Shown here: in pieces, positions 1 to 64,000 of the stretch
Layout of the letters: each line of letters begins with the position of its first letter
Position numbering within the stretch: position 1 is the stretch's first letter
DNA from: Puniceicoccales bacterium Verruco_02
GTDB lineage: Bacteria; Verrucomicrobiota; Verrucomicrobiia; Opitutales; Oceanipulchritudinaceae
DNA length: 64,000 nt
Direction of reading: 5' to 3'
Assembly (NCBI GenBank): GCA_001604585.1
Contig: LVBW01000010.1
Span: 1 to 64,000, forward strand
Made by a program: the position numbers and the translations under genes
Notes under the pieces: generated by a model
What the model saw: the letters and a program-made list of their open reading frames with translations, nothing else
Told to the model about the DNA's origin: nothing
Databases searched by the model: none

Positions 1-30
1 TGTATAAATGCAGACTTGCCTTCTACCTAA

Positions 31-36
31 TATAGT
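31..36 (+). promoter_or_regulatory. Candidate -10 element for the hybrid kinase gene
   Basis: TATAGT lies here in an AT-rich stretch. No convincing -35 can be judged this close to the window edge. A start site near position 43 would leave only about 8 nt before the GTG at 51, so the element favours the ATG at 117 as the start of the kinase gene. Confidence 0.35.
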
Positions 37-116
37 GTGTTAACAGAACAGTGCGGTTGAAGAACTCAGCCGGTCCTCTCTGTCCTCCCGGTACATTTCC
101 CCTTTCCACAAGCGAC

Positions 117-2357
117 ATGTCTGATAAGTGCCGCAGCTCAGTGCTCAACGTTGCTCTTGATATCGGAGACGCCAGGTCATCTGGCCGCATCTGCGAGATG
201 TTGAACAATTCCGGCGCTGGCAAATGGTTGGTGAGTCTGGCATACTCCGGGGAAGTTCATGGCAGGCCCGATGCCATGCTGCTCGTTCATCCCGATGCCG
301 ACTGGGCACAGGTGCTTACAAGCGCCAAAGCCCGCTGGCAGGGCATTCCTCTTTACATCGCAGTCCGTGCCCCCTTCCCGGAAAAGGACATGAGTCTTGC
401 CGTGGAAAAAGGCGCCGCAAAGGTGTTACCCTTTGCCGACGAGGCGCAGATGCTGCGCTCCATAGTGACCCAGCTCGAGAGCATGGTGCAGGAGACGGAA
501 CAACTTGAAACGCCAGCCGCTCCGGCAGAGGCCCCGGCGGCGACTCTGGACCCGGTCCCGGAGGCAAGTCCTGCGCCTGTACCTGCCGAGGAGGCCCCAG
601 AGCCTGTCGAAGCCCCGCCCATTTCCGCAAGTCCCGCACCCGAGGCCGCTCCGCTCCCCGAAGCTCCTGCCGCAAATAACGAAGCTGAAAAAAGCGTATC
701 TCTGCCCCGGACGAGTGCGGAGGCAGCGCCAGCAGAAGCTGTGCAGAAACCTTTTGATGAAGCCGCGCCAGCGCAGACTCTGCCAGCCGAATGCCCCCTG
801 TCTTCGTCAGCCACGTACAACTACGGCCTGATGTTGCCCTGTGCCGTGGTGGTAATTAAGCTGGATCGCAAGGTGGTGTTCTGGAACGACTCTGCCGAGG
901 CGCTCTTTGGCAGAAGCCTTGCGCAGGTAAACGGGCAGCCCGCGGCGCAGGCTTTGGGCGTGGATGAAGAATTTGTCAGTGCCCTTGTTGACTGCAAGGA
1001 CGCTAGCAAGTCAGGCGAAATCCGTATCAAGCGCAGCGAGGCCGAGGACATGGTGTGTCAGTGGCGCGCCCGTCCATGCAGCTGTAGCGAGGGAGTGGTA
1101 GTCGTGTTCGACGACATCACAAGCCGTGTTCAGGTCGAGCATGAGCTGCGCGAGGCAATCCGCGCCGCAGACGCCGCCTTCCGCGCCAAGAGCGAGTTTC
1201 TCGCCGTGATGAGCCATGAGATACGCACTCCGATGAATTCCATAATAGGCTTCACGGAGCTGCTTTTGGACACCCCCGTGGACAAGCGCCAGCGCGACTA
1301 CATGGAGATTGTCCGCGCCAACGGCATCACCCTTCTGGAGCTTATCAACAACGTCTTGGAGTTCTCCCGCATCGAGTCCGGCAAGGTGGAGGTGCAGCTT
1401 GCGCCTGTGGACCTTTCCGAACTTGTCGCCGGAGTCATCGACTCGATGTGGGTAGAGGCCTCGCGCAAGGGTATCGAGCTTTTCTCGCGCATACAGGACG
1501 AGGTGCCGCAGAAAGTCATGGCCGTCGAGCTGGAGCTTCGCCGCATATTGCTCAATCTTGTAAGCAACGGCGTCAAGTTCACCGATCATGGCGCCGTGCA
1601 GGTCATCGTTCAGGTGCTCTTCTCCGAGGAGAAGCACTTCCTGCTCTTCCAGGTTAGCGACACGGGCATAGGTATAGATCCCGCCAAGGCCGACCGCCTC
1701 TTCAAGACTTTCAGTCAGGTGGACAGCTCTTCCACTCGCCGCTACGGGGGCACGGGCCTCGGCCTTGCAATAAGCAAGAAGCTTTGCGAGTCGATGGGCG
1801 GGCGCATGTGGATGCAGTCCACGCCCGGCAAAGGGTCCACCTTTTACTTCACAATGCCCCTCATCACGGTGGACCATGCCCAGTTGCCCAAGCCGAGCAA
1901 CACGGGCAGGACCATCAATGCCGACACCGGACCCCGCCCGCCTGAGACAGACCGCGCCCTGCGCATCCTCGTGGCCGAGGACGAGCCGATGAACCAGCTC
2001 CTTGTGAAGCGTTTCCTCGCCAAACTAGGCCAGAGTTGCGACCTTGCCAACAACGGCAGGGAGGCGGTGCAGAAGCTGGCACAGAACACGTACGATCTTG
2101 TGCTCATGGACGTGCAGATGCCTGAGATGGACGGCATCAACGCGGCAAAACAGGTGCGCTCGGGCGTATGCGGGGACCATCACAAGGGCGTTTACATCTG
2201 CGCACTGACGGCCTACGCCATGGCGGGCGACCACGAACGCTGCATCGACGCGGGCATGAACGACTACCTCTCCAAGCCGCTCACCCTGCCTTCGCTTCGC
2301 CGAGCCATCGAGCGCGCCGCAGAGCAGCTTTCCGGCGGCAAGAACCAGTCGCGCTAG
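117..2357 (+). CDS. Hybrid sensor histidine kinase with PAS and receiver domains
   Basis: A soluble two-component hybrid kinase of 746 residues; no membrane segment is visible. In order: a receiver-like N-terminal domain (about 1-115) with no clear phospho-acceptor Asp; an Ala/Pro/Glu-rich linker (about 120-235); a PAS domain (about 238-345); HisKA with MSHEIRTPMN and phospho-acceptor His367; an ATPase domain with DTGIGID and GGTGLGLAIS; and a C-terminal receiver with LVLMDVQMPEMDG (Asp665) and Lys in LSKPL. Phosphate should pass from His367 to Asp665. No partner regulator is adjacent, so the final target is unknown. An in-frame GTG at 51 would add 22 residues, but the -10-like TATAGT at 31-36 makes the ATG at 117 the better start. 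Confidence 0.85.
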   Translation: MSDKCRSSVLNVALDIGDARSSGRICEMLNNSGAGKWLVSLAYSGEVHGRPDAMLLVHPDADWAQVLTSAKARWQGIPLYIAVRAPFPEKDMSLAVEKGAAKVLPFADEAQMLRSIVTQLESMVQETEQLETPAAPAEAPAATLDPVPEASPAPVPAEEAPEPVEAPPISASPAPEAAPLPEAPAANNEAEKSVSLPRTSAEAAPAEAVQKPFDEAAPAQTLPAECPLSSSATYNYGLMLPCAVVVIKLDRKVVFWNDSAEALFGRSLAQVNGQPAAQALGVDEEFVSALVDCKDASKSGEIRIKRSEAEDMVCQWRARPCSCSEGVVVVFDDITSRVQVEHELREAIRAADAAFRAKSEFLAVMSHEIRTPMNSIIGFTELLLDTPVDKRQRDYMEIVRANGITLLELINNVLEFSRIESGKVEVQLAPVDLSELVAGVIDSMWVEASRKGIELFSRIQDEVPQKVMAVELELRRILLNLVSNGVKFTDHGAVQVIVQVLFSEEKHFLLFQVSDTGIGIDPAKADRLFKTFSQVDSSSTRRYGGTGLGLAISKKLCESMGGRMWMQSTPGKGSTFYFTMPLITVDHAQLPKPSNTGRTINADTGPRPPETDRALRILVAEDEPMNQLLVKRFLAKLGQSCDLANNGREAVQKLAQNTYDLVLMDVQMPEMDGINAAKQVRSGVCGDHHKGVYICALTAYAMAGDHERCIDAGMNDYLSKPLTLPSLRRAIERAAEQLSGGKNQSR

Positions 2358-2367
2358 CGAGTTCGCC

Positions 2368-4176
2368 ATGCCGCAGCTTCCCGTCAGTATGCAGGGAGAC
2401 GCCGCAGTATGCCTTCTGCCCCGCCCGCAGGGCATGGCTGTTCGCAGTGCTCCATTCCCGGCCCCGCCAAGGCTTGCTGCCGACTATTCCAATTCCGGGC
2501 CGCTACTGCACGAGGCGGAAACCGCTGTTGCGATATTCGGCGCTGCCGGCGAAGTGGCCATAGACCCGGACGCCGCGTATATCATCCGCTGCGAGTACGA
2601 CGCAGCCCATCAAGACGAGGCATACGGACTGAATATCGGCGAAACGTGTTCCGTGATACTCGCGAGTACTGGCTCGGGCATTCACCGCGCTCTGTCCACA
2701 ATGGCTCAACTGATCATCGGCGGACAGCTCGCGCAGATGGATATAGAGGACCGCCCCCTTCTGGCCCGTCGCGGCTACATGCTCGACATCAGCCGCGACC
2801 GCGTGCCCGCCCGCCGCACCCTGCTGCACATCCTGAACGCCCTCTGGCTATGCAAATACAACGAGCTTCAGCTCTATGTGGAACACACCTTCGCCTTTGC
2901 CGGGCATGAAGAGGTGTGGCGGGACGCCTCGCCCCTGCGTGCCGATGACATCCGCTGGCTGGAGGACCAGTGCGCGGCAAGGGGTATGGAGCTGGTGCCC
3001 AACCTCAACAGCCTCGGCCACTTCGGGCGCTGGCTGAAGCACCCTCGGTACGGCCACCTGTCCGAATGCCCCGATGGCATCACTTTGCCCAATGGCCGCG
3101 TGATGCCCCCTGGCGGGACTACGCTGGCCCCCGGAGGGGAGGCGCTGGCCTTCCTCGACAGCCTGTACGCACAGTATCTGCCCCTCTTTGCCAGCGGGAT
3201 CTTCAACGCGGGCCTCGACGAACCCTGGGAACTGGGCCTTGGCCGCAGCCGTGCGGAGTGCGAGGCGAGGAGCAGGCACAGCGTGTATCTTGACCACCTG
3301 CGCGCCGTGGCTTCCCTAGCGGATAAGTACGGGAAAAAACTACAATTCTGGGCCGACATCGTGCTTGAGGCCCCCGAGCGAGTCCCGGAGCTGCCGCCGG
3401 AGGCCACGGGAATGATCTGGGGCTACGAGGCCGGGCACCCCTTTGCAGAGCATTGCGCGGCATTTGCGCGGGCGGGGCTTCCATTTGTGGTCTGCCCCGG
3501 CACCACGGGCTGGAACAGCATCGCAGGCCGCTGGCAGAACGCCCGTGCCAACATTGCCGAGGCAGTCCGCAGCGCCGTGGCGGAAAAGGGAAGGGGCGTC
3601 CTTCTTACCGACTGGGGCGACAACGGCCACCATCAGGCCCTGCCAGTGAGCCTGCCGCCGCTATTGCACTGCGCCCAGCTAGCATGGAACGGCAACGAAG
3701 TGCCGGACGTGGACATCGCCGCCGCGCTCGACCGCATTGTACTTCGCGACGAAGCGGGCGTCTGCGGCGAGGCTCTGCTCTCGCTGGGCAGCCTTGGCGA
3801 ACGTCACTTCGCGCTGCGCCTGCACAACTGTTCGCCGCTCTGGAGGCTGCTCTTTAGCCCGGCTGCTGAACAGCCCTCGCTGTTGCCGCCCGGTGATGCC
3901 GCGAACATCCCGGCCGCCCGTTCGGAACTGGAGGGCCTGCTGGCCGCTATCGCCCGTGCAGAGCCGAAGGGAATGGGCGGGGCGCTCGTTCGCAGCGAGC
4001 TGGAGCTGACGGCGGAGCTGCTCCTGCTGGCCTTGGACAGGGGCGTGGGCATGGTGGAGGCCGGGCGTCACAAGGCCCTTTGCGACAGCTTCGAGGAACT
4101 CTGGCTCATGCGCAGCGAACGTGGAGGCCTGAAGGACAGCCTGTCGCGCCTAGGCCGATCTGCTCTCGAATCCTGA
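2368..4176 (+). CDS. Glycoside hydrolase family 20-like beta-N-acetylhexosaminidase
   Basis: Predicted to release N-acetylhexosamine from glycans. The 602-residue protein has a GH20-type barrel: a strand with RRGYMLDISRDRVP (about residue 130), then NELQLYVEHTFAF, then the presumed catalytic acid pair Asp284-Glu285 in NAGLDEPWELG. The classical GH20 motif is HxGGDE, so this belongs to a divergent branch. There is no signal peptide, which points to a cytoplasmic enzyme acting on imported or recycled sugars, for example cell-wall turnover products. It starts 10 nt after the kinase stop and may be co-transcribed with it. Family assignment is fairly firm; the substrate is inferred. Confidence 0.75.
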   Translation: MPQLPVSMQGDAAVCLLPRPQGMAVRSAPFPAPPRLAADYSNSGPLLHEAETAVAIFGAAGEVAIDPDAAYIIRCEYDAAHQDEAYGLNIGETCSVILASTGSGIHRALSTMAQLIIGGQLAQMDIEDRPLLARRGYMLDISRDRVPARRTLLHILNALWLCKYNELQLYVEHTFAFAGHEEVWRDASPLRADDIRWLEDQCAARGMELVPNLNSLGHFGRWLKHPRYGHLSECPDGITLPNGRVMPPGGTTLAPGGEALAFLDSLYAQYLPLFASGIFNAGLDEPWELGLGRSRAECEARSRHSVYLDHLRAVASLADKYGKKLQFWADIVLEAPERVPELPPEATGMIWGYEAGHPFAEHCAAFARAGLPFVVCPGTTGWNSIAGRWQNARANIAEAVRSAVAEKGRGVLLTDWGDNGHHQALPVSLPPLLHCAQLAWNGNEVPDVDIAAALDRIVLRDEAGVCGEALLSLGSLGERHFALRLHNCSPLWRLLFSPAAEQPSLLPPGDAANIPAARSELEGLLAAIARAEPKGMGGALVRSELELTAELLLLALDRGVGMVEAGRHKALCDSFEELWLMRSERGGLKDSLSRLGRSALES

Positions 4177-4200
4177 GCGTCGGTCCATATTTACGTTCTT

Positions 4201-4228
4201 TTGAAACGACATGTGCGCCAAATATGTT
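4201..4228 (+). promoter_or_regulatory. Predicted sigma-70 promoter for UDP-glucose dehydrogenase
   Basis: TTGAAA at 4201-4206 and TATGTT at 4223-4228, separated by 16 nt, lie in the only AT-rich stretch between the hexosaminidase and ugd. Transcription would begin near 4235 and leave a leader of about 59 nt. Confidence 0.5.
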
Positions 4229-4293
4229 ATGAACATTCGTAGGCATGGCCCCTGAGGCCGGGCACTTGTACAATCACACACAAAATCCCCCCC

Positions 4294-5661
4294 ATGAACA
4301 TTTGCTGCATCGGAGCAGGTTACGTCGGCGGCCCCACGATGGCCATGATCGCCCACAAGTGCCCGGATATCCGGGTGAACGTCGTGGACATCAACGCGGC
4401 GCGCATAGCGGCGTGGAACAGCGACGAGCTGCCCGTTTACGAGCCTGGCCTGTTGGAGATTGTGAAAGGAGCCAGAGGGCGGAATCTCTTCTTCTCGACC
4501 GATGTGGACGGGGGCATTGTCGGGGCGGACCTCATCTTCATGTGCCTGCCCACCCCCACCAAGAGCTACGGCGAGGGTGCCGGCAGCGCGGCGGACATGA
4601 CCTACATCGAGATAAGCGCCCGCCGCATCGCAGAGCTTGCCAAGGGCAACAAGATAATCGTCGAAAAGAGCACCGTGCCCGTGCGCACGGCCGAGACGAT
4701 ACGCCGCATCCTCGACGCACCCGGCAGCGGGGCGACATTTCAGGTGCTGTCCAACCCGGAGTTCCTCGCGGAAGGCACAGCCGTTGCAGACCTCGAAAAC
4801 CCGGACCGCGTGCTCATCGGCGCGGAACAGACCCCCGAGGGGCAGAAGGCTCTTCAGACTCTCGTGGACATATACGCCCGCTGGGTGCCGCGCGATAACA
4901 TCATCACCACCCGCCTTTGGTCCAGCGAGCTGTCCAAGCTGACGGCCAATGCCTTCCTCGCCCAGCGCATATCTTCGATAAACGCCATGAGCGCCGTCTG
5001 CGAGGCCTCCGGCGCGGACGTTCAGGAGGTGGCGAGGGCCATCGGCAAGGACAAGCGCATAGGGCCATACTTCTTGCACGCGAGCGTTGGCTTTGGCGGC
5101 TCCTGCTTCCAGAAGGACGTGCTGAACCTCGTCTATCTATGCGAGGCGTTCAACCTGCCCGAGGTGGCCGAGTACTGGCGGCAGGTCGTCAAGATGAACG
5201 ACTACCAGCGCCGCCGCTTCGCCCGCAAGGTGTTGCACAAGCTCTTCAGCACTGTCAGCGGCAAGCGCATCGCGGTCTTCGGCTTCGCCTTCAAGCGCGA
5301 CACCAACGACACGCGAGAGTCCAGCGCCATCTACATATGCCGCGATCTGCTTGAGGAGCGCGCAAAGCTGGCCATATACGACCCCAAGGTGGAGGCAGCG
5401 CAGATATTCAAGGATCTGGGTCGCAAGGAGGGCGATGCGTCCATAGAGATTTGCGCCGACCAGTATGAGGCCGCTGCGAATGCCGACGCCGTGCTTATCC
5501 TCACCGAATGGGAGCAGTTCCGCTCCAAGAACATGGACTACGCAAAGGTGTACGAGCTGATGCGTAAGCCTGCCTTCCTCTTTGACGGGCGCAACCTTAC
5601 AGACCTAAGCCAGATGCGTGCAATCGGCTTCAACGCCGAGGGTATAGGCAAGGGCCTTTGA
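4294..5661 (+). CDS. ugd: UDP-glucose 6-dehydrogenase, animal-like type
   Basis: Oxidises UDP-glucose to UDP-glucuronate with two NAD+ in the cytoplasm. The 455-residue protein has an N-terminal Rossmann fold ([16 protein letters not shown]), the central [11 protein letters not shown] motif, the catalytic cysteine in [10 protein letters not shown] (Cys271) and the C-terminal UDP-binding domain. The GGPTMAMIA wording and the length resemble the eukaryotic-type enzyme rather than the shorter enterobacterial Ugd (from memory of the family). UDP-glucuronate is the substrate of the UDP-xylose synthase encoded at 17545-18477, so the two should act in sequence to supply nucleotide sugars for surface polysaccharides. 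A promoter lies upstream at 4201. Confidence 0.93.
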
Positions 5662-5774
5662 TTGGGCCGTGTAGTGGCGCGTTTGTAAATGGGCAACTTT
5701 TCCACCCCTCTGGCGGGGCCAAGGGTTGCATTGCGCTCCGGCCCTGACAGTATCCGTGACAAAGGAGCCAAACG

Positions 5775-6266
5775 ATGCCAGCAATTCCCCGCTATGTAAT
5801 CTGCGTCTGCACAGGCAACATCTGCCGCAGCCCCATGGCCGAGGCCCTGCTTCGCCACGCCCTTGCCGCAGAGCCGGAGCCTTTGCGCTCGCTTCAGGTG
5901 ACTAGCGCTGGGGTCAGCGCATGGCCGGGCCAGCCCATATCCTACCACTCTGCGCAGGCCCTGAAGAAGGTGGGCATAGACTTTTCTACGCACAAGAGTC
6001 GGGAGCTTAACGCGGCTATGCTTTCCCGCGCCGAGCTTGTCATATGCATGACGCAGAGCCACCGCAGCGTCATCGAGATGGAATTTCCCGGCAGCAAGGT
6101 TCCGGTTCTTTTGATGCGCGAGCTATTGCCCGGTGCCGAAAGCGCCGAAGTGCCAGACCCCTACGGGGCCGACATGCAGGTGTACGAGGAAACGCGAGAC
6201 GCCATAGTGGAAGCCATCCCCAGCATAGTTAATTACTTGCGCGAGAAGCTGGTCCCCGCTTCCTGA
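5775..6266 (+). CDS. Low-molecular-weight protein-tyrosine phosphatase
   Basis: A 163-residue cytoplasmic phosphatase. The CX5R active-site loop is near the N-terminus (CTGNICRS, Cys12 and Arg18), and the general-acid aspartate is in VPDPYG near residue 128. Such enzymes dephosphorylate tyrosine kinases controlling polysaccharide export, or protein-arginine phosphate. No kinase gene is adjacent, so the substrate is open. The start is supported by a good Shine-Dalgarno sequence, AAAGGAG at 5761-5767, 7 nt before the ATG. It follows ugd in the same direction after 113 nt, which is compatible with a role in exopolysaccharide control. Confidence 0.88.
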   Translation: MPAIPRYVICVCTGNICRSPMAEALLRHALAAEPEPLRSLQVTSAGVSAWPGQPISYHSAQALKKVGIDFSTHKSRELNAAMLSRAELVICMTQSHRSVIEMEFPGSKVPVLLMRELLPGAESAEVPDPYGADMQVYEETRDAIVEAIPSIVNYLREKLVPAS

Positions 6267-6292
6267 ACAGGCAGGTCTGGCCCCTGTCTTTT
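6267..6292 (+). terminator. Weak candidate terminator after the phosphatase gene
   Basis: ACAGG at 6267-6271 pairs with CCTGT at 6283-6287 and is followed by CTTTT. The stem is only 5 bp, so this is tentative. Confidence 0.3.
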
Positions 6293-6389
6293 CGAGGCTT
6301 TGCCGGGTGGCAGAAAGATGTGTTGACAAGCATCCCTTGGCAGGGCGGCATGTATGCTTTCCACCGTAATTCGCAATCACGCAAGAGAC

Positions 6390-7643
6390 ATGAGCATCGA
6401 CTCCTCAAAACTCGCACAGCTCGACCCGGATGTGTTCGTCGCAATGGAGGCCGAAAAGGCCCGGCAGATGGACCATATCGAGCTAATAGCGTCGGAAAAC
6501 TTCACCCTGCCAGCCGTCATGGAAGCCTGCGGCAGCGTGCTCACCAACAAGTATGCGGAAGGGTATCCGGGCAAGCGTTTCTACTCCGGTTGCGAGCATG
6601 TCGATGTGGTGGAGCAGATAGCCATAGATCGTGCCAAGCAGCTTTTCGGTGCCGAACACGCCAACGTGCAGCCGCACTCCGGCTCTCAGGCCAACTTCGG
6701 CGTGTATTCCGCCGTCCTTCAACCCGGCGACCAGCTTCTCACGATGGAGCTTTCCCACGGCGGTCACCTCACGCATGGCAATCCGGTCAATTTCTCGGGC
6801 AAGCTTTACAAGATTGCCCACTATGGGGTTAGCCTCGAAACGGGCCGCATCGACTACGATCAGCTTGAAGCTCAGGCACATGCCGTTAAGCCGAAGATGA
6901 TTACCGTTGGTGCCTCGGCCTATCCGCGCATCATCGACTTTGAGCGCATGTCGAAGATCGCCAAGGATGTTGGCGCATATCTTTTTGCGGACATGGCTCA
7001 CATCGCTGGCCTGGTCGCCACGGGCGAACATCCCAACCCTGTGCCGTACGCCGACTTTGTAACGACGACCACGCACAAAACCCTCCGTGGTCCGCGTGGT
7101 GGTTTGATCCTTTGCAAGGCCGAGTACGCCAAGAAGATCGACAGCGCGGTGTTCCCCGGTGGTCAGGGTGGCCCGCTCATGCACATCATTGCTGGCAAGG
7201 CGGTGTGTTTTGGCGAGGCGCTCAAGCCTTCGTTCAAGGAATATGCAAGGCAGGTGGTGCTGAACTGTCAGGCGATGGCCGATGAACTGGTGAAGCGTGG
7301 CTATGGCCTTCTTAGCGGCGGCACGGACAATCACCTCCTGCTCATCGACCTTCGAAAGAGTCACCCCGATCTTACGGGCAAGCAGGTTCAGGAAGCTCTC
7401 GAAAGGGCCAATATCACGACCAACCGCAACACGGTGCCGGGCGAGACGCGCAGCCCCTTCCAGACGAGCGGTCTGCGCCTTGGTTCCGCTGCCATGACGA
7501 GTCGTGGTTTCACGCCCGAGGATTTCCGCAAGACGGCGGAGGCCATCGACATGGTGATCAATAACATTGCCGACGAGGCCGTGATTGCCAAGGCGCGCGA
7601 CATTGCCACCGCCCTCTGCAAGAGGTACCCGCTCCCCTACTAG
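6390..7643 (+). CDS. glyA: Serine hydroxymethyltransferase
   Basis: Interconverts serine and glycine with tetrahydrofolate, using pyridoxal phosphate, and supplies one-carbon units. From the ATG at 6390 it is 417 residues, the usual bacterial length, with the PLP-binding lysine in [14 protein letters not shown] (Lys230) and typical LIASENFT and [11 protein letters not shown] segments. An in-frame ATG at 6354 would add 12 residues. I prefer 6390 because a weak purine-rich AAGAG lies just before it and the length matches the family. The gene favours C-ending codons, which suits a highly expressed gene. A strong bidirectional hairpin follows. Confidence 0.95.
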
Positions 7644-7691
7644 GCATGGCCGGAAGGCCCTGCGCCCGCGCATCCTGCCAGATGCTTTGAT

Positions 7692-7779
7692 GGGGGCTTC
7701 GCCCCCAAGCCGGCGACTGCGTGCGCCTTCCCCTATTACGAAAAACGGCCCTTCACCTTCTGTGGCGAGGGGCCGTTTT
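7692..7779. terminator. Bidirectional terminator between glyA and ppgK
   Basis: Two hairpins lie between the convergent genes. GGGGGC-TTC-GCCCCC spans 7692-7706. A longer stem, AAAACGGCCC at 7742-7751 paired with GGGCCGTTTT at 7770-7779, ends in T-tracts on both strands and should stop transcription from either side. Confidence 0.8.
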
Positions 7780-7804
7780 CTGTTCACGAGGCCGGGCAGG
7801 GCGG

Positions 7805-8554
7805 CTAGTGAATCTCCATGCCTTCGGCGGCTGCTATTGCCGCGCCGACAATGCCCGCCTGATTGCGGAACTGGGCGAACTTCACCGGGGTGCGCGTCGT
7901 GAATATGCCTTCGAACTTTTCGGGCTTCTTGAAGCCGCCCCCGCCAAGGACGAAAAGGTCCGGCCAGAAGAGCGATTCGAGATACTTCAGGTAACGGTCG
8001 AACTGTTCGGCCCAGCGTTTGCGGGAAAGGTGCCTGTCCTTGCGTGCGGGTTCTGCCAGCAGCAGTTCGGCGTCCTCGCCACGGTAACGGATGTGGCCGA
8101 TCTCGCTGTTGGGCACTAGTATGCCCCTGTTGAATAGTGCCGTGCCTATGCCGGTTCCGACAGTCACCATCATTACTAGGCCGTTCACGTCTTTTCCGGC
8201 CCCGAGGCGGATTTCAGCCACTCCGGCTGCGTCCGCATCGTTTATGACGGCCACCGCGGGCACATTGCATGCTTCGCGAAGGGCCGCGCCAAGGTCCACT
8301 CCGATGAGTGAATTGTCGAGGTTGGCAGCCGTGTGGACGACGTTGCCCTTCATTACGCCGGGGTAGCCGCAGCCGATGGGGCCGTTCCAGCCCATCTGCA
8401 CCACCAGCTGGCGCACTGTATCCACAACCGCCTCTGCCGTCGCGGGCTGTGGCGTGGGTATGCGGAAGCGTTCCGTAACCAGCTCTCCGCTGGAGCATTC
8501 AACCACGGCTCCCTTGATTCCGGAGCCGCCGATATCGACGCCTAGGCTTTGCAT
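7805..8554 (-). CDS. ppgK: Polyphosphate glucokinase (ROK family)
   Basis: Phosphorylates glucose to glucose-6-phosphate using polyphosphate or ATP. The 249-residue protein has the N-terminal phosphate-binding signature [18 protein letters not shown], the second phosphate loop [12 protein letters not shown] and the EIGHIRYRG segment expected for the polyphosphate-using branch. It lacks the zinc-binding CxCG cluster of other ROK kinases. Length and spacing match known PpgK proteins. It is transcribed toward glyA and separated from it by the bidirectional terminator. Use of polyphosphate itself is inferred from family resemblance. Confidence 0.88.
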
Positions 8555-8751
8555 CAGGTAACACCTTTAGCACAAGTGCGGCACTTGGCAAGGCAGGGTT
8601 GGTTACGGATTTATTAAATCGCACCCGGATGTACAGGCTGCGCTTGCAAGAATGGGCAGGGCTGGAGAGTATAGTATGCAAGGGGGTCACGCGACAGGGG
8701 AGAAATTCCGCTGCGCCAGCCCGTTTCGTTCTCATCATCCCTGCGCATCCA

Positions 8752-11199
8752 GTGGAAAACCTCGAAGTCAGTCTTAAGCTGCCGGACATCTGGCAACGGG
8801 ACGCTATACGTGCCCTCCGGGAGGGCTGCGACGTGGTGGTGGACGCGCCGACGGGCGCGGGCAAGACCTACATTTTTGAAATGCTCGTGGAAGGGGGCTG
8901 GCGGGGCAGTGCCGTCTATACCGTGCCCACCCGCGCCCTTGCCAACGACAAGCTGCTGGAGTGGCGGGCAAAGGGCTGGAACGTGGGCATATCCACGGGC
9001 GATGTGGTCGAGAACCCCGATGCCCCGGTCGTTGTGGCCACACTTGAGGCGCGCAAGGGGCAGTTTTTGCGCGGGGAGGGGCCTTCGCTCCTTGTTGTGG
9101 ACGAATACCAGATGGTGGCCGACCAGACAAGAGGCGTTAACTACGAGCTGGTCATCTCTCTGGCCCCGCAGCAGACTCGCCTCCTGCTTCTATCGGGCAG
9201 CGTGGGCAATCCTGCACGTGCCGTGGAGTGGCTTGGCAGGCTGGGGCGCCGGGCAGTGCTTGTAAGCTGTCGCGAGCGGCCCGTGCCGCTTGAGGAGATT
9301 ATGGCCGAGGCATTGCCCGACCATCTGCCTACGAGCATAAAGGGCACCTGGCCGCGCATAATAGGCCGCGCACTCCAGCAGGGTATGGCTCCGCTATTAG
9401 CCTTTGCCCCGCAGCGCAGGGCGGCAGAGGCCCTAGCCATGCAGCTAGCCCGCGCTCTGCCAGAGGACGAGCCGCTGGAGTTGACGCCCGAGCAGAAGCG
9501 CCTAGCCGGGGACACTCTTTCGCGGCTACTTCGCGCGCGCATAGCCTACCACCATTCGGGCCTAGACTATCGGCAGAGGGCGGGCCTTATCGAGCCTCTG
9601 GCCAAGGCCGGGCAGCTGCGCGTTGTGGTGGCGACGATGGGCCTTTCCGCGGGTATAAACTTTTCGCTCCGCAGCGTGCTCGTTACGGACCGTGCCTATC
9701 GTCACGGGGCGCAGACTCACCTTCTACGCCCCGACGAGCTGTTGCAGATGATGGGCAGGGCGGGGCGGCGCGGCCTCGACAAACGCGGCTACGTCATCGT
9801 TGCTCCGGGAAAACCCCGCCTTTCCGAGGCGCGGCCCATAATGCTACGGCGCACCACGCAGGTGGATTGGCCGAGTCTTATCGCCGTGATGGCGCAGGCG
9901 GCAGACATGGGCGAAGACCCCCGCGCTGCCGCTCTGGAACTGGCTGGCCGCTTATTCAGCCAGCGCACCGTTCCGCTGGGTCTCGAAAGCTTGTCCCGCC
10001 ATGTGGAAGTGGCCCCTGTTGCCAGCGCCCCATCAGCCCGCAGCGGATGTCAGAGCGTGGAGGAGATTCTATCGAGCGCAGGGGAATGGGAAAGGGCAAG
10101 AGCGCCGCGCCGCGCCCGCCTTGGCGACTGTCTTGCGCGAGGGCCGGAGGGCTGGGCGGAGGCCCTGAGCCTGCCGGGTGTTCTCGGGCAGGCCGGGCCG
10201 GGCAGGCTCTGCCGCCTTGGCGAGGAGCCTCTTGTCTATGGGCGGGAATTGCCCGTTGCCCGCTACGGCAAGGGGGACGAGGGAGACCTGGTCCTGACAA
10301 AGAGCCTTCTGCGCTCCTTGCGAGAGCTTGGCGATGCCGATGCCTCTGGCCGGGGCCGCACGCACTGGACCATCGAGGCGTTGGAAAAGCACATTGTGCC
10401 GCACTTACGCGCTCTTGGCGGAGGCGGGGAGTTCGCTGGCTGGGCAGACAGGGGCGACACCTTTTACGCGCTGATGGATTATTCGAAGTTGGAGGTTCCC
10501 GCCAGCGTGGACAGCCTGGGCGCGGCCTTGCTGGACCCGCCAAGGCGCACCCGGCAGGTGTTTTACGACCTGGCAGCAGGGCTGGGCGAGGAGTCCGCAG
10601 CGGCGGGCGGGGGCAGCCCGGCAGCCACATGGCTGAGGCTGGGCCTCATCGACAGCTCTGCGCGTCCCACTATGCGCGGGCGGCTCTTCAGCCTGTTCAA
10701 TCACGGAGAGGGCCTAGCCATAGCGGCGGCGCTGGAGGATCGAAGCTATCCGGTCGAGCAGCTAGTGTACGACCTTGCAAACCTGCGGGCCGGGCACCGC
10801 TTCGATCCCTACGACAAGGGCGCGGACCGCCTTGGCAACAGTTGCCGTGCCGCGTACGGAGAGATCAACTGCGAGGGCTACCTGAAAAAGGGCCTGCCAG
10901 AGACCTATGGCGAGGGCGCGGCAGAGCTTCTCATGCTGCTGGAGCGCCAGCCGGGCCGCATCGGCGAGATGACGGGCGAGGAACTTTCGAGCGGCGACAT
11001 CGAGCGCGCCCGCCTCGAATGGCGCAGCCTGCTCAACCATTGCGCCTGCGCCCAGAACCTCGACTGGGACCGCTGGCTGGCCTTGAAAAGGCAGGCCTCA
11101 TGGATGCTGGAGGCAATACCGGCGCCGAGGCCCTTCGATTTCCCCCCGCTTACCCAGTCCCAGAAGGTGCGCCACAAGAGCTTCATGCGCTTCGAGTAG
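8752..11199 (+). CDS. Ski2-like DExH superfamily 2 helicase
   Basis: An ATP-dependent nucleic-acid helicase of about 815 residues. Motifs in order: Walker A DAPTGAGKTY, motif II as VVDEYQM, motif III as LSGSVGNP, then YHHSGLDYRQR, VVVATMGLSAGINF and the arginine-finger motif QMMGRAGRRGLDKRG. The order and wording match the Ski2/Hel308 group, unusual in bacteria. The last 400 residues have no domain I recognise and may contact nucleic acid or a partner. The start is uncertain: in-frame ATGs at 8599 and 8629 exist, but TATAGT at 8670-8675 looks like a -10 element and would make the GTG at 8752 the first usable start. Role in DNA repair or RNA turnover is open. Confidence 0.75.
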   Translation: MENLEVSLKLPDIWQRDAIRALREGCDVVVDAPTGAGKTYIFEMLVEGGWRGSAVYTVPTRALANDKLLEWRAKGWNVGISTGDVVENPDAPVVVATLEARKGQFLRGEGPSLLVVDEYQMVADQTRGVNYELVISLAPQQTRLLLLSGSVGNPARAVEWLGRLGRRAVLVSCRERPVPLEEIMAEALPDHLPTSIKGTWPRIIGRALQQGMAPLLAFAPQRRAAEALAMQLARALPEDEPLELTPEQKRLAGDTLSRLLRARIAYHHSGLDYRQRAGLIEPLAKAGQLRVVVATMGLSAGINFSLRSVLVTDRAYRHGAQTHLLRPDELLQMMGRAGRRGLDKRGYVIVAPGKPRLSEARPIMLRRTTQVDWPSLIAVMAQAADMGEDPRAAALELAGRLFSQRTVPLGLESLSRHVEVAPVASAPSARSGCQSVEEILSSAGEWERARAPRRARLGDCLARGPEGWAEALSLPGVLGQAGPGRLCRLGEEPLVYGRELPVARYGKGDEGDLVLTKSLLRSLRELGDADASGRGRTHWTIEALEKHIVPHLRALGGGGEFAGWADRGDTFYALMDYSKLEVPASVDSLGAALLDPPRRTRQVFYDLAAGLGEESAAAGGGSPAATWLRLGLIDSSARPTMRGRLFSLFNHGEGLAIAAALEDRSYPVEQLVYDLANLRAGHRFDPYDKGADRLGNSCRAAYGEINCEGYLKKGLPETYGEGAAELLMLLERQPGRIGEMTGEELSSGDIERARLEWRSLLNHCACAQNLDWDRWLALKRQASWMLEAIPAPRPFDFPPLTQSQKVRHKSFMRFE

Positions 11200-11204
11200 G
11201 CCGA

Positions 11205-11987
11205 TTAGTAGCCGAGTGACCAGATCCCTTTGGCGTCTTTATGCAGTTGCAGGGTTTCGCCGAAGGCCTGCGACAGGGTGGCGGAACTTAGCACCTCTTT
11301 GAGCGGCCCTGCTGCCAGCACCCGGCCCTGCCTAAGCACCAGCGCGTGCGTGAACGCCGGAGTAATCTCCTCCACATGGTGGGTTACGAATACTATCGGC
11401 GGGGCCTCAGCTCTGGAAGCGGTCTGCTCGACAAATTCAAGAAAGCGCAGCCTGGCCACGGGGTCGAGGCCCGAGCAAGGCTCGTCCAGTATCAGCAGGC
11501 TGGGCCGGGCCATCAGGGCGCGGCATATCAGAACGCGCTGCCGTTCACCCTGCGAGAGCAGTTCCCAGCGGCGTTCCTTGAGAGCTTCCAGACCTGCCTC
11601 GCGAAGCAGTTGCAGGGCGCATTCAAGGTCGTCCTCCGAAGGGACTTCCCAAGGGTTCACTATTGCGCCCTTGCCGCTTGCCACGATGTCCAGAGCGCAG
11701 AAGCTAGGCACTATCATGCGCTTGACGCTGCTGCTTACTAGGCCCAGCCTCGCCCGCAGCTCCTGCCAGGGGTATTCGCCAAACACCTTGCCGCATACGC
11801 CCACATGGCCAGCACTGGGCGTAAGGTAGCCCGCAAGAACGGACAGTAGCGAGGTCTTGCCGGAGCCATTTGCGCCCAGAAGTACCCAGTTTTCGCCCCG
11901 GCGCACGCGCCAGTCCACGCCTTCCAGTATCAGGGTTCCGGCCCTGCGAACGCAGAGTCCTTGTAGGTCGATTACGTCCTGCATCAT
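11205..11987 (-). CDS. Orphan ABC transporter ATP-binding protein
   Basis: A single-domain ABC ATPase of 260 residues: Walker A GANGSGKTS, Q-loop region, signature LSQGERQR, Walker B LLILDEPCSGLD and the switch histidine in FVTHH. Wording resembles ModF/molybdate-type and similar lone ATPases. No permease or binding protein lies nearby, so it either works with a permease encoded elsewhere or is a non-transport ABC protein. It follows the 66-residue small protein on the same strand with a 27-nt gap, and the two probably share the promoter at 12224-12251. It is convergent with the helicase gene, 5 nt apart. Confidence 0.85.
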   Translation of the reverse strand: MMQDVIDLQGLCVRRAGTLILEGVDWRVRRGENWVLLGANGSGKTSLLSVLAGYLTPSAGHVGVCGKVFGEYPWQELRARLGLVSSSVKRMIVPSFCALDIVASGKGAIVNPWEVPSEDDLECALQLLREAGLEALKERRWELLSQGERQRVLICRALMARPSLLILDEPCSGLDPVARLRFLEFVEQTASRAEAPPIVFVTHHVEEITPAFTHALVLRQGRVLAAGPLKEVLSSATLSQAFGETLQLHKDAKGIWSLGY

Positions 11988-12014
11988 CGTATTGGCCGCG
12001 CTACCGGCATATTC

Positions 12015-12215
12015 CTAGCGCATTCTGCGCCTGTTTCCCTTGGGCTTACTTTCCATGAGCCAGTTCCAGAACCACATCCATATCCTGAAGGGCAGGGACA
12101 CGATGCGCCACAGCCAGTTGCGCGGGGATTTGCTCGCAATGGCGGGTTTTCGGTAGTCGCTCAGGTTAATGAGGGGCACCTGACGGGACTTTTGTTTGTA
12201 TCGGCGCCGGGACAT
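12015..12215 (-). CDS. Small basic protein with one membrane-like segment, unknown function
   Basis: A 66-residue protein starting MSRRRYKQKSRQ, Arg/Lys-rich at both ends, with an aromatic hydrophobic stretch (WLWRIVSLPFRIWMWFW) near residues 39-55 that could be a membrane anchor or amphipathic helix. The reading frame extends upstream to 12311, but a good promoter (TTGAGT, 16 nt, TATCCT) lies only 8 nt before the ATG at 12215 and fixes this start as a near-leaderless transcript. It precedes the ABC ATPase by 27 nt, so a joint role at the membrane is possible. I recognise no family. Confidence 0.55.
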   Translation of the reverse strand: MSRRRYKQKSRQVPLINLSDYRKPAIASKSPRNWLWRIVSLPFRIWMWFWNWLMESKPKGNRRRMR

Positions 12216-12223
12216 CAGGCCAG

Positions 12224-12251
12224 AGGATAGGGCCGCTGGGGCGGGACTCAA
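12224..12251 (-). promoter_or_regulatory. Promoter for the small protein and ABC ATPase genes
   Basis: On the minus strand TTGAGT (12251-12246) and TATCCT (12229-12224) are 16 nt apart. The -10 ends 8 nt before the ATG at 12215, so the mRNA should start at or next to the start codon. Confidence 0.55.
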
Positions 12252-12376
12252 GACGAGTGTTGAGGAAAAGAAGGGCGAGCCTTGGAGAGGCAGGCCCTTG
12301 CGCGTCGGCAAGTTTTGCTCTCCCTTAAGCAGAGTATTGCACCGGGGGCGAAAGCTATATCTATTCTCTTTCCCGT

Positions 12377-13195
12377 ATGACGTTTCTAGACAAACTCGAA
12401 AATAGCTGGAAAAGCAGCAAGTCCCTAGTGTGCGTGGGTTTGGACCCGGACCGCTCCCGCATACCCGAGCACCTTTCCAAGGATGCAGACGTCATATTCT
12501 CGTTCAACAAGGCCATAATCGACGCCACGGCGGACTTGGCCTGTGCCTTCAAGCCGCAGTTTGCCTACTATGCCGGTCAGAACGCCCTTGGCTCTTTGCG
12601 CAAGACCATCACCTATCTGCGTCAGAGCTATCCGGACATTCCCGTGATACTCGATGTCAAGCGCGGCGACATCGGCCCCACGGCCACGATGTATGCCCGC
12701 GAGGCCTTCGACATATACAAGGCCGACGCGGTCACGGTGAACCCGTACATGGGGGGCGATACTTTGCGTCCATTCCTAGAGGATGCCTCTCAGGGCGTGT
12801 TTGTTCTATGCCGCACGTCCAACCCCGGCTCTGTGGACTTTCAGGACCTGCGCGTGCAGGGCGACGGGCGCCGCCTCTTCGAGATAGTGGCGCACAAGGC
12901 GGCGAGCGAGTGGAACCACAACCGCAACGTGGCCCTTGTTGCCGGAGCCACTTTCCCGGAAGACCTTGGCTGCATCCGCTCGATCGTGGGCGACATGCCC
13001 TTGCTGGTGCCCGGAGTCGGTGCTCAGGGTGGAGAGGTTGCCGCAGTGTTGCGTCAGGGTTTGGACAGCCGCAAGGAGGGCCTCATCATCAATTCCTCGC
13101 GCGGAATCCTGTATGCGGGCAGGGGCACTGACTTTGCAAGCCGTGCAAGGGAGGCTACCATACTTCTGCGTGACGAGATTAACTCGCTGCGATAG
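12377..13195 (+). CDS. pyrF: Orotidine 5'-phosphate decarboxylase
   Basis: Catalyses the last step of UMP synthesis, decarboxylating OMP. The 272-residue length and the DVKRGDIGPTA signature, holding the catalytic Lys and Asp residues, place it in the longer, type 2 PyrF group. The N-terminal VCVGLDPD and C-terminal LVPGVGAQGGE segments also fit. A TATTCT hexamer at 12362-12367 lies 9 nt before the ATG with TTGCAC further upstream (spacer 19 nt), so the transcript may be nearly leaderless. It stands alone and is convergent with cmk. Confidence 0.95.
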   Translation: MTFLDKLENSWKSSKSLVCVGLDPDRSRIPEHLSKDADVIFSFNKAIIDATADLACAFKPQFAYYAGQNALGSLRKTITYLRQSYPDIPVILDVKRGDIGPTATMYAREAFDIYKADAVTVNPYMGGDTLRPFLEDASQGVFVLCRTSNPGSVDFQDLRVQGDGRRLFEIVAHKAASEWNHNRNVALVAGATFPEDLGCIRSIVGDMPLLVPGVGAQGGEVAAVLRQGLDSRKEGLIINSSRGILYAGRGTDFASRAREATILLRDEINSLR

Positions 13196-13215
13196 AGCAG
13201 GCCTTGATAAAGACT

Positions 13216-13875
13216 CTATGAGAGCATGGCCGCTATGTGCTCGATTACTTCGGGCAGGCTCATCTGGGAGTTGTTAACCCTTATGGCTCCTTCGGGGCAG
13301 GTCAGGGGGGCCGTTTTGCGGGTGGAGTCCAGCCTGTCGCGCTCTAAAATGGCGTCTGTCTGGCCGTCTTTGGCGCGGCGGGCGGCGCGGGTGGCTTCGT
13401 CCGCTTCGAGGAAGATTTTCAGTTCCGCATCGGGGAATATCACGCTGCCTATGTCGCGTCCTTCCATGACAAGGCCGCCGAAGCCCTTGGCAATGGCCAC
13501 GTTCTTCTGCCCGCGTTGGTATTCTTTCAGGGCTTCGCGTACAGCTGGCTGTGCGGCGTATTGGGATACGTTTGCGTTGACTGCGTCGCTGCGTAGGTCG
13601 GCGTCGGCGGGCACGCTGCCGTCCACGGTGATTTTTGCGTCACAGGCGGCAAGGTCCACTTCAGTGCCTAGGGGGTTATGCGAGAGCAGGGCGCGGATGG
13701 CGTTTGCATCACAGGCGGCCACCTTGTGGCGCAGGCAGAGTAGGGTGAGCGCACGGTAGTGCGAGCCGGTGTCCACATGCAGGTAGCGCAGGCGTGCGGC
13801 CAGGCCGCGCGCGGTGGAGGACTTGCCCGTGGCGGCGCCGCCGTCGATGGCGATGGTGGTGAAGGTGGGTGGCAT
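13216..13875 (-). CDS. cmk: Cytidylate kinase
   Basis: Phosphorylates CMP and dCMP to diphosphates with ATP. The 219-residue protein has the P-loop AIDGGAATGKSS at its start, HVDTGSHYRALT, the GRDIGSVIFPDA motif of the NMP-binding region, and a lid segment with RAARRAKDG. Length and motif order are standard. It lies downstream of aroA on the same strand with a 37-nt gap; the aroA-cmk pairing is common in bacteria and suggests one transcript. Confidence 0.95.
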   Translation of the reverse strand: MPPTFTTIAIDGGAATGKSSTARGLAARLRYLHVDTGSHYRALTLLCLRHKVAACDANAIRALLSHNPLGTEVDLAACDAKITVDGSVPADADLRSDAVNANVSQYAAQPAVREALKEYQRGQKNVAIAKGFGGLVMEGRDIGSVIFPDAELKIFLEADEATRAARRAKDGQTDAILERDRLDSTRKTAPLTCPEGAIRVNNSQMSLPEVIEHIAAMLS

Positions 13876-13912
13876 TGTGTGTCAGCTTCGCGTGTGTGGG
13901 TAGGGGCGTGGT

Positions 13913-15442
13913 TCAGGCGGCGGGGCTTTCGCTATGAGACTGTTTCCACGCGTCTTCGAGCACATCGAAGAAGTTTGGAAAGGTCTTGCCGCAGCACTTA
14001 GGGTCGCGGATGGCGAGCCAGGGTTTGCCGTCGCCCAATAGGTCGCGGCAGCCGAGTATGGCAAAGCTCATGGCGAAGCGGTGGTCGTGATAGGTGTCGA
14101 TTTCGATGCAGCCCGATGCGTTGCCAAGGCCGTTCGCGGCGTCTTCGCGGGCTTTGCGGGCGAGGGCTTTCATGGCGGCAAGGTCGGGCGTAACTTCGAG
14201 TGCGCCTTCTTCTTCGACTACGTGTTGGCCGAGTTTTTTAAGTTCGCGGGCCATAGCGGCGACGCGGTCTGTTTCCTGTTTGCGTGTGTGCGCAATGCCG
14301 CTGATGCGGGTCTTGCCTTCGAGCAGGGGCGTAAGGGCCGCAAGCGTAAGGAAGGTATCGGAGAAGGCTTCAAAGTCCGCAGTCACGCAGCGAGGGGTGA
14401 CGTCGGCGGGAAGGGATGTGCGGATGTCTTTGGGGCCATGCGGCCTTACGGAATTATCTTCATTAGTAAGTGATAGGCCGACATTTTCCAGCACTTTGAA
14501 ATAAGCAATGTCTCCCTGAAGTCTTCCCCACATACAAAGTTGAAGATACTTCACATTACAGGAGCCACCAGAAATTGTAGCTATTGGCAGAGAAAGAAAA
14601 TAGCTGGCAGCAGTAGCATCAGGTTCTATGGCGCAGTTTACTAGATCACCTTTTCTCTGTGTGTCTTCTTCGATTCTATAAATACCCCCGACTGAATGTG
14701 AAACGTTAACACCCAAGTCTTCATGCAGCATCTTTGCCGTCATTTCTACGAACGGCTCCGATACGGTCTTTCCCAAGAGACGCACTTCAAAGGGGCGTCC
14801 AAGTCCCGCAGCCATAATGAGCAGCGCGCTCAGAATCTGGCTGCTTTCTCTGGCATCGACCTCGACGTAATCCTTCGTAATCGGGGCCGTCTTCAGCGTG
14901 AATGGGATGCAGCCGGGGGTTTTGTGGAACGTAAACTGTGCTCCAAGCGATTCCAGCGCATCTGTCAGCCCCTTCATAGGGCGGCGGTACATGGCCTCGT
15001 CGCCATCGACATAAAACTCGCCCTCGGGCTGAAGACAGAGAAGGGCGGTAAGGAAGCGGGCGGCGGTACCGGCGTTGCCTACGTGCAGCGTTACGCCCTT
15101 GTGATTTGGGAAAATCACGTCCCCATCCAGTGGTAGAACGCCAATCTCGTCGCTGGTATCACTAAGGCACTTGGCTTCAGAATACTCTTCACGGATAGTG
15201 AAGTTCAGCTCAGAATCCACGTCGATTCGTCCAAACTTCCGTCCTAAGGTCATCAGGCATTGTTGCATGATGTAGGTGTCGCGGCTCTTTAAAGCTCCCC
15301 CTAGCACTGTCATTGAGTTCTTCAGCGCCCCGATTGCCAGCGCCCTGTTTGTTATGCTCTTGGAGCCGGGGACGCGCACCCTTGCCTTTGCTGGCTTTGT
15401 AAAGGGACGGATTGGCAGGACTGGCGGAAGCTGTGCGGACAT
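13913..15442 (-). CDS. aroA: 3-phosphoshikimate 1-carboxyvinyltransferase (EPSP synthase), long form
   Basis: Sixth step of the shikimate pathway, joining phosphoenolpyruvate to shikimate-3-phosphate. Recognised by GSKSITNRALAIGAL near the N-terminus, LHVGNAGTAARFLTALLCL, YRRPMKGLTDAL, and DHRFAMSFAILG near the C-terminus. At 509 residues it is about 80 longer than the usual 427. Extra sequence sits before GNAGTA and between the late DRVAAMA and DHRFAM segments. The gene body has a low-G+C patch: 14461-14700 counts to about 42%, against about 67% for 14101-14160 in the same gene. Reading frame and core motifs stay intact across it. Co-directional with cmk. Confidence 0.92.
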   Translation of the reverse strand: MSAQLPPVLPIRPFTKPAKARVRVPGSKSITNRALAIGALKNSMTVLGGALKSRDTYIMQQCLMTLGRKFGRIDVDSELNFTIREEYSEAKCLSDTSDEIGVLPLDGDVIFPNHKGVTLHVGNAGTAARFLTALLCLQPEGEFYVDGDEAMYRRPMKGLTDALESLGAQFTFHKTPGCIPFTLKTAPITKDYVEVDARESSQILSALLIMAAGLGRPFEVRLLGKTVSEPFVEMTAKMLHEDLGVNVSHSVGGIYRIEEDTQRKGDLVNCAIEPDATAASYFLSLPIATISGGSCNVKYLQLCMWGRLQGDIAYFKVLENVGLSLTNEDNSVRPHGPKDIRTSLPADVTPRCVTADFEAFSDTFLTLAALTPLLEGKTRISGIAHTRKQETDRVAAMARELKKLGQHVVEEEGALEVTPDLAAMKALARKAREDAANGLGNASGCIEIDTYHDHRFAMSFAILGCRDLLGDGKPWLAIRDPKCCGKTFPNFFDVLEDAWKQSHSESPAA

Positions 15443-15670
15443 TTACGCCCATGAAAACGATTTCCAGCCCCCTAGGCAAGGACTGGAAAGGCAGAGTCTC
15501 CACCCAGCGGCTCAAGGTGCCCGGAACTATGCTCAAGCTTGAAGCACAGGCGGGAACGGCAACCCATTACCCGCGCCGAAGGCCGACAACTACGAAAAAA
15601 GCACCAATTACGCCTCCGCATCTTAACATATCGCGGCGCAAGCTTGACCTTGGCCCTGAATTAGGACTCG

Positions 15671-17446
15671 ATGAAAAAACTTTACCCATCGAAGCCAATG
15701 GCCGAGGAAACGCCCCGGAACGAAAAGTCCGCCCCCCAAGACGTGGATATTGATCTTAGCAGCTTGAACGATCTGGCCCTTGGGCCTAGATGGAGCAGCG
15801 GGCCTGTGCCCGCCAACCAGCCACGACAGGACTTCCGCGAAGAGCGGGAACGTCCTGAACGCGGCTCCCGCCCCGCAAGAGGAATGGGACAAGGTCCGGC
15901 TCCGCGTCGCGACCGCCGTCCGCCTCAGCGCCCACAGGGAGAAGGCCCCGCCGATGCAGCCCGTCCGGCCCCCAGCGGCCAGCCGCGAGGCGAGCGTCCG
16001 CAGCGCGCCGATGGCAGGCCGCCTCGCGAGGACGGAGCGCCCCGCCGCGAAGGCGGCCCCCGCAGGGACGACCGCGGTCCGCGCCGCGAGTTTTCGCGAA
16101 GCGCCCCTCCGCCACCCTTCAAGCCCGTGGTGCAGGCAGCCTTCTACCCCGAGGAGAACCCATTCAAGCTCCTTTCGACGGCGATCAAAAATTCCGCCCG
16201 CACTTACGAACTCTTTGAAATCGCCCGCCTCATCCTCGAAAAGCCCGACCGCTTTGTCGTAGTGATGCACCCCCTGCCGGAAGCCCAGCCGCAGACGCTG
16301 TTCATATCCGTGCCGGACAACGTGCCCTTCCTTAGCGAAGACGCGGCCATGAGCCACGTATTCACCGCACACGCGGACAAGTTCTTCGAAATCGAGGAAG
16401 TGGAAGTTGACCCCCCGAAGGGCAACTTCCAGATAGTGAACCGCTGCGGAATAACTGGCGAACTGCTCGCCCCGCCCAACTATCACCGCTACCAGCAGAT
16501 TCTTCAGGCGCACTATTCGGCCCGCATAGGCAACATGCCCTACGAGCGCTTCCTCTCCCGCGTCGAAGGCGTGCGCGAGAAGGAGTCTATCGACCAGTGG
16601 GTGGAAAAGATGCGCAAGCAGACCCGCTACAAGCTCAAGGAAGCCATCGAAGGCGCCCCTTCGGAGTACGAAAGCATGGAAAGCGCCCGCTTCCAGCTCG
16701 TTCTCCACGCAAAGGAAAAGCTTGTCCGCGCCGTGGCCAACACCCGCTTTGAAGGCAAGCTGATCGAGCAGATGCCCGCCGGAGCGGTGCGCCAGAGCTT
16801 GGAAACCATACTCGAGGCTCAGCGCCGCTTCCCGCTCGACACAGCCAACAACCTGCGCGGCCGCCTGCGCCGCCTAGGCTTTAGCGTCTATAAGAAAGGC
16901 TCAAAGGGCATCTCCTACGTCTGCGCCATACGCCGCGCCTTCCGCAAGCCCGGTGAAGTGTTTGGCGAAAGCGTGCAGCAGCTAATCGAGTTCATCGAGG
17001 CGCACCCCGGCTTCCCAGCGAGCGAACTGCCCAAGCAGTACCTCGGCACCGAGATACCAGCCGAAGGCGAAACGGCTATGCCAGCCGAAGATCAGGAACG
17101 CCTGCGCCTATTGCGCAACGACCTGCGCTGGCTCATAACGAGCGGCTACGTCACCGAGTACAGCAACGGCAAGCTCTTTGCTCCGCCCCCGATGGAAGGC
17201 AGCGCGCCCTCCGACGACGAGCCGGACACAAAGGACATCCCCGGCGTGACAATCCCCGCCCCGCAGGTGGAGGCCCCGGCAGAGCCGAGCGCAGCCGCAG
17301 AGCAGCCCGAGGCCATCGAAGAAGCTCCCGAGCTGGTAACGGAAGCCGCTCCGGAAGCAGTTGAAACTACCGAAACTGTCGAAGTTACTGAAGCTGCTGA
17401 AGCGGTGGAAAGCCCCGCCGAAGAAGCCGCTGATAAGAGCGAATAG
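15671..17446 (+). CDS. Large unassigned protein with Arg-rich N-terminus and acidic C-terminal tail
   Basis: I do not recognise a named family. Of 591 residues, about 60-150 are an Arg/Pro/Gly-rich low-complexity region resembling RGG-type RNA-binding tails. About 155-510 form a folded core beginning FKPVVQAAFYPEENPF, with several helices (YELFEIARLILEKPDRFVVVMHP) and a later segment that may be a winged helix (RLRLLRNDLRWLITSGYVTEYSNGKLF). The last 80 residues are Glu/Ala/Thr-rich and acidic. No signal peptide. A Shine-Dalgarno-like AGGA lies 4 nt before the ATG at 15671; an internal ATG at 15698 is an alternative. A perfect 14-bp terminator follows, so it is a single-gene unit. Nucleic-acid binding is inferred from composition only. 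Confidence 0.7.
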   Translation: MKKLYPSKPMAEETPRNEKSAPQDVDIDLSSLNDLALGPRWSSGPVPANQPRQDFREERERPERGSRPARGMGQGPAPRRDRRPPQRPQGEGPADAARPAPSGQPRGERPQRADGRPPREDGAPRREGGPRRDDRGPRREFSRSAPPPPFKPVVQAAFYPEENPFKLLSTAIKNSARTYELFEIARLILEKPDRFVVVMHPLPEAQPQTLFISVPDNVPFLSEDAAMSHVFTAHADKFFEIEEVEVDPPKGNFQIVNRCGITGELLAPPNYHRYQQILQAHYSARIGNMPYERFLSRVEGVREKESIDQWVEKMRKQTRYKLKEAIEGAPSEYESMESARFQLVLHAKEKLVRAVANTRFEGKLIEQMPAGAVRQSLETILEAQRRFPLDTANNLRGRLRRLGFSVYKKGSKGISYVCAIRRAFRKPGEVFGESVQQLIEFIEAHPGFPASELPKQYLGTEIPAEGETAMPAEDQERLRLLRNDLRWLITSGYVTEYSNGKLFAPPPMEGSAPSDDEPDTKDIPGVTIPAPQVEAPAEPSAAAEQPEAIEEAPELVTEAAPEAVETTETVEVTEAAEAVESPAEEAADKSE

Positions 17447-17474
17447 CTTCTGCAAAAATAGCAAGATCTTGAAC

Positions 17475-17507
17475 AAGGGCCGGACAACGCTAGTTGTCCG
17501 GCCCTTT
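17475..17507. terminator. Bidirectional terminator with perfect 14-bp stem
   Basis: AAGGGCCGGACAAC at 17475-17488 pairs perfectly with 17493-17506 across the loop GCTA, followed by TTT. It lies between the convergent 591-residue protein gene and the UDP-xylose synthase gene. Confidence 0.85.
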
Positions 17508-17544
17508 GCCGTGTAAGAAATGTATCGGAACCAGTCCCCTTGCC

Positions 17545-18477
<933 letters not shown>

Positions 18478-18947
18478 TGCTTGGCCCCTTGGGTTCTTTG
18501 AACAGTATCAACGCACATTATGGCAAAGGTTTTCAAAGCAGAGTGTCATTTCTTGCAGAAGGCCGGCTCCAGAAACTGATTTTGTCCGTTCGGGTATAAG
18601 GAATGGAGTGATTCAAAGTGCCGGGCGGAAGAGAAATTCTTAAGCCCTTACAGGGCGGCATCCGATAGCCCGTGTGGCTGTCACGAAGTGGCAAAGCCCG
18701 GGGACACGACGCCACCAAATTCTCCAATCTTGAGCACTGGAGGTGCGACACTACGGGCATGACAGGGCAGCGGCGATGGAGCTTGATGTTTGACAGCCCT
18801 TTGCCTATGGTCTTGAGGCTTTGCGGCGTGTCGCGCCCCGTATCGAATTGGTTCATTCGGCAATTTTCTGACCAGGGGAGCCGGACGACAGGAGAGATTC
18901 GGGCGCGCACGCCTCTTGCCAAGCCATGCGAGGAAAAAGGACGCCGC
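18478..18947. other. Gene-poor stretch with consecutive potential hairpins
   Basis: No reading frame here reads like protein. Possible stems on the plus strand: GCCCT-TAC-AGGGC (18644-18656), GATAGCC-CGTGT-GGCTGTC (18664-18682, one G-T pair), CGTGT (18671-18675) alternatively with ACACG (18704-18708), and CTCCA...TGGAG (18722-18742). I searched by eye for RNase P, tmRNA, SRP RNA and common riboswitch signatures and found none. It may hold an unrecognised structured RNA or the long leader of the UDP-xylose synthase gene. Confidence 0.35.
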
Positions 18948-19199
18948 CTAGCGTATGTCTATGGCGGGGCGCACTTCAAGGCGCACTGTCCAGCCCGGCA
19001 TCGTGGGCTTGAGCACTTCGCGGTTGCGCACAGTGTCGGCCTTCACTTGGGCCTCGTTGCGCTCGCTGAACAGGGTGCCGGAAAGTTTGCCAAGATATTC
19101 CGCGCTGCATTCGGTCTCCGGACTATCCCATTCGCCGATTCTCCGACGGAAGGCGTGGATTTTCCATAGCTGCTTGGGGGGTCTGGCGCTACTGCTCAT
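18948..19199 (-). CDS. Possible small protein of 83 residues, unknown function
   Basis: The frame reads plausibly as a charged soluble protein, with segments such as LWKIHAFRRRIGEWDSPETE and a C-terminal MPGWTVRLEVRP. No membrane segment or signal peptide, and no family I recognise. A CATAAC hexamer lies 8 nt before the ATG without a clear -35. It is the only protein-like frame between 18478 and 19333, and may share a transcript with the UDP-xylose synthase gene further downstream on the same strand. Confidence 0.4.
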   Translation of the reverse strand: MSSSARPPKQLWKIHAFRRRIGEWDSPETECSAEYLGKLSGTLFSERNEAQVKADTVRNREVLKPTMPGWTVRLEVRPAIDIR

Positions 19200-19332
19200 G
19201 TTTTTGCGTTATGTTCGTTGTTAAACTACTCATGGGCACCGTTTCTTTCCAGTAGATAATCGCCACAAAGCACCCAAGAAGGCTGATTTGCGGCCTTGCG
19301 GCAGGGCTTGCGGCCTAGTATGGCTCCTTGGC

Positions 19333-20094
19333 ATGGATAAATTGCGCGAATATCTGGAAGTGGCTGTGGAAGTGGCCGGACAGGCCGGAAGGCTCCTGTG
19401 CGAGGCAAGGGCGGAACTGCGCCGCGTGCGCAGCGCCATTGGCCGAGATGTGAAGTTGCAGGCCGACGTGGACAGCGAAAAGCTGATACGTGCCGAGCTT
19501 GGCTCGCGCACTGGGCTGCCCGTCATTGGCGAGGAGGAGGGCGGAGACCCGGACCTGCTCAAGCGCGATGAGCTTTTCTGGGTGGTGGACCCTCTGGATG
19601 GCACATACAACTTTCTGCGCGGGGTGCCCATCTGCTGCGTAAGCATCGCCCTGATGCGGGGGGAGGATTTTGTCCTTGGCGTCATTCACGACTTCAACCT
19701 TGGCGAGACCTTTTCCGGGGGCGAAGGGTTGGGCCTTTTCCTCAACGGCGAGGCCTTTGTGCCCCATTGGGAGGACAGGGCGTCCAAGGGCACGCTTCAG
19801 ACGGGCCTCACCACTTCGCAGGACTATTCCGAGGCCACCCTGCACGAGTTCTACGATCAGGCGCAGCGGTTCAAGAAAACCCGCGCCATTGGCAGCGCGG
19901 CGATAGCCCTTGCATGGGTGGCCGCTGGCCGTTGCGACGTGTATCACGAGACGGGCATACGCCTATGGGACATAGCCGCAGGCATCGCTCTTATAAAGGC
20001 TGGTGGAGGAGGGGCAAGGCTGCGCATGTTGCCGGAGCCGTCCTTTGCCTACGACGTGTGGGCGGGTGTGGAGGGCATGTTTCCCGCGCCGTAA
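19333..20094 (+). CDS. Inositol monophosphatase family protein
   Basis: A Mg2+-dependent sugar- or nucleotide-phosphate phosphatase of 253 residues. The three metal-binding motifs are present: GEEEGG, WVVDPLDGTYNFLRG and LWDIAAGIALIKAGG. This family covers inositol monophosphatase, 3',5'-bisphosphate nucleotidase and fructose-1,6-bisphosphatase activities; sequence alone does not decide. An upstream in-frame start at 19288 gives an unlikely Gly/Cys-rich extension; TAGTAT at 19316-19321 lies 11 nt before the ATG at 19333 and favours this start. A second member of the family is encoded at 52571-53377. Confidence 0.85.
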   Translation: MDKLREYLEVAVEVAGQAGRLLCEARAELRRVRSAIGRDVKLQADVDSEKLIRAELGSRTGLPVIGEEEGGDPDLLKRDELFWVVDPLDGTYNFLRGVPICCVSIALMRGEDFVLGVIHDFNLGETFSGGEGLGLFLNGEAFVPHWEDRASKGTLQTGLTTSQDYSEATLHEFYDQAQRFKKTRAIGSAAIALAWVAAGRCDVYHETGIRLWDIAAGIALIKAGGGGARLRMLPEPSFAYDVWAGVEGMFPAP

Positions 20095-20187
20095 AGTTCG
20101 CTTTGTATGATAGTACTGCTTGTAAGTGCGTCGGGGTGCGCCTAGCTTGTTTGTCTCAGGCCGTGATACGCCAAAGGAGATACTGAT

Positions 20188-20418
20188 ATGACCGACAATC
20201 CGCCCTTCGAGCAGAACAATCGCCGTGCCCCGGAGCAGGCGCAGATCAGCATCAGTCTGTCCCGCGATCTATTGGCCAGAATAGACTCCGCTGCCAAGGC
20301 GGAGAATCGCAACCGGTCCAACTTCATTAGCACCAGTCTCGAACGCCTTCTTGCCGGAGGCGAGGAGGGCGGAAAGCTCAAGAAGAAGAAAAAGAAGAAG
20401 GACCGCGGCAACGACTGA
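20188..20418 (+). CDS. Ribbon-helix-helix DNA-binding protein with poly-lysine tail
   Basis: A 76-residue CopG/Arc-like protein. The strand ISISLSRDLLARID followed by SNFISTSLERLLAGG gives the beta-helix-helix fold that dimerises and reads the major groove. The C-terminus ends in a run of about seven lysines, which could add non-specific DNA or RNA binding. The start has a strong Shine-Dalgarno sequence (AAAGGAGA at 20173-20180, 7 nt spacing), one of the best in the window. The Nudix gene follows after 42 nt and may be co-transcribed. No toxin gene is adjacent, so an antitoxin role is not supported. Confidence 0.75.
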   Translation: MTDNPPFEQNNRRAPEQAQISISLSRDLLARIDSAAKAENRNRSNFISTSLERLLAGGEEGGKLKKKKKKKDRGND

Positions 20419-20460
20419 TTCCATCGCCAACAGGCATATGCTCCTGCGAGCCTCCTGCTG

Positions 20461-20961
20461 GTGCCCAATTCCCCCGACACCACCTTGCCCAACTACCTCT
20501 CATCCAGCATCCGCACCGCCGTCAGGGCCGTCATTATTCGTGACGGCTGCCTCTTGGCCGTGCAGATGAAGGACCGCGACGGAGTGTTTTACATACTGCC
20601 CGGCGGAGGCCAGTTGGCCGGGGAGACCTTTCACGACACGCTTCGGCGCGAGTGCATGGAGGAGATAGGCGTCAGGGTGAAGGTGGGCGAGTTTCTCTTT
20701 GTTCGCGAATACATCGGGCGCAACCATGTGTTTAGGCACAGGCACTCCAACTTCCATCAGGTAGAGTCCGTGTTCCGCTGCGAGATCGAGGACAAGGGGC
20801 AGGTGCGCGTGGGCGATAATCAGGACATGCGCCAGATTGGTGTCGAGTGGCTGCCTTTGGACAAGCTGCCCCAGATACGCTTTTTCCCCAAGGTGCTCAC
20901 GGGCTTTGTGAAGGATGGAGCAATAGTTGTCCCAAGCCACTATCTGGGCGATGTGAACTGA
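20461..20961 (+). CDS. Nudix hydrolase
   Basis: A 166-residue hydrolase of nucleoside-diphosphate-linked compounds. The Nudix box is complete: GGQLAGETFHDTLRRECMEE followed by IGV, giving the GX5EX7REUXEEXGU pattern with its metal-binding glutamates. The start codon is GTG at 20461; an upstream ATG is not in a favourable place. The substrate cannot be read from sequence. It follows the ribbon-helix-helix gene by 42 nt in the same direction. Confidence 0.85.
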   Translation: MPNSPDTTLPNYLSSSIRTAVRAVIIRDGCLLAVQMKDRDGVFYILPGGGQLAGETFHDTLRRECMEEIGVRVKVGEFLFVREYIGRNHVFRHRHSNFHQVESVFRCEIEDKGQVRVGDNQDMRQIGVEWLPLDKLPQIRFFPKVLTGFVKDGAIVVPSHYLGDVN

Positions 20962-21001
20962 GTTGCCAAGTATTGTGGATTGTTACGAATTCCATCCCTT
21001 C

Positions 21002-21025
21002 AAAAAGCGCCTAGAAGACTAGGCT
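21002..21025 (-). terminator. Terminator overlapping the end of the 33-residue ORF
   Basis: On the minus strand GCCTAG-TCTT-CTAGGC is followed by GC and a run of five T. The stem covers the last codons and stop of the small membrane ORF at 21011-21112. Confidence 0.65.
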
Positions 21026-21112
21026 GCCTAGAAGGGCCAGTGCGCAAAGTAGCAGCAATAGGCCCAGCGTTTGCCGCTCCTTGGGCGTGGTTCTGAAGGG
21101 CAGCTTCTTCAT
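21011..21112 (-). CDS. Hidden 33-residue single-pass membrane protein
   Basis: The frame reads MKKLPFRTTPKERQ followed by the hydrophobic segment TLGLLLLLCALALLGSLVF and a stop: a basic, cytoplasmic N-terminus and one transmembrane helix of about 19 residues. It starts 5 nt after the stop codon of the arabinose-5-phosphate isomerase gene, so translation is probably coupled. Its 3' end lies inside the terminator stem of the same transcript. The lack of any other content in this stretch and the precise fit make it a likely real gene. Function unknown; it might anchor or modulate a membrane complex. Confidence 0.6.
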   Translation of the reverse strand: MKKLPFRTTPKERQTLGLLLLLCALALLGSLVF

Positions 21113-21117
21113 CGTGA

Positions 21118-22104
21118 CTATACTATGCGCAGGCGTGGCAGATCCTGCCCGTCCAGAAGGCCCACGGGGCGGTTTTCGGCATCTACGGCTATGAGGGCGT
21201 TCACCTTCACCTTCTCGAAGGTGCGCAGGGCGTCCACGGCAAGGGCCGAGGCGCTAATTGTACGCGGGTTCCGTGTCATGTAGTCCCTCACCGGGCGCTG
21301 GAGCACGTATTCGTCTTTGATGGATGCGCGGCGGAAGTCGCCGTCGCTGAATACGCCCGAGAGCCTGCCGTCGGCCCCGGTAAGGGCAATGGTGCCGCAG
21401 CGAGCGTTGGATATTGTCAGGACAGCGTCGCGCACGTTCACGCTGTCGCTTGCGCAGGCAAAGCTGTCGCCCGTGCGCATTATTTCGGCAACGCGCAACA
21501 GCAGGGCCTTGCCGAGGCTGCCAGCGGGGTGGTAGCGGGCAAAGTCGTTGCGCGTAAAGCCGCGCACCTCAAGATACACCATAGCCAGCGCATCGCCGAG
21601 GGCCATTGCGGCAGTGGTGCTGCTCGTGGGGGCAAGTCCCAGTGGGCAGGCCTCCTTTTCGGCCTGATAGGGCAGGTTGATGTCGGCCTCGCGTGCGAGG
21701 GTGGAGCCGGGCTTGCCCGTCACTGCAACGAGCTTCAGCCCCATGCGCCGCAAGGGCGTCATTATGCGCAATACGTCCTCTGTTTCGCCAGCGTTGCTGA
21801 ATAGAAAGGCCAAGTCGCCTTCCTGACACAGACCCAGGTCTCCGTGCAGGGCCTGCACTGGGTCGAGAAATATCGAGGGCACGCCTGTGCTGTTAAAGGT
21901 TCCGGCCAGCTTCTGGCAGATAGGCACATTCTTGCCTATGCCGGAGAATACCAGCTTGTGGCCGGCGGATATGGTGTCTGCAATGGCGTGAATGCTTTTC
22001 ACGAAGCCCTCGCCAAGGTTGCGGGAGGTCGTCATGATGGCTTCGGCCTCAAGTTCGAGACAGTTGCGGGCCTTGGCCAGTAGAGTGGACTCGTCCAGTT
22101 GCAT
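21118..22104 (-). CDS. kdsD: Arabinose-5-phosphate isomerase, KpsF/GutQ family
   Basis: Converts ribulose-5-phosphate to arabinose-5-phosphate, first step toward Kdo for lipopolysaccharide. The 328-residue protein has an N-terminal SIS domain (VFSGIGKNVPICQKLAGTF, SNAGETEDVL, LGLAPTSSTTAAMALGDALA) and two C-terminal CBS repeats (about 210-325). I take the ATG at 22104 (MQLDESTLLAKAR); the frame opens at 22140. It is divergent from the LysM protein gene and followed immediately by the 33-residue membrane ORF. Presence of this enzyme supports a Gram-negative envelope with lipopolysaccharide. Confidence 0.92.
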   Translation of the reverse strand: MQLDESTLLAKARNCLELEAEAIMTTSRNLGEGFVKSIHAIADTISAGHKLVFSGIGKNVPICQKLAGTFNSTGVPSIFLDPVQALHGDLGLCQEGDLAFLFSNAGETEDVLRIMTPLRRMGLKLVAVTGKPGSTLAREADINLPYQAEKEACPLGLAPTSSTTAAMALGDALAMVYLEVRGFTRNDFARYHPAGSLGKALLLRVAEIMRTGDSFACASDSVNVRDAVLTISNARCGTIALTGADGRLSGVFSDGDFRRASIKDEYVLQRPVRDYMTRNPRTISASALAVDALRTFEKVKVNALIAVDAENRPVGLLDGQDLPRLRIV

Positions 22105-22186
22105 TTTGGTGGAAAACTGTCTAGTCGTTAAGCGGTACAAATGCAGGGAGCATCGGTACTAAGAGTCTTTGCAAAGGGGATAGATA

Positions 22187-22981
22187 ATGCTGCGTAGGAT
22201 ACTGTCAATTATCGCTTTGATCGCTCTTGCCAGTCCCTTCATGCTTCATCAGGGCTGCGGGCGGGCCGACGGGCTTGCCGTGAGCGAACAGGACGAGCCA
22301 AGTTACCGCCGCGGGCAGAGTCTTTTGCGCGAGAACAGGCTTAACGAGGCCATGTTGGCGTTCAGCAACGTGGTCGAGGCTCGGCGCGATTCCCCGGAGA
22401 GCCATCTTGAGCTTGGCCGCATATATCTTGACCATGTGAAGGACCCGGTGGCGGCCATCTATCACTTTCGCAAGTATCTTGAGCTGCGGCCCGATAGCGA
22501 CAGGGCAAAGCAGGTGGCCCAGCTTGTCGATACGGCCCGCAAGGACTTTGCACGCTCTTTGCCGGGCAACCCGATGGGCGAGCAGATAGACCGGCTCGAC
22601 CTCATGGACCAGCTTGCCCGCCTTCGCAACGAGAACGAACAGCTTCGCACAAGTGTGGCCCGCCTGAAGAGCGATCTGGACAAGGCCCGGCGTCCCGGCG
22701 CTCCCGCACAGTCCAGCGCCAGCTACACGCAGGCCGCTCAGCAGCAGGCCCCGGCCTCCTTTGTGCCCAAGCCGGTGCAGCCTATTTCGGCCGCTTCCTC
22801 GCAGGAGAGAACCTACACTGTGGTGGCAGGCGACACCCTAAGCGGCATCAGCCAGAAGGTGTACGGCACGACGGCGCGCTGGAGAGAGATATTCGAGGCC
22901 AACAAGCACCAGCTCAAGAGCGCCAACGATCTGAAGCTCGGCATGGAGCTGAAAATCCCCGCCGCTCCGGTTTCGCAGTAG
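22187..22981 (+). CDS. Secreted or lipoprotein-like TPR/coiled-coil/LysM protein
   Basis: A 264-residue envelope protein. Residues 1-25 are a signal sequence ending in LHQGCG; the Cys24 could be a lipid anchor but the preceding HQG is a poor lipobox. Residues 36-115 resemble TPR repeats, 140-165 form a short coiled coil (DQLARLRNENEQLRTSVARL), then a Gln/Ala/Pro linker, and a C-terminal LysM domain (YTVVAGDTLSGISQKVYG to the end) that binds peptidoglycan. A GGGG-containing purine tract precedes the ATG. It is divergent from kdsD and convergent with the rhomboid gene 9 nt away. Likely a cell-wall scaffold. Confidence 0.8.
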   Translation: MLRRILSIIALIALASPFMLHQGCGRADGLAVSEQDEPSYRRGQSLLRENRLNEAMLAFSNVVEARRDSPESHLELGRIYLDHVKDPVAAIYHFRKYLELRPDSDRAKQVAQLVDTARKDFARSLPGNPMGEQIDRLDLMDQLARLRNENEQLRTSVARLKSDLDKARRPGAPAQSSASYTQAAQQQAPASFVPKPVQPISAASSQERTYTVVAGDTLSGISQKVYGTTARWREIFEANKHQLKSANDLKLGMELKIPAAPVSQ

Positions 22982-22990
22982 CGTTCTTGT

Positions 22991-23665
22991 CTAGCTGTCC
23001 CAACGTCCCATTTTTGGCGGGCGCCTGTGCCAGATAAGCAGTATTATGATGCCGAACAACATACCGCCAAGGTGCGCGAAATGCGCCACGCCGCTGCCTG
23101 TTCTCGATAGGCCGTTGAATAGTTCCAAAAGGCCGTAGAGCACCACAAAGTAGCGTGCCTCTATCGGAACTGGGAAGAAGAGCAGCAGCACTTTTTCCCT
23201 AGGGAACATCCAGCCGTAGGCAAGCAGCAGGCCGAACACTCCGCCCGATGCACCCACCACAGGCACCACGCTGCCCGCCGTCCAAGCATAGGCTAGGTGG
23301 CATATCCCCGCGCCCACTATGCATACAAAGTAGTAGATGACAAAGCGCCGCGTGCCCAGCTCCCGCTCCACGCTCTGCCCGAACATCCACAGGGCCAGCA
23401 TGTTGAAGAAAATGTGCCCGAAGGACACCGTGCTGTGCAGAAAGGCGTATGTAACCAGTTGCCAAGGGCGGAATGCGTTCAGTTCTATGGTTTCCCATGC
23501 ATTCAGGCGCACCACTATCGGCTCCATGTTCGGCCATAGGGCCAGCCAGTAGCGTAAAAATTCGCCCCGGATGAATTGCAACCCGAAGAATATCAGGTTT
23601 GCCGTGAGTATCCAGCGTACGGCACTGGTCATGAAGCTGTTCTGTTCGCTGTCGCGGTAGTACAT
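22991..23665 (-). CDS. Rhomboid family intramembrane serine protease
   Basis: An integral membrane protease of 224 residues with six hydrophobic segments. The catalytic serine is in GASGGVFGLLLAYG and the catalytic histidine in VAHFAHLGGMLFG; the HIFFNMLALWMFG segment of the second helix matches family members. Cleaves transmembrane segments of client proteins; clients unknown. It is downstream of the PAS protein gene on the same strand, with an 80-nt gap that shows no clear promoter or terminator. Confidence 0.9.
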   Translation of the reverse strand: MYYRDSEQNSFMTSAVRWILTANLIFFGLQFIRGEFLRYWLALWPNMEPIVVRLNAWETIELNAFRPWQLVTYAFLHSTVSFGHIFFNMLALWMFGQSVERELGTRRFVIYYFVCIVGAGICHLAYAWTAGSVVPVVGASGGVFGLLLAYGWMFPREKVLLLFFPVPIEARYFVVLYGLLELFNGLSRTGSGVAHFAHLGGMLFGIIILLIWHRRPPKMGRWDS

Positions 23666-23745
23666 CGTAAAGTGTGTCCGGAGCCTGCCCTATTGGCGGA
23701 CATTCGGCAATACTTCAGACCAGCGTTTGAGCGAAGGGTGCCTGC

Positions 23746-24375
23746 TTAGCAAAAGTCGGCATTTTCCATCGTCATCATGGCGAAGGAGCACTTGCCCGCG
23801 CTTATCGGGATGCAGCTAATCGAGTAACTTTGACCTTCGCCATTGTCGTCGGGGTTCATCACGAGCCTGCGCATCTCCCTGCCTGCCTTGCCGTCCAGAG
23901 CGGCCAGTAACGAGGGCATACAGTTGCAGTTCTGGCAGGTGTAATGCTCTTCTTCGGGCAGGTCGCTCATCTTGTGGTCGCAGCCGAGCAGTTCGCCAAG
24001 GCGCAGCCCTAGGGCGGCCCCCAGCTTGTCCACAGAGCAGAGCCGCAGAGCGGCCTGGTTGGCGTGTACTAGCTGGCGCTGTTGGTTGAAGAATAGGATG
24101 GGCTTTGCGGAGGCGTCGGCTGTGGGGACGAAACCGGCGTTTTTCAATAGCCTCTGCTCTTCCATGAGCACGAGGAAATGCTCCCTCATGCCGGATGCCA
24201 GTGCGGCCTCGTCGATTAGCTGGGTCTCAAAGCCGTGCTCGATTCGTGTGGGGGTGTTTGCTTGCACGCTTTCCTCGGAGTTGGGGTGTGGAGAAGGCCC
24301 GGCGGGGCCGGCATTGTTGCCGTTCGCCGCCGGGCCTGCAAACTGTGTGTTGTCCTCTGCCTTGCGTTCGTCCAC
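23746..24375 (-). CDS. PAS-domain protein with cysteine cluster
   Basis: A 209-residue soluble protein. The first 50 residues are Asn/Pro-rich and disordered. Residues 85-200 fit a PAS fold (PILFFNQQRQLVHANQAALR), and a Cys/His cluster is inserted after the LGELLGC helix: GCDH, then YTCQNCNCMPS. Similar PAS domains with a GC...C..C insert occur in front of histidine kinases and may bind metal or sense redox (family knowledge, from memory). Here no output domain is attached. The GTG start lies 67 nt after the nifJ stop on the same strand, suggesting co-transcription with pyruvate:ferredoxin oxidoreductase. Confidence 0.65.
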   Translation of the reverse strand: MDERKAEDNTQFAGPAANGNNAGPAGPSPHPNSEESVQANTPTRIEHGFETQLIDEAALASGMREHFLVLMEEQRLLKNAGFVPTADASAKPILFFNQQRQLVHANQAALRLCSVDKLGAALGLRLGELLGCDHKMSDLPEEEHYTCQNCNCMPSLLAALDGKAGREMRRLVMNPDDNGEGQSYSISCIPISAGKCSFAMMTMENADFC

Positions 24376-24442
24376 CGCCGTATCCCTTGCTGCCTGTTCA
24401 ATGCTTTGGGTTCGAGCAGCAGGGGCGGGGTTTTCTTCCGCA

Positions 24443-27400
24443 TCAGGCGTTCTTTGCGCCAGCCAGCTCTTCTTCGTAGCGGTTGGCCAATACGTCGTAC
24501 AGTGCCCAGCGTTCTTCCACGTCCTTTTGTGCCTGTGCCATGAGGGTCTCGGCGCGGGAGGGGTCGTTCTTGAGCAACATGCGGAAGCGGTTCTCGTTGT
24601 AGGCGAAGTCCTTCAGCGGGACGCTGCCGCGGGTGGAGTCGATGGTGAGCGGGTTGCGCCCAACGCTGCGCATTTCGGGGTTGAAGCGCAGTAGGGGCCA
24701 GTAGCCAGAGCGCACGGCCAGCTGCTGCTGGGTGAGGCCGTTGGTCATGTTGATGCCGTGGGCTATGCAGTGGGCGTAGCTTATGATGATGGAGGGGCCT
24801 TCGAAGGCCTCGGCCTCGCGGAAGGCGCGCAGGGCCTGCTGCGGGTTGGCACCGTATGATATGCGGGCCACGTATGCGTGTCCGTAGGCCATTGCGGCCA
24901 TTGCAAGGTCTTTCTTGCCTATGCTCTTGCCGCCAGCGGCGAATTTGGCAACGGCGCCTAGCGGGGTGGCCTTGCTGGCCTGCCCGCCGGTGTTGGAGTA
25001 AACTTCTGTGTCCATCACGAGGATGTTCACGTTGCGCCCGCTGGCAATGATGTGGTCTAGGCCGCCGTAGCCGATGTCGTAGGCCCAGCCGTCTCCACCG
25101 ACTATCCATACGCTGCGGCGCAGCAGGTTGTCGGCGAGGGACTGGAGGTTCTTGACGCGACTGCCGTCGAGCTTTTCTAGCTTTTCCTTGAGTAGGCCGA
25201 TGCGCTGGCGCTGGTGGAAGATCTGCATCTCCGTCTCCTGCTTTGCGTTCAGGATGGAGGATACCAATTCTTCGCCCAGCTGCGGGGCCAGTTCCTGCAA
25301 CAGCTCTTTGGCGAGCTCGTTGTGCTTGTCGAGGGTGAGGCGGTAGCCCATGCCGAACTCGGCATTATCCTCGAAGAGCGAGTTTGCCCAGGCCGGGCCG
25401 CGCCCTTCGGCGTTCTTTGCCCAAGGTGTGGTGGGCAGGTTGCCCCCGTAGATGGAGGAGCAGCCCGTGGCGTTGGCCACGAGGAGGCGCTCGCCAAAGA
25501 GCTGGCTAAGCAGCTTCAGGTAGGGCGTCTCGCCGCAGCCCTGACAGGCGCCGGAGAACTCGAAGAGGGGCTGGGTGTACTGGATGCCGCGCACGGTGGA
25601 GAAGTTCACCAGTTCGCGGGCGTTGTATGGAATCTTGTCAAAGAAGGCTCCGTTGACTTTTTCGCGGGCCTGTATCGGTCCCTTGTCCACCATGTTGATG
25701 GCGCGCTTCTTCTCCTTGCCTTCGCCCTTGATGACGGGGCAGGCCTCCACGCAGAGGCCGCAGCCGGTGCAGTCCTCTAGGGATATGTGCAGGGTGTAGC
25801 GTTGGTCGGGGAAGCCGCGTCCGCGCAGCTTGGCGCTCTTGAAGGACTCCGGCGCGCCTTCAAGTGCGCCGTCCGGGTAGAACTTGGCGCGTATGCAGGC
25901 GTGGGGGCATACGAAGGAGCAGTTGCCGCACTCGATGCACATGTCCGCTTCCCAGTTGGGCACGATCTGGGAAATGTCGCGCTTTTCGTAACGCGAGGTG
26001 GCTGTGGGGAAGGTTCCGTCCACGGGCATCATCGAGACGGGCAGGCTTTCGCCGCGGTCCTCGATGAGGGCCTGAGTAAAGCTGCGAACAAAGTCCGAGG
26101 CGTCCGCAGGCAGTTCTACTTTTATTTCTTCGCCCGCGCTGACTGTGGCGGGCACCGTCATCTCGAACATGTTGGCTATGGCCTGATCCACGGCGGCGTT
26201 GTTCTTTGCAACGACCGCTTCGCCTTTCTTTATGTAGCTCTTGTGGATGGACTTCTTGATGCTGTTTATCGCCACTTCGCTCGGGATTACCTTGGCGATG
26301 GCGAAGAAGCAGGTCTGCATGATGGTGTTGATGCGGGTGCCCATTCCGGCGGCTTTGGCCACTGAGTAGGCGTCCACAACGAACACGCGCAGTTGTTTGT
26401 CTATTATCTGCTTTTGCACCTTGGCTGGCAGGTGGTGCCAGGTGTCTTCGGGCGAGTGGATGGAGTTAATTAGGACGATGCCGCCCTTGGCCGCTGGGGC
26501 CAGCACGTCGAACTGGCGGAAGAACTGGAACTGGTGGACTCCGATGAAGTCCGCCTTCTGGATGAGGTAGGGGGCCTTTATCGGGTTCGGGCCAAAGCGC
26601 AGGTGGCTCGTTGTGCGGCCGCCGGACTTTTTCGAATCATAGACGAAGTAGCCTTGCGCGTACATCTCCGTCTCCTGCCCGATGATCGTTATCGTGTTGT
26701 GGTTCGCTCCCACGGTGCCGTCAGCGCCCAGTCCGTAGAATAGGCACTGGCGCACTTCTTCGTCGAGCGTTGTCCAGGAGGGGTCGTAGTCGATGCTGGA
26801 GCCGGTGACGTCGTCGTTGATGCCGATTGTAAAGTGGGTCTTCGGGCGGGCTTTTTTAAGCTCGTCGAATATGGCCTTGGCCATGGCGGGTGTGAAGTCC
26901 TTCGAGGACAGTCCGTAGCGGCCGCCCACAATGCGGGGCATCTGGCGCTCCAGTTCCGGGTCTTCTGCAATGCCTTCGACGTAGGCCGAGACGACGTCCT
27001 GATACAGGGGTTCGCCGGGCGCGCCCGGTTCCTTGGTGCGGTCTATGACGGCGAGGGACTTGACGCTCGTGGGTATTGCCTTGAGGAAGTGCTTGAAGGA
27101 GAAGGGGCGGAAGAGGTGGACGCGTAGAACGCCGACCTTTTCCCCGGCTTCGACGAGCTTTTCCACTGCGGCAGTGACCGTCTCGCCGCTCGAACCCATG
27201 CTCACCATCACGCGCTCTGCCTGTGGGTGACCGATGTAGTCGAATAGCTTGTACTGGCGACCGGTCAGCTTGGCGAAGCGTTCCATGTATTCCTCCACAA
27301 TGCCGGGCACGGCGTTGTAGTAGGGATTGCAGGCTTCGCGGGCCTGAAAGTAAACGTCCGGGTTCTGCGCTGTGCCGCGCATTGTCGGATGGTCCGGGCT

Positions 27401-28024
27401 GAGGGCGCGGGCGCGGTGTGCGAACACCTGCTCCTCGTCAATCATCGAGCGGATTACCTCGTCGTCGATGATGTTGACCTTGTTCAGCTCGTGAGAGGTG
27501 CGGAAGCCGTCGAAGAAGTGTATGAAAGGGATGCGGGCTTTGAGCGTGGCCGCGTGGGCGATGAGGGCCATGTCCTGGGCTTCCTGCACGCTGTCCGAGC
27601 AGAGCAGGGCTAGGCCGCAGCTGCGCACGGCCATCATGTCGGAGTGTTCGCCGAAGATGGACAGGGCCTGTGTGGCCACGGCGCGCGCGGCCACGTGGAA
27701 GACGGCGGGCGTGAGTTCGCCAGCTATCTTGAACAGGTTCGGGATCATCAAGAGCAGGCCCTGCGACGCTGTGAAGGTCGTCGTGAGCGCTCCCGTGGCT
27801 AGGGCACCGTGGACAGCACCGATGGCGCCGCCCTCGCTCTGCATTTCTGCAACGCTCGGGACTGTGCCCCAGATGTTTTTCCTGCCCTGGGCGGACCATT
27901 GGTCGGCCAGTTCGCCCATCGTGGAGGAGGGCGTAATGGGGTAGATGGCGCAGACTTCGCTTACCTTGTAGGCTACGTTGGCTGCCGCCTCATTGCCGTC
28001 GATAACCTTTTGGACGGATTTCAT
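24443..28024 (-). CDS. nifJ: Pyruvate:ferredoxin (flavodoxin) oxidoreductase
   Basis: Converts pyruvate and CoA to acetyl-CoA, CO2 and reduced ferredoxin. The 1193-residue single-chain enzyme is full length: N-terminal pyruvate domain (AAANVAYKVSEVCAIYPITPSS), CoA-binding and gamma domains, two [4Fe-4S] motifs (CIECGNCSFVCPHACI and CTGCGLCVEACPVIKG), a third cluster region around CQGCGETPYLKLLSQL, and the C-terminal TPP-binding domain (GDGWAYDIGYGGLDH and NTGGQASKATPLG). It lies 37 nt downstream of the Fe-S flavoprotein gene on the same strand. The enzyme is usually oxygen-labile, consistent with anaerobic growth. Confidence 0.97.
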   Translation of the reverse strand: MKSVQKVIDGNEAAANVAYKVSEVCAIYPITPSSTMGELADQWSAQGRKNIWGTVPSVAEMQSEGGAIGAVHGALATGALTTTFTASQGLLLMIPNLFKIAGELTPAVFHVAARAVATQALSIFGEHSDMMAVRSCGLALLCSDSVQEAQDMALIAHAATLKARIPFIHFFDGFRTSHELNKVNIIDDEVIRSMIDEEQVFAHRARALSPDHPTMRGTAQNPDVYFQAREACNPYYNAVPGIVEEYMERFAKLTGRQYKLFDYIGHPQAERVMVSMGSSGETVTAAVEKLVEAGEKVGVLRVHLFRPFSFKHFLKAIPTSVKSLAVIDRTKEPGAPGEPLYQDVVSAYVEGIAEDPELERQMPRIVGGRYGLSSKDFTPAMAKAIFDELKKARPKTHFTIGINDDVTGSSIDYDPSWTTLDEEVRQCLFYGLGADGTVGANHNTITIIGQETEMYAQGYFVYDSKKSGGRTTSHLRFGPNPIKAPYLIQKADFIGVHQFQFFRQFDVLAPAAKGGIVLINSIHSPEDTWHHLPAKVQKQIIDKQLRVFVVDAYSVAKAAGMGTRINTIMQTCFFAIAKVIPSEVAINSIKKSIHKSYIKKGEAVVAKNNAAVDQAIANMFEMTVPATVSAGEEIKVELPADASDFVRSFTQALIEDRGESLPVSMMPVDGTFPTATSRYEKRDISQIVPNWEADMCIECGNCSFVCPHACIRAKFYPDGALEGAPESFKSAKLRGRGFPDQRYTLHISLEDCTGCGLCVEACPVIKGEGKEKKRAINMVDKGPIQAREKVNGAFFDKIPYNARELVNFSTVRGIQYTQPLFEFSGACQGCGETPYLKLLSQLFGERLLVANATGCSSIYGGNLPTTPWAKNAEGRGPAWANSLFEDNAEFGMGYRLTLDKHNELAKELLQELAPQLGEELVSSILNAKQETEMQIFHQRQRIGLLKEKLEKLDGSRVKNLQSLADNLLRRSVWIVGGDGWAYDIGYGGLDHIIASGRNVNILVMDTEVYSNTGGQASKATPLGAVAKFAAGGKSIGKKDLAMAAMAYGHAYVARISYGANPQQALRAFREAEAFEGPSIIISYAHCIAHGINMTNGLTQQQLAVRSGYWPLLRFNPEMRSVGRNPLTIDSTRGSVPLKDFAYNENRFRMLLKNDPSRAETLMAQAQKDVEERWALYDVLANRYEEELAGAKNA

Positions 28025-28061
28025 CGAAAAATGTCTCTTTCTTTGCGTTCGTTGATGCCCC

Positions 28062-29714
28062 TTAGCGGGCGGACTGGCTGAGGGAGCATTCCTCTATCAG
28101 CTCTATTGCGCCGCAGGGGCACTGTTCGTAGCAGGCTCCGCAGCCCACGCACTTTTCGTAGTCGAACTTGTAGCGTTTGCCGGGGCCGAGTTTTATCACG
28201 GCGTCTTCTGGGCAGGCGCCAAGGCAGCCGTCGCACTCGTAGCAGTTGCCGCAGCTTAGGCAGCGTTTTGCCTCGTGGAGAGCTTCTTCGGTGCTTAGGC
28301 CCTTGACCACTTCGCGGAAGTCGCTTTTGCGTTCATCGCCCTTTAGCTGGGTTTCCTTGCTTGGGTCTGCCTGGGTGTAGTACCAGCTGTGCAGCTTGTC
28401 GAAGTTTGCGGCCTTGTTCTTGGCTGCGGGTTCGTAGCGGCGGCCTGAGAGCCATGCGTCGATGCAGCGGGCGGCCTTCTTGCCGTGGCCGACGGCCACT
28501 GTCACGGCGCGCTCGTAGGGCACCATGTCGCCACCTGCGAAGATGCCTTCGCTGCCGGTCATCATCTGGTCGTTGACGGCGACGGTGTCTTTTTTGAACT
28601 CGATGCCGGGTATCTGCTGGAGAAGCTGAGATTCGCTGTCCTGACCAAGGGCCATCACGAGGCTGTCCGCCTCCAGCGTCTCATACTCGCCCGTGGGCTG
28701 GGGCCAGCCCTTTTCGTCGAGCTTCATCTTCTCGACCTTCACGCTCTTGCCTTCGACAGAGCTGATGGTGGATAGCCAGTGGAACTTGATGCCCTCGTCG
28801 ATGGCGTCCTGTATCTCGCTGTCGTGGGCAGGGGCCTTTTCGCGGTTGCGGCGGTAAATGATGATGGTCTCCTGCGCGCCGAGGCGCAGTGCCGTGCGTG
28901 CGGCGTCCATTGCGGTGTTGCCGCCGCCGTAGATGGCCACTTTGCGGCCTATCATGGGCTTTTCGCCAAGCTCCACATCGCGCAGGAGCTTGACCGCGTC
29001 CAGTATCGGGCCTGCGTCCATCGCGGGGATGTCCGTGCGGCGGCCTATGTGTGCGCCAACGGCCACGAAGGCTGCGTCAAAGCCGCCCTCTGCCTTTTCT
29101 CTGGCCAGATCGCTCACCTTGTGGTTCAAGACGATCTTTACGCCCATCTTCTCGATGCGGGCGATTTCGGCGTCCAGAATGTTGCGCGGCAGTCGGTACT
29201 GGGGGATGCCAAAGTGCAGCATTCCGCCCGCCATCGGGCCTGCTTCGCGTATCTCCACTTCGTGGCCAAGGCGACGCAGGTGATATGCGGCGGAGAGGCC
29301 CGCGGGGCCGGCACCCACTATCAGGATGCGCTTCCCGCTCGCGGGGGCGTCCACATTGGGCATCCAGCCTTTTTCGAGGGCGGTGTCGCCGATGAGCCTT
29401 TCCACTGCGTGGATGCTGATGGGCGTATCCATGTGCTTGCGGTTGCATGCGTCTTCACAGGTGTGATAGCAGACGCGCCCATGCACCGCAGGCATGGGAT
29501 TGTCACGCATGATGACCTGCCAAGCGGCTTCAAGATTACCAGCCTGCGCGTGTGCCAGCCATGCCTGTATGTTCTCGCCTGCGGGGCAGGTCGAGTTACA
29601 AGGCGGCAACTGGTCCACGTAGCGGGGTAACCACGTTCTGTCGGGGCCGGTCCTGCGTGCCTTGCGCAAGTCCGGTTGCCCGGTCAATTCCCTGTCGGAA
29701 AGGGTCTTTGTCAT
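28062..29714 (-). CDS. FAD/NAD(P)-dependent oxidoreductase with C-terminal ferredoxin domain
   Basis: A 550-residue flavoprotein of the GltD/NfnB type. An N-terminal Fe-S-binding segment (PCNSTCPAGENIQAW, CYHTCEDACNR) is followed by an FAD Rossmann motif (VGAGPAGLSAAYHLRRLG), an NAD(P) motif (AIYGGGNTAMDAAR), GIFAGGDMVP and a C-terminal two-cluster ferredoxin domain (CLSCGNCYECDGCLGACP and CVGCGACYEQCPCGAIE). Next to nifJ it most likely moves electrons between ferredoxin and NAD(P)H. Glutamate synthase use is less likely as no large subunit gene is near. An ATG at 29714 follows a GTG at 29717. The promoter overlaps an inverted repeat at 29756-29772. Confidence 0.82.
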   Translation of the reverse strand: MTKTLSDRELTGQPDLRKARRTGPDRTWLPRYVDQLPPCNSTCPAGENIQAWLAHAQAGNLEAAWQVIMRDNPMPAVHGRVCYHTCEDACNRKHMDTPISIHAVERLIGDTALEKGWMPNVDAPASGKRILIVGAGPAGLSAAYHLRRLGHEVEIREAGPMAGGMLHFGIPQYRLPRNILDAEIARIEKMGVKIVLNHKVSDLAREKAEGGFDAAFVAVGAHIGRRTDIPAMDAGPILDAVKLLRDVELGEKPMIGRKVAIYGGGNTAMDAARTALRLGAQETIIIYRRNREKAPAHDSEIQDAIDEGIKFHWLSTISSVEGKSVKVEKMKLDEKGWPQPTGEYETLEADSLVMALGQDSESQLLQQIPGIEFKKDTVAVNDQMMTGSEGIFAGGDMVPYERAVTVAVGHGKKAARCIDAWLSGRRYEPAAKNKAANFDKLHSWYYTQADPSKETQLKGDERKSDFREVVKGLSTEEALHEAKRCLSCGNCYECDGCLGACPEDAVIKLGPGKRYKFDYEKCVGCGACYEQCPCGAIELIEECSLSQSAR

Positions 29715-29734
29715 CACAATTCTTCGTCTGCATT

Positions 29735-29764
29735 ACACTAACAGCGCTGGGGGGCAATTGTGAA
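29735..29764 (-). promoter_or_regulatory. Predicted promoter of the oxidoreductase-nifJ operon
   Basis: On the minus strand TTCACA (29764-29759) and TAGTGT (29740-29735) are 18 nt apart, upstream of the ATG at 29714. The -35 element overlaps the inverted repeat at 29756-29772, the usual position of a repressor site. Confidence 0.4.
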
Positions 29765-29772
29765 CAACAATT
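29756..29772. promoter_or_regulatory. Inverted repeat, candidate operator
   Basis: AATTGT (29756-29761) and ACAATT (29767-29772) are perfect inverted arms around the centre GAACA. The site overlaps the predicted -35 of the minus-strand redox operon and could bind the Fur-family protein encoded next door (inference). Confidence 0.4.
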
Positions 29773-29851
29773 TATTCCATCGGTTCATCTTTACAGAGGC
29801 GGCAGGCCCTTTGTGGGCGCTTTTCGGGAGCCTCTTACCGCTCGCTATGAC

Positions 29852-29880
29852 TTGATTATTGTTGAGTTTTGTGGAATATT
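29852..29880 (+). promoter_or_regulatory. Predicted promoter of the Fur-family regulator and suf genes
   Basis: TTGATT at 29852-29857 and AATATT at 29875-29880 are 17 nt apart. Transcription would begin near 29887, immediately before the 15-bp box at 29890-29904. Confidence 0.5.
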
Positions 29881-29889
29881 TCTTGAACC

Positions 29890-29904
29890 TTGGAATCATT
29901 ACAA
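29890..29904. promoter_or_regulatory. Fur/PerR-type 7-1-7 box, candidate autoregulatory operator
   Basis: TTGGAATCATTACAA reads as 7-1-7 inverted arms with one mismatched pair, the architecture of Fur, Zur and PerR sites. It lies just after the predicted start site and 9 nt before the ATG of the Fur-family gene, which suits autorepression. Confidence 0.5.
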
Positions 29905-29913
29905 TTACAAACA

Positions 29914-30363
29914 ATGAAAGACGGGGGTACATCGCAGAGACTGGCCGGAGCCTTGGAGGAGCATGGATTGCGTTCCACAAGGCAACGCGAACTGGTTTTT
30001 GGCGTTCTGATGGAGCTGAAGGGGCACCCCACTGCGGACGAGGTGTATGTCCGCGCTAGGGAGCAGTTCTCATCCATATCTCTTGCAACAGTTTACAATT
30101 GCCTTGAGGCACTTGTGGACTGTGGACTGGTAAAGGCTGTGCACCGCGATCGTGAGCCTGCGCGCTATTGCGCCAATCTGGTCGAGCACGCGCATTTTCA
30201 CGACTTGCAAACGGGCGAGGTACGGGACGTGCTTCTGCCTTCGGACGTGATGCAGTACTTGGTCAAACTGCTTCCCAAGGGCTGCGTGGCGGACCGGGTG
30301 GAGCTGAACTTCATCGGCAGGAGCAGCGGTCCAACTGCTGGCGAGGCCGAGCTGCGGACCTGA
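29914..30363 (+). CDS. Fur/PerR-family transcriptional regulator, atypical metal sites
   Basis: A 149-residue DNA-binding regulator. The N-terminal winged helix shows GLRSTRQRELVFGVLME, HPTADEVYVRAR and SISLATVYNCLEALVDCGLV, all standard for the family. The regulatory segment reads EHAHFHDLQTGEVRDV: His residues remain, but the first structural-zinc CxxC is replaced (His-Asp-Leu-Gln) and no second CxxC exists near the C-terminus, where only LPKGCVADRVEL has a lone Cys. Metal or cofactor sensing may therefore differ. Start is ATG 29914, supported by promoter and box positions; a TTG at 29890 lies within the box. sufC follows after 46 nt, so the regulator probably governs Fe-S assembly. Confidence 0.82.
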   Translation: MKDGGTSQRLAGALEEHGLRSTRQRELVFGVLMELKGHPTADEVYVRAREQFSSISLATVYNCLEALVDCGLVKAVHRDREPARYCANLVEHAHFHDLQTGEVRDVLLPSDVMQYLVKLLPKGCVADRVELNFIGRSSGPTAGEAELRT

Positions 30364-30409
30364 ATGGGCGGGGTTTTTCAATTTGTTCTAACATTTTAGC
30401 CAAGCAAAC

Positions 30410-31168
30410 ATGAGTCTCAACATCAATAATTTAAGTGTCTCCATAGCGGAGAGGCAGATACTCAAGGACTTCAACCTGTCCGTTTCCCGTGGCGAGGTTC
30501 ATGCCATCATGGGACCGAATGGCACCGGCAAGAGCACCTTGGCCAAGGCACTGGCGGCGCATCCGGATTATACGGTTACAGGCGGTACGGCCCTCTTGGA
30601 TGGCGCGGAGATTATCGGCCTTGAGCCGGACGCCGTGGCTAGGCTCGGCCTATTCATGGCCTTCCAGTACCCGGTCGAGATACCCGGCGTATCCATTGCG
30701 AACTTCATACGCGCAGCCCTCACGGCCCGCCTGAAGGAAAGCGGGGGGGACTTCAGCGCCACGGCCTATTACAAGGCCCTGTACGCGCAAATGGACGCTC
30801 TCAAGATACCGCGCGAGTTCACGTCACGATCTGTCAACGTGGGTTTTTCAGGCGGCGAAAAGAAGCGTTGCGACATATTGCAAATGGCCATGTTGAAGCC
30901 GTCCTACGCCATATTGGACGAGACGGACTCCGGCTTGGATATTGACGCCCTGCGCATCGTTGCGGACGGAGTCAACCACATGCGTGGGCCGGGCACTGGC
31001 TTTGTCATAATCACCCACTACCAGCGTCTTCTTAACTATATAAAGCCAGACTATGTACACGTTATGTACGGCGGGCGTATCGTTAAGAGCGGCGGGGCAG
31101 AACTGGCCCTGGAGCTTGAGGAGAAGGGCTACGGATGGGTCGAAAAGGAATTCGGCGTCCTAGTTTAA
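30410..31168 (+). CDS. sufC: Fe-S cluster assembly ATPase SufC
   Basis: Soluble ABC-type ATPase of 252 residues forming the SufBCD scaffold for Fe-S cluster assembly. Walker A is [10 protein letters not shown], the signature is [16 protein letters not shown] and Walker B is [12 protein letters not shown], where the ETDSGLD wording is characteristic of SufC. It is the first structural gene of the suf operon, 46 nt after the Fur-family regulator, with sufB following after 48 nt. No suf cysteine desulfurase (sufS) or sufU gene lies in the cluster; these would have to be elsewhere. Confidence 0.97.
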
Positions 31169-31216
31169 GGGGCAAGGCAGGAACATGCCTGATTTGTATC
31201 TTCAACCACTTTAATC

Positions 31217-32644
31217 ATGAGCAGCCAGACAGACGATCGTTCCGCACAGGAGAAGGCCCTCGCCGTCGAGCGCGACGTGGGCAACTTCAGCTACGAGACC
31301 TCGTACGACTTTGACGCGGGCAAGGGCCTTTCCGAACGTACCATCGACTATATCTGCGATGTGAAGGGCGAGCCGGACTGGATGCGCGAGTTCCGCAAGA
31401 AGGCGCTGAAGGTGTTCAACGACAAGCCAATGCCCAGCAGCTGGGCCTCGCCGGACCTTGCGAACATAGACTTTGACCGCATCTCCTACTACATGGCCAA
31501 AGGACGCCCATCGCGCAGTTGGGACGAGGTGCCCGACGAGGTCAAGAAGACCTTCGAGCGCCTCGGCGTACCCGAGAAGGAGAGGGCATTTCTCGCCGGG
31601 GTGGAGGCACAGTTCGACAGTGAGTCCAGCTACTCGAGCATGAAGGAGGAACTGGCAAAGCAGGGCGTGATATTTGTCAGCTCAAGCGAGGGTCTGATGA
31701 AGCACCCGGAAATATTTCGCCAGTGGTTCGGCAAGGTAATCCCGATTGGCGACAACAAGTTCAGCGCTCTTAACAGTGCGGTGTTCTCCGGCGGCTCCTT
31801 CATCTACATACCCAAGGGGGTGAAGCTCAAGCAGCCCCTTCAGGCCTACTTCCGCATCAATGCCGAGGAGATGGGCCAGTTCGAGCGCACGCTCATCATA
31901 GCCGACGAGGGGGCCGAGATGATGTATATGGAGGGCTGTACGGCCCCTCAGTACGAGACGAGTGCCCTGCATAGCGCCGTGGTGGAGCTTGTTGCGCTTA
32001 AAGGGGCAAAGATTCAGTACGTCACTGTTCAGAACTGGTCCGCCAGCGTGTTCAACCTTGTCACCAAGCGCGGACTGGCCTTGGAAGATGCCGAGATCCG
32101 CTGGATAGACTGCAACATAGGCAGCCGCCTCACGATGAAGTACCCGGCCGTGGTCCTGCGCGGAGAGCGCGCCCGTGGCGAGGTGCTCTCCATCGCCCTT
32201 GCGCACGATGGCCAGCATCAGGACACAGGTTCCAAGATGATTCACGCTGCCGACAACACCTCTAGCAACATCGTCTCCAAGAGCATAAGTATAGGCAAGG
32301 GCAGGGCCACGTATCGCGGGATGGTGCAGATGCCCCGGCACCTTAAGAACTGCAAGAACAACACCGAGTGCGACGCCCTGCTTATCAACACCAACAGTCG
32401 CACGGACACCTATCCGGCTATAGTGGTGCGGGGCGAGGGCAACAGTGTGCAGCACGAGGCGAGCGTGTCGAAGGTCAGCGAGGAGCAGATCTTCTACATG
32501 CAGCAGCGTGGCATACCCGAGGCGGAGGCCATGAGCTTGGCCGTGAACGGATTTGTGAACGACCTTGTCCGCGAGTTCCCGATGGAATACTCGGTGGAGC
32601 TGCGCCGCCTCATAGACCTCGAAATGGAAGGGAGCGTCGGGTAA
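31217..32644 (+). CDS. sufB: Fe-S cluster assembly scaffold SufB
   Basis: Scaffold subunit of SufBCD on which clusters are built. The 475-residue length is typical. Recognisable segments are [76 protein letters not shown] and the late [19 protein letters not shown]. Cysteine and glutamate candidates for cluster binding are present in EGCTAP and CKNNTECDA. It lies between sufC and sufD in one transcript, with a 30-nt gap to the sufD start. Confidence 0.97.
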
Positions 32645-32674
32645 GGCCCACTTACCTTGGCAGCAAACACAATC

Positions 32675-34024
32675 ATGACGGACACTTTTTACATGACAGA
32701 AGCACTTTCCATCTGTTCTGACGCCGCCTTCGAGGCCCATCTGGGTTCCCTGAAAGACATGCCTTCATGGCTGCTCGACATAAAGCGCGAGGCTTGGGCA
32801 CGCTACAAAGCCCTGCCAGAGCCACGGCGCAAGGATGAGCAGTGGCGCTTTGCCAGTACTGACGGCCTCTCGCTCGACCCGTACTCTTACCGCGTCCCTT
32901 CCGCCGATCCGCAGGAATGTGCACGGCCTCTTCTTGAATGCGGCGGCTGTCTGGACTTTGCCGACGATGCCTATATTGGCGGCAGGCCCCTGTACGAAGA
33001 AGCCGCTGCAAGGGGTGTGATATTTCTCCCCCTAGACCGTGCCCTTCGCGAGCACCCGGAGCTTGTGCGCAGGCACCTCTTCGAGCGTATGCCAGACCTT
33101 GGCAGCGAGAAGTATCAGGCCCTGCATGTGGCGATGTTCACAACGGGAGTATTCCTCCATGTGCCCCGAGGGGTGCAGGTGGAGCTGCCCCTGGCGGGTC
33201 TGCACGAGGCTGTGAGCGAAGGCGCAAGCGTGTTTCCGCACACTCTTGTCGTCGCGGAAGAGGGGGCCTCGGTCACGATGTTCGACGTTTTCCGCAGTCG
33301 CGAAGCCGCCGCGCGGCACTTTGCCTGTGCCGCAGCGGATATTTGCGCCCTTCCCGGCGCCAACATTCGCTACCGTATGGTGCAGGCCTGGAGCCGTTCC
33401 TCGCTGGCCTTTCACATGAACAGTGCCAGCGCCGAGCGCTCCAGCAGTGTCGATGCCATCACAATCAACGTGGGCGCAGCCCATGTGCGCAGCGAACAGC
33501 ATGGGCGCATCGTGGGCCGGGGGGGGAATGTTCAGATGCATTCACTAACCCTTGCAACAGGCACGCAGGAAGTGGATCAGCGCACCCTCCAGACGCACGA
33601 CGCCGGGGATGGGCACAGCAATTTACTCTACAAGAACGTCCTTCTGGACAAGGCGCACACGATATTCAGTGGCCTTATCCGCGTGGCAGAGAATGCGCAG
33701 CGAACCGACGCCTACCAGACAAACCGCAATCTGCTCCTCTCGCCAGAGGCCGAGGCGGACAGCCTGCCGGGCCTGGAGATTTTGGCCAACGACGTGAAAT
33801 GCAGCCACGGAGCCAGCACGGGCCAGTTGGACAAGGAGCAGCTCTACTACATGTTGGCGCGCGGCCTTCATAGGAGCACTGCCCAGCAGCTGATGGTGTT
33901 CGGCTTTTTCGAGGAAGTGCTGGAAAAGTTCGGCAACGAGCAACTGGCCCAGTACGTGCGAGATCTGCTTCAGGAGAGCTTCAATGCACATGAATTGTTA
34001 AACAATTCGCCCGATGCGACTTAA
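32675..34024 (+). CDS. sufD: Fe-S cluster assembly protein SufD
   Basis: Partner of SufB in the SufBC2D complex. The 449-residue protein has the SufB/D family core: AMFTTGVFLHVPRGVQVELP, the NRNLLLSPEAEADSLPGLEI segment and HGASTGQLDKEQLYYMLARG near the C-terminus, which includes the conserved His used at the SufB-SufD interface. I take the ATG at 32675; an upstream TTG at 32657 and a later ATG at 32693 are alternatives. It closes the suf operon; the membrane protein at 34065 follows after 40 nt and could be co-transcribed. Confidence 0.93.
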   Translation: MTDTFYMTEALSICSDAAFEAHLGSLKDMPSWLLDIKREAWARYKALPEPRRKDEQWRFASTDGLSLDPYSYRVPSADPQECARPLLECGGCLDFADDAYIGGRPLYEEAAARGVIFLPLDRALREHPELVRRHLFERMPDLGSEKYQALHVAMFTTGVFLHVPRGVQVELPLAGLHEAVSEGASVFPHTLVVAEEGASVTMFDVFRSREAAARHFACAAADICALPGANIRYRMVQAWSRSSLAFHMNSASAERSSSVDAITINVGAAHVRSEQHGRIVGRGGNVQMHSLTLATGTQEVDQRTLQTHDAGDGHSNLLYKNVLLDKAHTIFSGLIRVAENAQRTDAYQTNRNLLLSPEAEADSLPGLEILANDVKCSHGASTGQLDKEQLYYMLARGLHRSTAQQLMVFGFFEEVLEKFGNEQLAQYVRDLLQESFNAHELLNNSPDAT

Positions 34025-34064
34025 CTGTTGACGCGCGATGTGCATATCTTCATGCACTCTCAGC

Positions 34065-34502
34065 ATGAGATCCATCAAGTGTGAACTGAGCGCATTCAAG
34101 CTTATAAGCCTCCTTGGCTCGCTGCTATATTTCTACCTGTTCGTGAGCCTGCTCGTGTCGCCGGCAGAGTTCTTCGCGGATCTTAACATCATGCTCTCGC
34201 CCGACATGTGCTTCATAGCTCGGCGCGCCGGGATGCTCATGCTCGGCTTTTCGGCCCTGCTCTTTTTTGCCCGCAACGCTCCTCTTTCGGGCGCAAGGGT
34301 GGCCATCGCCGCCGCGGTGGCGTTGAACATGGCGGGCTTTGCCAGCACCGGCATACATGCCTACAGTGTGGGCCTTGTGGACGAGGCCATATTCTTCAGC
34401 ATCTCCGTAGAGAGCGTGTTCACCCTGCTGTTCTCGGTTCACTGCGTGCGAGACCTGCTCCGTCTGCGAAGGGCTGACGCCTGTGGCAGGGAGTTGACCT
34501 AA
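34065..34502 (+). CDS. Four-helix integral membrane protein, unknown function
   Basis: A 145-residue protein with four hydrophobic segments: about 13-35 (LISLLGSLLYFYLFVSLL), 55-75, 83-103 and 113-135. Short charged loops and an Arg-rich C-terminus suggest both ends face the cytoplasm. I do not recognise the family with confidence; it vaguely resembles small DUF4345-type membrane proteins. The ATG at 34065 is preferred over the frame opening at 34038. It follows sufD by 40 nt in the same direction with no terminator visible, so it may belong to the Fe-S operon. Confidence 0.65.
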   Translation: MRSIKCELSAFKLISLLGSLLYFYLFVSLLVSPAEFFADLNIMLSPDMCFIARRAGMLMLGFSALLFFARNAPLSGARVAIAAAVALNMAGFASTGIHAYSVGLVDEAIFFSISVESVFTLLFSVHCVRDLLRLRRADACGRELT

Positions 34503-34728
34503 GGAGGGCTTCCTGTCTCTCGTGGGCGGGCATAATACACTTGGCAACTGTGCCTGAAAAACGTTGGAAGCTTGCCTCTGTTCTCTTGGTGGGTGAAGGA
34601 GCATGTCGTCAACGCCCATGAGTTGCGGCTTGATATTATCTGCAATTATAAACACAGTTGCGACTGTGCGACATGCGTCGCTCGCTGACCAAGGTTTATA
34701 TCAAGTATATCAAAACGCACATACAGGA

Positions 34729-35337
34729 ATGAAAAAGTATCCATTGCTCATTATCGCAGGTCTGTTCGCCTTTGTATCACAGGCTGCTCATGCAAGCTTC
34801 GACGGTGATTTCTCCATAGAACCCGCCACGACTTATAGTTCTGGAGTCGGCACTTTCGGAAACTGGACATACAGTATCGTGGTATTCACGGGAGTGGGAA
34901 GTATAGAAACAAGCGTAGCGACGGACTCGCTTGTGTTGAACGCATATGCTTTCGGTATGTTAATGTCTGACCAGACAACCGTCACACTCACTTGCGCTCC
35001 TGTTGACTTTGATGGAACCATAAGTTTCACGGCTAGCAGCCTGAGCGGTTTGTCGGTGACAGCGAACTCAGTCAATGTTGCTAGTTCTGGATTTGACTAT
35101 TCGTTCGACCTTTCGTACGGCCAGTCATTTACCATATCTCTTTCCGCCATTAGTGTAGGTAGTTTTGACCCGGTGTTATTACTGCCGATGCCAGGTGTTC
35201 CGGTGAGTTATTCGACGACCATCTCCAATTTCAGTGCGATAAGCGCCGTGCCGGAGCCCTCCACGTATGCCCTCGGTGCCGGAGTGGTGGTGCTTGGCAT
35301 AGCAGGTGCGAAGCGCCGTCGCTCGCGCAAGGCGTAG
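34729..35337 (+). CDS. Exported PEP-CTERM sorting-domain protein
   Basis: A 202-residue secreted protein with an N-terminal signal peptide (MKKYPLLIIAGLFAFVSQAAHA) and a C-terminal sorting tail: VPEPSTYALGAG, a hydrophobic helix and the basic end KRRRSRK. The tail is recognised by an exosortase, which cleaves at PEP and may hand the protein to the cell surface. The middle is Ser/Thr/Val-rich beta-structure without a known domain. Base composition is lower in G+C than the neighbours. The frame opens at 34603, but the signal peptide fixes the ATG at 34729. A strong terminator follows at 35452. Confidence 0.85.
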   Translation: MKKYPLLIIAGLFAFVSQAAHASFDGDFSIEPATTYSSGVGTFGNWTYSIVVFTGVGSIETSVATDSLVLNAYAFGMLMSDQTTVTLTCAPVDFDGTISFTASSLSGLSVTANSVNVASSGFDYSFDLSYGQSFTISLSAISVGSFDPVLLLPMPGVPVSYSTTISNFSAISAVPEPSTYALGAGVVVLGIAGAKRRRSRKA

Positions 35338-35451
35338 TGAGTGTTTGATAATTCCCGCAATGGGAAGATATTCCGTGTTTTCGGCGGCAGGAGCTTATCG
35401 AAAAGACCCCCTTTAGGGCGATCGCTTATTCGCCACCTAGTTGATATTCCC

Positions 35452-35483
35452 ATGCCCCAGCGCCCACGTTGACGCTGGGGCAT
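35452..35483 (+). terminator. Terminator after the PEP-CTERM gene
   Basis: ATGCCCCAGCG (35452-35462) pairs perfectly with 35473-35483 and is followed by CTTTCT. It separates the PEP-CTERM gene from manC. Confidence 0.75.
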
Positions 35484-35506
35484 CTTTCTGAAAGCATACT
35501 CCCTGT

Positions 35507-36598
35507 ATGAGGGACGACCGCTATATAGTCATAATGGCCGGTGGCCGGGGAGAGCGTTTCTGGCCGCAGAGCCGCCGCAACAGGCCCAAACAGCTGCTGC
35601 CAATAGTTGGCGAGGAGCCGCTTCTTGCGCAGACAGTCCGCCGTGTGCTGGGCATGGTACCAGCGGCGAACGTGTTGGTCCTCACAAACGCGGATCTTGT
35701 TGCCGAGGTGGCGCGCATCTGCCCGGGTCTGCCAGCGGACAATATCGTTGGCGAACCAGTGGGACGCGACACCGCCGCAGCCGTGGGCCTAGCGACCGTG
35801 CTCGTGCGTCTGCGTAATCCGGCGGCCAGCTATGCCGTGTTGCCCTCGGACCACGTGATTCACGATGAGGCCTCCTTTCGCTTGGTGCTCGAGCGCGCCT
35901 TCGAGGCTGCCGAGAGCGGCGACGAGCTTGTTACAATAGGCATAGAGGCGGCCTTCCCGGCCACGGGCTACGGCTACATACAGCGTGGGGAAGAGTCGAT
36001 GCGCCTTGGAGAAATGCCCGTTTACAGGGTGAGGCGCTTTGTCGAAAAGCCTGCCTTGGAACTTGCCCGAAGCTACGTGCAGAGCGGGGAGTATTACTGG
36101 AATGCGGGTATGTTCATCTGGAGCGCTGCTAGTGTGGCGGCGGCCCTGTCCGCATATGTGCCAGATCTTTGGGCAGGGCTGGCCTCTATCGAGCAGGCCC
36201 TAGCGGCAGGCAGACCCCTTGCCGAAGTGCTTGAGGAGCAGTATCAGGGTCTGCGCAAGATTTCCATCGACTATGCACTCATGGAGAAGGCGCCCAATGT
36301 GCTGACTCTGCCCGGAGTGTTCGACTGGGACGATGTGGGCGCCTGGCCGGCCCTGTTGCGCCACCTGCCTGCCGATGCAAAGGGCAACGTCACTCGCGGC
36401 AATGCCCTTGTCGTCGATGGGGCTGACAATATTGTCGTTGGCAGTGGCGAACACCTTGTGTCCCTGCTCGGAGTGTCCGGCTGCATCGTTGTGCATACCG
36501 AAGACGCCACCATGATCTGCCCCCGCGAAAGGGCGCAGGACATCAAGCTCCTCGTCGGCGAGCTGGCCAAAGACCAGCGCCTTTGCGGCCTACTATAA
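35507..36598 (+). CDS. manC: Mannose-1-phosphate guanylyltransferase
   Basis: Makes GDP-mannose from mannose-1-phosphate and GTP for polysaccharides. The 363-residue protein has the nucleotidyltransferase signature IMAGGRGERFWPQSR with RPKQLL, the VLPSDHVI motif, GYGYIQRG, FVEKP and WNAGMFIWSA. It lacks the isomerase domain of the longer bifunctional ManC/AlgA proteins, so only the transferase activity is expected. A CATACT hexamer lies 6 nt before the ATG, with TTGACG upstream at a long 20-nt spacing, so the transcript may be leaderless. ruvX follows after 10 nt. Confidence 0.92.
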   Translation: MRDDRYIVIMAGGRGERFWPQSRRNRPKQLLPIVGEEPLLAQTVRRVLGMVPAANVLVLTNADLVAEVARICPGLPADNIVGEPVGRDTAAAVGLATVLVRLRNPAASYAVLPSDHVIHDEASFRLVLERAFEAAESGDELVTIGIEAAFPATGYGYIQRGEESMRLGEMPVYRVRRFVEKPALELARSYVQSGEYYWNAGMFIWSAASVAAALSAYVPDLWAGLASIEQALAAGRPLAEVLEEQYQGLRKISIDYALMEKAPNVLTLPGVFDWDDVGAWPALLRHLPADAKGNVTRGNALVVDGADNIVVGSGEHLVSLLGVSGCIVVHTEDATMICPRERAQDIKLLVGELAKDQRLCGLL

Positions 36599-36608
36599 GC
36601 TCAACAGC

Positions 36609-37070
36609 ATGAATGTTCTTGGCATAGACTATGGCGAAAAGCGCGTCGGGCTGGCTTGGGGCGACGATATTGGGGTTGCCTCGCCCATCAAGGCCGCCAC
36701 TCAGGCGGAGGCAGCGGCGCGCCTCGATTATATTGGCGAGCTGATACGCCAGCGTCGTATCGACCGCATTGCCTTGGGCTATCCCTACAACATGGACGGC
36801 AGCGCGGGCTTCAAGGCAAAGGAGGTGGAGGCTTTTGCAAAGGAATTGGAGAGGCGCTTTGCCCTGCCTGTCGTATTTGTGGACGAGACTCTGACAAGCG
36901 AGGCTGCTGCAGCCCAGATGGCAATGAATCGCAAAGAGAGGCGGCAGAGCCTGCTGGAGATGAAAAAGAAACGCTCCAGCGGAGATCTGGACTCGCGCGC
37001 GGCCTGTCTGATACTTCAGGACTATCTGGACAGGGTGCTCGGTTTGCCGCCCGAATTGCCCGATATGTAG
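36609..37070 (+). CDS. ruvX: Putative pre-16S rRNA nuclease / Holliday junction resolvase-like
   Basis: RNase H-fold nuclease of the YqgF family, 153 residues, acting in 16S rRNA 5'-end maturation. The first catalytic aspartate is in VLGIDYGEKRVGLAW, followed by IALGYPYNMDGS, FVDETLTS with the catalytic glutamate, and LDSRAACLILQDYL with the late aspartate. It begins 10 nt after the manC stop and is probably translated from the same mRNA. Confidence 0.93.
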   Translation: MNVLGIDYGEKRVGLAWGDDIGVASPIKAATQAEAAARLDYIGELIRQRRIDRIALGYPYNMDGSAGFKAKEVEAFAKELERRFALPVVFVDETLTSEAAAAQMAMNRKERRQSLLEMKKKRSSGDLDSRAACLILQDYLDRVLGLPPELPDM

Positions 37071-37179
37071 GCCCTTCGGGCAGCAATCACACTCAACGCG
37101 GAACTTCCGTGTTCAGAAATGTTCCAAACACCGTTATTTTTGTTTACCTAAAGGGCATAACTGCCTTGATATATACCAG

Positions 37180-37932
37180 ATGCGCTGGAAATGCATGGTA
37201 GCGTTTGACGGGACCGACTTCTTCGGCTGGCAAAGCCAGGCGGGCGGCAACACCGTTCAGGATTACATCGAGAGACGGCTTGAAGTGGTGTTCAAGCAGC
37301 CGGTGCGCATACACGGGTGCAGCAGGACGGACAGCGGCGTACATGCTGCGGGTCTTGTATTCCATTTCGATGCGGATTGGTCCCATCCGGTCAAGCACCT
37401 CTTGCGTGCCCTTCGGGTGGGCCTTCCCAAAGGCATTCTAATTACTGCCGTCCGCAGGGTGCCAGATACATTCCACGCCCGTTATTCGACAACTGGCAAA
37501 CGCTACATTTACCGGCTTTACGAAGGCTGGGCCTCGCCCTTCGAGTCACGCTTCACCTATTCGCTGGAGAACCGTAAGGTTGATACGAACAAGATGAAGC
37601 AGGCCGCAATGTGCCTTGTTGGGAGGCATGACTTCACGGCCTTTGCTGCGGACCGTGGCGACGAATCCCGCGAAGACCCCGTGAAGGAGCTGCGCCGTCT
37701 GGACGTAGTGCGTCGCGGCAAGAGCGTGAGGATAATCTTCGAGGGCAGCGGCTTCCTGTACAAGATGGCGCGCAGTATCGCCGGTGCCCTCATAGACGTT
37801 GGCACTGGCAAACTGGCCCCGGATCATATCCGCACAATACTCGAAAGCCGGGTGCGTACGGCCCTTGTTGTGACCGCTCCGGCGCAGGGGCTGACACTGG
37901 ACAAGGTGTTTTACGGCGATGGCGAGGAGTAG
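37180..37932 (+). CDS. truA: tRNA pseudouridine(38-40) synthase
   Basis: Isomerises uridines 38-40 in the tRNA anticodon stem. The 250-residue protein has the catalytic aspartate in CSRTDSGVHA (Asp51), the N-terminal AFDGTDFFGWQSQ motif and the late FLYKMARSIAGALIDVG segment. A GATATA hexamer lies 6 nt before the ATG with TTTACC further upstream, so the mRNA may start at the start codon. It is convergent with the metallo-beta-lactamase gene, 13 nt apart. Confidence 0.95.
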   Translation: MRWKCMVAFDGTDFFGWQSQAGGNTVQDYIERRLEVVFKQPVRIHGCSRTDSGVHAAGLVFHFDADWSHPVKHLLRALRVGLPKGILITAVRRVPDTFHARYSTTGKRYIYRLYEGWASPFESRFTYSLENRKVDTNKMKQAAMCLVGRHDFTAFAADRGDESREDPVKELRRLDVVRRGKSVRIIFEGSGFLYKMARSIAGALIDVGTGKLAPDHIRTILESRVRTALVVTAPAQGLTLDKVFYGDGEE

Positions 37933-37945
37933 GAGGCGCGCAGCC

Positions 37946-38812
37946 TTACAAGAGGTGCGGAAATAGCGGACTGTTGGCTCTTTCGTACTGCACAGTGCTT
38001 AGCGGGCCGTGGCCGGGGCAGATGATTGTTTCCGGCGGCAGGGTCATTATCTGTGCCTTCAGGGCCGCAAGCGATTTCTCCCAGTGCCCATGCGCGCTGC
38101 CAGCCGAACCGGCGAACATGGCGTCGCCCACGATTGCGAGCGGCCTTTCCAACCCTTGAACAACGTAGCTCATGCCTCCGGGCGTGTGGCCGGGCGTATG
38201 CCTTGCCTCCACCTTGAGTGAGCCAAAGTCCAGCCTCTCGCCATCAGCAATGGCTCTCATGCAGTCCGAAATCAGCTCCGTAAGATGTGCCCGCACTGGC
38301 GCGTCGGGGAAGGCGCTGTGCAGGCTGGGCAGGCCGCCTATGTGATCGCGGTGGGTGTGGGTTATGAATATTCCGGCTGGGTGAAGGTCCAGATCCTCGA
38401 TTGTATGGAATAGCCCCGCTGTTTCCGTGCCCCCGTCGAAGACGAGCGCCGTGCCGCCCGGCTTGTCGTAAACGATGTAGGCGTTGGACGTGCCCTCTGG
38501 ATAGCCCTGTTGCGGGAAGGGCGTAACCACCCTTGCCAGGCCTTCCACCTGCAATTGTGGGGGCGAATACTGCCCCCTTGCCAAAAGCAGGGTGCCCCGC
38601 ACGCCAAGCCCTAGCGCGCGTGCCACGTTGCCCAGCGCATCCTCGTCCAGAAAGCCGCTTTTCAGGCTACGCCATTTCCTGGAATCAATACCTGCTCTTC
38701 CACAGAGTGTACACTGATCCAGTCCTTGGCCAACGCGTGCCTTTTCGACAATGTCCATCCAGCCGTCCTCAAGGCCGGGTTCTATCGGGATATTGGCTGC
38801 TGATTCGTGCAC
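37946..38812 (-). CDS. Helix-turn-helix / metallo-beta-lactamase fusion hydrolase
   Basis: A 288-residue protein joining two parts. Residues 15-80 resemble a Cro/XRE-like helix-turn-helix (VEKARVGQGLDQCTLC, AGIDSRKWRSLKSG, EDALGNVARALGL). Residues 95-288 are a metallo-beta-lactamase domain with the zinc-binding HTHRDHIGG motif, HTPGHTPGG, GDAMFAG and ICPGHGPLS, like glyoxalase II-type hydrolases. The start is GTG at 38812: TATAGT sits 8 nt upstream with TTTCCC 17 nt further, so the mRNA appears leaderless. Substrate unknown; the N-terminal part might bind DNA or only mediate dimerisation. Confidence 0.78.
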   Translation of the reverse strand: MHESAANIPIEPGLEDGWMDIVEKARVGQGLDQCTLCGRAGIDSRKWRSLKSGFLDEDALGNVARALGLGVRGTLLLARGQYSPPQLQVEGLARVVTPFPQQGYPEGTSNAYIVYDKPGGTALVFDGGTETAGLFHTIEDLDLHPAGIFITHTHRDHIGGLPSLHSAFPDAPVRAHLTELISDCMRAIADGERLDFGSLKVEARHTPGHTPGGMSYVVQGLERPLAIVGDAMFAGSAGSAHGHWEKSLAALKAQIMTLPPETIICPGHGPLSTVQYERANSPLFPHLL

Positions 38813-38820
38813 GCTTCACA

Positions 38821-38849
38821 ACTATACGGCAGAACTGCCACTTGGGAAA
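38821..38849 (-). promoter_or_regulatory. Promoter of the MBL-fold gene, 8 nt from its GTG start
   Basis: Minus strand: TATAGT (38826-38821), with TTTCCC 17 nt upstream. The near-consensus -10 ends 8 nt before the GTG at 38812, which implies a transcript with almost no leader. Confidence 0.55.
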
Positions 38850-38909
38850 GGGGAATGGGTGTTTTGCCCTTGGGGTGTGGCAGATGCAGTGCCGTTGTCC
38901 GCCCATTCA

Positions 38910-41282
38910 CTATGGGTTGGGGAGCCAGACCGCGCTCATGTCCTCGGCCAGCTTCCACCAGCCCCTTCCCGCGACCTTGTAAATGTAGCCCCAACCATAT
39001 GTGGCGAAGTCTGCATCGTACCAGGCTATCCAGTAACCTATCCATACGTTTCTAGCATCTATGCCTGCGTAAACGTAGTACCAGAGGTTGTAATCGTAGC
39101 TCCATACCCAGGGGAAATACGTGTCGTCCACCCAGCCCATGTGCGTCCACTTGGCCTTCAACTCGCCGTAAGGGGCGTAGCAGGAGAGCATCGGCTCTGT
39201 GAGGTAGAGTTGGTGCATCCAGCCTATGGATACAGCCCGCACAAGAAGGTCAGAGGCACCGAAGAGCGGGCTTTGATAAGTGCCGGAGGAGTTGAACAGG
39301 CCGTCGCTTCCGATGTAGATGCTGCGCAGGTCATCAGCCGCGATTAGGGCAATGTTTTCCTTGGAGGCTGTCCACACGTTCAGATTGCCCGTTAGCAGTG
39401 AGTAGGGAATGCCGAGCTGTCCGAAATGGTTGGCCCCGGTGCCGTACATTCTGCCGGCGGTATCGACATACAGGCAGTGCATGTTGCCAGCCGCCGCAGT
39501 GGCCGCGTTTTCCGCAAGAAGTACGGGCGAGAGGGCGTCCTCGTTGTCGCCCTTGCCAAGCTGGCCGTTGCCGTTGTAGCCCATGCCCCAGAGCGTACCG
39601 TCGTTCTTGATGAAGAGGCTCGTCGAGCCGTTGGCGTATATGTCGCGCACGTTTTCAGCCACTTTGGCTGGGCTTGTTTCAGGCCAGTAACTGATGCTGC
39701 CCCGGCCAAGCTGTCCGTTGATGTTTGCGCCCATTGCCCATAGTGAGCCGTCGCTTTTGATGTAAAGGCTGTGCATGTCTCCGGCGGCGACCTTCACTAC
39801 GTCGTAATCTATATACACCGGCTTCGGCGCGGAGTCCGTATCGCCCGTCCCAAGCTGCCCCATCGAGTTGTCCCCGCAGGCAAAGAGCGCCCCATTTTGC
39901 AGGACGTAGAGCGTGTGCTGGTCTCCGGCCGCCACTTCGGCTACTTCTGTTGCCACGGCCACTGGCCAACGCTTGTTCGTAGTGCTACCATCGCCAAGTT
40001 GGCCGCTCATGTTAAACCCGCTGGCCCAGAGTATGCCTTGGCTGTCTATCCATGTGCTGTGATATAGACCGGCGGAGATTTTCTCCACGTTCGGGGCCAG
40101 AAGGCGGACCTCGTAGCCGCCTGATTTATACACATCGCCAATGCCCAGTTGACGGTAGCTGTTTTCGCCCATGCAGAACAGTTCGCCCCTCTTGCTTATG
40201 ATCAGGCTGCTGCTGTATGCGGCCCCTACCTTGGCAATGCCAGTTGCAACGGGGACAGGCACCGGCGAAGAAAAGGTGCTCCCGTTGCCGAGCTGGCCGG
40301 ATATGTTGGACCCCATCGCATATGTGGAGCCATCGTCCAGAACAAGGATGCTGTGCATGTAGCCAGCGGCCGCTTCCTTCACATTGCCCGCGATGGGGAC
40401 GGGGGTTCGGATGTTCGACAAGTCGCCAGTGCCCAGCTGGCCTCCGCCGTTGTAGCCAAAGACGTACAGAACGCCCTCCTCTGTGACGTAGATGCTGTGC
40501 ATGTAACCCGCCGACGCACTTTTCACCCCCTGAGCAACGAGTACCGGGGCAGTGCGGCGTCTGTTTGTCCCGTCGCCAAGCTGACCATAGCTGTTGTCCC
40601 CCATCGCATACAGTTCGCCGGAGCTGGTAACGAACAGGCTGTGGCTCCCGCCTGCCGACATGGATTTCACATTGTCGGCCACTTTCTCGAAGCTGACGCG
40701 CACGGCATTGTCGCCAAGACCCAGCTGCCCGTCCACATTCCTGCCGCTGGCCCAGAGAGAGCCGTCGCTCTTTAGTGCAAGGGTGTGAAAGTCCCCTCCG
40801 TCCACTGCGGCTACGTCTGTAAGAACGGCGACAAAGCCTTCCTGGGAGTCGTCCATAGTGCCCGTGCCAAGCTCGCCGTTGTAGTTCTTGCCAGTGGCAT
40901 AGAGGGTGCCCTCATCTGATATATAAAAGCTGCTTGTGTCTCCAGTGGATATGGCCTTTACGCCTGTTGCGGCCTCGAAGGGCTGGCCGTAGCTGGCATA
41001 GCTGGCTTCGATGCCAAGAACGCCCCCGCCGCTCCAACCTGCCACCCAGAGCCGTCCGTCCGTGCCGAGTATGGCGATATGTGCGGCTCCGGCGGATGCG
41101 TCGGCCACATTGTCCATGCTGAATACGGGCAGGGCTTCGTAACCCTGTTCGCCTAGGCCTAGCTGGCCGTAGTAGGAGTCGCCAGAAGCATACAGGGCAT
41201 ATCCGGCGCTGAGGCCGGACACGGGTAGGTAGGCGGCTGCGAGGCAGGCACAGCACAGCATGATGCGGAATGGGGGAGTCAT
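38910..41282 (-). CDS. Exported RCC1-repeat beta-propeller protein with aromatic C-terminal module
   Basis: A 790-residue exported protein. Residues 1-26 are a signal peptide (MLCCACLAAAYLPVSGLSA region). About 13 RCC1-type repeats follow, each ending in a variant of GxNxxGQLGxG; the count would fit two seven-bladed propellers. The last 90 residues form a separate Trp/Tyr-rich module (WVWSYDYNLWYYVYAG, GYWIAWYDADF, GWWKLAEDMSAVWL) like the aromatic C-terminal modules of some verrucomicrobial surface proteins (from memory). No PEP-CTERM tail. RCC1 propellers bind proteins or ligands, so a surface adhesin or receptor is plausible. An inverted repeat lies just upstream. Confidence 0.85.
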   Translation of the reverse strand: MTPPFRIMLCCACLAAAYLPVSGLSAGYALYASGDSYYGQLGLGEQGYEALPVFSMDNVADASAGAAHIAILGTDGRLWVAGWSGGGVLGIEASYASYGQPFEAATGVKAISTGDTSSFYISDEGTLYATGKNYNGELGTGTMDDSQEGFVAVLTDVAAVDGGDFHTLALKSDGSLWASGRNVDGQLGLGDNAVRVSFEKVADNVKSMSAGGSHSLFVTSSGELYAMGDNSYGQLGDGTNRRRTAPVLVAQGVKSASAGYMHSIYVTEEGVLYVFGYNGGGQLGTGDLSNIRTPVPIAGNVKEAAAGYMHSILVLDDGSTYAMGSNISGQLGNGSTFSSPVPVPVATGIAKVGAAYSSSLIISKRGELFCMGENSYRQLGIGDVYKSGGYEVRLLAPNVEKISAGLYHSTWIDSQGILWASGFNMSGQLGDGSTTNKRWPVAVATEVAEVAAGDQHTLYVLQNGALFACGDNSMGQLGTGDTDSAPKPVYIDYDVVKVAAGDMHSLYIKSDGSLWAMGANINGQLGRGSISYWPETSPAKVAENVRDIYANGSTSLFIKNDGTLWGMGYNGNGQLGKGDNEDALSPVLLAENAATAAAGNMHCLYVDTAGRMYGTGANHFGQLGIPYSLLTGNLNVWTASKENIALIAADDLRSIYIGSDGLFNSSGTYQSPLFGASDLLVRAVSIGWMHQLYLTEPMLSCYAPYGELKAKWTHMGWVDDTYFPWVWSYDYNLWYYVYAGIDARNVWIGYWIAWYDADFATYGWGYIYKVAGRGWWKLAEDMSAVWLPNP

Positions 41283-41290
41283 GCGTGCAT

Positions 41291-41365
41291 CATGCCAAGT
41301 CCAATACCATTATCAAGATTATGCTTTGTTACGCTTTGCTGGAACGTGCCTATGGTGTTGGCATG
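41291..41365 (-). repeat. Interrupted inverted repeat in the leader of the RCC1 gene
   Basis: CATGCCAA (41291-41298) and ACCAT (41306-41310) pair with ATGGT (41352-41356) and TTGGCATG (41358-41365). The 13-bp composite stem lies 8 nt or more upstream of the RCC1 start codon and encloses a candidate promoter (TTCCAG, 17 nt, TAATCT on the minus strand). Confidence 0.4.
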
Positions 41366-41434
41366 CCGTTGCTCGTTGCCCCGGCTTGATATTTCCTGTG
41401 CATACGCTAGGCTGCGCAATGTAACCAAGCCCGA

Positions 41435-42730
41435 ATGGCGGAAACCGAAATGAAACCTGCTGATCTGCGGGGTATCCTGCGCTACGTGCCCTTGTGGCGC
41501 GATCATGTCTTTGTGATTGCCGTTGATGCCGCTGTTTTGCGCGATGAGAACTGTGCCAGCTTCATGCAGGATCTTGCCGTCTTGTGGAGCCTGCGCATCA
41601 AGGTGGTCCTTGTCTATGGCCTTGGAAAGGCTCTGAGGGAGACGGCAGAGGCGAGGGGCCTGCGTATCACAGACCAGAGAGGCGAGGGGCCTACCGACGA
41701 GGTCACGCTGAAGCTGGCCGTGGAGGTGGCGGGCGTCATTGGGCAGGAGATTATGGAGCACCTGACGGCCAATGGCCTTCGCTGCTCTCTTACCAATGCC
41801 GTTCGCGCCACAGAGGCAGGCGTAATCGGCGGCGTGGATCAACTCTGCCGGGGAAAGATCGAGAAGATAGATCTGGAGCTTATTCGTCAGCTATTGGCCA
41901 GCGATGTAGTGCCGATAATTTCCCCGATTGCCTTCAGCCGCGACGGGCTGTCTCTGCGCCTGAATTCGGACCAGCTAGGCAGCGAGCTGGCAATGGGGCT
42001 TGGTGCGTCAAAGCTGGTGTATCTCACCCCTCATGTGGGGCTTTCCTTCGGAGCGGATGTCGTTCTTAACATGACAGTGGACGAGCTTCGCGCTGCGCTG
42101 AAGGGGGGGGGCGACTCTCTGGACCCCGATCTTCGGGGCAAGGCTCGCTATGCCGTGCGCACGATCGACGGGGGCACCCCGCGCGTCCACATAATCGACG
42201 GGCGCAGGAGAGATGCGCTCCTTACGGAGATTTTCGACAATGTGGGCGTTGGCTCGATGATTTACGGCAACGACTATGCACGCATAAGGCCTGCACGCAG
42301 GCGCGATGCCATGTACATCCACGCCATCACCCAGCAGGCCGTGGATGCACAGTCGCTGCGTCCGCGCTCCCGGCAGGAAATTGTCGAGGAGATTGAGCAT
42401 TTCTACGTTTACGAGATAGACCTTACGATCGTGGGCTGCGTGTGTCTGCACCCCTGGGATGCGGACTCTATGGAGGTGGAGGCCGTGTACGTGCAGCCAT
42501 TTTATCAGGGCAAGGGCGTGGGGCGGAAGCTTGTCGAGTTCTGCCTTATCGAGGCGGCCAAGCGTGGGGCGAAGCGCGTTTTCGCCCTGTCAACGCAGAG
42601 CTTTCCCTTCTTCCGCAAGGTCTGCGGCTTTGTCGAGAGTGGCGCAGAAGTCTTGCCCGCAGCGCGCAGGGCTAAGCTGGAGCAGTCGGGGCGCAATTCG
42701 CGAGTGCTCGTAAGGGAGCTGGCAAAGTAG
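41435..42730 (+). CDS. argA: Amino-acid N-acetyltransferase (N-acetylglutamate synthase)
   Basis: First step of arginine synthesis, acetylating glutamate with acetyl-CoA. The 431-residue protein combines an N-terminal amino-acid kinase fold (FVIAVDAAVL, VLVYGLGKALRE, about 1-275), which binds arginine for feedback, with a C-terminal GNAT domain (IRPARRRDAMYIHAI, VEAVYVQPFYQGKGVGRKL). Architecture and length match ArgA. An ATG at 41450 is an alternative start giving MKPADLRG. It stands alone; no other arg gene is adjacent. Confidence 0.92.
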   Translation: MAETEMKPADLRGILRYVPLWRDHVFVIAVDAAVLRDENCASFMQDLAVLWSLRIKVVLVYGLGKALRETAEARGLRITDQRGEGPTDEVTLKLAVEVAGVIGQEIMEHLTANGLRCSLTNAVRATEAGVIGGVDQLCRGKIEKIDLELIRQLLASDVVPIISPIAFSRDGLSLRLNSDQLGSELAMGLGASKLVYLTPHVGLSFGADVVLNMTVDELRAALKGGGDSLDPDLRGKARYAVRTIDGGTPRVHIIDGRRRDALLTEIFDNVGVGSMIYGNDYARIRPARRRDAMYIHAITQQAVDAQSLRPRSRQEIVEEIEHFYVYEIDLTIVGCVCLHPWDADSMEVEAVYVQPFYQGKGVGRKLVEFCLIEAAKRGAKRVFALSTQSFPFFRKVCGFVESGAEVLPAARRAKLEQSGRNSRVLVRELAK

Positions 42731-42797
42731 GGCGGTAGAGAGATTGCCCGCAAGAAATCCCGAGTAAGTGTATTTAAGCGCGGAGTAAGCAGATGTT

Positions 42798-42839
42798 CGC
42801 AGATTACTAAGAAACAAAGCGTTACTTGTTTTATCTGCG
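42798..42839. other. Long hairpin in the argA-yidC intergenic region
   Basis: CGCAGAT (42798-42804) pairs with ATCTGCG (42833-42839), and inside it AAACAA (42812-42817) pairs with TTGTTT (42826-42831). No T-tract follows directly, so it does not look like a simple terminator. The flanking 250 nt hold no gene. Confidence 0.4.
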
Positions 42840-42918
42840 GATTGTATTCTTTGTATCTGTCAACTTCAGCGGATTTGCGGGCGCGCTTGATGGGTAGTGC
42901 CGGGTGCTTATCCAATGA

Positions 42919-42956
42919 AAAGCCCCGTTCCGAATGTCGGGGCGGGGCTTTCCTTT
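42919..42956. terminator. Terminator between argA and yidC
   Basis: AAAGCCCCG (42919-42927) pairs with CGGGGCTTT (42943-42951), flanked by A-rich and T-rich tracts. It can serve both convergent genes. Confidence 0.75.
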
Positions 42957-43027
42957 CGGCTGGCGGAGGGCATGTGATGGAATTGCCAGCGCTCGCGCTT
43001 TGCCGTGTTTGGAGGATGTATCGGTCT

Positions 43028-44872
43028 CTACTTCTTCTTCTTTTTGAGGTGGCTTAGGTCGGCCATTCTCGGGGCCTGTGTCGTTGTCACCTTGCCGGGA
43101 GCTTCGGCCGCAATTGCCAGTTCTTCCTGGGTGCGCTTGTGGTTGGTGTAGAGCTGCTGGAGTATGCTCATGCAGTTGGACACCGTCCAGTAGAGGACTA
43201 GGCCCGAAGAGAAGTTGTAGCAGAAGAAGAGCATGACAAGGGGCATGAACTTCATGATTTTGGCCTGCATCGGGTCCATGCCGGGCGTCGGTGCCAGATG
43301 CATCTGGTAGAACATCGTAAAGCCCATTAGTAGAGGCAGGATGTTCACCGGGAAGCCGGAAATGGTCGCGATTGTGTCGGGCAGCGACAGGTCGCTAATC
43401 CAGAGAAAGTGCGCAAAGCGCAGCTCGCTGGCCCCGCGCAGCATGTAGTAGAAGGCTATGAAAATCGGTATCTGTATCAGGATGGGCAGGCAGCCTGCGA
43501 GGGGGTTGACCTTGTATTTCTTGAACAGGGCCATTGTCTCTTGGCTGAGCTTGGTCTGATTGTCCTTGTACTTCTCGCGCAGTTCCTTGAGCGGGCCTTG
43601 CAGGCGGGCCATCTTGCGGCTGTTTTCGGCGGCCTTGGCCGTCAGCGGCCAGAAGAGCAGGCGGATGGCGATTGTCATCAGTATGATGGCTAGGCCCCAG
43701 TTCACCACAAGCTGCTGCACTGCGGTGAGGCCCGTGTAGAAGAGCTTGCCCACAAAGCCGACGAAGCGCCCAATGAAGCCCAGAGGACTGGACCAGCCAA
43801 ACTGCATTACGCGATCCTGGCGAAGCTCCATCTGCGAAAGGCGGCGGTATTCCTTGGGGCCGATGTAGCAGGACAGGCTGATGTCCGCGCTCTGGCCCGG
43901 CTCTATGCTGCCGATGCCAAAGCCAATAGCGCCGCTCATGCCCTTGACGGTCTTGCCGTCGCTAGTCATGCCAAGGTCCACGGGCTTCATCACGATGGTG
44001 CGGGCCGGGCTGGTGGGGGTCAGGATGCTGGCGAAGAAGGAGTTCTTGGTCGATGCCCAAAGTATGCGGGCGTCCTTCTGTATGAAAGCTTTTGGCTCGG
44101 AACTGGAGAACCAGCCCCCACCGCTGAAGTCCGAGGGGTGCTTGTAGGTGTAGCTGTCCCCGTCGTAGTAGCCGGTGTTTATGTTGTAGCCGTAGTAGTC
44201 GCTGGCGTCCGGGGCGGATGCGCCAAGGTCGAGGAACACGTCTCCGCCCTCAAAGCTGGCCGCGCCCTTGTTGATGATGCTCGTTTTGTGGCTGATGGTG
44301 TAGGGGTCCGGGCCTTCGCTGCTGCTGCTAATCTCGTAACTGCGTACAACGCTGACTCCGGGCGCAATCTCGCTGCGGAACACGACCTTGTTTGTGTCGA
44401 TGCGGTCCACGGCGTAGGCCTGAGTCTGGGCGCTTAGGATGCCCATCTGCCACTTGTCGATGGCAAGAAGCGGGGCCTTGGCCGCCTCGTTGAAAATGTA
44501 CGGTGCGTCCTCGCCTTGCACTGCGGCGTATTTCTTGAATGCCACATGGCCGATGGCACCGCCGTGGCTGGTGAATTCGACGCGGATAAACTCGTTCTCC
44601 AGCACTGGGCGCTGCTCGGGGGCGTTGGGCACCACAGGAGGGGGTAGGGAGGGGGCGGAGACTATCTCTGCCGCGGGTGCAGGCACATATCCCTGCTGCA
44701 CAGGGCTTTGCTGCTGCTGCTGGTTGGCTTGGCGTATCATTTCGGCGCGCTGCTCTTCGCGGGCACGTGCCAGTTCCTCCTGCTGGGCGGCCATCTGCCG
44801 GTTCTGCCAGAATAGCAGACCCATTGCGGCTATCAGCAGCAGGATGCCGATTGTTGTATTCTTCTTGTCCAT
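43028..44872 (-). CDS. yidC: Membrane protein insertase YidC
   Basis: Inserts and folds inner-membrane proteins. The 614-residue protein has an N-terminal membrane anchor (NTTIGILLLIAAMGLLFW), a Gln/Pro-rich linker, a large periplasmic domain (about 80-370) as in other diderms, and the conserved five-helix core (LVVNWGLAIILMTIAIRLLF, CLPILIQIPIFIAFYYMLRG, LVLYWTVSNCMSILQQ) with a Lys-rich C-terminus. Its ATG overlaps the yidD stop by one base, showing translational coupling in the rpmH-rnpA-yidD-yidC operon. Confidence 0.97.
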   Translation of the reverse strand: MDKKNTTIGILLLIAAMGLLFWQNRQMAAQQEELARAREEQRAEMIRQANQQQQQSPVQQGYVPAPAAEIVSAPSLPPPVVPNAPEQRPVLENEFIRVEFTSHGGAIGHVAFKKYAAVQGEDAPYIFNEAAKAPLLAIDKWQMGILSAQTQAYAVDRIDTNKVVFRSEIAPGVSVVRSYEISSSSEGPDPYTISHKTSIINKGAASFEGGDVFLDLGASAPDASDYYGYNINTGYYDGDSYTYKHPSDFSGGGWFSSSEPKAFIQKDARILWASTKNSFFASILTPTSPARTIVMKPVDLGMTSDGKTVKGMSGAIGFGIGSIEPGQSADISLSCYIGPKEYRRLSQMELRQDRVMQFGWSSPLGFIGRFVGFVGKLFYTGLTAVQQLVVNWGLAIILMTIAIRLLFWPLTAKAAENSRKMARLQGPLKELREKYKDNQTKLSQETMALFKKYKVNPLAGCLPILIQIPIFIAFYYMLRGASELRFAHFLWISDLSLPDTIATISGFPVNILPLLMGFTMFYQMHLAPTPGMDPMQAKIMKFMPLVMLFFCYNFSSGLVLYWTVSNCMSILQQLYTNHKRTQEELAIAAEAPGKVTTTQAPRMADLSHLKKKKK

Positions 44873-45144
44873 CAGTGTGTTTTATGCCGTGGCGGGGGGA
44901 CGGGGTCATAGCCCTGTCCACCAAGCGGATGGCAACGTAAGATTCGTCTTGTGGCAAGCAACAAGCCCCTTGCCGGGCCGTGAATTTTCAGCGCCTCAGA
45001 GGCGTAGCGCGAGCAGCTTGGCTCGAAGCGGCAGCCCATGCCGGGGCCTGCTATTAGGTGCAATAGCGGCGAGACCAGTAGCTGGTATATGCGGATTAGG
45101 CCAAGGAGCAGGGCCGTTGCAAGGCGCGAGGGCAGGCTTTTCAT
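44872..45144 (-). CDS. yidD: Membrane protein insertion efficiency factor YidD
   Basis: A 90-residue peripheral membrane protein assisting YidC. The family signature is clear: [29 protein letters not shown] with the three cysteines in the usual spacing, and [17 protein letters not shown]. It overlaps rnpA by 4 nt upstream and yidC by one base downstream, the standard order in this operon. Confidence 0.95.
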
Positions 45145-45500
45145 GCCGTCCTTTCGGGCCTTAGGCGTGGGACAATGCGCTTTAGTTGGTCTTCGTACAG
45201 CTCCCGCACGGCGGGGCCGCTCATCGTGAATATGGGCGCGCTGGCAATCAGCAGCACGTCGCAGGAGCCTGGCAGGCTATCCTGCGTGTTGCGGAAGGCC
45301 TCGCGCAGCAGGCGTTTGGCGCGGCTGCGGCAGACGGAGTTGCCAACCTTTTTGGAGGCTATTACGCCAAGGCGGCGAAGCCCAGAGTCTGTCAGGCGGA
45401 TTCGCAGGCGGAATGCAGAGCATACGCACCCGGATGAACGGGCGCGCATCTGTTCAAAATCCGCGCCCGTGCGCAGATGCTGCGCCCCGCTAAGCCGCAT
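45141..45500 (-). CDS. rnpA: Ribonuclease P protein component
   Basis: Protein subunit of RNase P, 119 residues, basic. The RNA-binding RNR-like motif appears as [19 protein letters not shown], preceded by [11 protein letters not shown]. It lies 90 nt after rpmH on the same strand and overlaps yidD by 4 nt. The RNase P RNA gene itself was not found in this window. Confidence 0.93.
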
Positions 45501-45590
45501 AGGAATAACTTGCGGAAAAGAACTACTTGCCGAAGAGAGCCGAGCCGTTCCGCGGGTGCGGACCGGCCAGAGGCCGCTCCGGCGAGGGGA

Positions 45591-45737
45591 CTAGTTGCTG
45601 ATCGTGGAGGCGAGGCGCTTGCGGCCGTGGGCGCGGCGAGCGTTGATCACGCCACGACCACCCTTGGTGGCCATGCGTGCGCGGAAGCCGAATTTGCGGA
45701 TGCGGCGGATCTTGGAAGGGCGGTATGTAGGTTGCAT
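45591..45737 (-). CDS. rpmH: Large ribosomal subunit protein bL34
   Basis: A 48-residue, very basic ribosomal protein. The frame reads [20 protein letters not shown], continues with [20 protein letters not shown] and ends RLASTISN, fully matching the bL34 pattern. It is too short to stand out among the overlapping frames here. First gene of the rpmH-rnpA-yidD-yidC operon, with a TTGACA promoter 31 nt upstream of the ATG. This operon often lies near the replication origin, but no dnaA gene or DnaA-box cluster is visible around it. Confidence 0.96.
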
Positions 45738-45768
45738 TTGCTCGTGCTGTTAAATGGAAAAGCGCCCA

Positions 45769-45796
45769 ATTCAATCGCCGCCGCCGTCTTTGTCAA
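45769..45796 (-). promoter_or_regulatory. Promoter of the rpmH operon
   Basis: On the minus strand a perfect TTGACA (45796-45791) and TTGAAT (45774-45769) are 16 nt apart. This should drive rpmH, rnpA, yidD and yidC. Confidence 0.6.
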
Positions 45797-45829
45797 GCAT
45801 CGCGAGCGGCTAAAGATTGCAAACACCTT

Positions 45830-46255
45830 CTATGCCTTGCCCTCTCGCAGCTTTGCCACGTAGTCTTGCGCGCCCTGGCTGAAGTAGCGTTCGCCGCGAA
45901 GCACTGCAATTATGCCCTTGTTAAGCTCGGCAAGCCCGTAGGCTTTTTCGACAAATCCATGTGCGTCTCCCTCCAAGGCCATGCGCACGGAGTATGCATC
46001 CAAAGAGCCGCTGAACACGATCACCTTTGTCGAGGGCAGGCCTTTGCGTATCTTGCGCAGCATGTCCAGTCCGCTTATTCCGGGCAGGCGGATGTCAAGG
46101 ATCACAAGGTCTGGCTTCTTGCTCATGCAGCAGTCGAGGGCCGTGTGCCCGTCGCTGCAACAGCCAAGGTATTCGACATCGGGCAGCATTTGCACGAACT
46201 CGCCAAAGAGTTCGGACAACATGCCCTCGTCCTCGATCATTAGTATCTTGTCCAT
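45830..46255 (-). CDS. Single-domain response regulator
   Basis: A 141-residue receiver protein with no DNA-binding domain. It has the acidic pocket IEDEGM, phospho-acceptor Asp in DLVILDIRLPG (about residue 51), the conserved Ser/Thr in VIVFSGS and Lys in FVEKAYG. The last 25 residues (GERYFSQGAQDYVAKLREGKA) resemble the linker that precedes an HTH in NarL-type regulators, so it may be a regulator that lost its output domain. I take ATG 46255; the frame opens at 46318. The hybrid kinase at 117-2357 is the only histidine kinase in the window. Confidence 0.82.
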   Translation of the reverse strand: MDKILMIEDEGMLSELFGEFVQMLPDVEYLGCCSDGHTALDCCMSKKPDLVILDIRLPGISGLDMLRKIRKGLPSTKVIVFSGSLDAYSVRMALEGDAHGFVEKAYGLAELNKGIIAVLRGERYFSQGAQDYVAKLREGKA

Positions 46256-46350
46256 TCTGGAAGCTTGGGAGGGGAGCTGAAGCAGATGTACGCTACACCA
46301 GCATTGGAGCGGGTTCAACGCTAGAGGTGTTTTGGCACTGGCAATTCCCC

Positions 46351-47295
46351 TTATGCCCTTGGGTGGGCCTGATGATGGGCGGCTTTCATGCGCGTGGTGC
46401 TTACGTGCGTGTAAACCTGTGTTGTGGAAAGGCTTGAATGGCCAAGCAGGCTTTGCACAGTGCGTAGGTCAGCACCCTCGTCCAGCATGTGCGTGGCGCA
46501 GCTGTGGCGCAGTTTGTGCGGGGTAAGGTCCACGGGCAGCCCCACGGACAAAAGGCATAGCTTCAGGCGTCGTTGCACCCAGCGGGTCTGGCAGGCTTGT
46601 GCAGGCCAAGCGTCCCAGAGCAATACAGGCTCCTCGTAGGCCGGGATGAAGGGGAGGGTGGAGCGGTACTCTTGCAGGCAGCGCACGGCCTGTTCACCAA
46701 TCGGGCAGAGGCGTTCCTTGCGCCCTTTGCCGAGCACTCGCGCCAGTCCTTGAGACAGGTCCAGGTCCCGCCAGCGAAGGTTTACCAGCTCGCTTACGCG
46801 CAGGCCCGCCCCGTATAGGATTTCGAGCATGACCGAATCTCTGGCGACAGCAAAGTCATCGCGCGGTGTGTTGCCAGTGCGCAGCTTTTCCGGGGACTGG
46901 AGCAGCTCCGCCATCTGAGTCTGGGTTAGGAAACGTGGCAGGGGGATGCGTGCTTTTGGAACGGCGATTTCCCTGAACGGATTGCTGGAAGAGATCTGCT
47001 TTTTGAGCATCCAGTCGAAAAAGGTACGCAGGCCCGAAACGCGAAGGCGCAGGCTGCGGCGCGAAATTCCGCTCTGCGACTCGATGACCAGCCCGCGTAC
47101 ACTCTTTTTGTCGATGGCGTCGAAGTCGCCCTTCCAGCCCTCGCGCACGAGGTGTTCATACATCGCATCTATGGCCTGAGAGTAGTTGCGCGCCGTGTAT
47201 TCGGAAAGCCTCCTTTCCGCCAAGAGATACGCTAGGAAATGCTGGCGCGCCTCCATCGCCTTTTCTCCCACAGCCTTGATGGTTTTTGCGTCCAT
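46351..47295 (-). CDS. Tyrosine recombinase of the XerC/XerD type
   Basis: Site-specific recombinase of 314 residues, most likely resolving chromosome dimers at dif. The N-terminal SAM-like core-binding domain covers about 15-105, and all catalytic residues are visible: Arg166 in GAGLRVSE, the beta-hairpin Lys in GKGRKER, His260 and Arg263 in HKLRHS, His286 in LLGHSSL and the nucleophile Tyr295 in TTQVYTH. No phage genes, attachment repeats or cargo flank it, so a housekeeping Xer role fits better than an integrase role. XerC or XerD cannot be decided from this copy alone. Confidence 0.9.
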   Translation of the reverse strand: MDAKTIKAVGEKAMEARQHFLAYLLAERRLSEYTARNYSQAIDAMYEHLVREGWKGDFDAIDKKSVRGLVIESQSGISRRSLRLRVSGLRTFFDWMLKKQISSSNPFREIAVPKARIPLPRFLTQTQMAELLQSPEKLRTGNTPRDDFAVARDSVMLEILYGAGLRVSELVNLRWRDLDLSQGLARVLGKGRKERLCPIGEQAVRCLQEYRSTLPFIPAYEEPVLLWDAWPAQACQTRWVQRRLKLCLLSVGLPVDLTPHKLRHSCATHMLDEGADLRTVQSLLGHSSLSTTQVYTHVSTTRMKAAHHQAHPRA

Positions 47296-47319
47296 GCGAC
47301 AAGTGCCTACTGGTGGAAC

Positions 47320-49098
47320 TTACCAGTTGCCTTCGATCATGAAGGGTAGCCTAGCCTGTGCTCCGTCCGTAAGCGAGCAGCGCGAGAGTTCTTTGGACAG
47401 GGTCTGAAGCCTGCTGGCGGGGTTGCGGCTCTGGACCCTTGTGTTGAAGAGGTTACTCAACTGTTCGGCAAAGCCAATGCTCACCGGGCACTCCACTACG
47501 GGGCAGTCATTGTCCAGTTCGGCCAGTTTTCGCGCCTCTGCCACGGCTTCGCCAAGGCCGCCGTGCATGTCTGCAAGCCCGTTGACAACTGCTGCGGAGC
47601 CGGACCATATGCGTCCGTTGGCCAGCTGCTGCACTATTGCGCCGTCCATGTTGCGCCCGCTGGCCACAATTTCGATAAAGCGGCCGTAGATGCTGTTCAC
47701 GAGGTTTTTGTGCAGAGCCATTTCGGCAGGGTCTTTCTCCTTGAGCGAAGAGTACATGTCGGCGAAGGGGGATGTTGTCACGCGTTCGGAGTTTATGCCC
47801 CATCCTCCAACAAGTTCCTCTATGTCGATAAATAGCGAGAACACCCCGATGGAGCCTGTAAGGGTAGTTGGTTCGACCAGTATGCGGTCTGCTCCGGCGC
47901 TGAGCCAGTAGCCGCCCGAGGCAGCCATTCTGCCCATCGAGACTACTATGGGACGCTCCCGCCCTAGAGCCTCCACCTCGCGCCGTATGCGTTCGGAGGC
48001 TATCGCGCTGCCGCCTGGGCTGTTTACGCGCAGAACAACGGCGCGGACTTTGTCATCGCTGCGAAGCTTGCGAAGGGTGTCAATTATTCGCTCGGCCCCT
48101 GCCTCGTCCCAGGCGCCGCGCCCGGAGACTATCTCGCCCTCTATATAGACTATGGCGATTCGGTCGGCATTGTCTTTGGCAGGCAGCTTTGGGCAGCAGT
48201 TCTCGGCGATATAGTCGGCCATGTAGATGGAGCTGAAGCCTGCCCCCTCGGCTCCGGCCAGTTGCGCGAGTTTGTCGGCCAGCTCGTCCTCATATCCCAC
48301 GATGTCCACAAAGCCCTCCTGTCTTGCCTGTTCAGCGTCCAGCAATCCCGTGCTGCGCGAGATTTCGCCGATGCGCTCGAAGCCAATGCCGCGGCTTTCG
48401 GAGAGGGCCAGTGCGAGGGCTGCCCATGCGTCGTCCAGAAATGCCTGAAGCTGTTCGCGGTCTTCCTCGCTCATGTTCTCACGGGTAAAGGTCTCGATGG
48501 CGGACTTGTAAGAGCCTGCGCTGGCCGTCTGCACCCGTATGCCGTAGCGTTCAAATGCCTTGGCTAGGTATATGCTTTCTGCCGCCAGCCCTTGTATGCC
48601 CAGTGTTGACAGGGGCTGCATCCAGACTTCGTCCGCCGCGCTTGCCAGTGCGTAGTCTTTCATCCCGGCATCTTCGAGCAACGCGTAAACGGGTTTGCCG
48701 CTCTGGCGGAAGCGGGCAAGGGCGGACCGGATTTCCACAATGCTGGAAAAGCCTGTGCTTGGCAGCTCCGGCCCGGCTCCGCGCAGCAGGATTGCTTTTA
48801 TGCGGGAGTCGCCAGCGGCCCTGTCGATGTTGTCCAACAGGCTCTTCAGGGGGAGGCGCTTGCCAAGGGGTTGCCTGCCCAGCAGGGCGCCAAGCGAACC
48901 GGTGTCAAGTGGGGCGTCTGGTATCTCCGCGCCCATGTCAAGCACAAGAACGGCACTGTTTGGCAGCTTGGTTCTGAAAGAGTTGCCTGCAATGGCAATG
49001 AAGCTTATGGTTATGACGTAAAAGAACACCGTTGCAAGCAGCATGGAGGCCAGCATCACAAGGCTCTTGCTGATCACGTTTTTCAGGAATTTTCTCAT
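47320..49098 (-). CDS. sppA: Signal peptide peptidase SppA, long type
   Basis: Membrane-bound serine protease of 592 residues degrading cleaved signal peptides. One N-terminal membrane segment (SLVMLASMLLATVFFYVITI) is followed by two tandem S49 domains, as in the 67-kDa E. coli enzyme. The catalytic serine is in SMGRMAASGGYWLSAGAD of the second domain and the general-base lysine is expected in the first (MKDYALASAADEVWM). VNSPGGSAIASERI is also typical. It lies upstream of the Xer gene on the same strand after a 24-nt gap. Confidence 0.92.
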   Translation of the reverse strand: MRKFLKNVISKSLVMLASMLLATVFFYVITISFIAIAGNSFRTKLPNSAVLVLDMGAEIPDAPLDTGSLGALLGRQPLGKRLPLKSLLDNIDRAAGDSRIKAILLRGAGPELPSTGFSSIVEIRSALARFRQSGKPVYALLEDAGMKDYALASAADEVWMQPLSTLGIQGLAAESIYLAKAFERYGIRVQTASAGSYKSAIETFTRENMSEEDREQLQAFLDDAWAALALALSESRGIGFERIGEISRSTGLLDAEQARQEGFVDIVGYEDELADKLAQLAGAEGAGFSSIYMADYIAENCCPKLPAKDNADRIAIVYIEGEIVSGRGAWDEAGAERIIDTLRKLRSDDKVRAVVLRVNSPGGSAIASERIRREVEALGRERPIVVSMGRMAASGGYWLSAGADRILVEPTTLTGSIGVFSLFIDIEELVGGWGINSERVTTSPFADMYSSLKEKDPAEMALHKNLVNSIYGRFIEIVASGRNMDGAIVQQLANGRIWSGSAAVVNGLADMHGGLGEAVAEARKLAELDNDCPVVECPVSIGFAEQLSNLFNTRVQSRNPASRLQTLSKELSRCSLTDGAQARLPFMIEGNW

Positions 49099-49246
49099 CT
49101 TCTGACTCGGGGTGGTTCAGACTGGTTGGCGGCTTAAGTCCAGTTTTTCGCAAGCCAGCCCTTATGACAAGCGCCAACACTGGAACCAGCACCCCATTCT
49201 GCTTCTCCAAGACAATATCCAACCTCTCACCCAAGAATCTCATCCC

Positions 49247-49921
49247 ATGAGCAAGCTCGTCATCGTCGCAGCCATCGTCATCGCCCTCGCCGTCGGCGGG
49301 GGTTCCTATGTTTATGTCCAGAAACAGGAACAGGCCCATCAGGAACAGTTGAAAGAGGAGCAGGCAAGGGCTTTGGAGCAAAAGACTATTCTTGAGGCCG
49401 AAGCACGTGCCTCCGATGCCGCCGCTGCAAAGGCGCGCGAACAGGCCGAGGAGGCCCGTCGCATGGCCCAGCAGCAAAAGGAGCTGGCCGAGCGTGAAAA
49501 GCAGGCCCAGATTGCGGCCTTGAACGAGCGTCTGGCCCGCGAGGCAGCCCAGCGCGAACAGGCACAGGCAGCATTGGCCGAGCTGGAAAGACAGCGTCAG
49601 CTTCTGGCCGCCCAGCAAGAGGAGACGGCCCGCCGTCTGGCCGCCTTGGAGGCCGCGCAGAAGGCTGAAGACCCATCGCTTGCCGCGCTCAAGCGCGAGG
49701 CCGCATTGCGCGAGGCGGAACTTGCCCGCATTGCCGAGGAGAACCGCCGCCTTCAGGCCGAGTATCAGAAGTCCCTCGAACAGCAGATCGCCACCGAGGA
49801 CGAGATCGTGCGCAAGGGAGGCACAATCAGCATTCCCAACTACGACGTGCGCTCCATGAACGACCGCCGTCGCGAGGCCGTGCTGCTGCGTCAGCGCATG
49901 GAATACGAAAGCTCCAAGTAG
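49247..49921 (+). CDS. Membrane-anchored coiled-coil protein
   Basis: A 224-residue protein with one N-terminal membrane segment (LVIVAAIVIALAVGGGSYVYV) and then about 170 residues of Glu/Ala/Arg/Gln-rich heptad repeats, predicted as a long coiled coil, ending in a short segment ISIPNYDVRSMNDRRREAVLL. The frame opens at 49112, but the membrane anchor right after MSK fixes the ATG at 49247. Such proteins act as scaffolds or spacers in the envelope; no specific family recognised. It is divergent from sppA and precedes the tRNA pair. Confidence 0.7.
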   Translation: MSKLVIVAAIVIALAVGGGSYVYVQKQEQAHQEQLKEEQARALEQKTILEAEARASDAAAAKAREQAEEARRMAQQQKELAEREKQAQIAALNERLAREAAQREQAQAALAELERQRQLLAAQQEETARRLAALEAAQKAEDPSLAALKREAALREAELARIAEENRRLQAEYQKSLEQQIATEDEIVRKGGTISIPNYDVRSMNDRRREAVLLRQRMEYESSK

Positions 49922-50012
49922 GCCGGGGGGCATTTTCTGGCAAATTTTCGCTTGCAGATTGATTCAGGAACTATTTACTCGGGCCTTTCTCGCCAATCGG
50001 CGGATCTGAAGT

Positions 50013-50088
50013 GCCTGGCTAGCTCAATTGGTAGAGCAGCAGACTCTTAATCTGTTGGTTCTGGGTTCGAGTCCCAGGCCAGGTACCA
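50013..50088 (+). tRNA. tRNA-Lys (anticodon CTT)
   Basis: Cloverleaf: acceptor GCCTGGC pairs with GCCAGGT, D-stem GCTC/GAGC, anticodon stem GCAGA/TCTGT around loop CTCTTAA (anticodon CTT), T-arm CTGGG-TTCGAGT-CCCAG, discriminator A and an encoded CCA. Length 76. Confidence 0.96.
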
Positions 50089-50127
50089 CTTCAGTCACAT
50101 CCGTGCGACTTGCCGGGTAATCGACGG

Positions 50128-50203
50128 GCCAGCTTAGCTCAGTTGGTAGAGCAACTCACTTGTAATGAGTAGGTCGCCGGTTCGACTCCGGCAGCTGGCT
50201 CCA
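50128..50203 (+). tRNA. tRNA-Thr (anticodon TGT)
   Basis: Cloverleaf: acceptor GCCAGCT pairs with AGCTGGC, anticodon stem ACTCA/TGAGT around loop CTTGTAA (anticodon TGT), T-arm GCCGG-TTCGACT-CCGGC, discriminator T and an encoded CCA. It lies 39 nt after tRNA-Lys, probably in one transcript. Confidence 0.96.
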
Positions 50204-50313
50204 GCTCGCTTTCTTGGGTTCTCCGCCATCGTCGGGGGGTCTGTTGGCAGCCACCGCAACAGGCACGATTGATCGCGCGCGTGTCGTTTGTTGGCTTGAC
50301 CATGTTAATGCGA

Positions 50314-50348
50314 AACGGGCGAGTCTTCGCGAAGAGAACCCGCCCGTT
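50314..50348. terminator. Hairpin downstream of the PEP-CTERM gene and tRNA-Thr
   Basis: AACGGGCG (50314-50321) pairs with CGCCCGTT (50341-50348). Neither side has a strong T-tract, so its termination efficiency is uncertain. Confidence 0.5.
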
Positions 50349-50379
50349 CACATGTTGTCTTGATAGTGATAGAGTCCAG

Positions 50380-51042
50380 CTAGCTCTTGCGTCTTTTCAG
50401 TGCGGCAAGAGCCAGTGCTCCGCACCCGAGCATGGCAGCATACGTGGATGGCTCTGGTACGACAAGATACGGTTTGTAGTTGCTGCTGTCTGCGGTGTAG
50501 AAGCTAAACCCGGCGTCGCGGTTGCTGTAATCCCCGGTTGTGTTTGGCTCGAAGCTGAAGCAGCTATAGTTGTAGCCATTATTGAGGTCGCTCTCGATGT
50601 ACGAGGTGACGTCAATACTCAGCCAGCCGCTCAGGCCAGCAGCAACGGTGCTTACCACAACGTCGCCGTATAGCTTTTGTGAGGCGTTGCCGTTGGCGTT
50701 CGAAGCGTTGCTCACGTGTTTGATGGAGCCTGCGTCGGGGGTAGTTCCCGTCAGGTAGCTGTTGATTATATATATGTTCAGCGTGGCGGTAGAGCCGGCA
50801 AGATGCGCAAGTCCGGAGATGCTGAACTGGATGAATGCACGGTTGTAACTTAATGTGTCACTGGTGCCCCAAAACATGTAAGAGGCATTATTGACGGTGG
50901 ATGTGCTGTCGAAGTAATCATACGATGAGCCTACCTCGTCGTGGAAGTAGCCGTCGTTGATGGAGGATGGCGTCACGACGACGCCATAGGCTGACGATAA
51001 TGTCAGCATGAGTATGCCTGTTAGAGGTATGGGAGATTTCAT
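50380..51042 (-). CDS. Exported PEP-CTERM protein with DNRLRE-like domain
   Basis: A 220-residue secreted protein: signal peptide (PLTGILMLTLSSAYG), a middle domain resembling DNRLRE/carbohydrate-binding modules of secreted proteins (RAFIQFSISGLAHLAGSTAT, TLNIYIINSYLTG, WLSIDVTSYIESDLNNG, NRDAGFSFYTADSSNYKPYL), and the C-terminal exosortase tail VVPEPSTYAAMLGCGALALA with the basic end KRRKS. The Ser/Asn/Tyr-rich middle and lower G+C match the first PEP-CTERM gene. ATG 51042 follows an in-frame GTG at 51048. Function may be cell-surface or extracellular matrix. Confidence 0.85.
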   Translation of the reverse strand: MKSPIPLTGILMLTLSSAYGVVVTPSSINDGYFHDEVGSSYDYFDSTSTVNNASYMFWGTSDTLSYNRAFIQFSISGLAHLAGSTATLNIYIINSYLTGTTPDAGSIKHVSNASNANGNASQKLYGDVVVSTVAAGLSGWLSIDVTSYIESDLNNGYNYSCFSFEPNTTGDYSNRDAGFSFYTADSSNYKPYLVVPEPSTYAAMLGCGALALAALKRRKS

Positions 51043-51139
51043 GCGCACGGCAGGCTAGAATCGTATGTCAGCTGGTGCAGCCCGATTTAATCGTTTGGTA
51101 GATGAACCGCACTTTTTCTTATCGGCCTTGGCGCGCTTT

Positions 51140-51568
51140 CTAGCGCATTCCCTGCACCCAGCCAAGTTCACCGGGGCCTATGATGCTGCGGTAGTAGCAG
51201 CTCATGCGGCTGTTGCCGTCGGCCCCCTTTGTGTGGCAGCCGCCCTGCCCGCGGGGGCGTACAAGGTAGAGTAGCGAGTTCTGCTCGCAGTTGACGCGCA
51301 CATCCACGATGTCGAGATAGTCCCCGCTTGTTGCGCCCTTTATCCACAGCTCGTTGCGGCTGCTGGACCAGAACACGGCCACCCGGTCCTTGAGAGTGCG
51401 CTCCAGGGTCTGGCGGTTGGCATAGGCCACGACGAGAAGCTCCAGCGTGTCGGCGTGCTGGACGGCCACCGGGAGCAGGGCCTGTCCACTGGCGGCCACC
51501 TTGCCCAGCTTGTCAAAGTCCAGTCTCTCCACAAGGCCTTCTTCGATTTCGCGGCTCATGGCAGGCAT
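51140..51568 (-). CDS. hisI: Phosphoribosyl-AMP cyclohydrolase
   Basis: Third step of histidine synthesis, opening the adenine ring of phosphoribosyl-AMP. The 142-residue protein has VVAYANRQTLERTL, VFWSSSRNELWIKGATSGD, VNCEQNSLLYLV and the zinc-binding GGCHTK...SCYYR cysteines. It lacks the fused HisE domain. Transcribed divergently from the dapF-like gene; no other his gene is near. Confidence 0.93.
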   Translation of the reverse strand: MPAMSREIEEGLVERLDFDKLGKVAASGQALLPVAVQHADTLELLVVAYANRQTLERTLKDRVAVFWSSSRNELWIKGATSGDYLDIVDVRVNCEQNSLLYLVRPRGQGGCHTKGADGNSRMSCYYRSIIGPGELGWVQGMR

Positions 51569-51684
51569 TCTTGCAGGTGCCGCAGTGCTTTGGAAGCTTG
51601 GATATTGGCGGGCCTTGCCGTTTGAACCGGCTTTGCAGCGATTGCTTGCCTGCCGGGCCGGGTCTTGCCATGCTCCCGCCTTTT

Positions 51685-52545
51685 ATGAGCGTCCCCTTTC
51701 ACAAATACCATGCGCTGGGCAATGATTACCTTGTCCTTGACCCGGCGGACCTACCCGGCAGCCCGGAGGAGATTCCCTTCGATGTGGCGCAGATAGTGCG
51801 CATCTGCCACCGCAACTTCGGCCTTGGGTCCGACGGCATACTATGGGGGCCATGCCCTGCCGAGGGGGCGGACTTTGGTCTGCGTATCTACAACCCCGAC
51901 GGCAGCGAGGCGGAGAAGAGCGGCAACGGGCTACGCATATTCACGCGCTATCTCTACGACAGCGGCCGTGTGCGCAACGCCCCTTTCAGCATACGCACGC
52001 TCGGCGGAGTGGTGCAGAGTCAGGTGCATGAGGACGGCCTCATCACGGTGGACATGGGCAGAGTCAGCTTCATGAGCGATGCCATTCCCGTTCGTCCCGT
52101 GGAGCCAGTGCGCGAGGTCTTGGGCGAGACTATCAGGGTTCTAGGCGTCGATTACCGCTATTGCGCGGCCACGGTGGGCAACCCTCACTGCGTGCTGCCG
52201 ATGGACGAGGTAAGCGAGGAACTTGCGCGCAGGATTGGCCCGCATATCGAGAACGATGCCCGCTTCCCCAATCGCACCAACGTGCAACTGTTGAAGGTGC
52301 TGGACCGGGGCAACATTCAGATCGAGATCTGGGAGCGCGGGGCTGGTTACACGCTCGCCAGTGGCAGTAGCTCCAGTGCGGCTGGCAGTGTGGCGCGCAG
52401 ACTAGGCCTCGTGGACGAGGACATAACAGTGCATATGCCCGGCGGCCTTCTCAAGCTGCATATCGACAGCGATTACCGCGTGCGGATGACAGGCCCGGCA
52501 ACAAGGGTGGGCAAGATGCAGCTCGACGAAGAGGCCCTGAGCTAA
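51685..52545 (+). CDS. dapF: Diaminopimelate epimerase-like protein lacking both catalytic cysteines
   Basis: DapF inverts one stereocentre of LL-diaminopimelate to give the meso form for peptidoglycan and lysine, using two cysteines. This 286-residue protein keeps the two-domain DapF layout (YHALGNDYLVLDP, NPDGSEAEKSGNGLRIF, VGNPHCVLPMD, FPNRTNVQLL, IWERGAGYTLASGSSSSAAG). The catalytic positions read Ser79 in KSGNGLR, where CGNG is canonical, and Ser226 in ASGSSSS, where CGTG is canonical. Serines may serve another reaction or make it a non-canonical epimerase subfamily. I prefer the ATG at 51685 over 51670; the frame opens at 51571. No other dap gene is near. Confidence 0.8.
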   Translation: MSVPFHKYHALGNDYLVLDPADLPGSPEEIPFDVAQIVRICHRNFGLGSDGILWGPCPAEGADFGLRIYNPDGSEAEKSGNGLRIFTRYLYDSGRVRNAPFSIRTLGGVVQSQVHEDGLITVDMGRVSFMSDAIPVRPVEPVREVLGETIRVLGVDYRYCAATVGNPHCVLPMDEVSEELARRIGPHIENDARFPNRTNVQLLKVLDRGNIQIEIWERGAGYTLASGSSSSAAGSVARRLGLVDEDITVHMPGGLLKLHIDSDYRVRMTGPATRVGKMQLDEEALS

Positions 52546-52570
52546 GTGCTGCGCCCCGGCGCGTGTTGCT

Positions 52571-53377
52571 CTACCACTCTGCCCCTTCGGTCATCTTTTT
52601 GCACAGCTTGCAGAAATCTTTCGTGCCCGCAAAAAAGGGGCCTCTCTCGCAGCGTACGTCGAACACCCGCAGCGGGAACAGTGGTTCCTTCATGTATTCT
52701 AGGTTCCCGCCAGCCGCCATCAGGAGGGCGATGGCCGCGGCCACGTCCCAGCTCTTGCAGCGGAAGTCTATGCAGCCTTCGATAAAGCCGAGCGCAACGT
52801 ATGTCAGTGTAAGCGCGCCGCTGCCCATACTGCGTACATTCAGGCCGCTTACGATGGGGTCAAGCCTCTGTCGCCACTCTCCGCGTATCGGAAAGGATAT
52901 GCCGACTATGCTCTTTTCCTGAAGGGGAATCTGTGGCATGAGGCCCACCGAGTCCTCGCCGTCGATAATGCCCAGACCGGGGCCGCCCTGCACTATGCGG
53001 TCTCTCCCGAAGTCGTAGATGAAGCCGTAAACGGGCATCCCATCGCGCAACAGGCCAAGCGATATGGCGCAGAAGGGCATACCGATGGCAAAGTTGTTCG
53101 TGCCGTCCACCGGGTCCAGTATCCATGCGTAGCGGGCCTTCAGCTCGCGGGGGCCGGAGCGTGGGTCGCTTTCCTCGCTGAAGACCTCGTCTTCGGGGAA
53201 GGCGCGGCCAAGTGCAGCGCAGATACTTTCCGATATGGCAAGGTCGGCAAAGGTTACGCGGGACTTGTCTTCCTTCCACTCGCTTTCCACGCGGCCAAAA
53301 TGTTTGCGAAAGAAGGCCACTTGTTCCTTCACGCAGTCGTAGCCTACCTGCATTCTTTGCCCAAGCTCTCCATCCAT
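52571..53377 (-). CDS. Inositol monophosphatase family protein
   Basis: A second Mg2+-dependent phosphatase of this family, 268 residues. Metal motifs: SEESDP, WILDPVDGTNNFAIG and SWDVAAAIALLMAAGG, all intact. Compared with the copy at 19333-20094 it has different flanking loops, so the two probably differ in substrate (inositol phosphate, 3',5'-bisphosphonucleotide or histidinol-phosphate are options). Convergent with the dapF-like gene, 25 nt apart. Confidence 0.87.
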   Translation of the reverse strand: MDGELGQRMQVGYDCVKEQVAFFRKHFGRVESEWKEDKSRVTFADLAISESICAALGRAFPEDEVFSEESDPRSGPRELKARYAWILDPVDGTNNFAIGMPFCAISLGLLRDGMPVYGFIYDFGRDRIVQGGPGLGIIDGEDSVGLMPQIPLQEKSIVGISFPIRGEWRQRLDPIVSGLNVRSMGSGALTLTYVALGFIEGCIDFRCKSWDVAAAIALLMAAGGNLEYMKEPLFPLRVFDVRCERGPFFAGTKDFCKLCKKMTEGAEW

Positions 53378-53448
53378 ATGGGGCCTACATTAACACGGCG
53401 GGCCGAGGCGGCGCCATACATTTACGGTATTGGCAGTGTTGCAGGCAT

Positions 53449-54153
53449 ATGGATGCGCGTGTATTGATAGTTCATATGGTCGATGTCATGCCCCTTGTGC
53501 TCTTTATCGCGCTATCTCTAGTCGTGTTTGTTTTTAGCCTGCGAGGTGCCCGCAAGGCGTTTGGCAACCAGAAGGTGGCAATGCGCAAGCTGGCTGAGGC
53601 GCTGAACCTGCCGCTATCGGGTGGGGAGCCTGTCATCCCCAACGTCAGTTGGCTTTCCTTTATGCGCAGCCCGGAGTACATAAGCGGCGTGTATAATGAC
53701 CTAGTCCTGACGATCCGCATCGAGACCCGTGGCAAAGGCGAGGGACAGAGCACATACAGCGTGCTCGACGTAAGCCTGCCGCATCATGAGGGAGGAGCGC
53801 CCATTGATGAGATTTCCATCAGCGCCGTGGGCTGGCTTAGCAGCGTGGGCCTGTCGCTGGGGCGCAAGCCTCTTACGACCGGCGACGATGCCTTCGACAA
53901 GGTCTTTGCCGTCAAGAGTGCGGATGCGGACTTTGCGCTGACTGTCCTATTGCCGGAACTGCGTGCGCAGATGATCGATGTTTGGGACATACACGATGTG
54001 CGCGGCACCATACACGTGCGCGAGAGCGGCATTCACTACGAGGAGCCGAACAGTCTTCGTACGGATGTGCAGGTGCGCCGCTTCACGGCCTTGGCCCTGA
54101 TGTGCAGCAAGCTTGGGGCCGTTGTCGATGCCGCAAGAGCTATTCGAAGCTGA
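53449..54153 (+). CDS. Single-pass membrane protein of unknown function
   Basis: A 234-residue protein with one N-terminal membrane segment (VMPLVLFIALSLVVFVFSL, about 14-32) and a soluble domain of about 190 residues with mixed beta strands (SGVYNDLVLTIRIETRG, TYSVLDVSLP, IDVWDIHDVRGTIHVRESG). I do not recognise the family. The ATG at 53449 is chosen because upstream frame is antisense to the phosphatase gene; an ATG at 53476 is an alternative. Its 3' end overlaps the Cys-rich protein gene on the other strand by 14 nt. Confidence 0.6.
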   Translation: MDARVLIVHMVDVMPLVLFIALSLVVFVFSLRGARKAFGNQKVAMRKLAEALNLPLSGGEPVIPNVSWLSFMRSPEYISGVYNDLVLTIRIETRGKGEGQSTYSVLDVSLPHHEGGAPIDEISISAVGWLSSVGLSLGRKPLTTGDDAFDKVFAVKSADADFALTVLLPELRAQMIDVWDIHDVRGTIHVRESGIHYEEPNSLRTDVQVRRFTALALMCSKLGAVVDAARAIRS

Positions 54154-54448
54154 TGCTGGCGTTCACCGGGGGCTTCATTCCGCAGGCCACCTGCACGGCC
54201 TTGACCATTCCGGCGGGCACCGGGCAGGCGGTGTGCGAGCAGTTGGCGCGCATCGCGTTGTGTATCTGCGAGCTTTCCCAGGAGAACTCTTCCTTGGGGC
54301 AGACGGAGTGGACCTTGTCGGCCACCTTGGCGAAGGCTGGGCACTTGGTGTCCACTTTGAGCGAGCAGAGGCCGCTTTCCTTGTCGAAGTCGGCCTGAAC
54401 GGTGCTAATATAGCCACAGACTCCGGCGTTGATGTTGACTTTGGTCAT
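54140..54448 (-). CDS. Small cysteine-rich protein (DUF6951-like)
   Basis: A 102-residue soluble protein with seven cysteines spread evenly: Cys11 in NAGVCGYI, then CSL, TKCPAF, SVCPKEE, ANCSHTACP and VACGMKPP. It reads as a complete small domain, similar in my memory to DUF6951 proteins of anaerobes. The spacing could hold a metal or Fe-S cluster, but no CxxC ferredoxin motif is present. ATG 54448 is preferred over the frame opening at 54544, which runs into tRNA-Gly. Convergent, with a 14-nt overlap, with the membrane protein gene. Confidence 0.65.
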   Translation of the reverse strand: MTKVNINAGVCGYISTVQADFDKESGLCSLKVDTKCPAFAKVADKVHSVCPKEEFSWESSQIHNAMRANCSHTACPVPAGMVKAVQVACGMKPPVNASISFE

Positions 54449-54484
54449 CGGAAGACTTCCAGCGACTGGCGCTTGATGGAAAGA

Positions 54485-54558
54485 TGGTGCGGGCAGTCGG
54501 AATCGAACCGACACGACCAGTTTGGAAGACTGGAGTTCTACCACTAAACTATGCCCGC
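54485..54558 (-). tRNA. tRNA-Gly (anticodon TCC)
   Basis: On the minus strand: acceptor GCGGGCA pairs with TGCCCGC, anticodon stem CCAGT/ACTGG around loop CTTCCAA (anticodon TCC), T-arm GTCGG-TTCGATT-CCGAC, discriminator A and encoded CCA. Length 74. Confidence 0.96.
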
Positions 54559-54760
54559 ATTGTCGCTATGGCGGCCTTTCGTCAGCGGGCAGTTGCCTCG
54601 CTGCGAGTGGCAGGGCCAGCCCTGCGAAAGTTGAGCACTTTGCACGCGGTAGGGGCGGGAGTCAAGACAGGCTTGGCATTCTTTCGTTTGTAAGTGGATC
54701 CGGGGTGCATTCCGCTCCTTGCGCAGTTTGTGGATGACCTCGGGGGCATACTTACCTAAG

Positions 54761-56974
54761 ATGCTGGATATGAGCAGTAGCCCCGATGCGAACGATGTTG
54801 GCCCGGCAAGGGCGTCGGGAGGCGGCGAGAGCGTGGAGAAGGCGGGCGTTGTGGAGCGCATAGTGTTTTCCAACGCAGAGAGCGGCTATGTAATAGCAGA
54901 GATTCAGCCCGATAGAGAGCCGCCCTTCACTGTTAAGGGCGTGTTGCCGGGCCTTCGCTGTGGGGAGAGCGTCAGCGTTCGCGGGCGCATGGTTCTTCAC
55001 CCCGGCTTTGGTCCTCAGCTTCTGGCGGAGAGCTTTTCGGTGCGTATGCCAGCCGGGGTCGAGGCGCTGAAAAAGTTTCTCGGCAGCGGCCTTGTGCCGG
55101 GTATTGGAAAGGGCTTTGCGGGGAAGATTGTCAAGAAGTTCGGTGCCGACACGGCCAGAGTCTTGAGCGAGGAGAGCGCACTCCTGCGCGAGGTGCCGGG
55201 GCTTGGCGAGGGCAGGGCGGCAAAGATCAAGGCCGCCTGGGACGAGCAGCTTGCCTTGCGGGAGGTGTTGATATTTCTGCAAGGCTACGGGGTGGGAGTG
55301 CGCCGCTGCATGAAGATCGTCCGTCAGTACGGCTCCGCCGCTCCGGTCATGCTGCGCGAGGATCCCTATACGCTAGCCCGCGAGGTGGACGGCATTGGCT
55401 TTCGCACAGCCGACCGCATCGCGCTCAACATGGGTATCGGCAACGACAGCGAGCGGCGTCTGGACGCGGGGCTTGTCTTCACCCTTGGCGAGGCCGAGGG
55501 GGAGGGACATACGGCCTTGCCAGAGGACGAGCTTTGCGAGAGGGCGGCGCGGCTATTGAATACGGTTCAGGAGCGGGTGGTTGCCCGGTTGGGCAGCCTG
55601 CTGGCGCGAGGGGAGCTATGCCTCTACCGCGGCCTTGTGCAGACGCCCGCCTGTGCACGGGCGGAAATACGCGCGGCGCGTGCCCTGCGTGAACTGGCGG
55701 CGGCTGCTTCCTGTCTTCCGCAGATAAGGGTGGATGCCGCCATTGACTGGGCCGAGGCCAGGGCAGGCTTTCGCTTCGCCCCGGAGCAGGCCGACGCAGT
55801 GGCCGCTGCATTGGAGAGCCGCCTGTGCGTAATTACCGGCGGGCCGGGCACGGGCAAGACTTCCATACTTCGCGCCCTTGTGGAAATATTGCGCGCCAAG
55901 AAGGCGCGGGTGCTGCTGGCCTCGCCAACGGGCAGGGCTGCTCAGCGCCTAGCCCAGAGTGCGGGCATTGCCGCGACCACTCTGCACAGGCTCTTGCGTT
56001 ACAGCGAGGAGCAGGGAGCCGGGGCCGGGCGCAAAGAGCTGGAGGCGGATGTGGTCATTGTCGATGAGTGTTCCATGCTTGATGCGCGTCTTTGCGCAGC
56101 GCTCGCGCAGGCTGTGCCGCCGGGGGCGCATCTGGTGCTGGTTGGCGACTGTGATCAGCTGCCTTCGGTGGGCGCTGGCAATGTGCTCGCAGACATTATC
56201 GACAGTGGTCTTGCTGCCGTTGTGAGGCTTAGGAGTGTGTTCCGCCAGAGCGAGGGTAGCGAGATCGTGGCCGCTGCGGGGCGTATTCTGGCTGGCGATG
56301 CCCTGCTGCCGCGCGCTGTTGGCCTTGCCGAGCTTGCCTCTGGGGAATTGCCCGAGCTGTGCATGTTCCCCACGGACGACCCGGCGCAACTGGCTCAGGC
56401 GGCAGGGATACTGTTTCGCCGCTGGAAGGGGCGTGGAGTGGCTTCGCTTGATATGCAGCTTCTCTGCCCGATGCATAGGGGTAGGGCCGGTATTCAGGCG
56501 TTCAATACTCTGTTGCAGAAGCAGCTTAATGATGACGCCGACGGCGGCTTCGCAGACTCTTCGGGCGTTCTATTCAGGCGTGGCGACAAGGTTATTTGTA
56601 CGCGCAACAATTACGATAAGTCTGTTTTCAATGGCGATATGGGTATCGTTACGCAGACCGATGCCGCCGAGGGTTTGATAAAGGTGCGTTTTGCGGATGA
56701 GGAGATTTCCTTTTCGCGTATGGAGCTTGTGGATATTCAGCCTGCATACGCGATAAGTATTCACAAGTCTCAGGGAAGTGAGTTCAGCCAAGTGGCAATA
56801 GCCTTGATGCCGGAGCATATGGTGCTCTTGCGGCGTAACTTGCTCTATACTGCGCTTACGCGCGCGCGCAAGGGTGCGGTAGTGCTGGGTTCGCCTTCGG
56901 CTTGGAGAATGGCTCTTGCACAGGCGCGAGCGGGGGAGAGGTATTCGACTATGCGCTGGCGGCTTCTTGATTAG
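54761..56974 (+). CDS. recD2: RecD2-type ATP-dependent DNA helicase
   Basis: A 5'-3' superfamily 1 DNA helicase of 737 residues, of the RecD2 class found without RecBC. The N-terminus has an OB-like region (VVERIVFSNAESGYVIAEI) and helix-hairpin-helix repeats (LVPGIGKGFAGKIVKKFG, VPGLGEGRAAKIK, VDGIGFRTADRIA). The motor follows: Walker A TGGPGTGKTS near residue 360, VDECSMLD, GDCDQLPSVGAGNVL and the C-terminal AYAISIHKSQGSEF and LLYTALTRAR. Start: ATG 54761, with CATACT 8 nt upstream; ATG 54770 is an alternative. Recombination or replication-stress repair is likely. Confidence 0.92.
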   Translation: MLDMSSSPDANDVGPARASGGGESVEKAGVVERIVFSNAESGYVIAEIQPDREPPFTVKGVLPGLRCGESVSVRGRMVLHPGFGPQLLAESFSVRMPAGVEALKKFLGSGLVPGIGKGFAGKIVKKFGADTARVLSEESALLREVPGLGEGRAAKIKAAWDEQLALREVLIFLQGYGVGVRRCMKIVRQYGSAAPVMLREDPYTLAREVDGIGFRTADRIALNMGIGNDSERRLDAGLVFTLGEAEGEGHTALPEDELCERAARLLNTVQERVVARLGSLLARGELCLYRGLVQTPACARAEIRAARALRELAAAASCLPQIRVDAAIDWAEARAGFRFAPEQADAVAAALESRLCVITGGPGTGKTSILRALVEILRAKKARVLLASPTGRAAQRLAQSAGIAATTLHRLLRYSEEQGAGAGRKELEADVVIVDECSMLDARLCAALAQAVPPGAHLVLVGDCDQLPSVGAGNVLADIIDSGLAAVVRLRSVFRQSEGSEIVAAAGRILAGDALLPRAVGLAELASGELPELCMFPTDDPAQLAQAAGILFRRWKGRGVASLDMQLLCPMHRGRAGIQAFNTLLQKQLNDDADGGFADSSGVLFRRGDKVICTRNNYDKSVFNGDMGIVTQTDAAEGLIKVRFADEEISFSRMELVDIQPAYAISIHKSQGSEFSQVAIALMPEHMVLLRRNLLYTALTRARKGAVVLGSPSAWRMALAQARAGERYSTMRWRLLD

Positions 56975-57144
56975 TGGTAGAAGTACCATGTCGGCAGCAC
57001 TGTGAACATATTGCGAATGCACGAGTAGGGGCACCTCTACGAGGGCGTCCGCTCTGGATTGCGCTGCTCAATTTTTTGTAAACTTATGAGGTGCGCTCTA
57101 CGCACTGGAAACACCCTAGCGCCCGATGTATGTCGCCATAAAGC

Positions 57145-57176
57145 ACGAGGCGGCATGTCGATACATGCCGCCTCGT
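57145..57176 (-). terminator. Terminator of the coiled-coil/HTH protein gene
   Basis: A perfect 14-bp stem (57145-57158 with 57163-57176) around loop CGAT. On the minus strand it follows the stop codon of the 131-residue gene and leads into CTTTAT. Confidence 0.7.
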
Positions 57177-57204
57177 ATAGAGTGCAAGTCTTGTGAAGGC
57201 AGTA

Positions 57205-57600
57205 TTACTGCTTGTCGTAATGACCCTTGATAATCTTGGTCACTACGGTGTAGCTGATGCCCATCTCCTTGGACACTGCATTCATCGAGATGTTCTGCTC
57301 GTTGACCTTGTTCTTGATCTCTGCGCAAAGCTCCGGGGTTATGCGGGTGCGCCTGCGGCGGGTCTTCTCGCCGGTGCTGGCCACGGGGGCCTTTGCAAGG
57401 CGCAGGCCGTACTTGCTGATAAGGGCCTGGGCCAGATCGCGCGCACTGCGGAAACCGCTGTTCTGCACAACCTCGTCAAGGCGCTGTTCCAGCTCCTGCT
57501 GACGCTTTTTTTCCGCTTCCAGTTCGGCCTTGCGCTGGGCGATGGATGCTTCCTGTTGTTCGAGCTGCTTGAGCTGCTCTTCTATATCGTAGATTGCCAT
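57205..57600 (-). CDS. Coiled-coil plus helix-turn-helix DNA-binding protein
   Basis: A 131-residue protein. Residues 1-40 form a Gln/Glu/Lys-rich coiled coil (IEEQLKQLEQQEASIAQRKA), 45-65 a short helix pair (SGFRSARDLAQALISKYG), then a basic linker (GEKTRRRRTR) and a C-terminal helix-turn-helix (AEIKNKVNEQNISMNAVSKE, MGISYTVVTKIIKGH). The layout, dimerising coiled coil then DNA-binding tail, resembles H-NS-type nucleoid proteins but the DNA-binding part differs. Start ATG 57600; leader of about 30 nt after a TTGACA promoter. Own terminator follows: a single-gene unit. A nucleoid or global regulator role is inferred. Confidence 0.7.
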   Translation of the reverse strand: MAIYDIEEQLKQLEQQEASIAQRKAELEAEKKRQQELEQRLDEVVQNSGFRSARDLAQALISKYGLRLAKAPVASTGEKTRRRRTRITPELCAEIKNKVNEQNISMNAVSKEMGISYTVVTKIIKGHYDKQ

Positions 57601-57636
57601 TTTTGTATGTACCTGTGCTGTTAAAACGAACAATTA

Positions 57637-57666
57637 ACATTACATGTATGTTGTTCTAGATGTCAA
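57637..57666 (-). promoter_or_regulatory. Promoter of the coiled-coil/HTH gene
   Basis: On the minus strand TTGACA (57666-57661) is followed after 18 nt by TAATGT (57642-57637). It sits in about 100 nt of AT-rich sequence, rare in this window. Confidence 0.55.
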
Positions 57667-57710
57667 TCTGTCTTGTTCATAATTTTCTTTTAGAGGTGGT
57701 CTAGAGCTTG

Positions 57711-58376
57711 TTACACTCTCCAGAGTGTGGCGAGAGAGGCCGGGGTAATCTCGCTTAGGCTATCCACAATCAAGTCTGCCTTGCCGACAAAGCTCTGACG
57801 TGGGTGGCTTGTGAGTACAGCCACCGCCTTCATTCCGCCAGCCTTGGCCGCCTCTATGCCGTACACCGCGTCTTCAAATACCACGCAGTCTTCAGGGGCT
57901 ATTCCAAGAGCCGCGGCACCTTTCAGAAACACTTCGGGATCGGGTTTGCCCCTGCTTACATTTTCGGCCGTAATCATGGCACTGAAGCACTCTGCCACGC
58001 CCAGTTTGCCAAGTACAAGAGTGATGTTCTCTTTTGCAGTCGAGCTGCCGACCGCGGTCGGGATTCCAGCCGCCTTCAAGGCGTGCAACAGTTCCAGTGC
58101 GCCGGGCAGGGCAAGACGCTCTGCTGACCACTGAGATATTATCTCTCTATATAGATACTCTTTGCGCTCTCCGATGCGTACGATTTCTGCCGGTTCTTTT
58201 GTCCAGCAATACACCTCGGGTATTATGACCTTGTTGGTCCTTCCAAAGGACTTGGCGAAGTGATCTTCCGCCAGCGGCAGGCCCTCCTCGCGTGCCAGTG
58301 CCTCCCAGCTCTCCTTGTGAGCTGCGGACGAATCCACCACTACGCCATCCCAGTCGAATAATGCGGCTTTAAACAT
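57711..58376 (-). CDS. HAD-superfamily sugar phosphatase or phosphoglucomutase-like hydrolase
   Basis: A 221-residue HAD hydrolase of the beta-phosphoglucomutase/GPP branch. The nucleophile aspartate is in ALFDWDGVVVDSS, with a cap domain after it, TAVGSSTAKENI as motif II, GKPDPEVFLKGA with the lysine of motif III, and VVFEDAVYGIEAAKAGG as motif IV. The first motif DWDGVVVD has Trp, while FDGVL/VF are commoner. The substrate is probably a sugar phosphate. A promoter lies close to the ATG and the mRNA is likely leaderless. Confidence 0.88.
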   Translation of the reverse strand: MFKAALFDWDGVVVDSSAAHKESWEALAREEGLPLAEDHFAKSFGRTNKVIIPEVYCWTKEPAEIVRIGERKEYLYREIISQWSAERLALPGALELLHALKAAGIPTAVGSSTAKENITLVLGKLGVAECFSAMITAENVSRGKPDPEVFLKGAAALGIAPEDCVVFEDAVYGIEAAKAGGMKAVAVLTSHPRQSFVGKADLIVDSLSEITPASLATLWRV

Positions 58377-58384
58377 GGGCGCAG

Positions 58385-58413
58385 AATATGGGAATAGCTG
58401 CCAGATTGTTCAA
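58385..58413 (-). promoter_or_regulatory. Promoter of the HAD phosphatase gene, leaderless layout
   Basis: On the minus strand TTGAAC (58413-58408) and CATATT (58390-58385) are 17 nt apart. The -10 ends 8 nt before the ATG at 58376, so transcription should begin at or one to two bases before the start codon. Confidence 0.55.
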
Positions 58414-58461
58414 GCCGGGACTGTTGTTTGCGCAGGTGAAGCGTTAATCGGGCAAACTTTT

Positions 58462-58490
58462 TTCACGGCGTTATTCCTCTAAACTAATAT
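58462..58490 (+). promoter_or_regulatory. Promoter of the cation exporter gene
   Basis: TTCACG at 58462-58467 and TAATAT at 58485-58490 are 17 nt apart. The start site near 58497 leaves a leader of about 150 nt before the ATG at 58650. Confidence 0.5.
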
Positions 58491-58496
58491 ACGTCA

Positions 58497-58649
58497 TCTA
58501 TATGGCAATGAACGCATAACGAATAATCGCAAAATAATGTTTTGAGTACGCAAAATGCCCCGGTGAAGAATTCCGGGCCTTGCACTGCCAGCTTGCAACA
58601 TGCTATCCAGTGCGTCTGCCTGCGGGCTGCGTCACAGAGAACTCAAACG
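58497..58649 (+). promoter_or_regulatory. Long 5' leader of the cation exporter gene
   Basis: About 150 nt that include a hairpin CCCGG-TGAAGAATT-CCGGG near 58560-58579. A frame from TTG 58542 runs into the transporter but its product looks unlike protein. The leader may be regulatory, for instance metal-responsive; no known riboswitch motif was recognised. Confidence 0.3.
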
Positions 58650-59597
58650 ATGGGCGAACAAATTTTCAGCGACAAGGAACTGCGCCAGATGAAGACAGGC
58701 ATGAACCTGTCCTTCGGCATAGGTATTGGAATGCTCGTCATGAAGATGAGCGCATACTTTCTGACCGGCTCCAGCGCCATATTGAGCGACGCAGCGGAAA
58801 GTGTGGTTCATGTTCTGGCAGTTGGCTTTGCGGCATGGAGCCTGCGCATCAGCATAAGCCCCCCGGACAGGGAGCACCCCTATGGCCATGCCAAGATAAG
58901 CTATTTTTCCGCCGGTGTTGAAGGGGCAATGATAGCCATCGCCGCAGTGTATATTATGTACAAGGCGGGACTGGCAATCTATGAAGGGCCGGATCTTGAA
59001 CGGCTGGGCGCAGGCACCTTCATCACCTTCCTTACAGTTGTAATCAACGGCGCTCTGGGTTGGTATTTGCTTCGGATTGGACGAAATACCGGGGCCATTA
59101 TTCTGGAAGCCAACGGCAGGCATGTGCTTACCGATGTATGGACTAGTTCTGGCGCAATAGTGGGCCTAGTGTTGGCCATGACAACGGGTTGGCTATACTG
59201 GGACCCCATAATTGCCATAGTCCTAGCCCTGAACATACTGGGCACCAGTTACCGCCTGATACGCAAGGGCATACATGGTCTCATGGATCAGGTGGACCCC
59301 AAGGTGATGGCTCGACTTACCAAGGTGCTGGAGAGGGAGTGTGAGGCGCGGCGCATAGGGTATCACGAGCTGCGCTGTCGCAACCTTGGCAATAGCTGGT
59401 GGGTGGATCTGCACCTGCTCTTTGCGCGAGGCACCACAATTGAGCGGGCGCACGAGGTTGCCTCGCAGGTGGAGGAAGTTGTCAAGGCCTCGCTGCCTGG
59501 GCGGGTGAGCGTGATTACGCACATGGAGCCGAGGGAGGGCCACGACCTGACACATCGCGATCCGCAGACAGAGTTCAACCCCGAGGTCGAACTCTGA
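58650..59597 (+). CDS. Cation diffusion facilitator family metal exporter
   Basis: Proton-coupled exporter of divalent metals (Zn, Fe, Mn, Co or similar), 315 residues. Six membrane segments lie in the first 210 residues; the transport site is seen in SSAILSDAAESVVHVL (helix 2) and NGRHVLTDVWTSSGAI (helix 5, HxxxD). The C-terminal cytoplasmic ferredoxin-like domain (about 220-295) reads RIGYHELRCRNLGNSWWVDL and ends with a His-containing tail. Start ATG 58650. A TonB-dependent receptor gene follows in the same direction after 101 nt, which may reflect joint metal handling. Metal specificity unresolved. Confidence 0.9.
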   Translation: MGEQIFSDKELRQMKTGMNLSFGIGIGMLVMKMSAYFLTGSSAILSDAAESVVHVLAVGFAAWSLRISISPPDREHPYGHAKISYFSAGVEGAMIAIAAVYIMYKAGLAIYEGPDLERLGAGTFITFLTVVINGALGWYLLRIGRNTGAIILEANGRHVLTDVWTSSGAIVGLVLAMTTGWLYWDPIIAIVLALNILGTSYRLIRKGIHGLMDQVDPKVMARLTKVLERECEARRIGYHELRCRNLGNSWWVDLHLLFARGTTIERAHEVASQVEEVVKASLPGRVSVITHMEPREGHDLTHRDPQTEFNPEVEL

Positions 59598-59698
59598 GCA
59601 CAACTGTTATCCTTGCCGGGAACGTTATTTTACAAGACTTTGCACATCGCGCTTGTATCGACTGCCCACAGTCCTAGTCTCCGCCTTTTCCAAGCCAG

Positions 59699-62317
59699 AT
59701 GACGATGAGCAAAGGACGCAATCTTACACGCTTTCTGTCAATAGCTTGCATGATTGCGGGCGCTCCTGCCGCGCCATATGCGCAAGTTCCTGCCGGGGAA
59801 GAGGACGAGGCTGTCGAGCTGCCTCCCTTCCCGGTTACAGAGCAATGGCCGGAGCGTTCCGAGCGCATCCTGCCAACAGACCGGGACTTGCGCGGCATGT
59901 TCGGCGAGCAGACGGGGGTGCTGGAAACCCCGCGCTCGGTGGGCGTAGTGACGGCGGAGCGCCTGCGCCTGTCCGGCGTGGATGGCTTCGACGGCCTTAG
60001 CGAGTTGGGCGCTGGTACAGAGCGCGTGGACTACTGGGGCATTGCGGGCAGCCCCTACATACGCGGGACGCACGCAGGGGTGTATTTCAACGGTATGCTC
60101 CGCGCCTACCAGCGCAACGAGATGCCCACCTCCTTCGGTTCCGCCGAGGCTCTCCAGATAGTGCGCGGCCCGGCCCCGGCCCACCTTACGCCAGCCCCCG
60201 TGGGCGGCTATGTGGATATGGACCCTAAAAGCCCCTACTTTGGCCCGCAAAGGACGCATCTGAGCCTCAGCGCGGGCAGTTGGGACAAATACAGGGCGCA
60301 GCTTGACAGCGGCTCATCCGGCACAGTCGCCGGGCATCCCGCCGCATGGCGAGTAAGCCTTACAGTGCAGAACAGCGGCTCATATTACGACAATGTGCGC
60401 GACGATTACGTGTCACTCTTTGCCTCCGGAATAGTGCGTTTGGACAGGCGTACAACCCTGAGCTTCGGCGGGGAGTTTTACGACTACCGTAGTAACGAGG
60501 TCTCCGGCTGGAACCGCATTACGCAAAACCTCGTGGACAAGGGCCAGTACGTAATCGGCGAACCCATCGACATCACGGACCCAAAATGGGGCGGCACGGC
60601 CAACCGCGACCTTGTGTCCTATCCCTGGGCCTACGGATGGAAAAACGGCATAGCGGATTTCAACGCCTTGGTAGTTCCGGGCAGCGTGGTTATGGAGGCT
60701 CTTGCCTCTGGCCGCATCAGTCAGGCGGCAGTCGATGCCATGCTGAACCTATCCGACGCCGACGATCGCGCGCGCGCTTATGGCCAGCCGCTGCCGAGCA
60801 CAGGACAGCGTGATTCACAGTACGACGCCTCCGGCAACGCGGCTATGGACGCAACGCTCGCCCGCCTATCGCAGAACGAGCAGAGCGGCTACCGCTACAC
60901 GAAGGAATACTTCGAGCAGGGCGGGGTGGTATTCACCGAGGAAATTGAAGGCAACCAGATACTGGCCGACAAGCGCGACTTTGCCAACAGCCGCGACGGC
61001 ATAGCCTACATCGACTGGCGGCGCGACTACGACGGGGGCCGCAGCCTCGAAAACAAGTTCTTCAGCGAGAGGCTGCGCACCCGCAAGCACTCCAGCTACG
61101 GCTTCGCCCTGAACAGCGACCAGCTCGTGCTTGCAGACAGGCTATCGGTCAATCTGCCTCTTGATAGTCTGGATAGCCGCCTGAGCTTCGGCGCGGAAGC
61201 CCGCTACACTTGGGTTGTTGTTACGCAAGACTTTTATGCAGAGCCTTTTTCGCGGCGCGATGTATCCCTTGGGAGCATTTCCAGTAACAGCAGCGTGCTC
61301 GCTGGCGAAGACATTGCCCCGGACGGTCTTAACCTATGGTCCCCAGGCAGAGGGGCGAATCTCGAATGCAACCTTCTTCAAGGCGGCGTCTTCGCGCTTG
61401 CTGACACGCAGCTTACGGAGCGCCTGCGCCTCTACTACGGTCTGCGGGGGGATTTTGCGAGCTGGCATACCCATCTTGCCGACGTGGTGGACCGCACTAG
61501 CGCCAGCCTTATAGCCTCATCGCAGCACAATGGGAGCACATTCTTTGGCAACGCCTCGGTAAATCCCGTGTACAAGCTCGCAGAAGGCTTGTACCTTTAC
61601 GGCGCGGCGCAGGCAGGCACGGCGCTTGCCCCCGGCGATGCAGGGACCGTGGTCGGCAAGGCCAACTTCAGCAAGGCGAACCTGCTTGAGGCTGGCATAA
61701 AGAGCAGCCTTCTGGGCGGGAGGCTTTTCATGGCAATCGATGCCTACCGCTGGCAGCAGTCCCGTTACAGCGAGCTGAACGCGCGCGCCCTGCCCATGCG
61801 TGGCATGGGTGTGGAGGCAGAGCTGGCATATCAGGGCGAGAGTTTCTCGCTGACGGGCAGCTACACTTTTCAGCGCGTGCGTCTGCTGAGCGATTCCATC
61901 GGCTATGGCCAAATCGTCATGAGCGAGGAGGACTGGGCCTTGGGCGCGGGCGCGATGGAGGCAGCGACGGACCGCGTGCTGGCGAACAATCCGGACCGCG
62001 TTTACGAAGGCACGCCAAGGCACAGCGCCATGCTAATGGGCGTGTGGAAGTTGCCCAAGGGCTATGGTCTTGCGCTTGGCCCGCACTGGCGCGGCCCGGT
62101 CTGGGCCAGCATGGATCGGAGCGTGCGCCTGCCTTCAAGCGTGGTCTGGAACGGCCTTGCCTACTGGCGCGGGGAGAGCTGGTCGCTGTCTCTGCGCATT
62201 AAGAACCTCTTCGACGAGGACTGGTTCAAGGCGTCCGACCCGGTGTTCTCCGGCAACGTGCTGGTGACAAAGGCCGAGCCGAGAAGCTGGGAAATCGCCG
62301 CCACGTATTCGTTTTGA
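59699..62317 (+). CDS. TonB-dependent outer-membrane receptor
   Basis: Active importer across the outer membrane, 872 residues. Signal peptide 1-29 (FLSIACMIAGAPAAPYAQ), a plug domain about 60-190 (VLETPRSVGVVTAERLRLSG, PYIRGTHAGVYFNGMLRAYQ, LQIVRGPAPAHLTPAPVGGY) and a 22-strand barrel ending in the aromatic YSF terminus. No clear TonB-box consensus is visible just after the signal peptide, and no carboxypeptidase-like domain or SusD partner is present, so it looks like a siderophore- or metal-type receptor rather than a SusC-type one. It follows the cation exporter. Confidence 0.9.
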   Translation: MTMSKGRNLTRFLSIACMIAGAPAAPYAQVPAGEEDEAVELPPFPVTEQWPERSERILPTDRDLRGMFGEQTGVLETPRSVGVVTAERLRLSGVDGFDGLSELGAGTERVDYWGIAGSPYIRGTHAGVYFNGMLRAYQRNEMPTSFGSAEALQIVRGPAPAHLTPAPVGGYVDMDPKSPYFGPQRTHLSLSAGSWDKYRAQLDSGSSGTVAGHPAAWRVSLTVQNSGSYYDNVRDDYVSLFASGIVRLDRRTTLSFGGEFYDYRSNEVSGWNRITQNLVDKGQYVIGEPIDITDPKWGGTANRDLVSYPWAYGWKNGIADFNALVVPGSVVMEALASGRISQAAVDAMLNLSDADDRARAYGQPLPSTGQRDSQYDASGNAAMDATLARLSQNEQSGYRYTKEYFEQGGVVFTEEIEGNQILADKRDFANSRDGIAYIDWRRDYDGGRSLENKFFSERLRTRKHSSYGFALNSDQLVLADRLSVNLPLDSLDSRLSFGAEARYTWVVVTQDFYAEPFSRRDVSLGSISSNSSVLAGEDIAPDGLNLWSPGRGANLECNLLQGGVFALADTQLTERLRLYYGLRGDFASWHTHLADVVDRTSASLIASSQHNGSTFFGNASVNPVYKLAEGLYLYGAAQAGTALAPGDAGTVVGKANFSKANLLEAGIKSSLLGGRLFMAIDAYRWQQSRYSELNARALPMRGMGVEAELAYQGESFSLTGSYTFQRVRLLSDSIGYGQIVMSEEDWALGAGAMEAATDRVLANNPDRVYEGTPRHSAMLMGVWKLPKGYGLALGPHWRGPVWASMDRSVRLPSSVVWNGLAYWRGESWSLSLRIKNLFDEDWFKASDPVFSGNVLVTKAEPRSWEIAATYSF

Positions 62318-62379
62318 AACACCCACTGCGTCCATTCCCGCGCTTGCGCAGCCTCTCTCTCCTTCGCTAGGCTTTGCCC

Positions 62380-64000
62380 ATGCTTGTGTTTCTGCGGATA
62401 CGCAATCTGGCCGTCCTTGAGAAGGCGGAACTGGAGTTTCCCGCCGGGTTCAGCGCCGTTACTGGCGAGACCGGGGCGGGCAAGAGCGTGCTCCTTGGCG
62501 CGCTGGGCCTACTGGCCGGACGCCGGGCCGACCGCGACGCCATACGCCGCGGCGGCGAGGAACTGAGCGTGGAGGGCGGCGTGCAGCTGCCGGACCCCCT
62601 CCCAATCGACGCATGGCTCGCCGAGCAGGGCCTGCCCTCCTGCGAGGAGGGACTCTTGCTAATCCAGCGCAGCGTACACCGCGAAAGGGCCGGGCGCATA
62701 CTAGTCAATGGCAGCGCCACTACCCTCGCCCGGCTTCAGGAACTGGGCCAGCACTGGCTGGACATCCACGGCCCCGGCGAGGCGCAAAGCCTCTTCAGCG
62801 AGCGCAAGCAACTCGAACTGCTCGACAGCTACGCAAAAAACGGCCCCCTGCTCGAACGCTATGGCGAGACATTCCGCCGCTGGAAGGCCCTGCTCTCCCG
62901 CGCCGAAGAGCTGCGCACAGCCCGCCGCCTTGGGCCGGACGAAGTGGAATTTCTCCGCGCACAGGTGGACAAAATCGAAAGGGCTAAGCTGAGCGAGGAT
63001 ACCATTGCCGCGCTGGAACGGGACTTCAGCCGCCTCGAAAGCGCGCGCGAACTGATCTCCGGGGCCTCGAACCTTGCCGGACGCATCAGCGGCAACCGCG
63101 GCCTCTGCGCCCTGCTCGCGGAACTTGTCAACGACGCCCGCCGGCTGTCCCGCCTCGATGCCGGGCTTGGCGAGCTGGCCTCGCGCATCGACAGCGCCTC
63201 GATAGAGCTTTCCGACATTGCCGAGGACTACGCAAGGGCCGCCCGCGAGTGCAGCTTTGACGAGCGAACGGCCAAGACCCTTCGCGAGCGAATGGAGCTG
63301 TGGATGGAGCTGAAGCGCAAGTACGGCCCCGACGCCCGCACTGTAAATGCGCGAGGCGCCGAGCTTAAGGCCCGCATAGAGGAGCAGGGCGACATAGAAG
63401 GTCGCATCGAGCAGGCCCTGAAAGAGGCCGATGCCCTGCTGCGCGAGCTGCGCCGCATAGGCGGGGAACTCTGCACCCGTCGCGAGGAGGCCGCGCACGA
63501 GCTTGGCGAAAAGTCCGGCGGTCTCTTGGCGCGGCTGGGCTTCAAAAGCGCGAAGCTGCGCGTGGAAGTCTTCCGCGAGGACGCACCCCGCGAATACGGC
63601 GACAGCGCCTGCCGCATAGTCTTTGCTCCCAACCCCGGAATGCCGCCCCGCCCCTTGGCGAAAATCGCCTCTTCTGGCGAGCTTGCCCGCGTGATGCTGG
63701 CCATAAAGACCGTGCTCGCCGAAGCGGATTCCACCCCCGTCCTCGTGTTCGACGAGGTGGACGCCAACGTGGGCGGCGAGGCCGCCGTGGAAGTGGGCAA
63801 AGAGCTGGCGGGCCTCGGTGCGCGGCATCAGGTCTTCGCCGTCACCCACCTGCCGCAGGTGGCGGCTCTGGCCTCGGCACATTTCCTCGTGCAGAAGACG
63901 CAACTTGAGGACGACACGCAGGTTACGATAAGCCCCCTGCACGGGGAGCGCGAGCGGCGCGTGGCGGAGCTTGCCCGTATGCTGGGAGACCGTCACTCAA
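62380..64000 (+). CDS. recN: DNA repair protein RecN (3' end beyond the window)
   Basis: SMC-like ATPase for double-strand break repair. The frame stays open to the end of the window, giving 540 residues of an expected 550-570. Walker A is GETGAGKSVLLGALG near residue 30, followed by coiled-coil arms (about 150-340), the ABC-type signature region around KIASSGELARVMLAIK, Walker B with LVFDEVDANVGGEAA, and the RecN-like VTHLPQVAALAS. The ATG at 62380 is preceded by TAGGCT at 62368-62373 and TTGCGC at 62344-62349 (18-nt spacer), only 6 nt from the -10, so the mRNA may be leaderless. Confidence 0.92.
   Translation, partial: MLVFLRIRNLAVLEKAELEFPAGFSAVTGETGAGKSVLLGALGLLAGRRADRDAIRRGGEELSVEGGVQLPDPLPIDAWLAEQGLPSCEEGLLLIQRSVHRERAGRILVNGSATTLARLQELGQHWLDIHGPGEAQSLFSERKQLELLDSYAKNGPLLERYGETFRRWKALLSRAEELRTARRLGPDEVEFLRAQVDKIERAKLSEDTIAALERDFSRLESARELISGASNLAGRISGNRGLCALLAELVNDARRLSRLDAGLGELASRIDSASIELSDIAEDYARAARECSFDERTAKTLRERMELWMELKRKYGPDARTVNARGAELKARIEEQGDIEGRIEQALKEADALLRELRRIGGELCTRREEAAHELGEKSGGLLARLGFKSAKLRVEVFREDAPREYGDSACRIVFAPNPGMPPRPLAKIASSGELARVMLAIKTVLAEADSTPVLVFDEVDANVGGEAAVEVGKELAGLGARHQVFAVTHLPQVAALASAHFLVQKTQLEDDTQVTISPLHGERERRVAELARMLGDRHS

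Follow-up and report, generated by a model that had tools for sequence, protein, structure and literature searches.

The open reading frame at positions 15671-17446 (+, 591 aa) of the window, the whole stretch of 64,000 nucleotides from Puniceicoccales bacterium Verruco_02 that was analyzed, raises the question of what a protein with no named family may do in its cell. A first-pass annotation had described a lineage-type protein with a basic N-terminus, a folded core and an acidic tail, and had proposed that it is abundant and associated with nucleic acid. That picture is right in outline, and to it are added two features that it had missed and that are new, namely a likeness of the core to zinc fingers and a conserved W motif near the N-terminus.

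The Gene and Its Surroundings

The open reading frame is real, as had been supposed, since the other 27 rows of alignment A2 share 45-83% core identity with the window protein, a conservation beyond chance. An alternative start at 15698 would give 582 aa. The relative L002, whose core is 83% identical, has no ATG upstream of the one matching window position 15698, which argues against 15671, whereas in L003 an ATG is present at the place of 15671, plus others before it, which argues for a start at or before 15671; both positions are thus possible. Upstream lies a divergent EPSP synthase gene (13913-15442, -) and downstream a convergent gene of the NAD-dependent epimerase type (17545-18477, -), such that the gene is monocistronic by position. 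A hairpin of 14 perfect pairs (17475-17506, no strand) lies between the two convergent genes, with a fold z of -4.3 that was equalled by 0 of 200 shuffles. Of the strong single-gene terminator that had been proposed, the hairpin is real, but it is U-poor, with almost no U-run, it was not among the results of a consensus terminator scan, and by its place between convergent genes it may serve both of them. An Rfam scan of 15300-17700 gave 0 matches and hence no RNA element.

Codon usage near that of ribosomal genes fits the proposed abundance of the protein. Scored against 18 ribosomal genes that were picked by eye, only L2 by profile, the whole gene reaches 0.644, rank 5 among 39 window ORFs likewise chosen by eye, and its core taken separately reaches 0.742, a score not like for like with those of whole genes, while the reference ribosomal genes, scoring themselves, lie at 0.61-0.78. 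The best window ORF by this measure is a pyruvate:ferredoxin oxidoreductase (0.717), which lies beside an FAD/Fe-S oxidoreductase (24443-29717, -); the two hold the top two codon-adaptation scores of the 39 ORFs, and they would agree with anaerobic energy metabolism. A DEAD/Suv3-like helicase ORF of 866 aa with a TTG start was also seen (8599-11199, +). Pfam was used to check nine ORFs of the window.

No pathway emerges from the genome context, as no neighbor group exceeds 6 of 31 loci (the window included, with about 5-6 kb on each side). The groups of that size all belong to the order, and a group in 5 of the 31 loci is of the ABC-ATPase type and likely generic. Among loci of the order, tsaE-, thiL-, pyrC-, and pyrB-like neighbors recur, as named by reading their sequences rather than by profile, the tsaE-like one in 40 of 81 loci.

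A Protein of Most Sampled Verrucomicrobiota

With the window core as query, a match was found in 49 of the 55 genomes of the order, its own included, where the match is single and the gene thus present in one copy. Within the class, a 28-row core profile detected the protein in 239 of 286 genomes. Across the phylum Verrucomicrobiota, the same profile detected it in 177 of 288 sampled genomes and a broader 34-row core profile in 269 of 383. An unnamed protein is thus present in most sampled Verrucomicrobiota, and its description as lineage-type is borne out. In a collection of 84,980 species genomes, two patterns from order-level sequences retrieved 378 stretches encoding a relative; the 80 that were kept have titles naming Opitutales or other Verrucomicrobia, except L048 (“bacterium”), and the genera in these titles are presumably members of Verrucomicrobia. 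Within the order, G050 and G037 lack the gene although both genomes are nearly complete, and families f35, f40, and f80 gave no match in any genome among those listed, with 94 further matchless genomes beyond the list, such that the protein is not indispensable everywhere. A transposon study of V. spinosum counts 618 essential genes, 100 of them for proteins of unknown function (PMC12283558). A mobile origin was rejected, as tblastn with the window core matched none of 72,556 plasmid records and none of 50,697 phage records. In genome G406 the family gene lies in two pieces (L179 and L232) with a TGA inside, which may reflect breakage or a frameshift of this copy, or else a fault in the assembly.

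The absence of a named family for the core was upheld: Pfam and NCBIfam gave no match to the window protein up to E 10, and on this ground a known enzyme core was rejected. Several marginal rows were judged to be chance, namely those of 22 Pfam families scattered over members of A2 (each in 1-2 of 28, best E 0.0033), those of seven NCBIfam families in members of A4 (each in 1-2 of 36, best E 0.0016), and truncated-haemoglobin rows at E 0.11-0.15. Of the further alignments, A1 took 28 of 30 loci (all but L007 and L021), A4 joined 8 rows of the order to 28 of the 30 loci L151-L180, A5 kept 34 of A4's 36 rows, and A6 kept 57 of the 81 in A3. A search of titles and the beginnings of abstracts, limited to the wording used, returned no literature on the family. 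The PVC signature protein CT421.2 (PMC3444138) is likewise lineage-restricted, conserved and of unassigned function; however, at about 53 to >80 aa it differs from a protein of 591 aa, a distinction made by description rather than by sequence.

Predicted Fold of the Core

That the core is folded, as had been proposed, is supported by structure prediction (mean pLDDT 95.7, pTM 0.83). Its C-terminal end forms a predicted winged helix, here winged helix 2 (residues 426-510, 16946-17200, +), as had been suspected and as structural alignments, beside a weak profile match to AspA, bear out: three helices and a two-stranded wing are found in its predicted secondary structure, and it aligns at Z 8.1 (2.3 A over 64 residues) with an RNase R chain from a 30S complex. 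The likeness to RNase R (8cdv), and to BlaI/MecI at 7.4 for BlaI, extends to this one domain only, with no nuclease part. Because the DNA-binding BlaI, MecI, and MarR fall within one Z unit of the top row, they are tied with RNase R. This tie, together with the best profile match, in which the order profile weakly retrieved the winged helix of the plasmid protein AspA among solved structures (E 0.025-0.035), and the classical C2H2 spacing in relatives considered below, speaks for a DNA-binding nucleoid or transcription protein whose winged helices and fingers would grip DNA and whose W motif would bring in RNA polymerase or some other factor bound to DNA. However, the best-scoring row for winged helix 2 belongs to an RNA enzyme, RNA and DNA are not told apart by any structural or sequence row, and a protein dedicated to DNA is rather unlikely in our estimate.

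Searches with the whole core bring in a different reading. None of its Foldseek matches reaches E 0.001 (best 0.033), and the list is headed by Nse1, MukE, and ESCRT-II (E 0.033-0.99), as might be the case if the protein were a protein-protein scaffold like the tandem winged-helix SMC subunits (MukE, Nse1/3, ScpB), its winged helices and finger units binding protein and not nucleic acid. Degenerate fingers can become protein-binding modules, and winged helices serving purely in protein-protein contacts do occur among the structural rows (ESCRT-II, cullins, MukE), which counts against a nucleic-acid reading. However, these Foldseek scores are not significant, with TM-scores of 0.13-0.25 and rmsd >10 A, so that at most single winged helices match SMC subunits, and the R-rich arm, with a basic stretch conserved in the order, also speaks against a scaffold, which we hold to be improbable.

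Residues 146-429 were also predicted alone (pLDDT 92.4), with a best Foldseek E of 2.1. Structural alignment of this part gave winged-helix rows that span the model from about 8 to 278 with only 53-83 aligned residues, at Z 2.5-4.0, where the tool warns that a Z under 8 may reflect merely a common arrangement. As these rows take in both ends of the part, a winged helix with an insert is suggested, and the fingers may, tentatively, lie inside a discontinuous first winged helix. Its possible N-terminal piece would be residues 154-180 (16130-16210, +) and its possible C-terminal piece residues 362-421 (16754-16933, +), the latter basic and highly conserved in the order with the pattern FPLDTANxLRGRLRR...KKGSKG.SYVC.VKR; the basic character of this stretch, pronounced in the order, is less so outside it. 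Twenty-two of the 50 structural rows for residues 146-429 are ribosome entries that span this supposed winged helix 1 and look like one ribosomal protein repeated, which we take to be eS25. The other main kind of row is that of C2H2 fingers, which align within model positions 62-212 (AFV1p06 at Z 3.5, Kaiso at Z 3.0); most rows are of one of these two kinds. Structural scores for residues 146-429 alone would prove nothing.

Finger Units and Zinc Ligands

Three units of the core resemble fingers. Finger 1 (residues 210-235, 16298-16375, +) and finger 3 (residues 316-350, 16616-16720, +) are beta-beta-alpha units predicted as two strands and a helix, and finger 2 (residues 256-286, 16436-16528, +), with a PPN.H insert, as one clear strand and a helix; the beta-beta-alpha fold of a C2H2 finger is thus found, by prediction only. 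The ligand places of finger 1 hold S213, D216, H229, and H234, such that both His are in place and no Cys is present. In finger 2, C259 and H272 are strongly conserved and the second Cys place is T262. Finger 3 has no Cys.

The likeness is independently supported by relatives, for which 193 unique full-length cores, the window included, were kept from 221 matching entries, loci L111-L150 being left out. These cores are the best-scoring loci of several searches and hand-picked genomes, with several species per family, and as they are unevenly sampled the group counts given here are not frequencies; ligand columns come from one MAFFT alignment, and the kinship groups used for ligand, tree, tail, and W-motif counts were assigned by hand from tables. 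The classical CxxC-x12-HxxxxH occurs at finger 1 in 56 of the 193 cores and in 4 of 38600 shuffled cores. By group, it is found in 48 of the 58 fetched cores outside the class, in 2 of 27 of the class without family f31, in all six of f31, and in none of the 102 of the order, the window protein included, which lack the classical ligand spacing. The His places of finger 1 are more widely kept (H229 in 166 of 193, H234 in 136 of 193). In finger 2, His is found at H272 in 193 of 193 cores and Cys at C259 in 183 of 193, and so near-invariant a pair suggests that this patch has kept a role. In f31, all six members have ligands at all three finger places, with CxxC-x12-HxxxxH at fingers 1 and 3 and, at finger 2, CxxC and HxxxxH with a longer spacer (6/6), and these places coincide with the units of the window protein that are predicted to be finger-like. 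The members of f31 (L176, L221, L222, L224, L225, and L227) are a compact version of the protein; L172, L174, L177, L178, and L180 have long low-complexity insertions within the finger 3 unit.

Profile evidence for the fingers is slight. A phylum profile weakly retrieved C2H2 fingers among solved structures at the finger 1 region (E 0.04-0.1), where a chance-looking, low-complexity VP6 row scores as well (E 0.049) and where, in the two best C2H2 rows, no single finger stretch passes alone. Pfam applied to 10 relatives gave C2H2-named models in 5, none over its cut-off; L176, for example, scores 13.2 bits with zf-C2H2 (cut-off 25.2), its best row being DUF629 (21, cut-off 23.1).

On the ligand pattern of its relatives, the simplest reading of the window protein is a zinc-finger protein that would have lost its zinc, a direction that stays tentative because the root of the tree is arbitrary. 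That tree, drawn from 66 of the 193 cores, unites the 11 order rows in one group (98/100) and places f31 on a very long branch (3.0 changes per column), its root serving for drawing only. The likeness could conversely be secondary, the units having some other alpha/beta fold on which zinc sites were gained later in some lineages: the window protein has no intact site, f31 is the sole group seen with three sites and sits on that long branch of a tree with no real root, and the structural finger scores are low (Z 3.0-3.5). However, the count of the pattern outside the class relative to shuffled cores, and its classical spacing at two of the three places in f31, make such a late gain very unlikely. 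Compared with the classical C2H2 finger of Kaiso or of the archaeal-virus protein AFV1p06, the likeness lies in the predicted beta-beta-alpha units and in the pattern of 56 cores, and the difference in that the window protein has no Cys and that the units are part of a larger core rather than a free tandem. Ros/MucR is likewise a bacterial C2H2-type protein, Ros having C-X2-C-X3-F-X2-L-X2-H-X3-H-H with a spacer of 9 residues and, within its 142 aa, a globular domain of 58 residues (PMC9779718); the present family differs in the 12-residue spacer at fingers 1 and 3 of relatives, in having three units and a winged helix, and in its 591 aa, so that neither the spacer nor the length of about 142 aa that marks Ros/MucR is found, nor any Pfam match for the window protein. 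A bacterial precedent is the Ros homologue Ml5, which according to the same source binds DNA even though its finger lacks zinc (PMC9779718).

The N-terminal Arm, the W Motif and the Acidic Tail

The tripartite charge layout holds in the window protein (residues 1-147 net +9, 148-508 net +1, 509-591 net -23), but its acidic part is not a family trait. The tail (residues 511-591, 17201-17443, +) is typical of the order and rare outside it: among complete tails, 81 of 100 in the order have a net charge of -10 or below, compared with 5 of 27 in the remaining class without f31, 0 of 5 in f31, and 8 of 58 outside the class. The C-termini of L009 and L169 are basic (+14 and +27), most relatives being acidic or near neutral, and a frameshift near the end is possible there. 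At the other end, residues 1-147 contain 28 R, 4 K, and 4 RG, and with 0 RGG the earlier description of the N-terminus as RGG-like is a loose one, whereas its R-rich character holds; this low-complexity region (residues 44-147, 15800-16111, +) is presumed to be disordered.

Ahead of it lies a linear motif (residues 28-41, DLSSLNDLALGPRW, 15752-15793, +) in which L29, L32, and W41 are invariant in 28 sequences. Of the 185 N-parts that reach 40 aa, 182 contain the pattern [LFMIV]x[PT]xW (99 of 100 in the order, 83 of 85 elsewhere), compared with 190 of 9250 shuffled N-parts; the three N-parts lacking it are 40-52 aa long, and in f31 the N-part is shorter than 40 aa in 5 of 6 members. A stricter pattern that admits only P fits just 47 of 100 in the order, as T is frequent at that place there. 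As a conserved aromatic motif inside a low-complexity region, it resembles a docking site, and it is probably one for a protein partner.

A Model for the Protein

Considered jointly, the predicted shape and the relatives suggest a kinship with DNA- and RNA-binding zinc fingers and winged helices, and the protein thus probably binds RNA or DNA. Fingers and winged helices, of which the core seems to be composed, bind nucleic acid in many but not all cases. We accordingly propose, at a probability of roughly 0.55, that the gene encodes a single-copy housekeeping protein that would bind RNA or DNA and tether a partner to it. In this model, two winged helices, the first with three inserted C2H2-like finger units, would form one rigid core, which could grip RNA or DNA, with RNA slightly favored. 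R-rich tails are common in RNA-binding proteins, and the 22 ribosome rows and the R-rich arm give rise to this weak lean. The R-rich N-part might contribute non-specific affinity, and [LFMIV]x[PT]xW might dock a conserved protein partner, which would thereby be tethered to the nucleic acid. The fingers of the order, having no zinc ligands, may hold their fold by packing into the core. A bolder version, which we hold to be less likely than not, envisions a phylum-wide, RNA-gripping core factor with three eukaryote-spaced C2H2 fingers inserted in a winged helix, whose near-universal W motif may recruit a central machine (RNA polymerase, ribosome or degradosome), and in which several lineages may have lost zinc and kept fold and role.

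The more interesting part is held by the relatives, with their three finger units bearing or lacking ligands, their R-rich arm, and their W motif. One bacterial protein family here offers a natural series that leads from zinc-ligand-bearing fingers to fingers free of ligands.

Follow-up and report, generated by a model that had tools for sequence, protein, structure and literature searches.

A dapF-like gene with serines at both catalytic positions

The window, a stretch of 64,000 nucleotides from Puniceicoccales bacterium Verruco_02, carries on its forward strand at 51685..52545 a gene for a protein of 286 amino acids (plus stop), here called serine-type dapF. It is the sole PF01678 gene of the genome. 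The open reading frame (ORF) product matches PF01678 in two halves (176 bits), passes the diaminopimelate (DAP) epimerase (DapF) equivalog TIGR00652 (222.1 bits versus a cut-off of 114.65), and fails NF038284, the model for the bifunctional DapF/glutamate racemases (53 bits versus a cut-off of 350). Its neighbors lie on the reverse strand. The divergent neighbor (51140..51568; PF01502, 79 bits) is a HisI-type gene and is not part of the system; this homolog scored 89 bits versus the equivalog cut-off of 126, which suggests a divergent phosphoribosyl-AMP cyclohydrolase. The convergent neighbor (52571..53377; PF00459, 134 bits; TIGR02067, 98 bits, below its cut-off) belongs to the inositol-monophosphatase family, is HisN-like, and is context only. 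A CBM96-domain protein with a PEP-CTERM-like sorting signal at its end (VPEPSTYAAMLGCGALALAALKRRKS) is encoded at 50380-51048, also on the reverse strand. We found no convincing promoter or terminator for serine-type dapF, and an unfiltered six-frame ORF comparison around the best 80 of at least 574 named loci (see below) gave no clear conserved neighbor.

An earlier note on this DNA had claimed that the sequences KSGNGLR and ASGSSSSAA stand in place of the two cysteine motifs of DapF, and both the reading of the ORF and its alignment to solved DapF proteins agree. The first motif (residues 78-84) is encoded at 51916..51936 and the second (residues 225-233) at 52357..52383, both on the forward strand. 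Ser79 (codon AGC, 51919-51921) and Ser226 (codon AGT, 52360-52362) align exactly with the catalytic cysteines of the solved proteins 9mro, 3ejx, and 8qzy, which are Cys75 and Cys224 in Anabaena DapF; thus both thiols are absent, as had also been stated. The two catalytic cysteines by which DapF is recognized are therefore serines here. The PROSITE signature PDOC01029, quoted in PMC8225329 as N-x-(DN)-(GS)-(SENGFT)-x(4)-C-(GI)-N-(GA)-x-R, corresponds to N70-P-D-G-S-EAEK-S79-G-N-G-L-R, in which the Cys is the sole mismatch. The same serines occur in proteins 86% and 74% identical from two other species of the genus. Identical serines in relatives across the order, and in all of the best 80 named loci (see below), exclude chance, a sequencing error at both codons, and a decayed gene.

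Retention of the DAP pocket

The AlphaFold model of the protein has a mean pLDDT of 94.6 and the two-domain DapF fold. It superimposes on Pseudomonas aeruginosa DapF (8qzy) with a Z score of 36.2 and a root mean square deviation (rmsd) of 2.1 over 273 residues, and on Anabaena DapF with a Z score of 35.4, so the earlier statement that the rest of the fold is intact holds. In the model, helices 80-92 and 227-239 begin directly after Ser79 and Ser226. O-ureidoserine racemase is matched about equally well (Z of 36.0).

This last value favors a different reading, in which the protein has the DapF fold but racemizes or isomerizes another substrate, and meso-DAP either comes from an unknown enzyme or is not required. 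DapF-fold enzymes have changed substrate before, to histidine, 2,4-diaminobutyrate (Dab), and O-ureidoserine. We consider such a change quite unlikely for this protein. Among solved sequences the nearest is DapF, with O-ureidoserine racemase ranked lower, and the residues that bind DAP are all present. Structures from 2025 (PMC12039745) give the DAP-binding residues of Anabaena DapF as Asn13, Asn66, Gly76, Asn77, Asn164, Asn197, Glu215, Arg216, and Gly225; these map to the identical residues Asn13, Asn70, Gly80, Asn81, Asn166, Asn199, Glu217, Arg218, and Gly227. The pair Glu217-Arg218 (52333..52338, forward strand), equivalent to Anabaena Glu215 and Arg216, binds the distal end of DAP according to the same study (PMC12039745). 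Next to these residues, Ser228 stands where Anabaena DapF has Thr226. In 94 Ser/Ser sequences, a set that includes some close relatives, the DAP-binding residues are invariant except for one Ser at Asn199. Retention of the pocket discriminates between substrates because in PddB, a Dab racemase with the DapF fold, Asn64, Asn157, Asn190, and Arg209 (Haemophilus influenzae numbering) are lost, and the three Asn and the Arg so replaced are those that hold the distal carboxylate (PMC8225329). Serine-type DapF does not bear this mark of a Dab racemase, as all the distal residues are retained.

About 20 further alignment columns separate the serine-type proteins from Cys/Cys DapF, including those of Tyr8, Lys78, Gln201, Glu214, Tyr222, and Ser229. 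Lys78 directly precedes Ser79, and Tyr222 is four residues ahead of Ser226. These columns change along with the serines, and the protein could be a DAP epimerase in which not the Ser pair but another conserved residue (clade-specific Lys78, Tyr222, or Tyr8, or invariant Cys41) transfers the proton, or that uses a single base plus water. Cys41 is present in 94/94 Ser/Ser sequences; however, it is also Cys in 72% of the Cys/Cys enzymes, where it is non-catalytic, and the Lys78 position is Ile in two sequences (L045 and L048). In contrast, the serines are conserved in nearly every clade member, across codon classes, and occupy the known acid/base positions. We regard a non-serine acid/base as unlikely, with some weight left to it.

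The DAP pathway of the host genome and its order

The window's genome assembly (2.7 Mb, 101 contigs) is 96.6% complete. A search for a second, canonical dapF, which the earlier note had proposed as a check, returned none: a profile search of the assembly found no other PF01678 gene. The genome encodes DapB (216 bits), DapL (546 bits), and a MurE that scored 534 bits versus the DAP-ligase equivalog cut-off of 373 and has the DNPR motif. It also encodes a LysA-like decarboxylase (239 bits, under the LysA cut-off of 297.9). Thus, the pathway context expected for DapF (DapB, DapL, DAP-type MurE, and LysA) is present, with the LysA-like protein below its cut-off. No meso-DAP dehydrogenase (Ddh) match was found in this genome, and a bypass of DapF by Ddh was therefore rejected.

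The LysA-like decarboxylase (L258:518-1774, contig 77) has counterparts at about 225-285 bits in nearly the whole order, and these proteins appear from these scores to be a distinct LysA subfamily. Co-adaptation of LysA with serine-type DapF was rejected, as below-cut-off scores occur alike in genomes with Ser/Ser and with Cys/Cys DapF (the latter being G023 and G047).

Nearly all members of the order have MurE matches. Three small genomes (G028, G040, and G041) have no lysA match and keep DapB, Ser/Ser DapF, and MurE, which fits a product destined for peptidoglycan. A lysA match is also missing from G022 and G025; G025 likewise keeps DapB, Ser/Ser DapF, and MurE, and G022 has no MurE match, yet dapB and dapF are kept. 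In a further member of the order, G051 (3 contigs, 96% complete), the Ser/Ser gene is accompanied by DapB; neither MurE nor LysA was matched at 1e-10, nor were there the cross-hits to other Mur ligases that most relatives show. This genome, which is possibly that of a wall-less member that retained dapF, counts against our reading and for a different substrate, as another use of the gene is conceivable there. By eye, its dapF (L259) adjoins what resembles a biotin gene cluster.

The pathway also bears on whether the protein is a catalytically dead DapF retained for binding, for example, to a partner protein. Serine would be expected to be a poor stand-in for cysteine, and Escherichia coli DapF does have a partner role, as in its solved complex with RppH (6d13). 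We nevertheless judge a dead enzyme to be highly improbable: most members of the order have the gene as their sole DapF and nearly all have MurE, the MurE of the window's genome is of the DAP type, and the entire substrate pocket is invariant.

DAP itself has been detected in Opitutaceae. Gas chromatography/mass spectrometry (GC/MS), which does not resolve the stereoisomers, found it in Opitutus terrae and three Lacunisphaera strains, and for one of the strains examined the proteins of the DapL pathway, with one DapF, are listed (PMC5303756). Judging from its family, that DapF would be Ser/Ser, as the Opitutus- and Opitutaceae-titled loci described below are.

Distribution and phylogeny of the serine form

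DapF was matched in 51 of the 55 relatives, each time as a single gene with two exceptions: G035 has an additional weak fragment below the cut-off, and in G052 the gene is split over two contigs. All readable relatives have the Ser/Ser motifs except four, namely G023, G039, and G047 (Cys/Cys) and G049 (Ser/Cys). The Ser/Cys protein (L049) is very divergent and comes from a reduced genome of 1.0 Mb that is without DapB, DapL, and LysA matches; it is probably decaying or repurposed. At each of the two sites both AGY and TCN serine codons occur. These codon classes are not linked by single synonymous changes; therefore, serine itself has been kept by selection.

When named genomes were scanned, at least 574 loci were found to encode relatives, and the best 80 are all Ser/Ser. 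These 80 are mostly from Opitutales, Opitutaceae, and Puniceicoccales, with some titled Desulfococcaceae, Desulfobacteraceae, Desulfococcus, Pseudomonadota, Armatimonadota, and Sedimentisphaerales. In Cerasicoccus frondis and in the complete genome of Verrucomicrobia bacterium IMCC26134 the Ser/Ser gene is the only DapF gene. The Sedimentisphaerales and Armatimonadota metagenome-assembled genomes (MAGs) with a Ser/Ser gene also have a Cys/Cys gene and are possibly mixed bins. The match scores of 288 genomes of the phylum separate into distinct groups, and of 40 loci read from other families, the 12 with high scores are Ser/Ser and the remainder Cys/Cys. The serine clade thus spans almost all of the window's order and is sporadic elsewhere in Verrucomicrobiota.

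In the order of one of the Desulfococcus MAGs, a high-scoring member occurs in 26 of 146 genomes and is Ser/Ser in 25; the exception, L231 of G433, is Ser/Cys. The serine-type gene is alone in 18 of the 26. The other 8 have a second, low-scoring copy, which is Cys/Cys wherever it was placed in the tree, and this coexistence also counts against our reading.

When both catalytic columns were left out, a branch supported at 100/100 set all the serine-type sequences apart from the others in a tree of 52 sequences. In a tree of 108 sequences, also without the catalytic columns, the branch support was 97 (SH-aLRT), apart from the very long branch of L049. Independent losses of the cysteines are not supported, the proteins forming one clade even without these columns. 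The trees suggest that serine-type DapF is an old, separate DapF clade. Nested inside it is L231, whose first site is Ser and whose second is Cys (GYTLACGSAAS); it shows that the second site is able to revert to, or to tolerate, Cys.

Exchange with Cys/Cys DapF or Ddh

Most genomes of the window's order have a single Ser/Ser gene, and three have a single Cys/Cys gene. Two near-complete genomes without DapF (G032 and G053) both have Ddh (462 and 449 bits, respectively), and their relatives in the same genus or family carry Ser/Ser DapF. Genus g90 contains both forms (Ser/Ser in G091 versus Cys/Cys in G160). Of eight more genomes of the phylum in which DapF is absent, as judged solely by the Ser/Ser profile at 1e-6, six have Ddh and two (G213 and G341) do not. 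The association of DapF absence with Ddh presence gave Fisher P values of 0.003 in the relatives and 6e-9 in the pooled genomes, which are not independent of each other. One genome (G050) has Ser/Ser DapF and Ddh together, and none of the 18 genomes of the Desulfococcus order with a lone serine-type gene has Ddh. A single genus or family can thus contain the serine form in some genomes and, in its place, either Cys/Cys DapF or meso-DAP dehydrogenase in others. This interchange with Cys/Cys DapF, and the complementarity to Ddh, are further points against a different substrate.

Proposed function and mechanism

The gene most probably encodes a working LL-/meso-DAP epimerase (DapF) with a Ser/Ser acid/base pair, a reading to which we assign a probability of about 0.8. 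DAP is the likely substrate, and catalysis on DAP is what sequence and genome context predict. That Ser79 and Ser226, and not another pair of residues, would be the acid and the base is the weaker part of the proposal. Neither a distinct substrate nor a binding role, the alternatives raised in the earlier note, is supported, given the conserved DAP contacts, the sole dapF beside DapB, DapL, and DAP-type MurE, and the exchanges described above. Its suggestion that serine is a poor substitute and that the chemistry differs stands in this form: with both thiols absent, the acid/base chemistry must differ from that of a thiol/thiolate pair. We would describe the protein as DapF-like and acting as DapF, although it fails the definition by catalytic cysteines and the PROSITE signature.

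LL-DAP from DapL would be converted by serine-type DapF to meso-DAP, which would pass to MurE for peptidoglycan and probably also to the LysA-like decarboxylase for lysine. The two-domain fold would shut on DAP in the manner of DapF, placing Ser79 and Ser226, each at the N terminus of a helix, on opposite sides of the α-carbon. One serine would remove the α-proton after activation by the helix dipole, by backbone NH groups, and by residues specific to the clade; in this 1,1-proton transfer, the other serine would give a proton back from the opposite side. We lean toward a version in which Lys78, Tyr222, Tyr8, Ser228, and Ser229, which are fixed together with the serines, would tune both hydroxyls. 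Against catalysis by serine, engineered Cys-to-Ser mutants of the DapF-fold racemases HisR and PddB are almost inactive, and chemical models assign serine a far higher pKa.

Natural enzymes offer partial parallels. Aspartate/glutamate racemases belong to a different, glutamate-racemase-like fold class. In these cofactor-independent enzymes a hydroxyl replaces one thiol (Cys/Thr; PMC8142540), whereas in serine-type DapF both are replaced. 4-Hydroxyproline epimerase has the same overall fold as DapF and catalyzes a two-base reaction with Ser93 opposite a Cys, and 3-hydroxyproline dehydratase has Ser/Thr at the catalytic sites (PMC4113996). The natural serine in 4-hydroxyproline epimerase is the reason for proposing a Ser/Ser two-base transfer here. 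These members of the proline racemase superfamily nevertheless differ from serine-type DapF in their substrates, in having (in the epimerase) Ser at the first site only, and in sequence (12-18% identity in structure alignments). PddB (Dab), HisR and CntK (His), and DcsC (O-ureidoserine) share the fold and the two-base principle but keep the thiol pair, and PddB is without the distal DAP-binding residues kept here. The closest system remains DapF itself (PF01678, TIGR00652; 9mro, 3ejx, 8qzy, and 1gqz), which is alike in fold, length, DAP contacts, pathway context, and single copy; it differs in the two catalytic residues, the further clade-specific residues, and the clade. We found no earlier description of a Ser/Ser DapF in the open-licence literature.

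Implications

DapF is a model for cofactor-free removal of an α-proton (pKa near 29), which is generally attributed to a thiol/thiolate pair. This textbook mechanism may have an alternative in DapF, and the interest of the serine type lies in its unexplained chemistry, not in its function. With a large natural clade that seemingly uses two hydroxyls, why serine works where engineered mutants fail becomes testable. Motif rules that require Cys would label these organisms negative for DAP epimerase, and the finding bears on the long-standing debate about the peptidoglycan of Verrucomicrobia subdivision 4 (PMC5303756). Serine-type enzymes would be expected to escape aziDAP and other thiol-directed inhibitors. 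L231, as a natural Ser/Cys intermediate, would be a useful comparison enzyme; in G433, L231/L262 adjoin genes resembling leuC and leuD.
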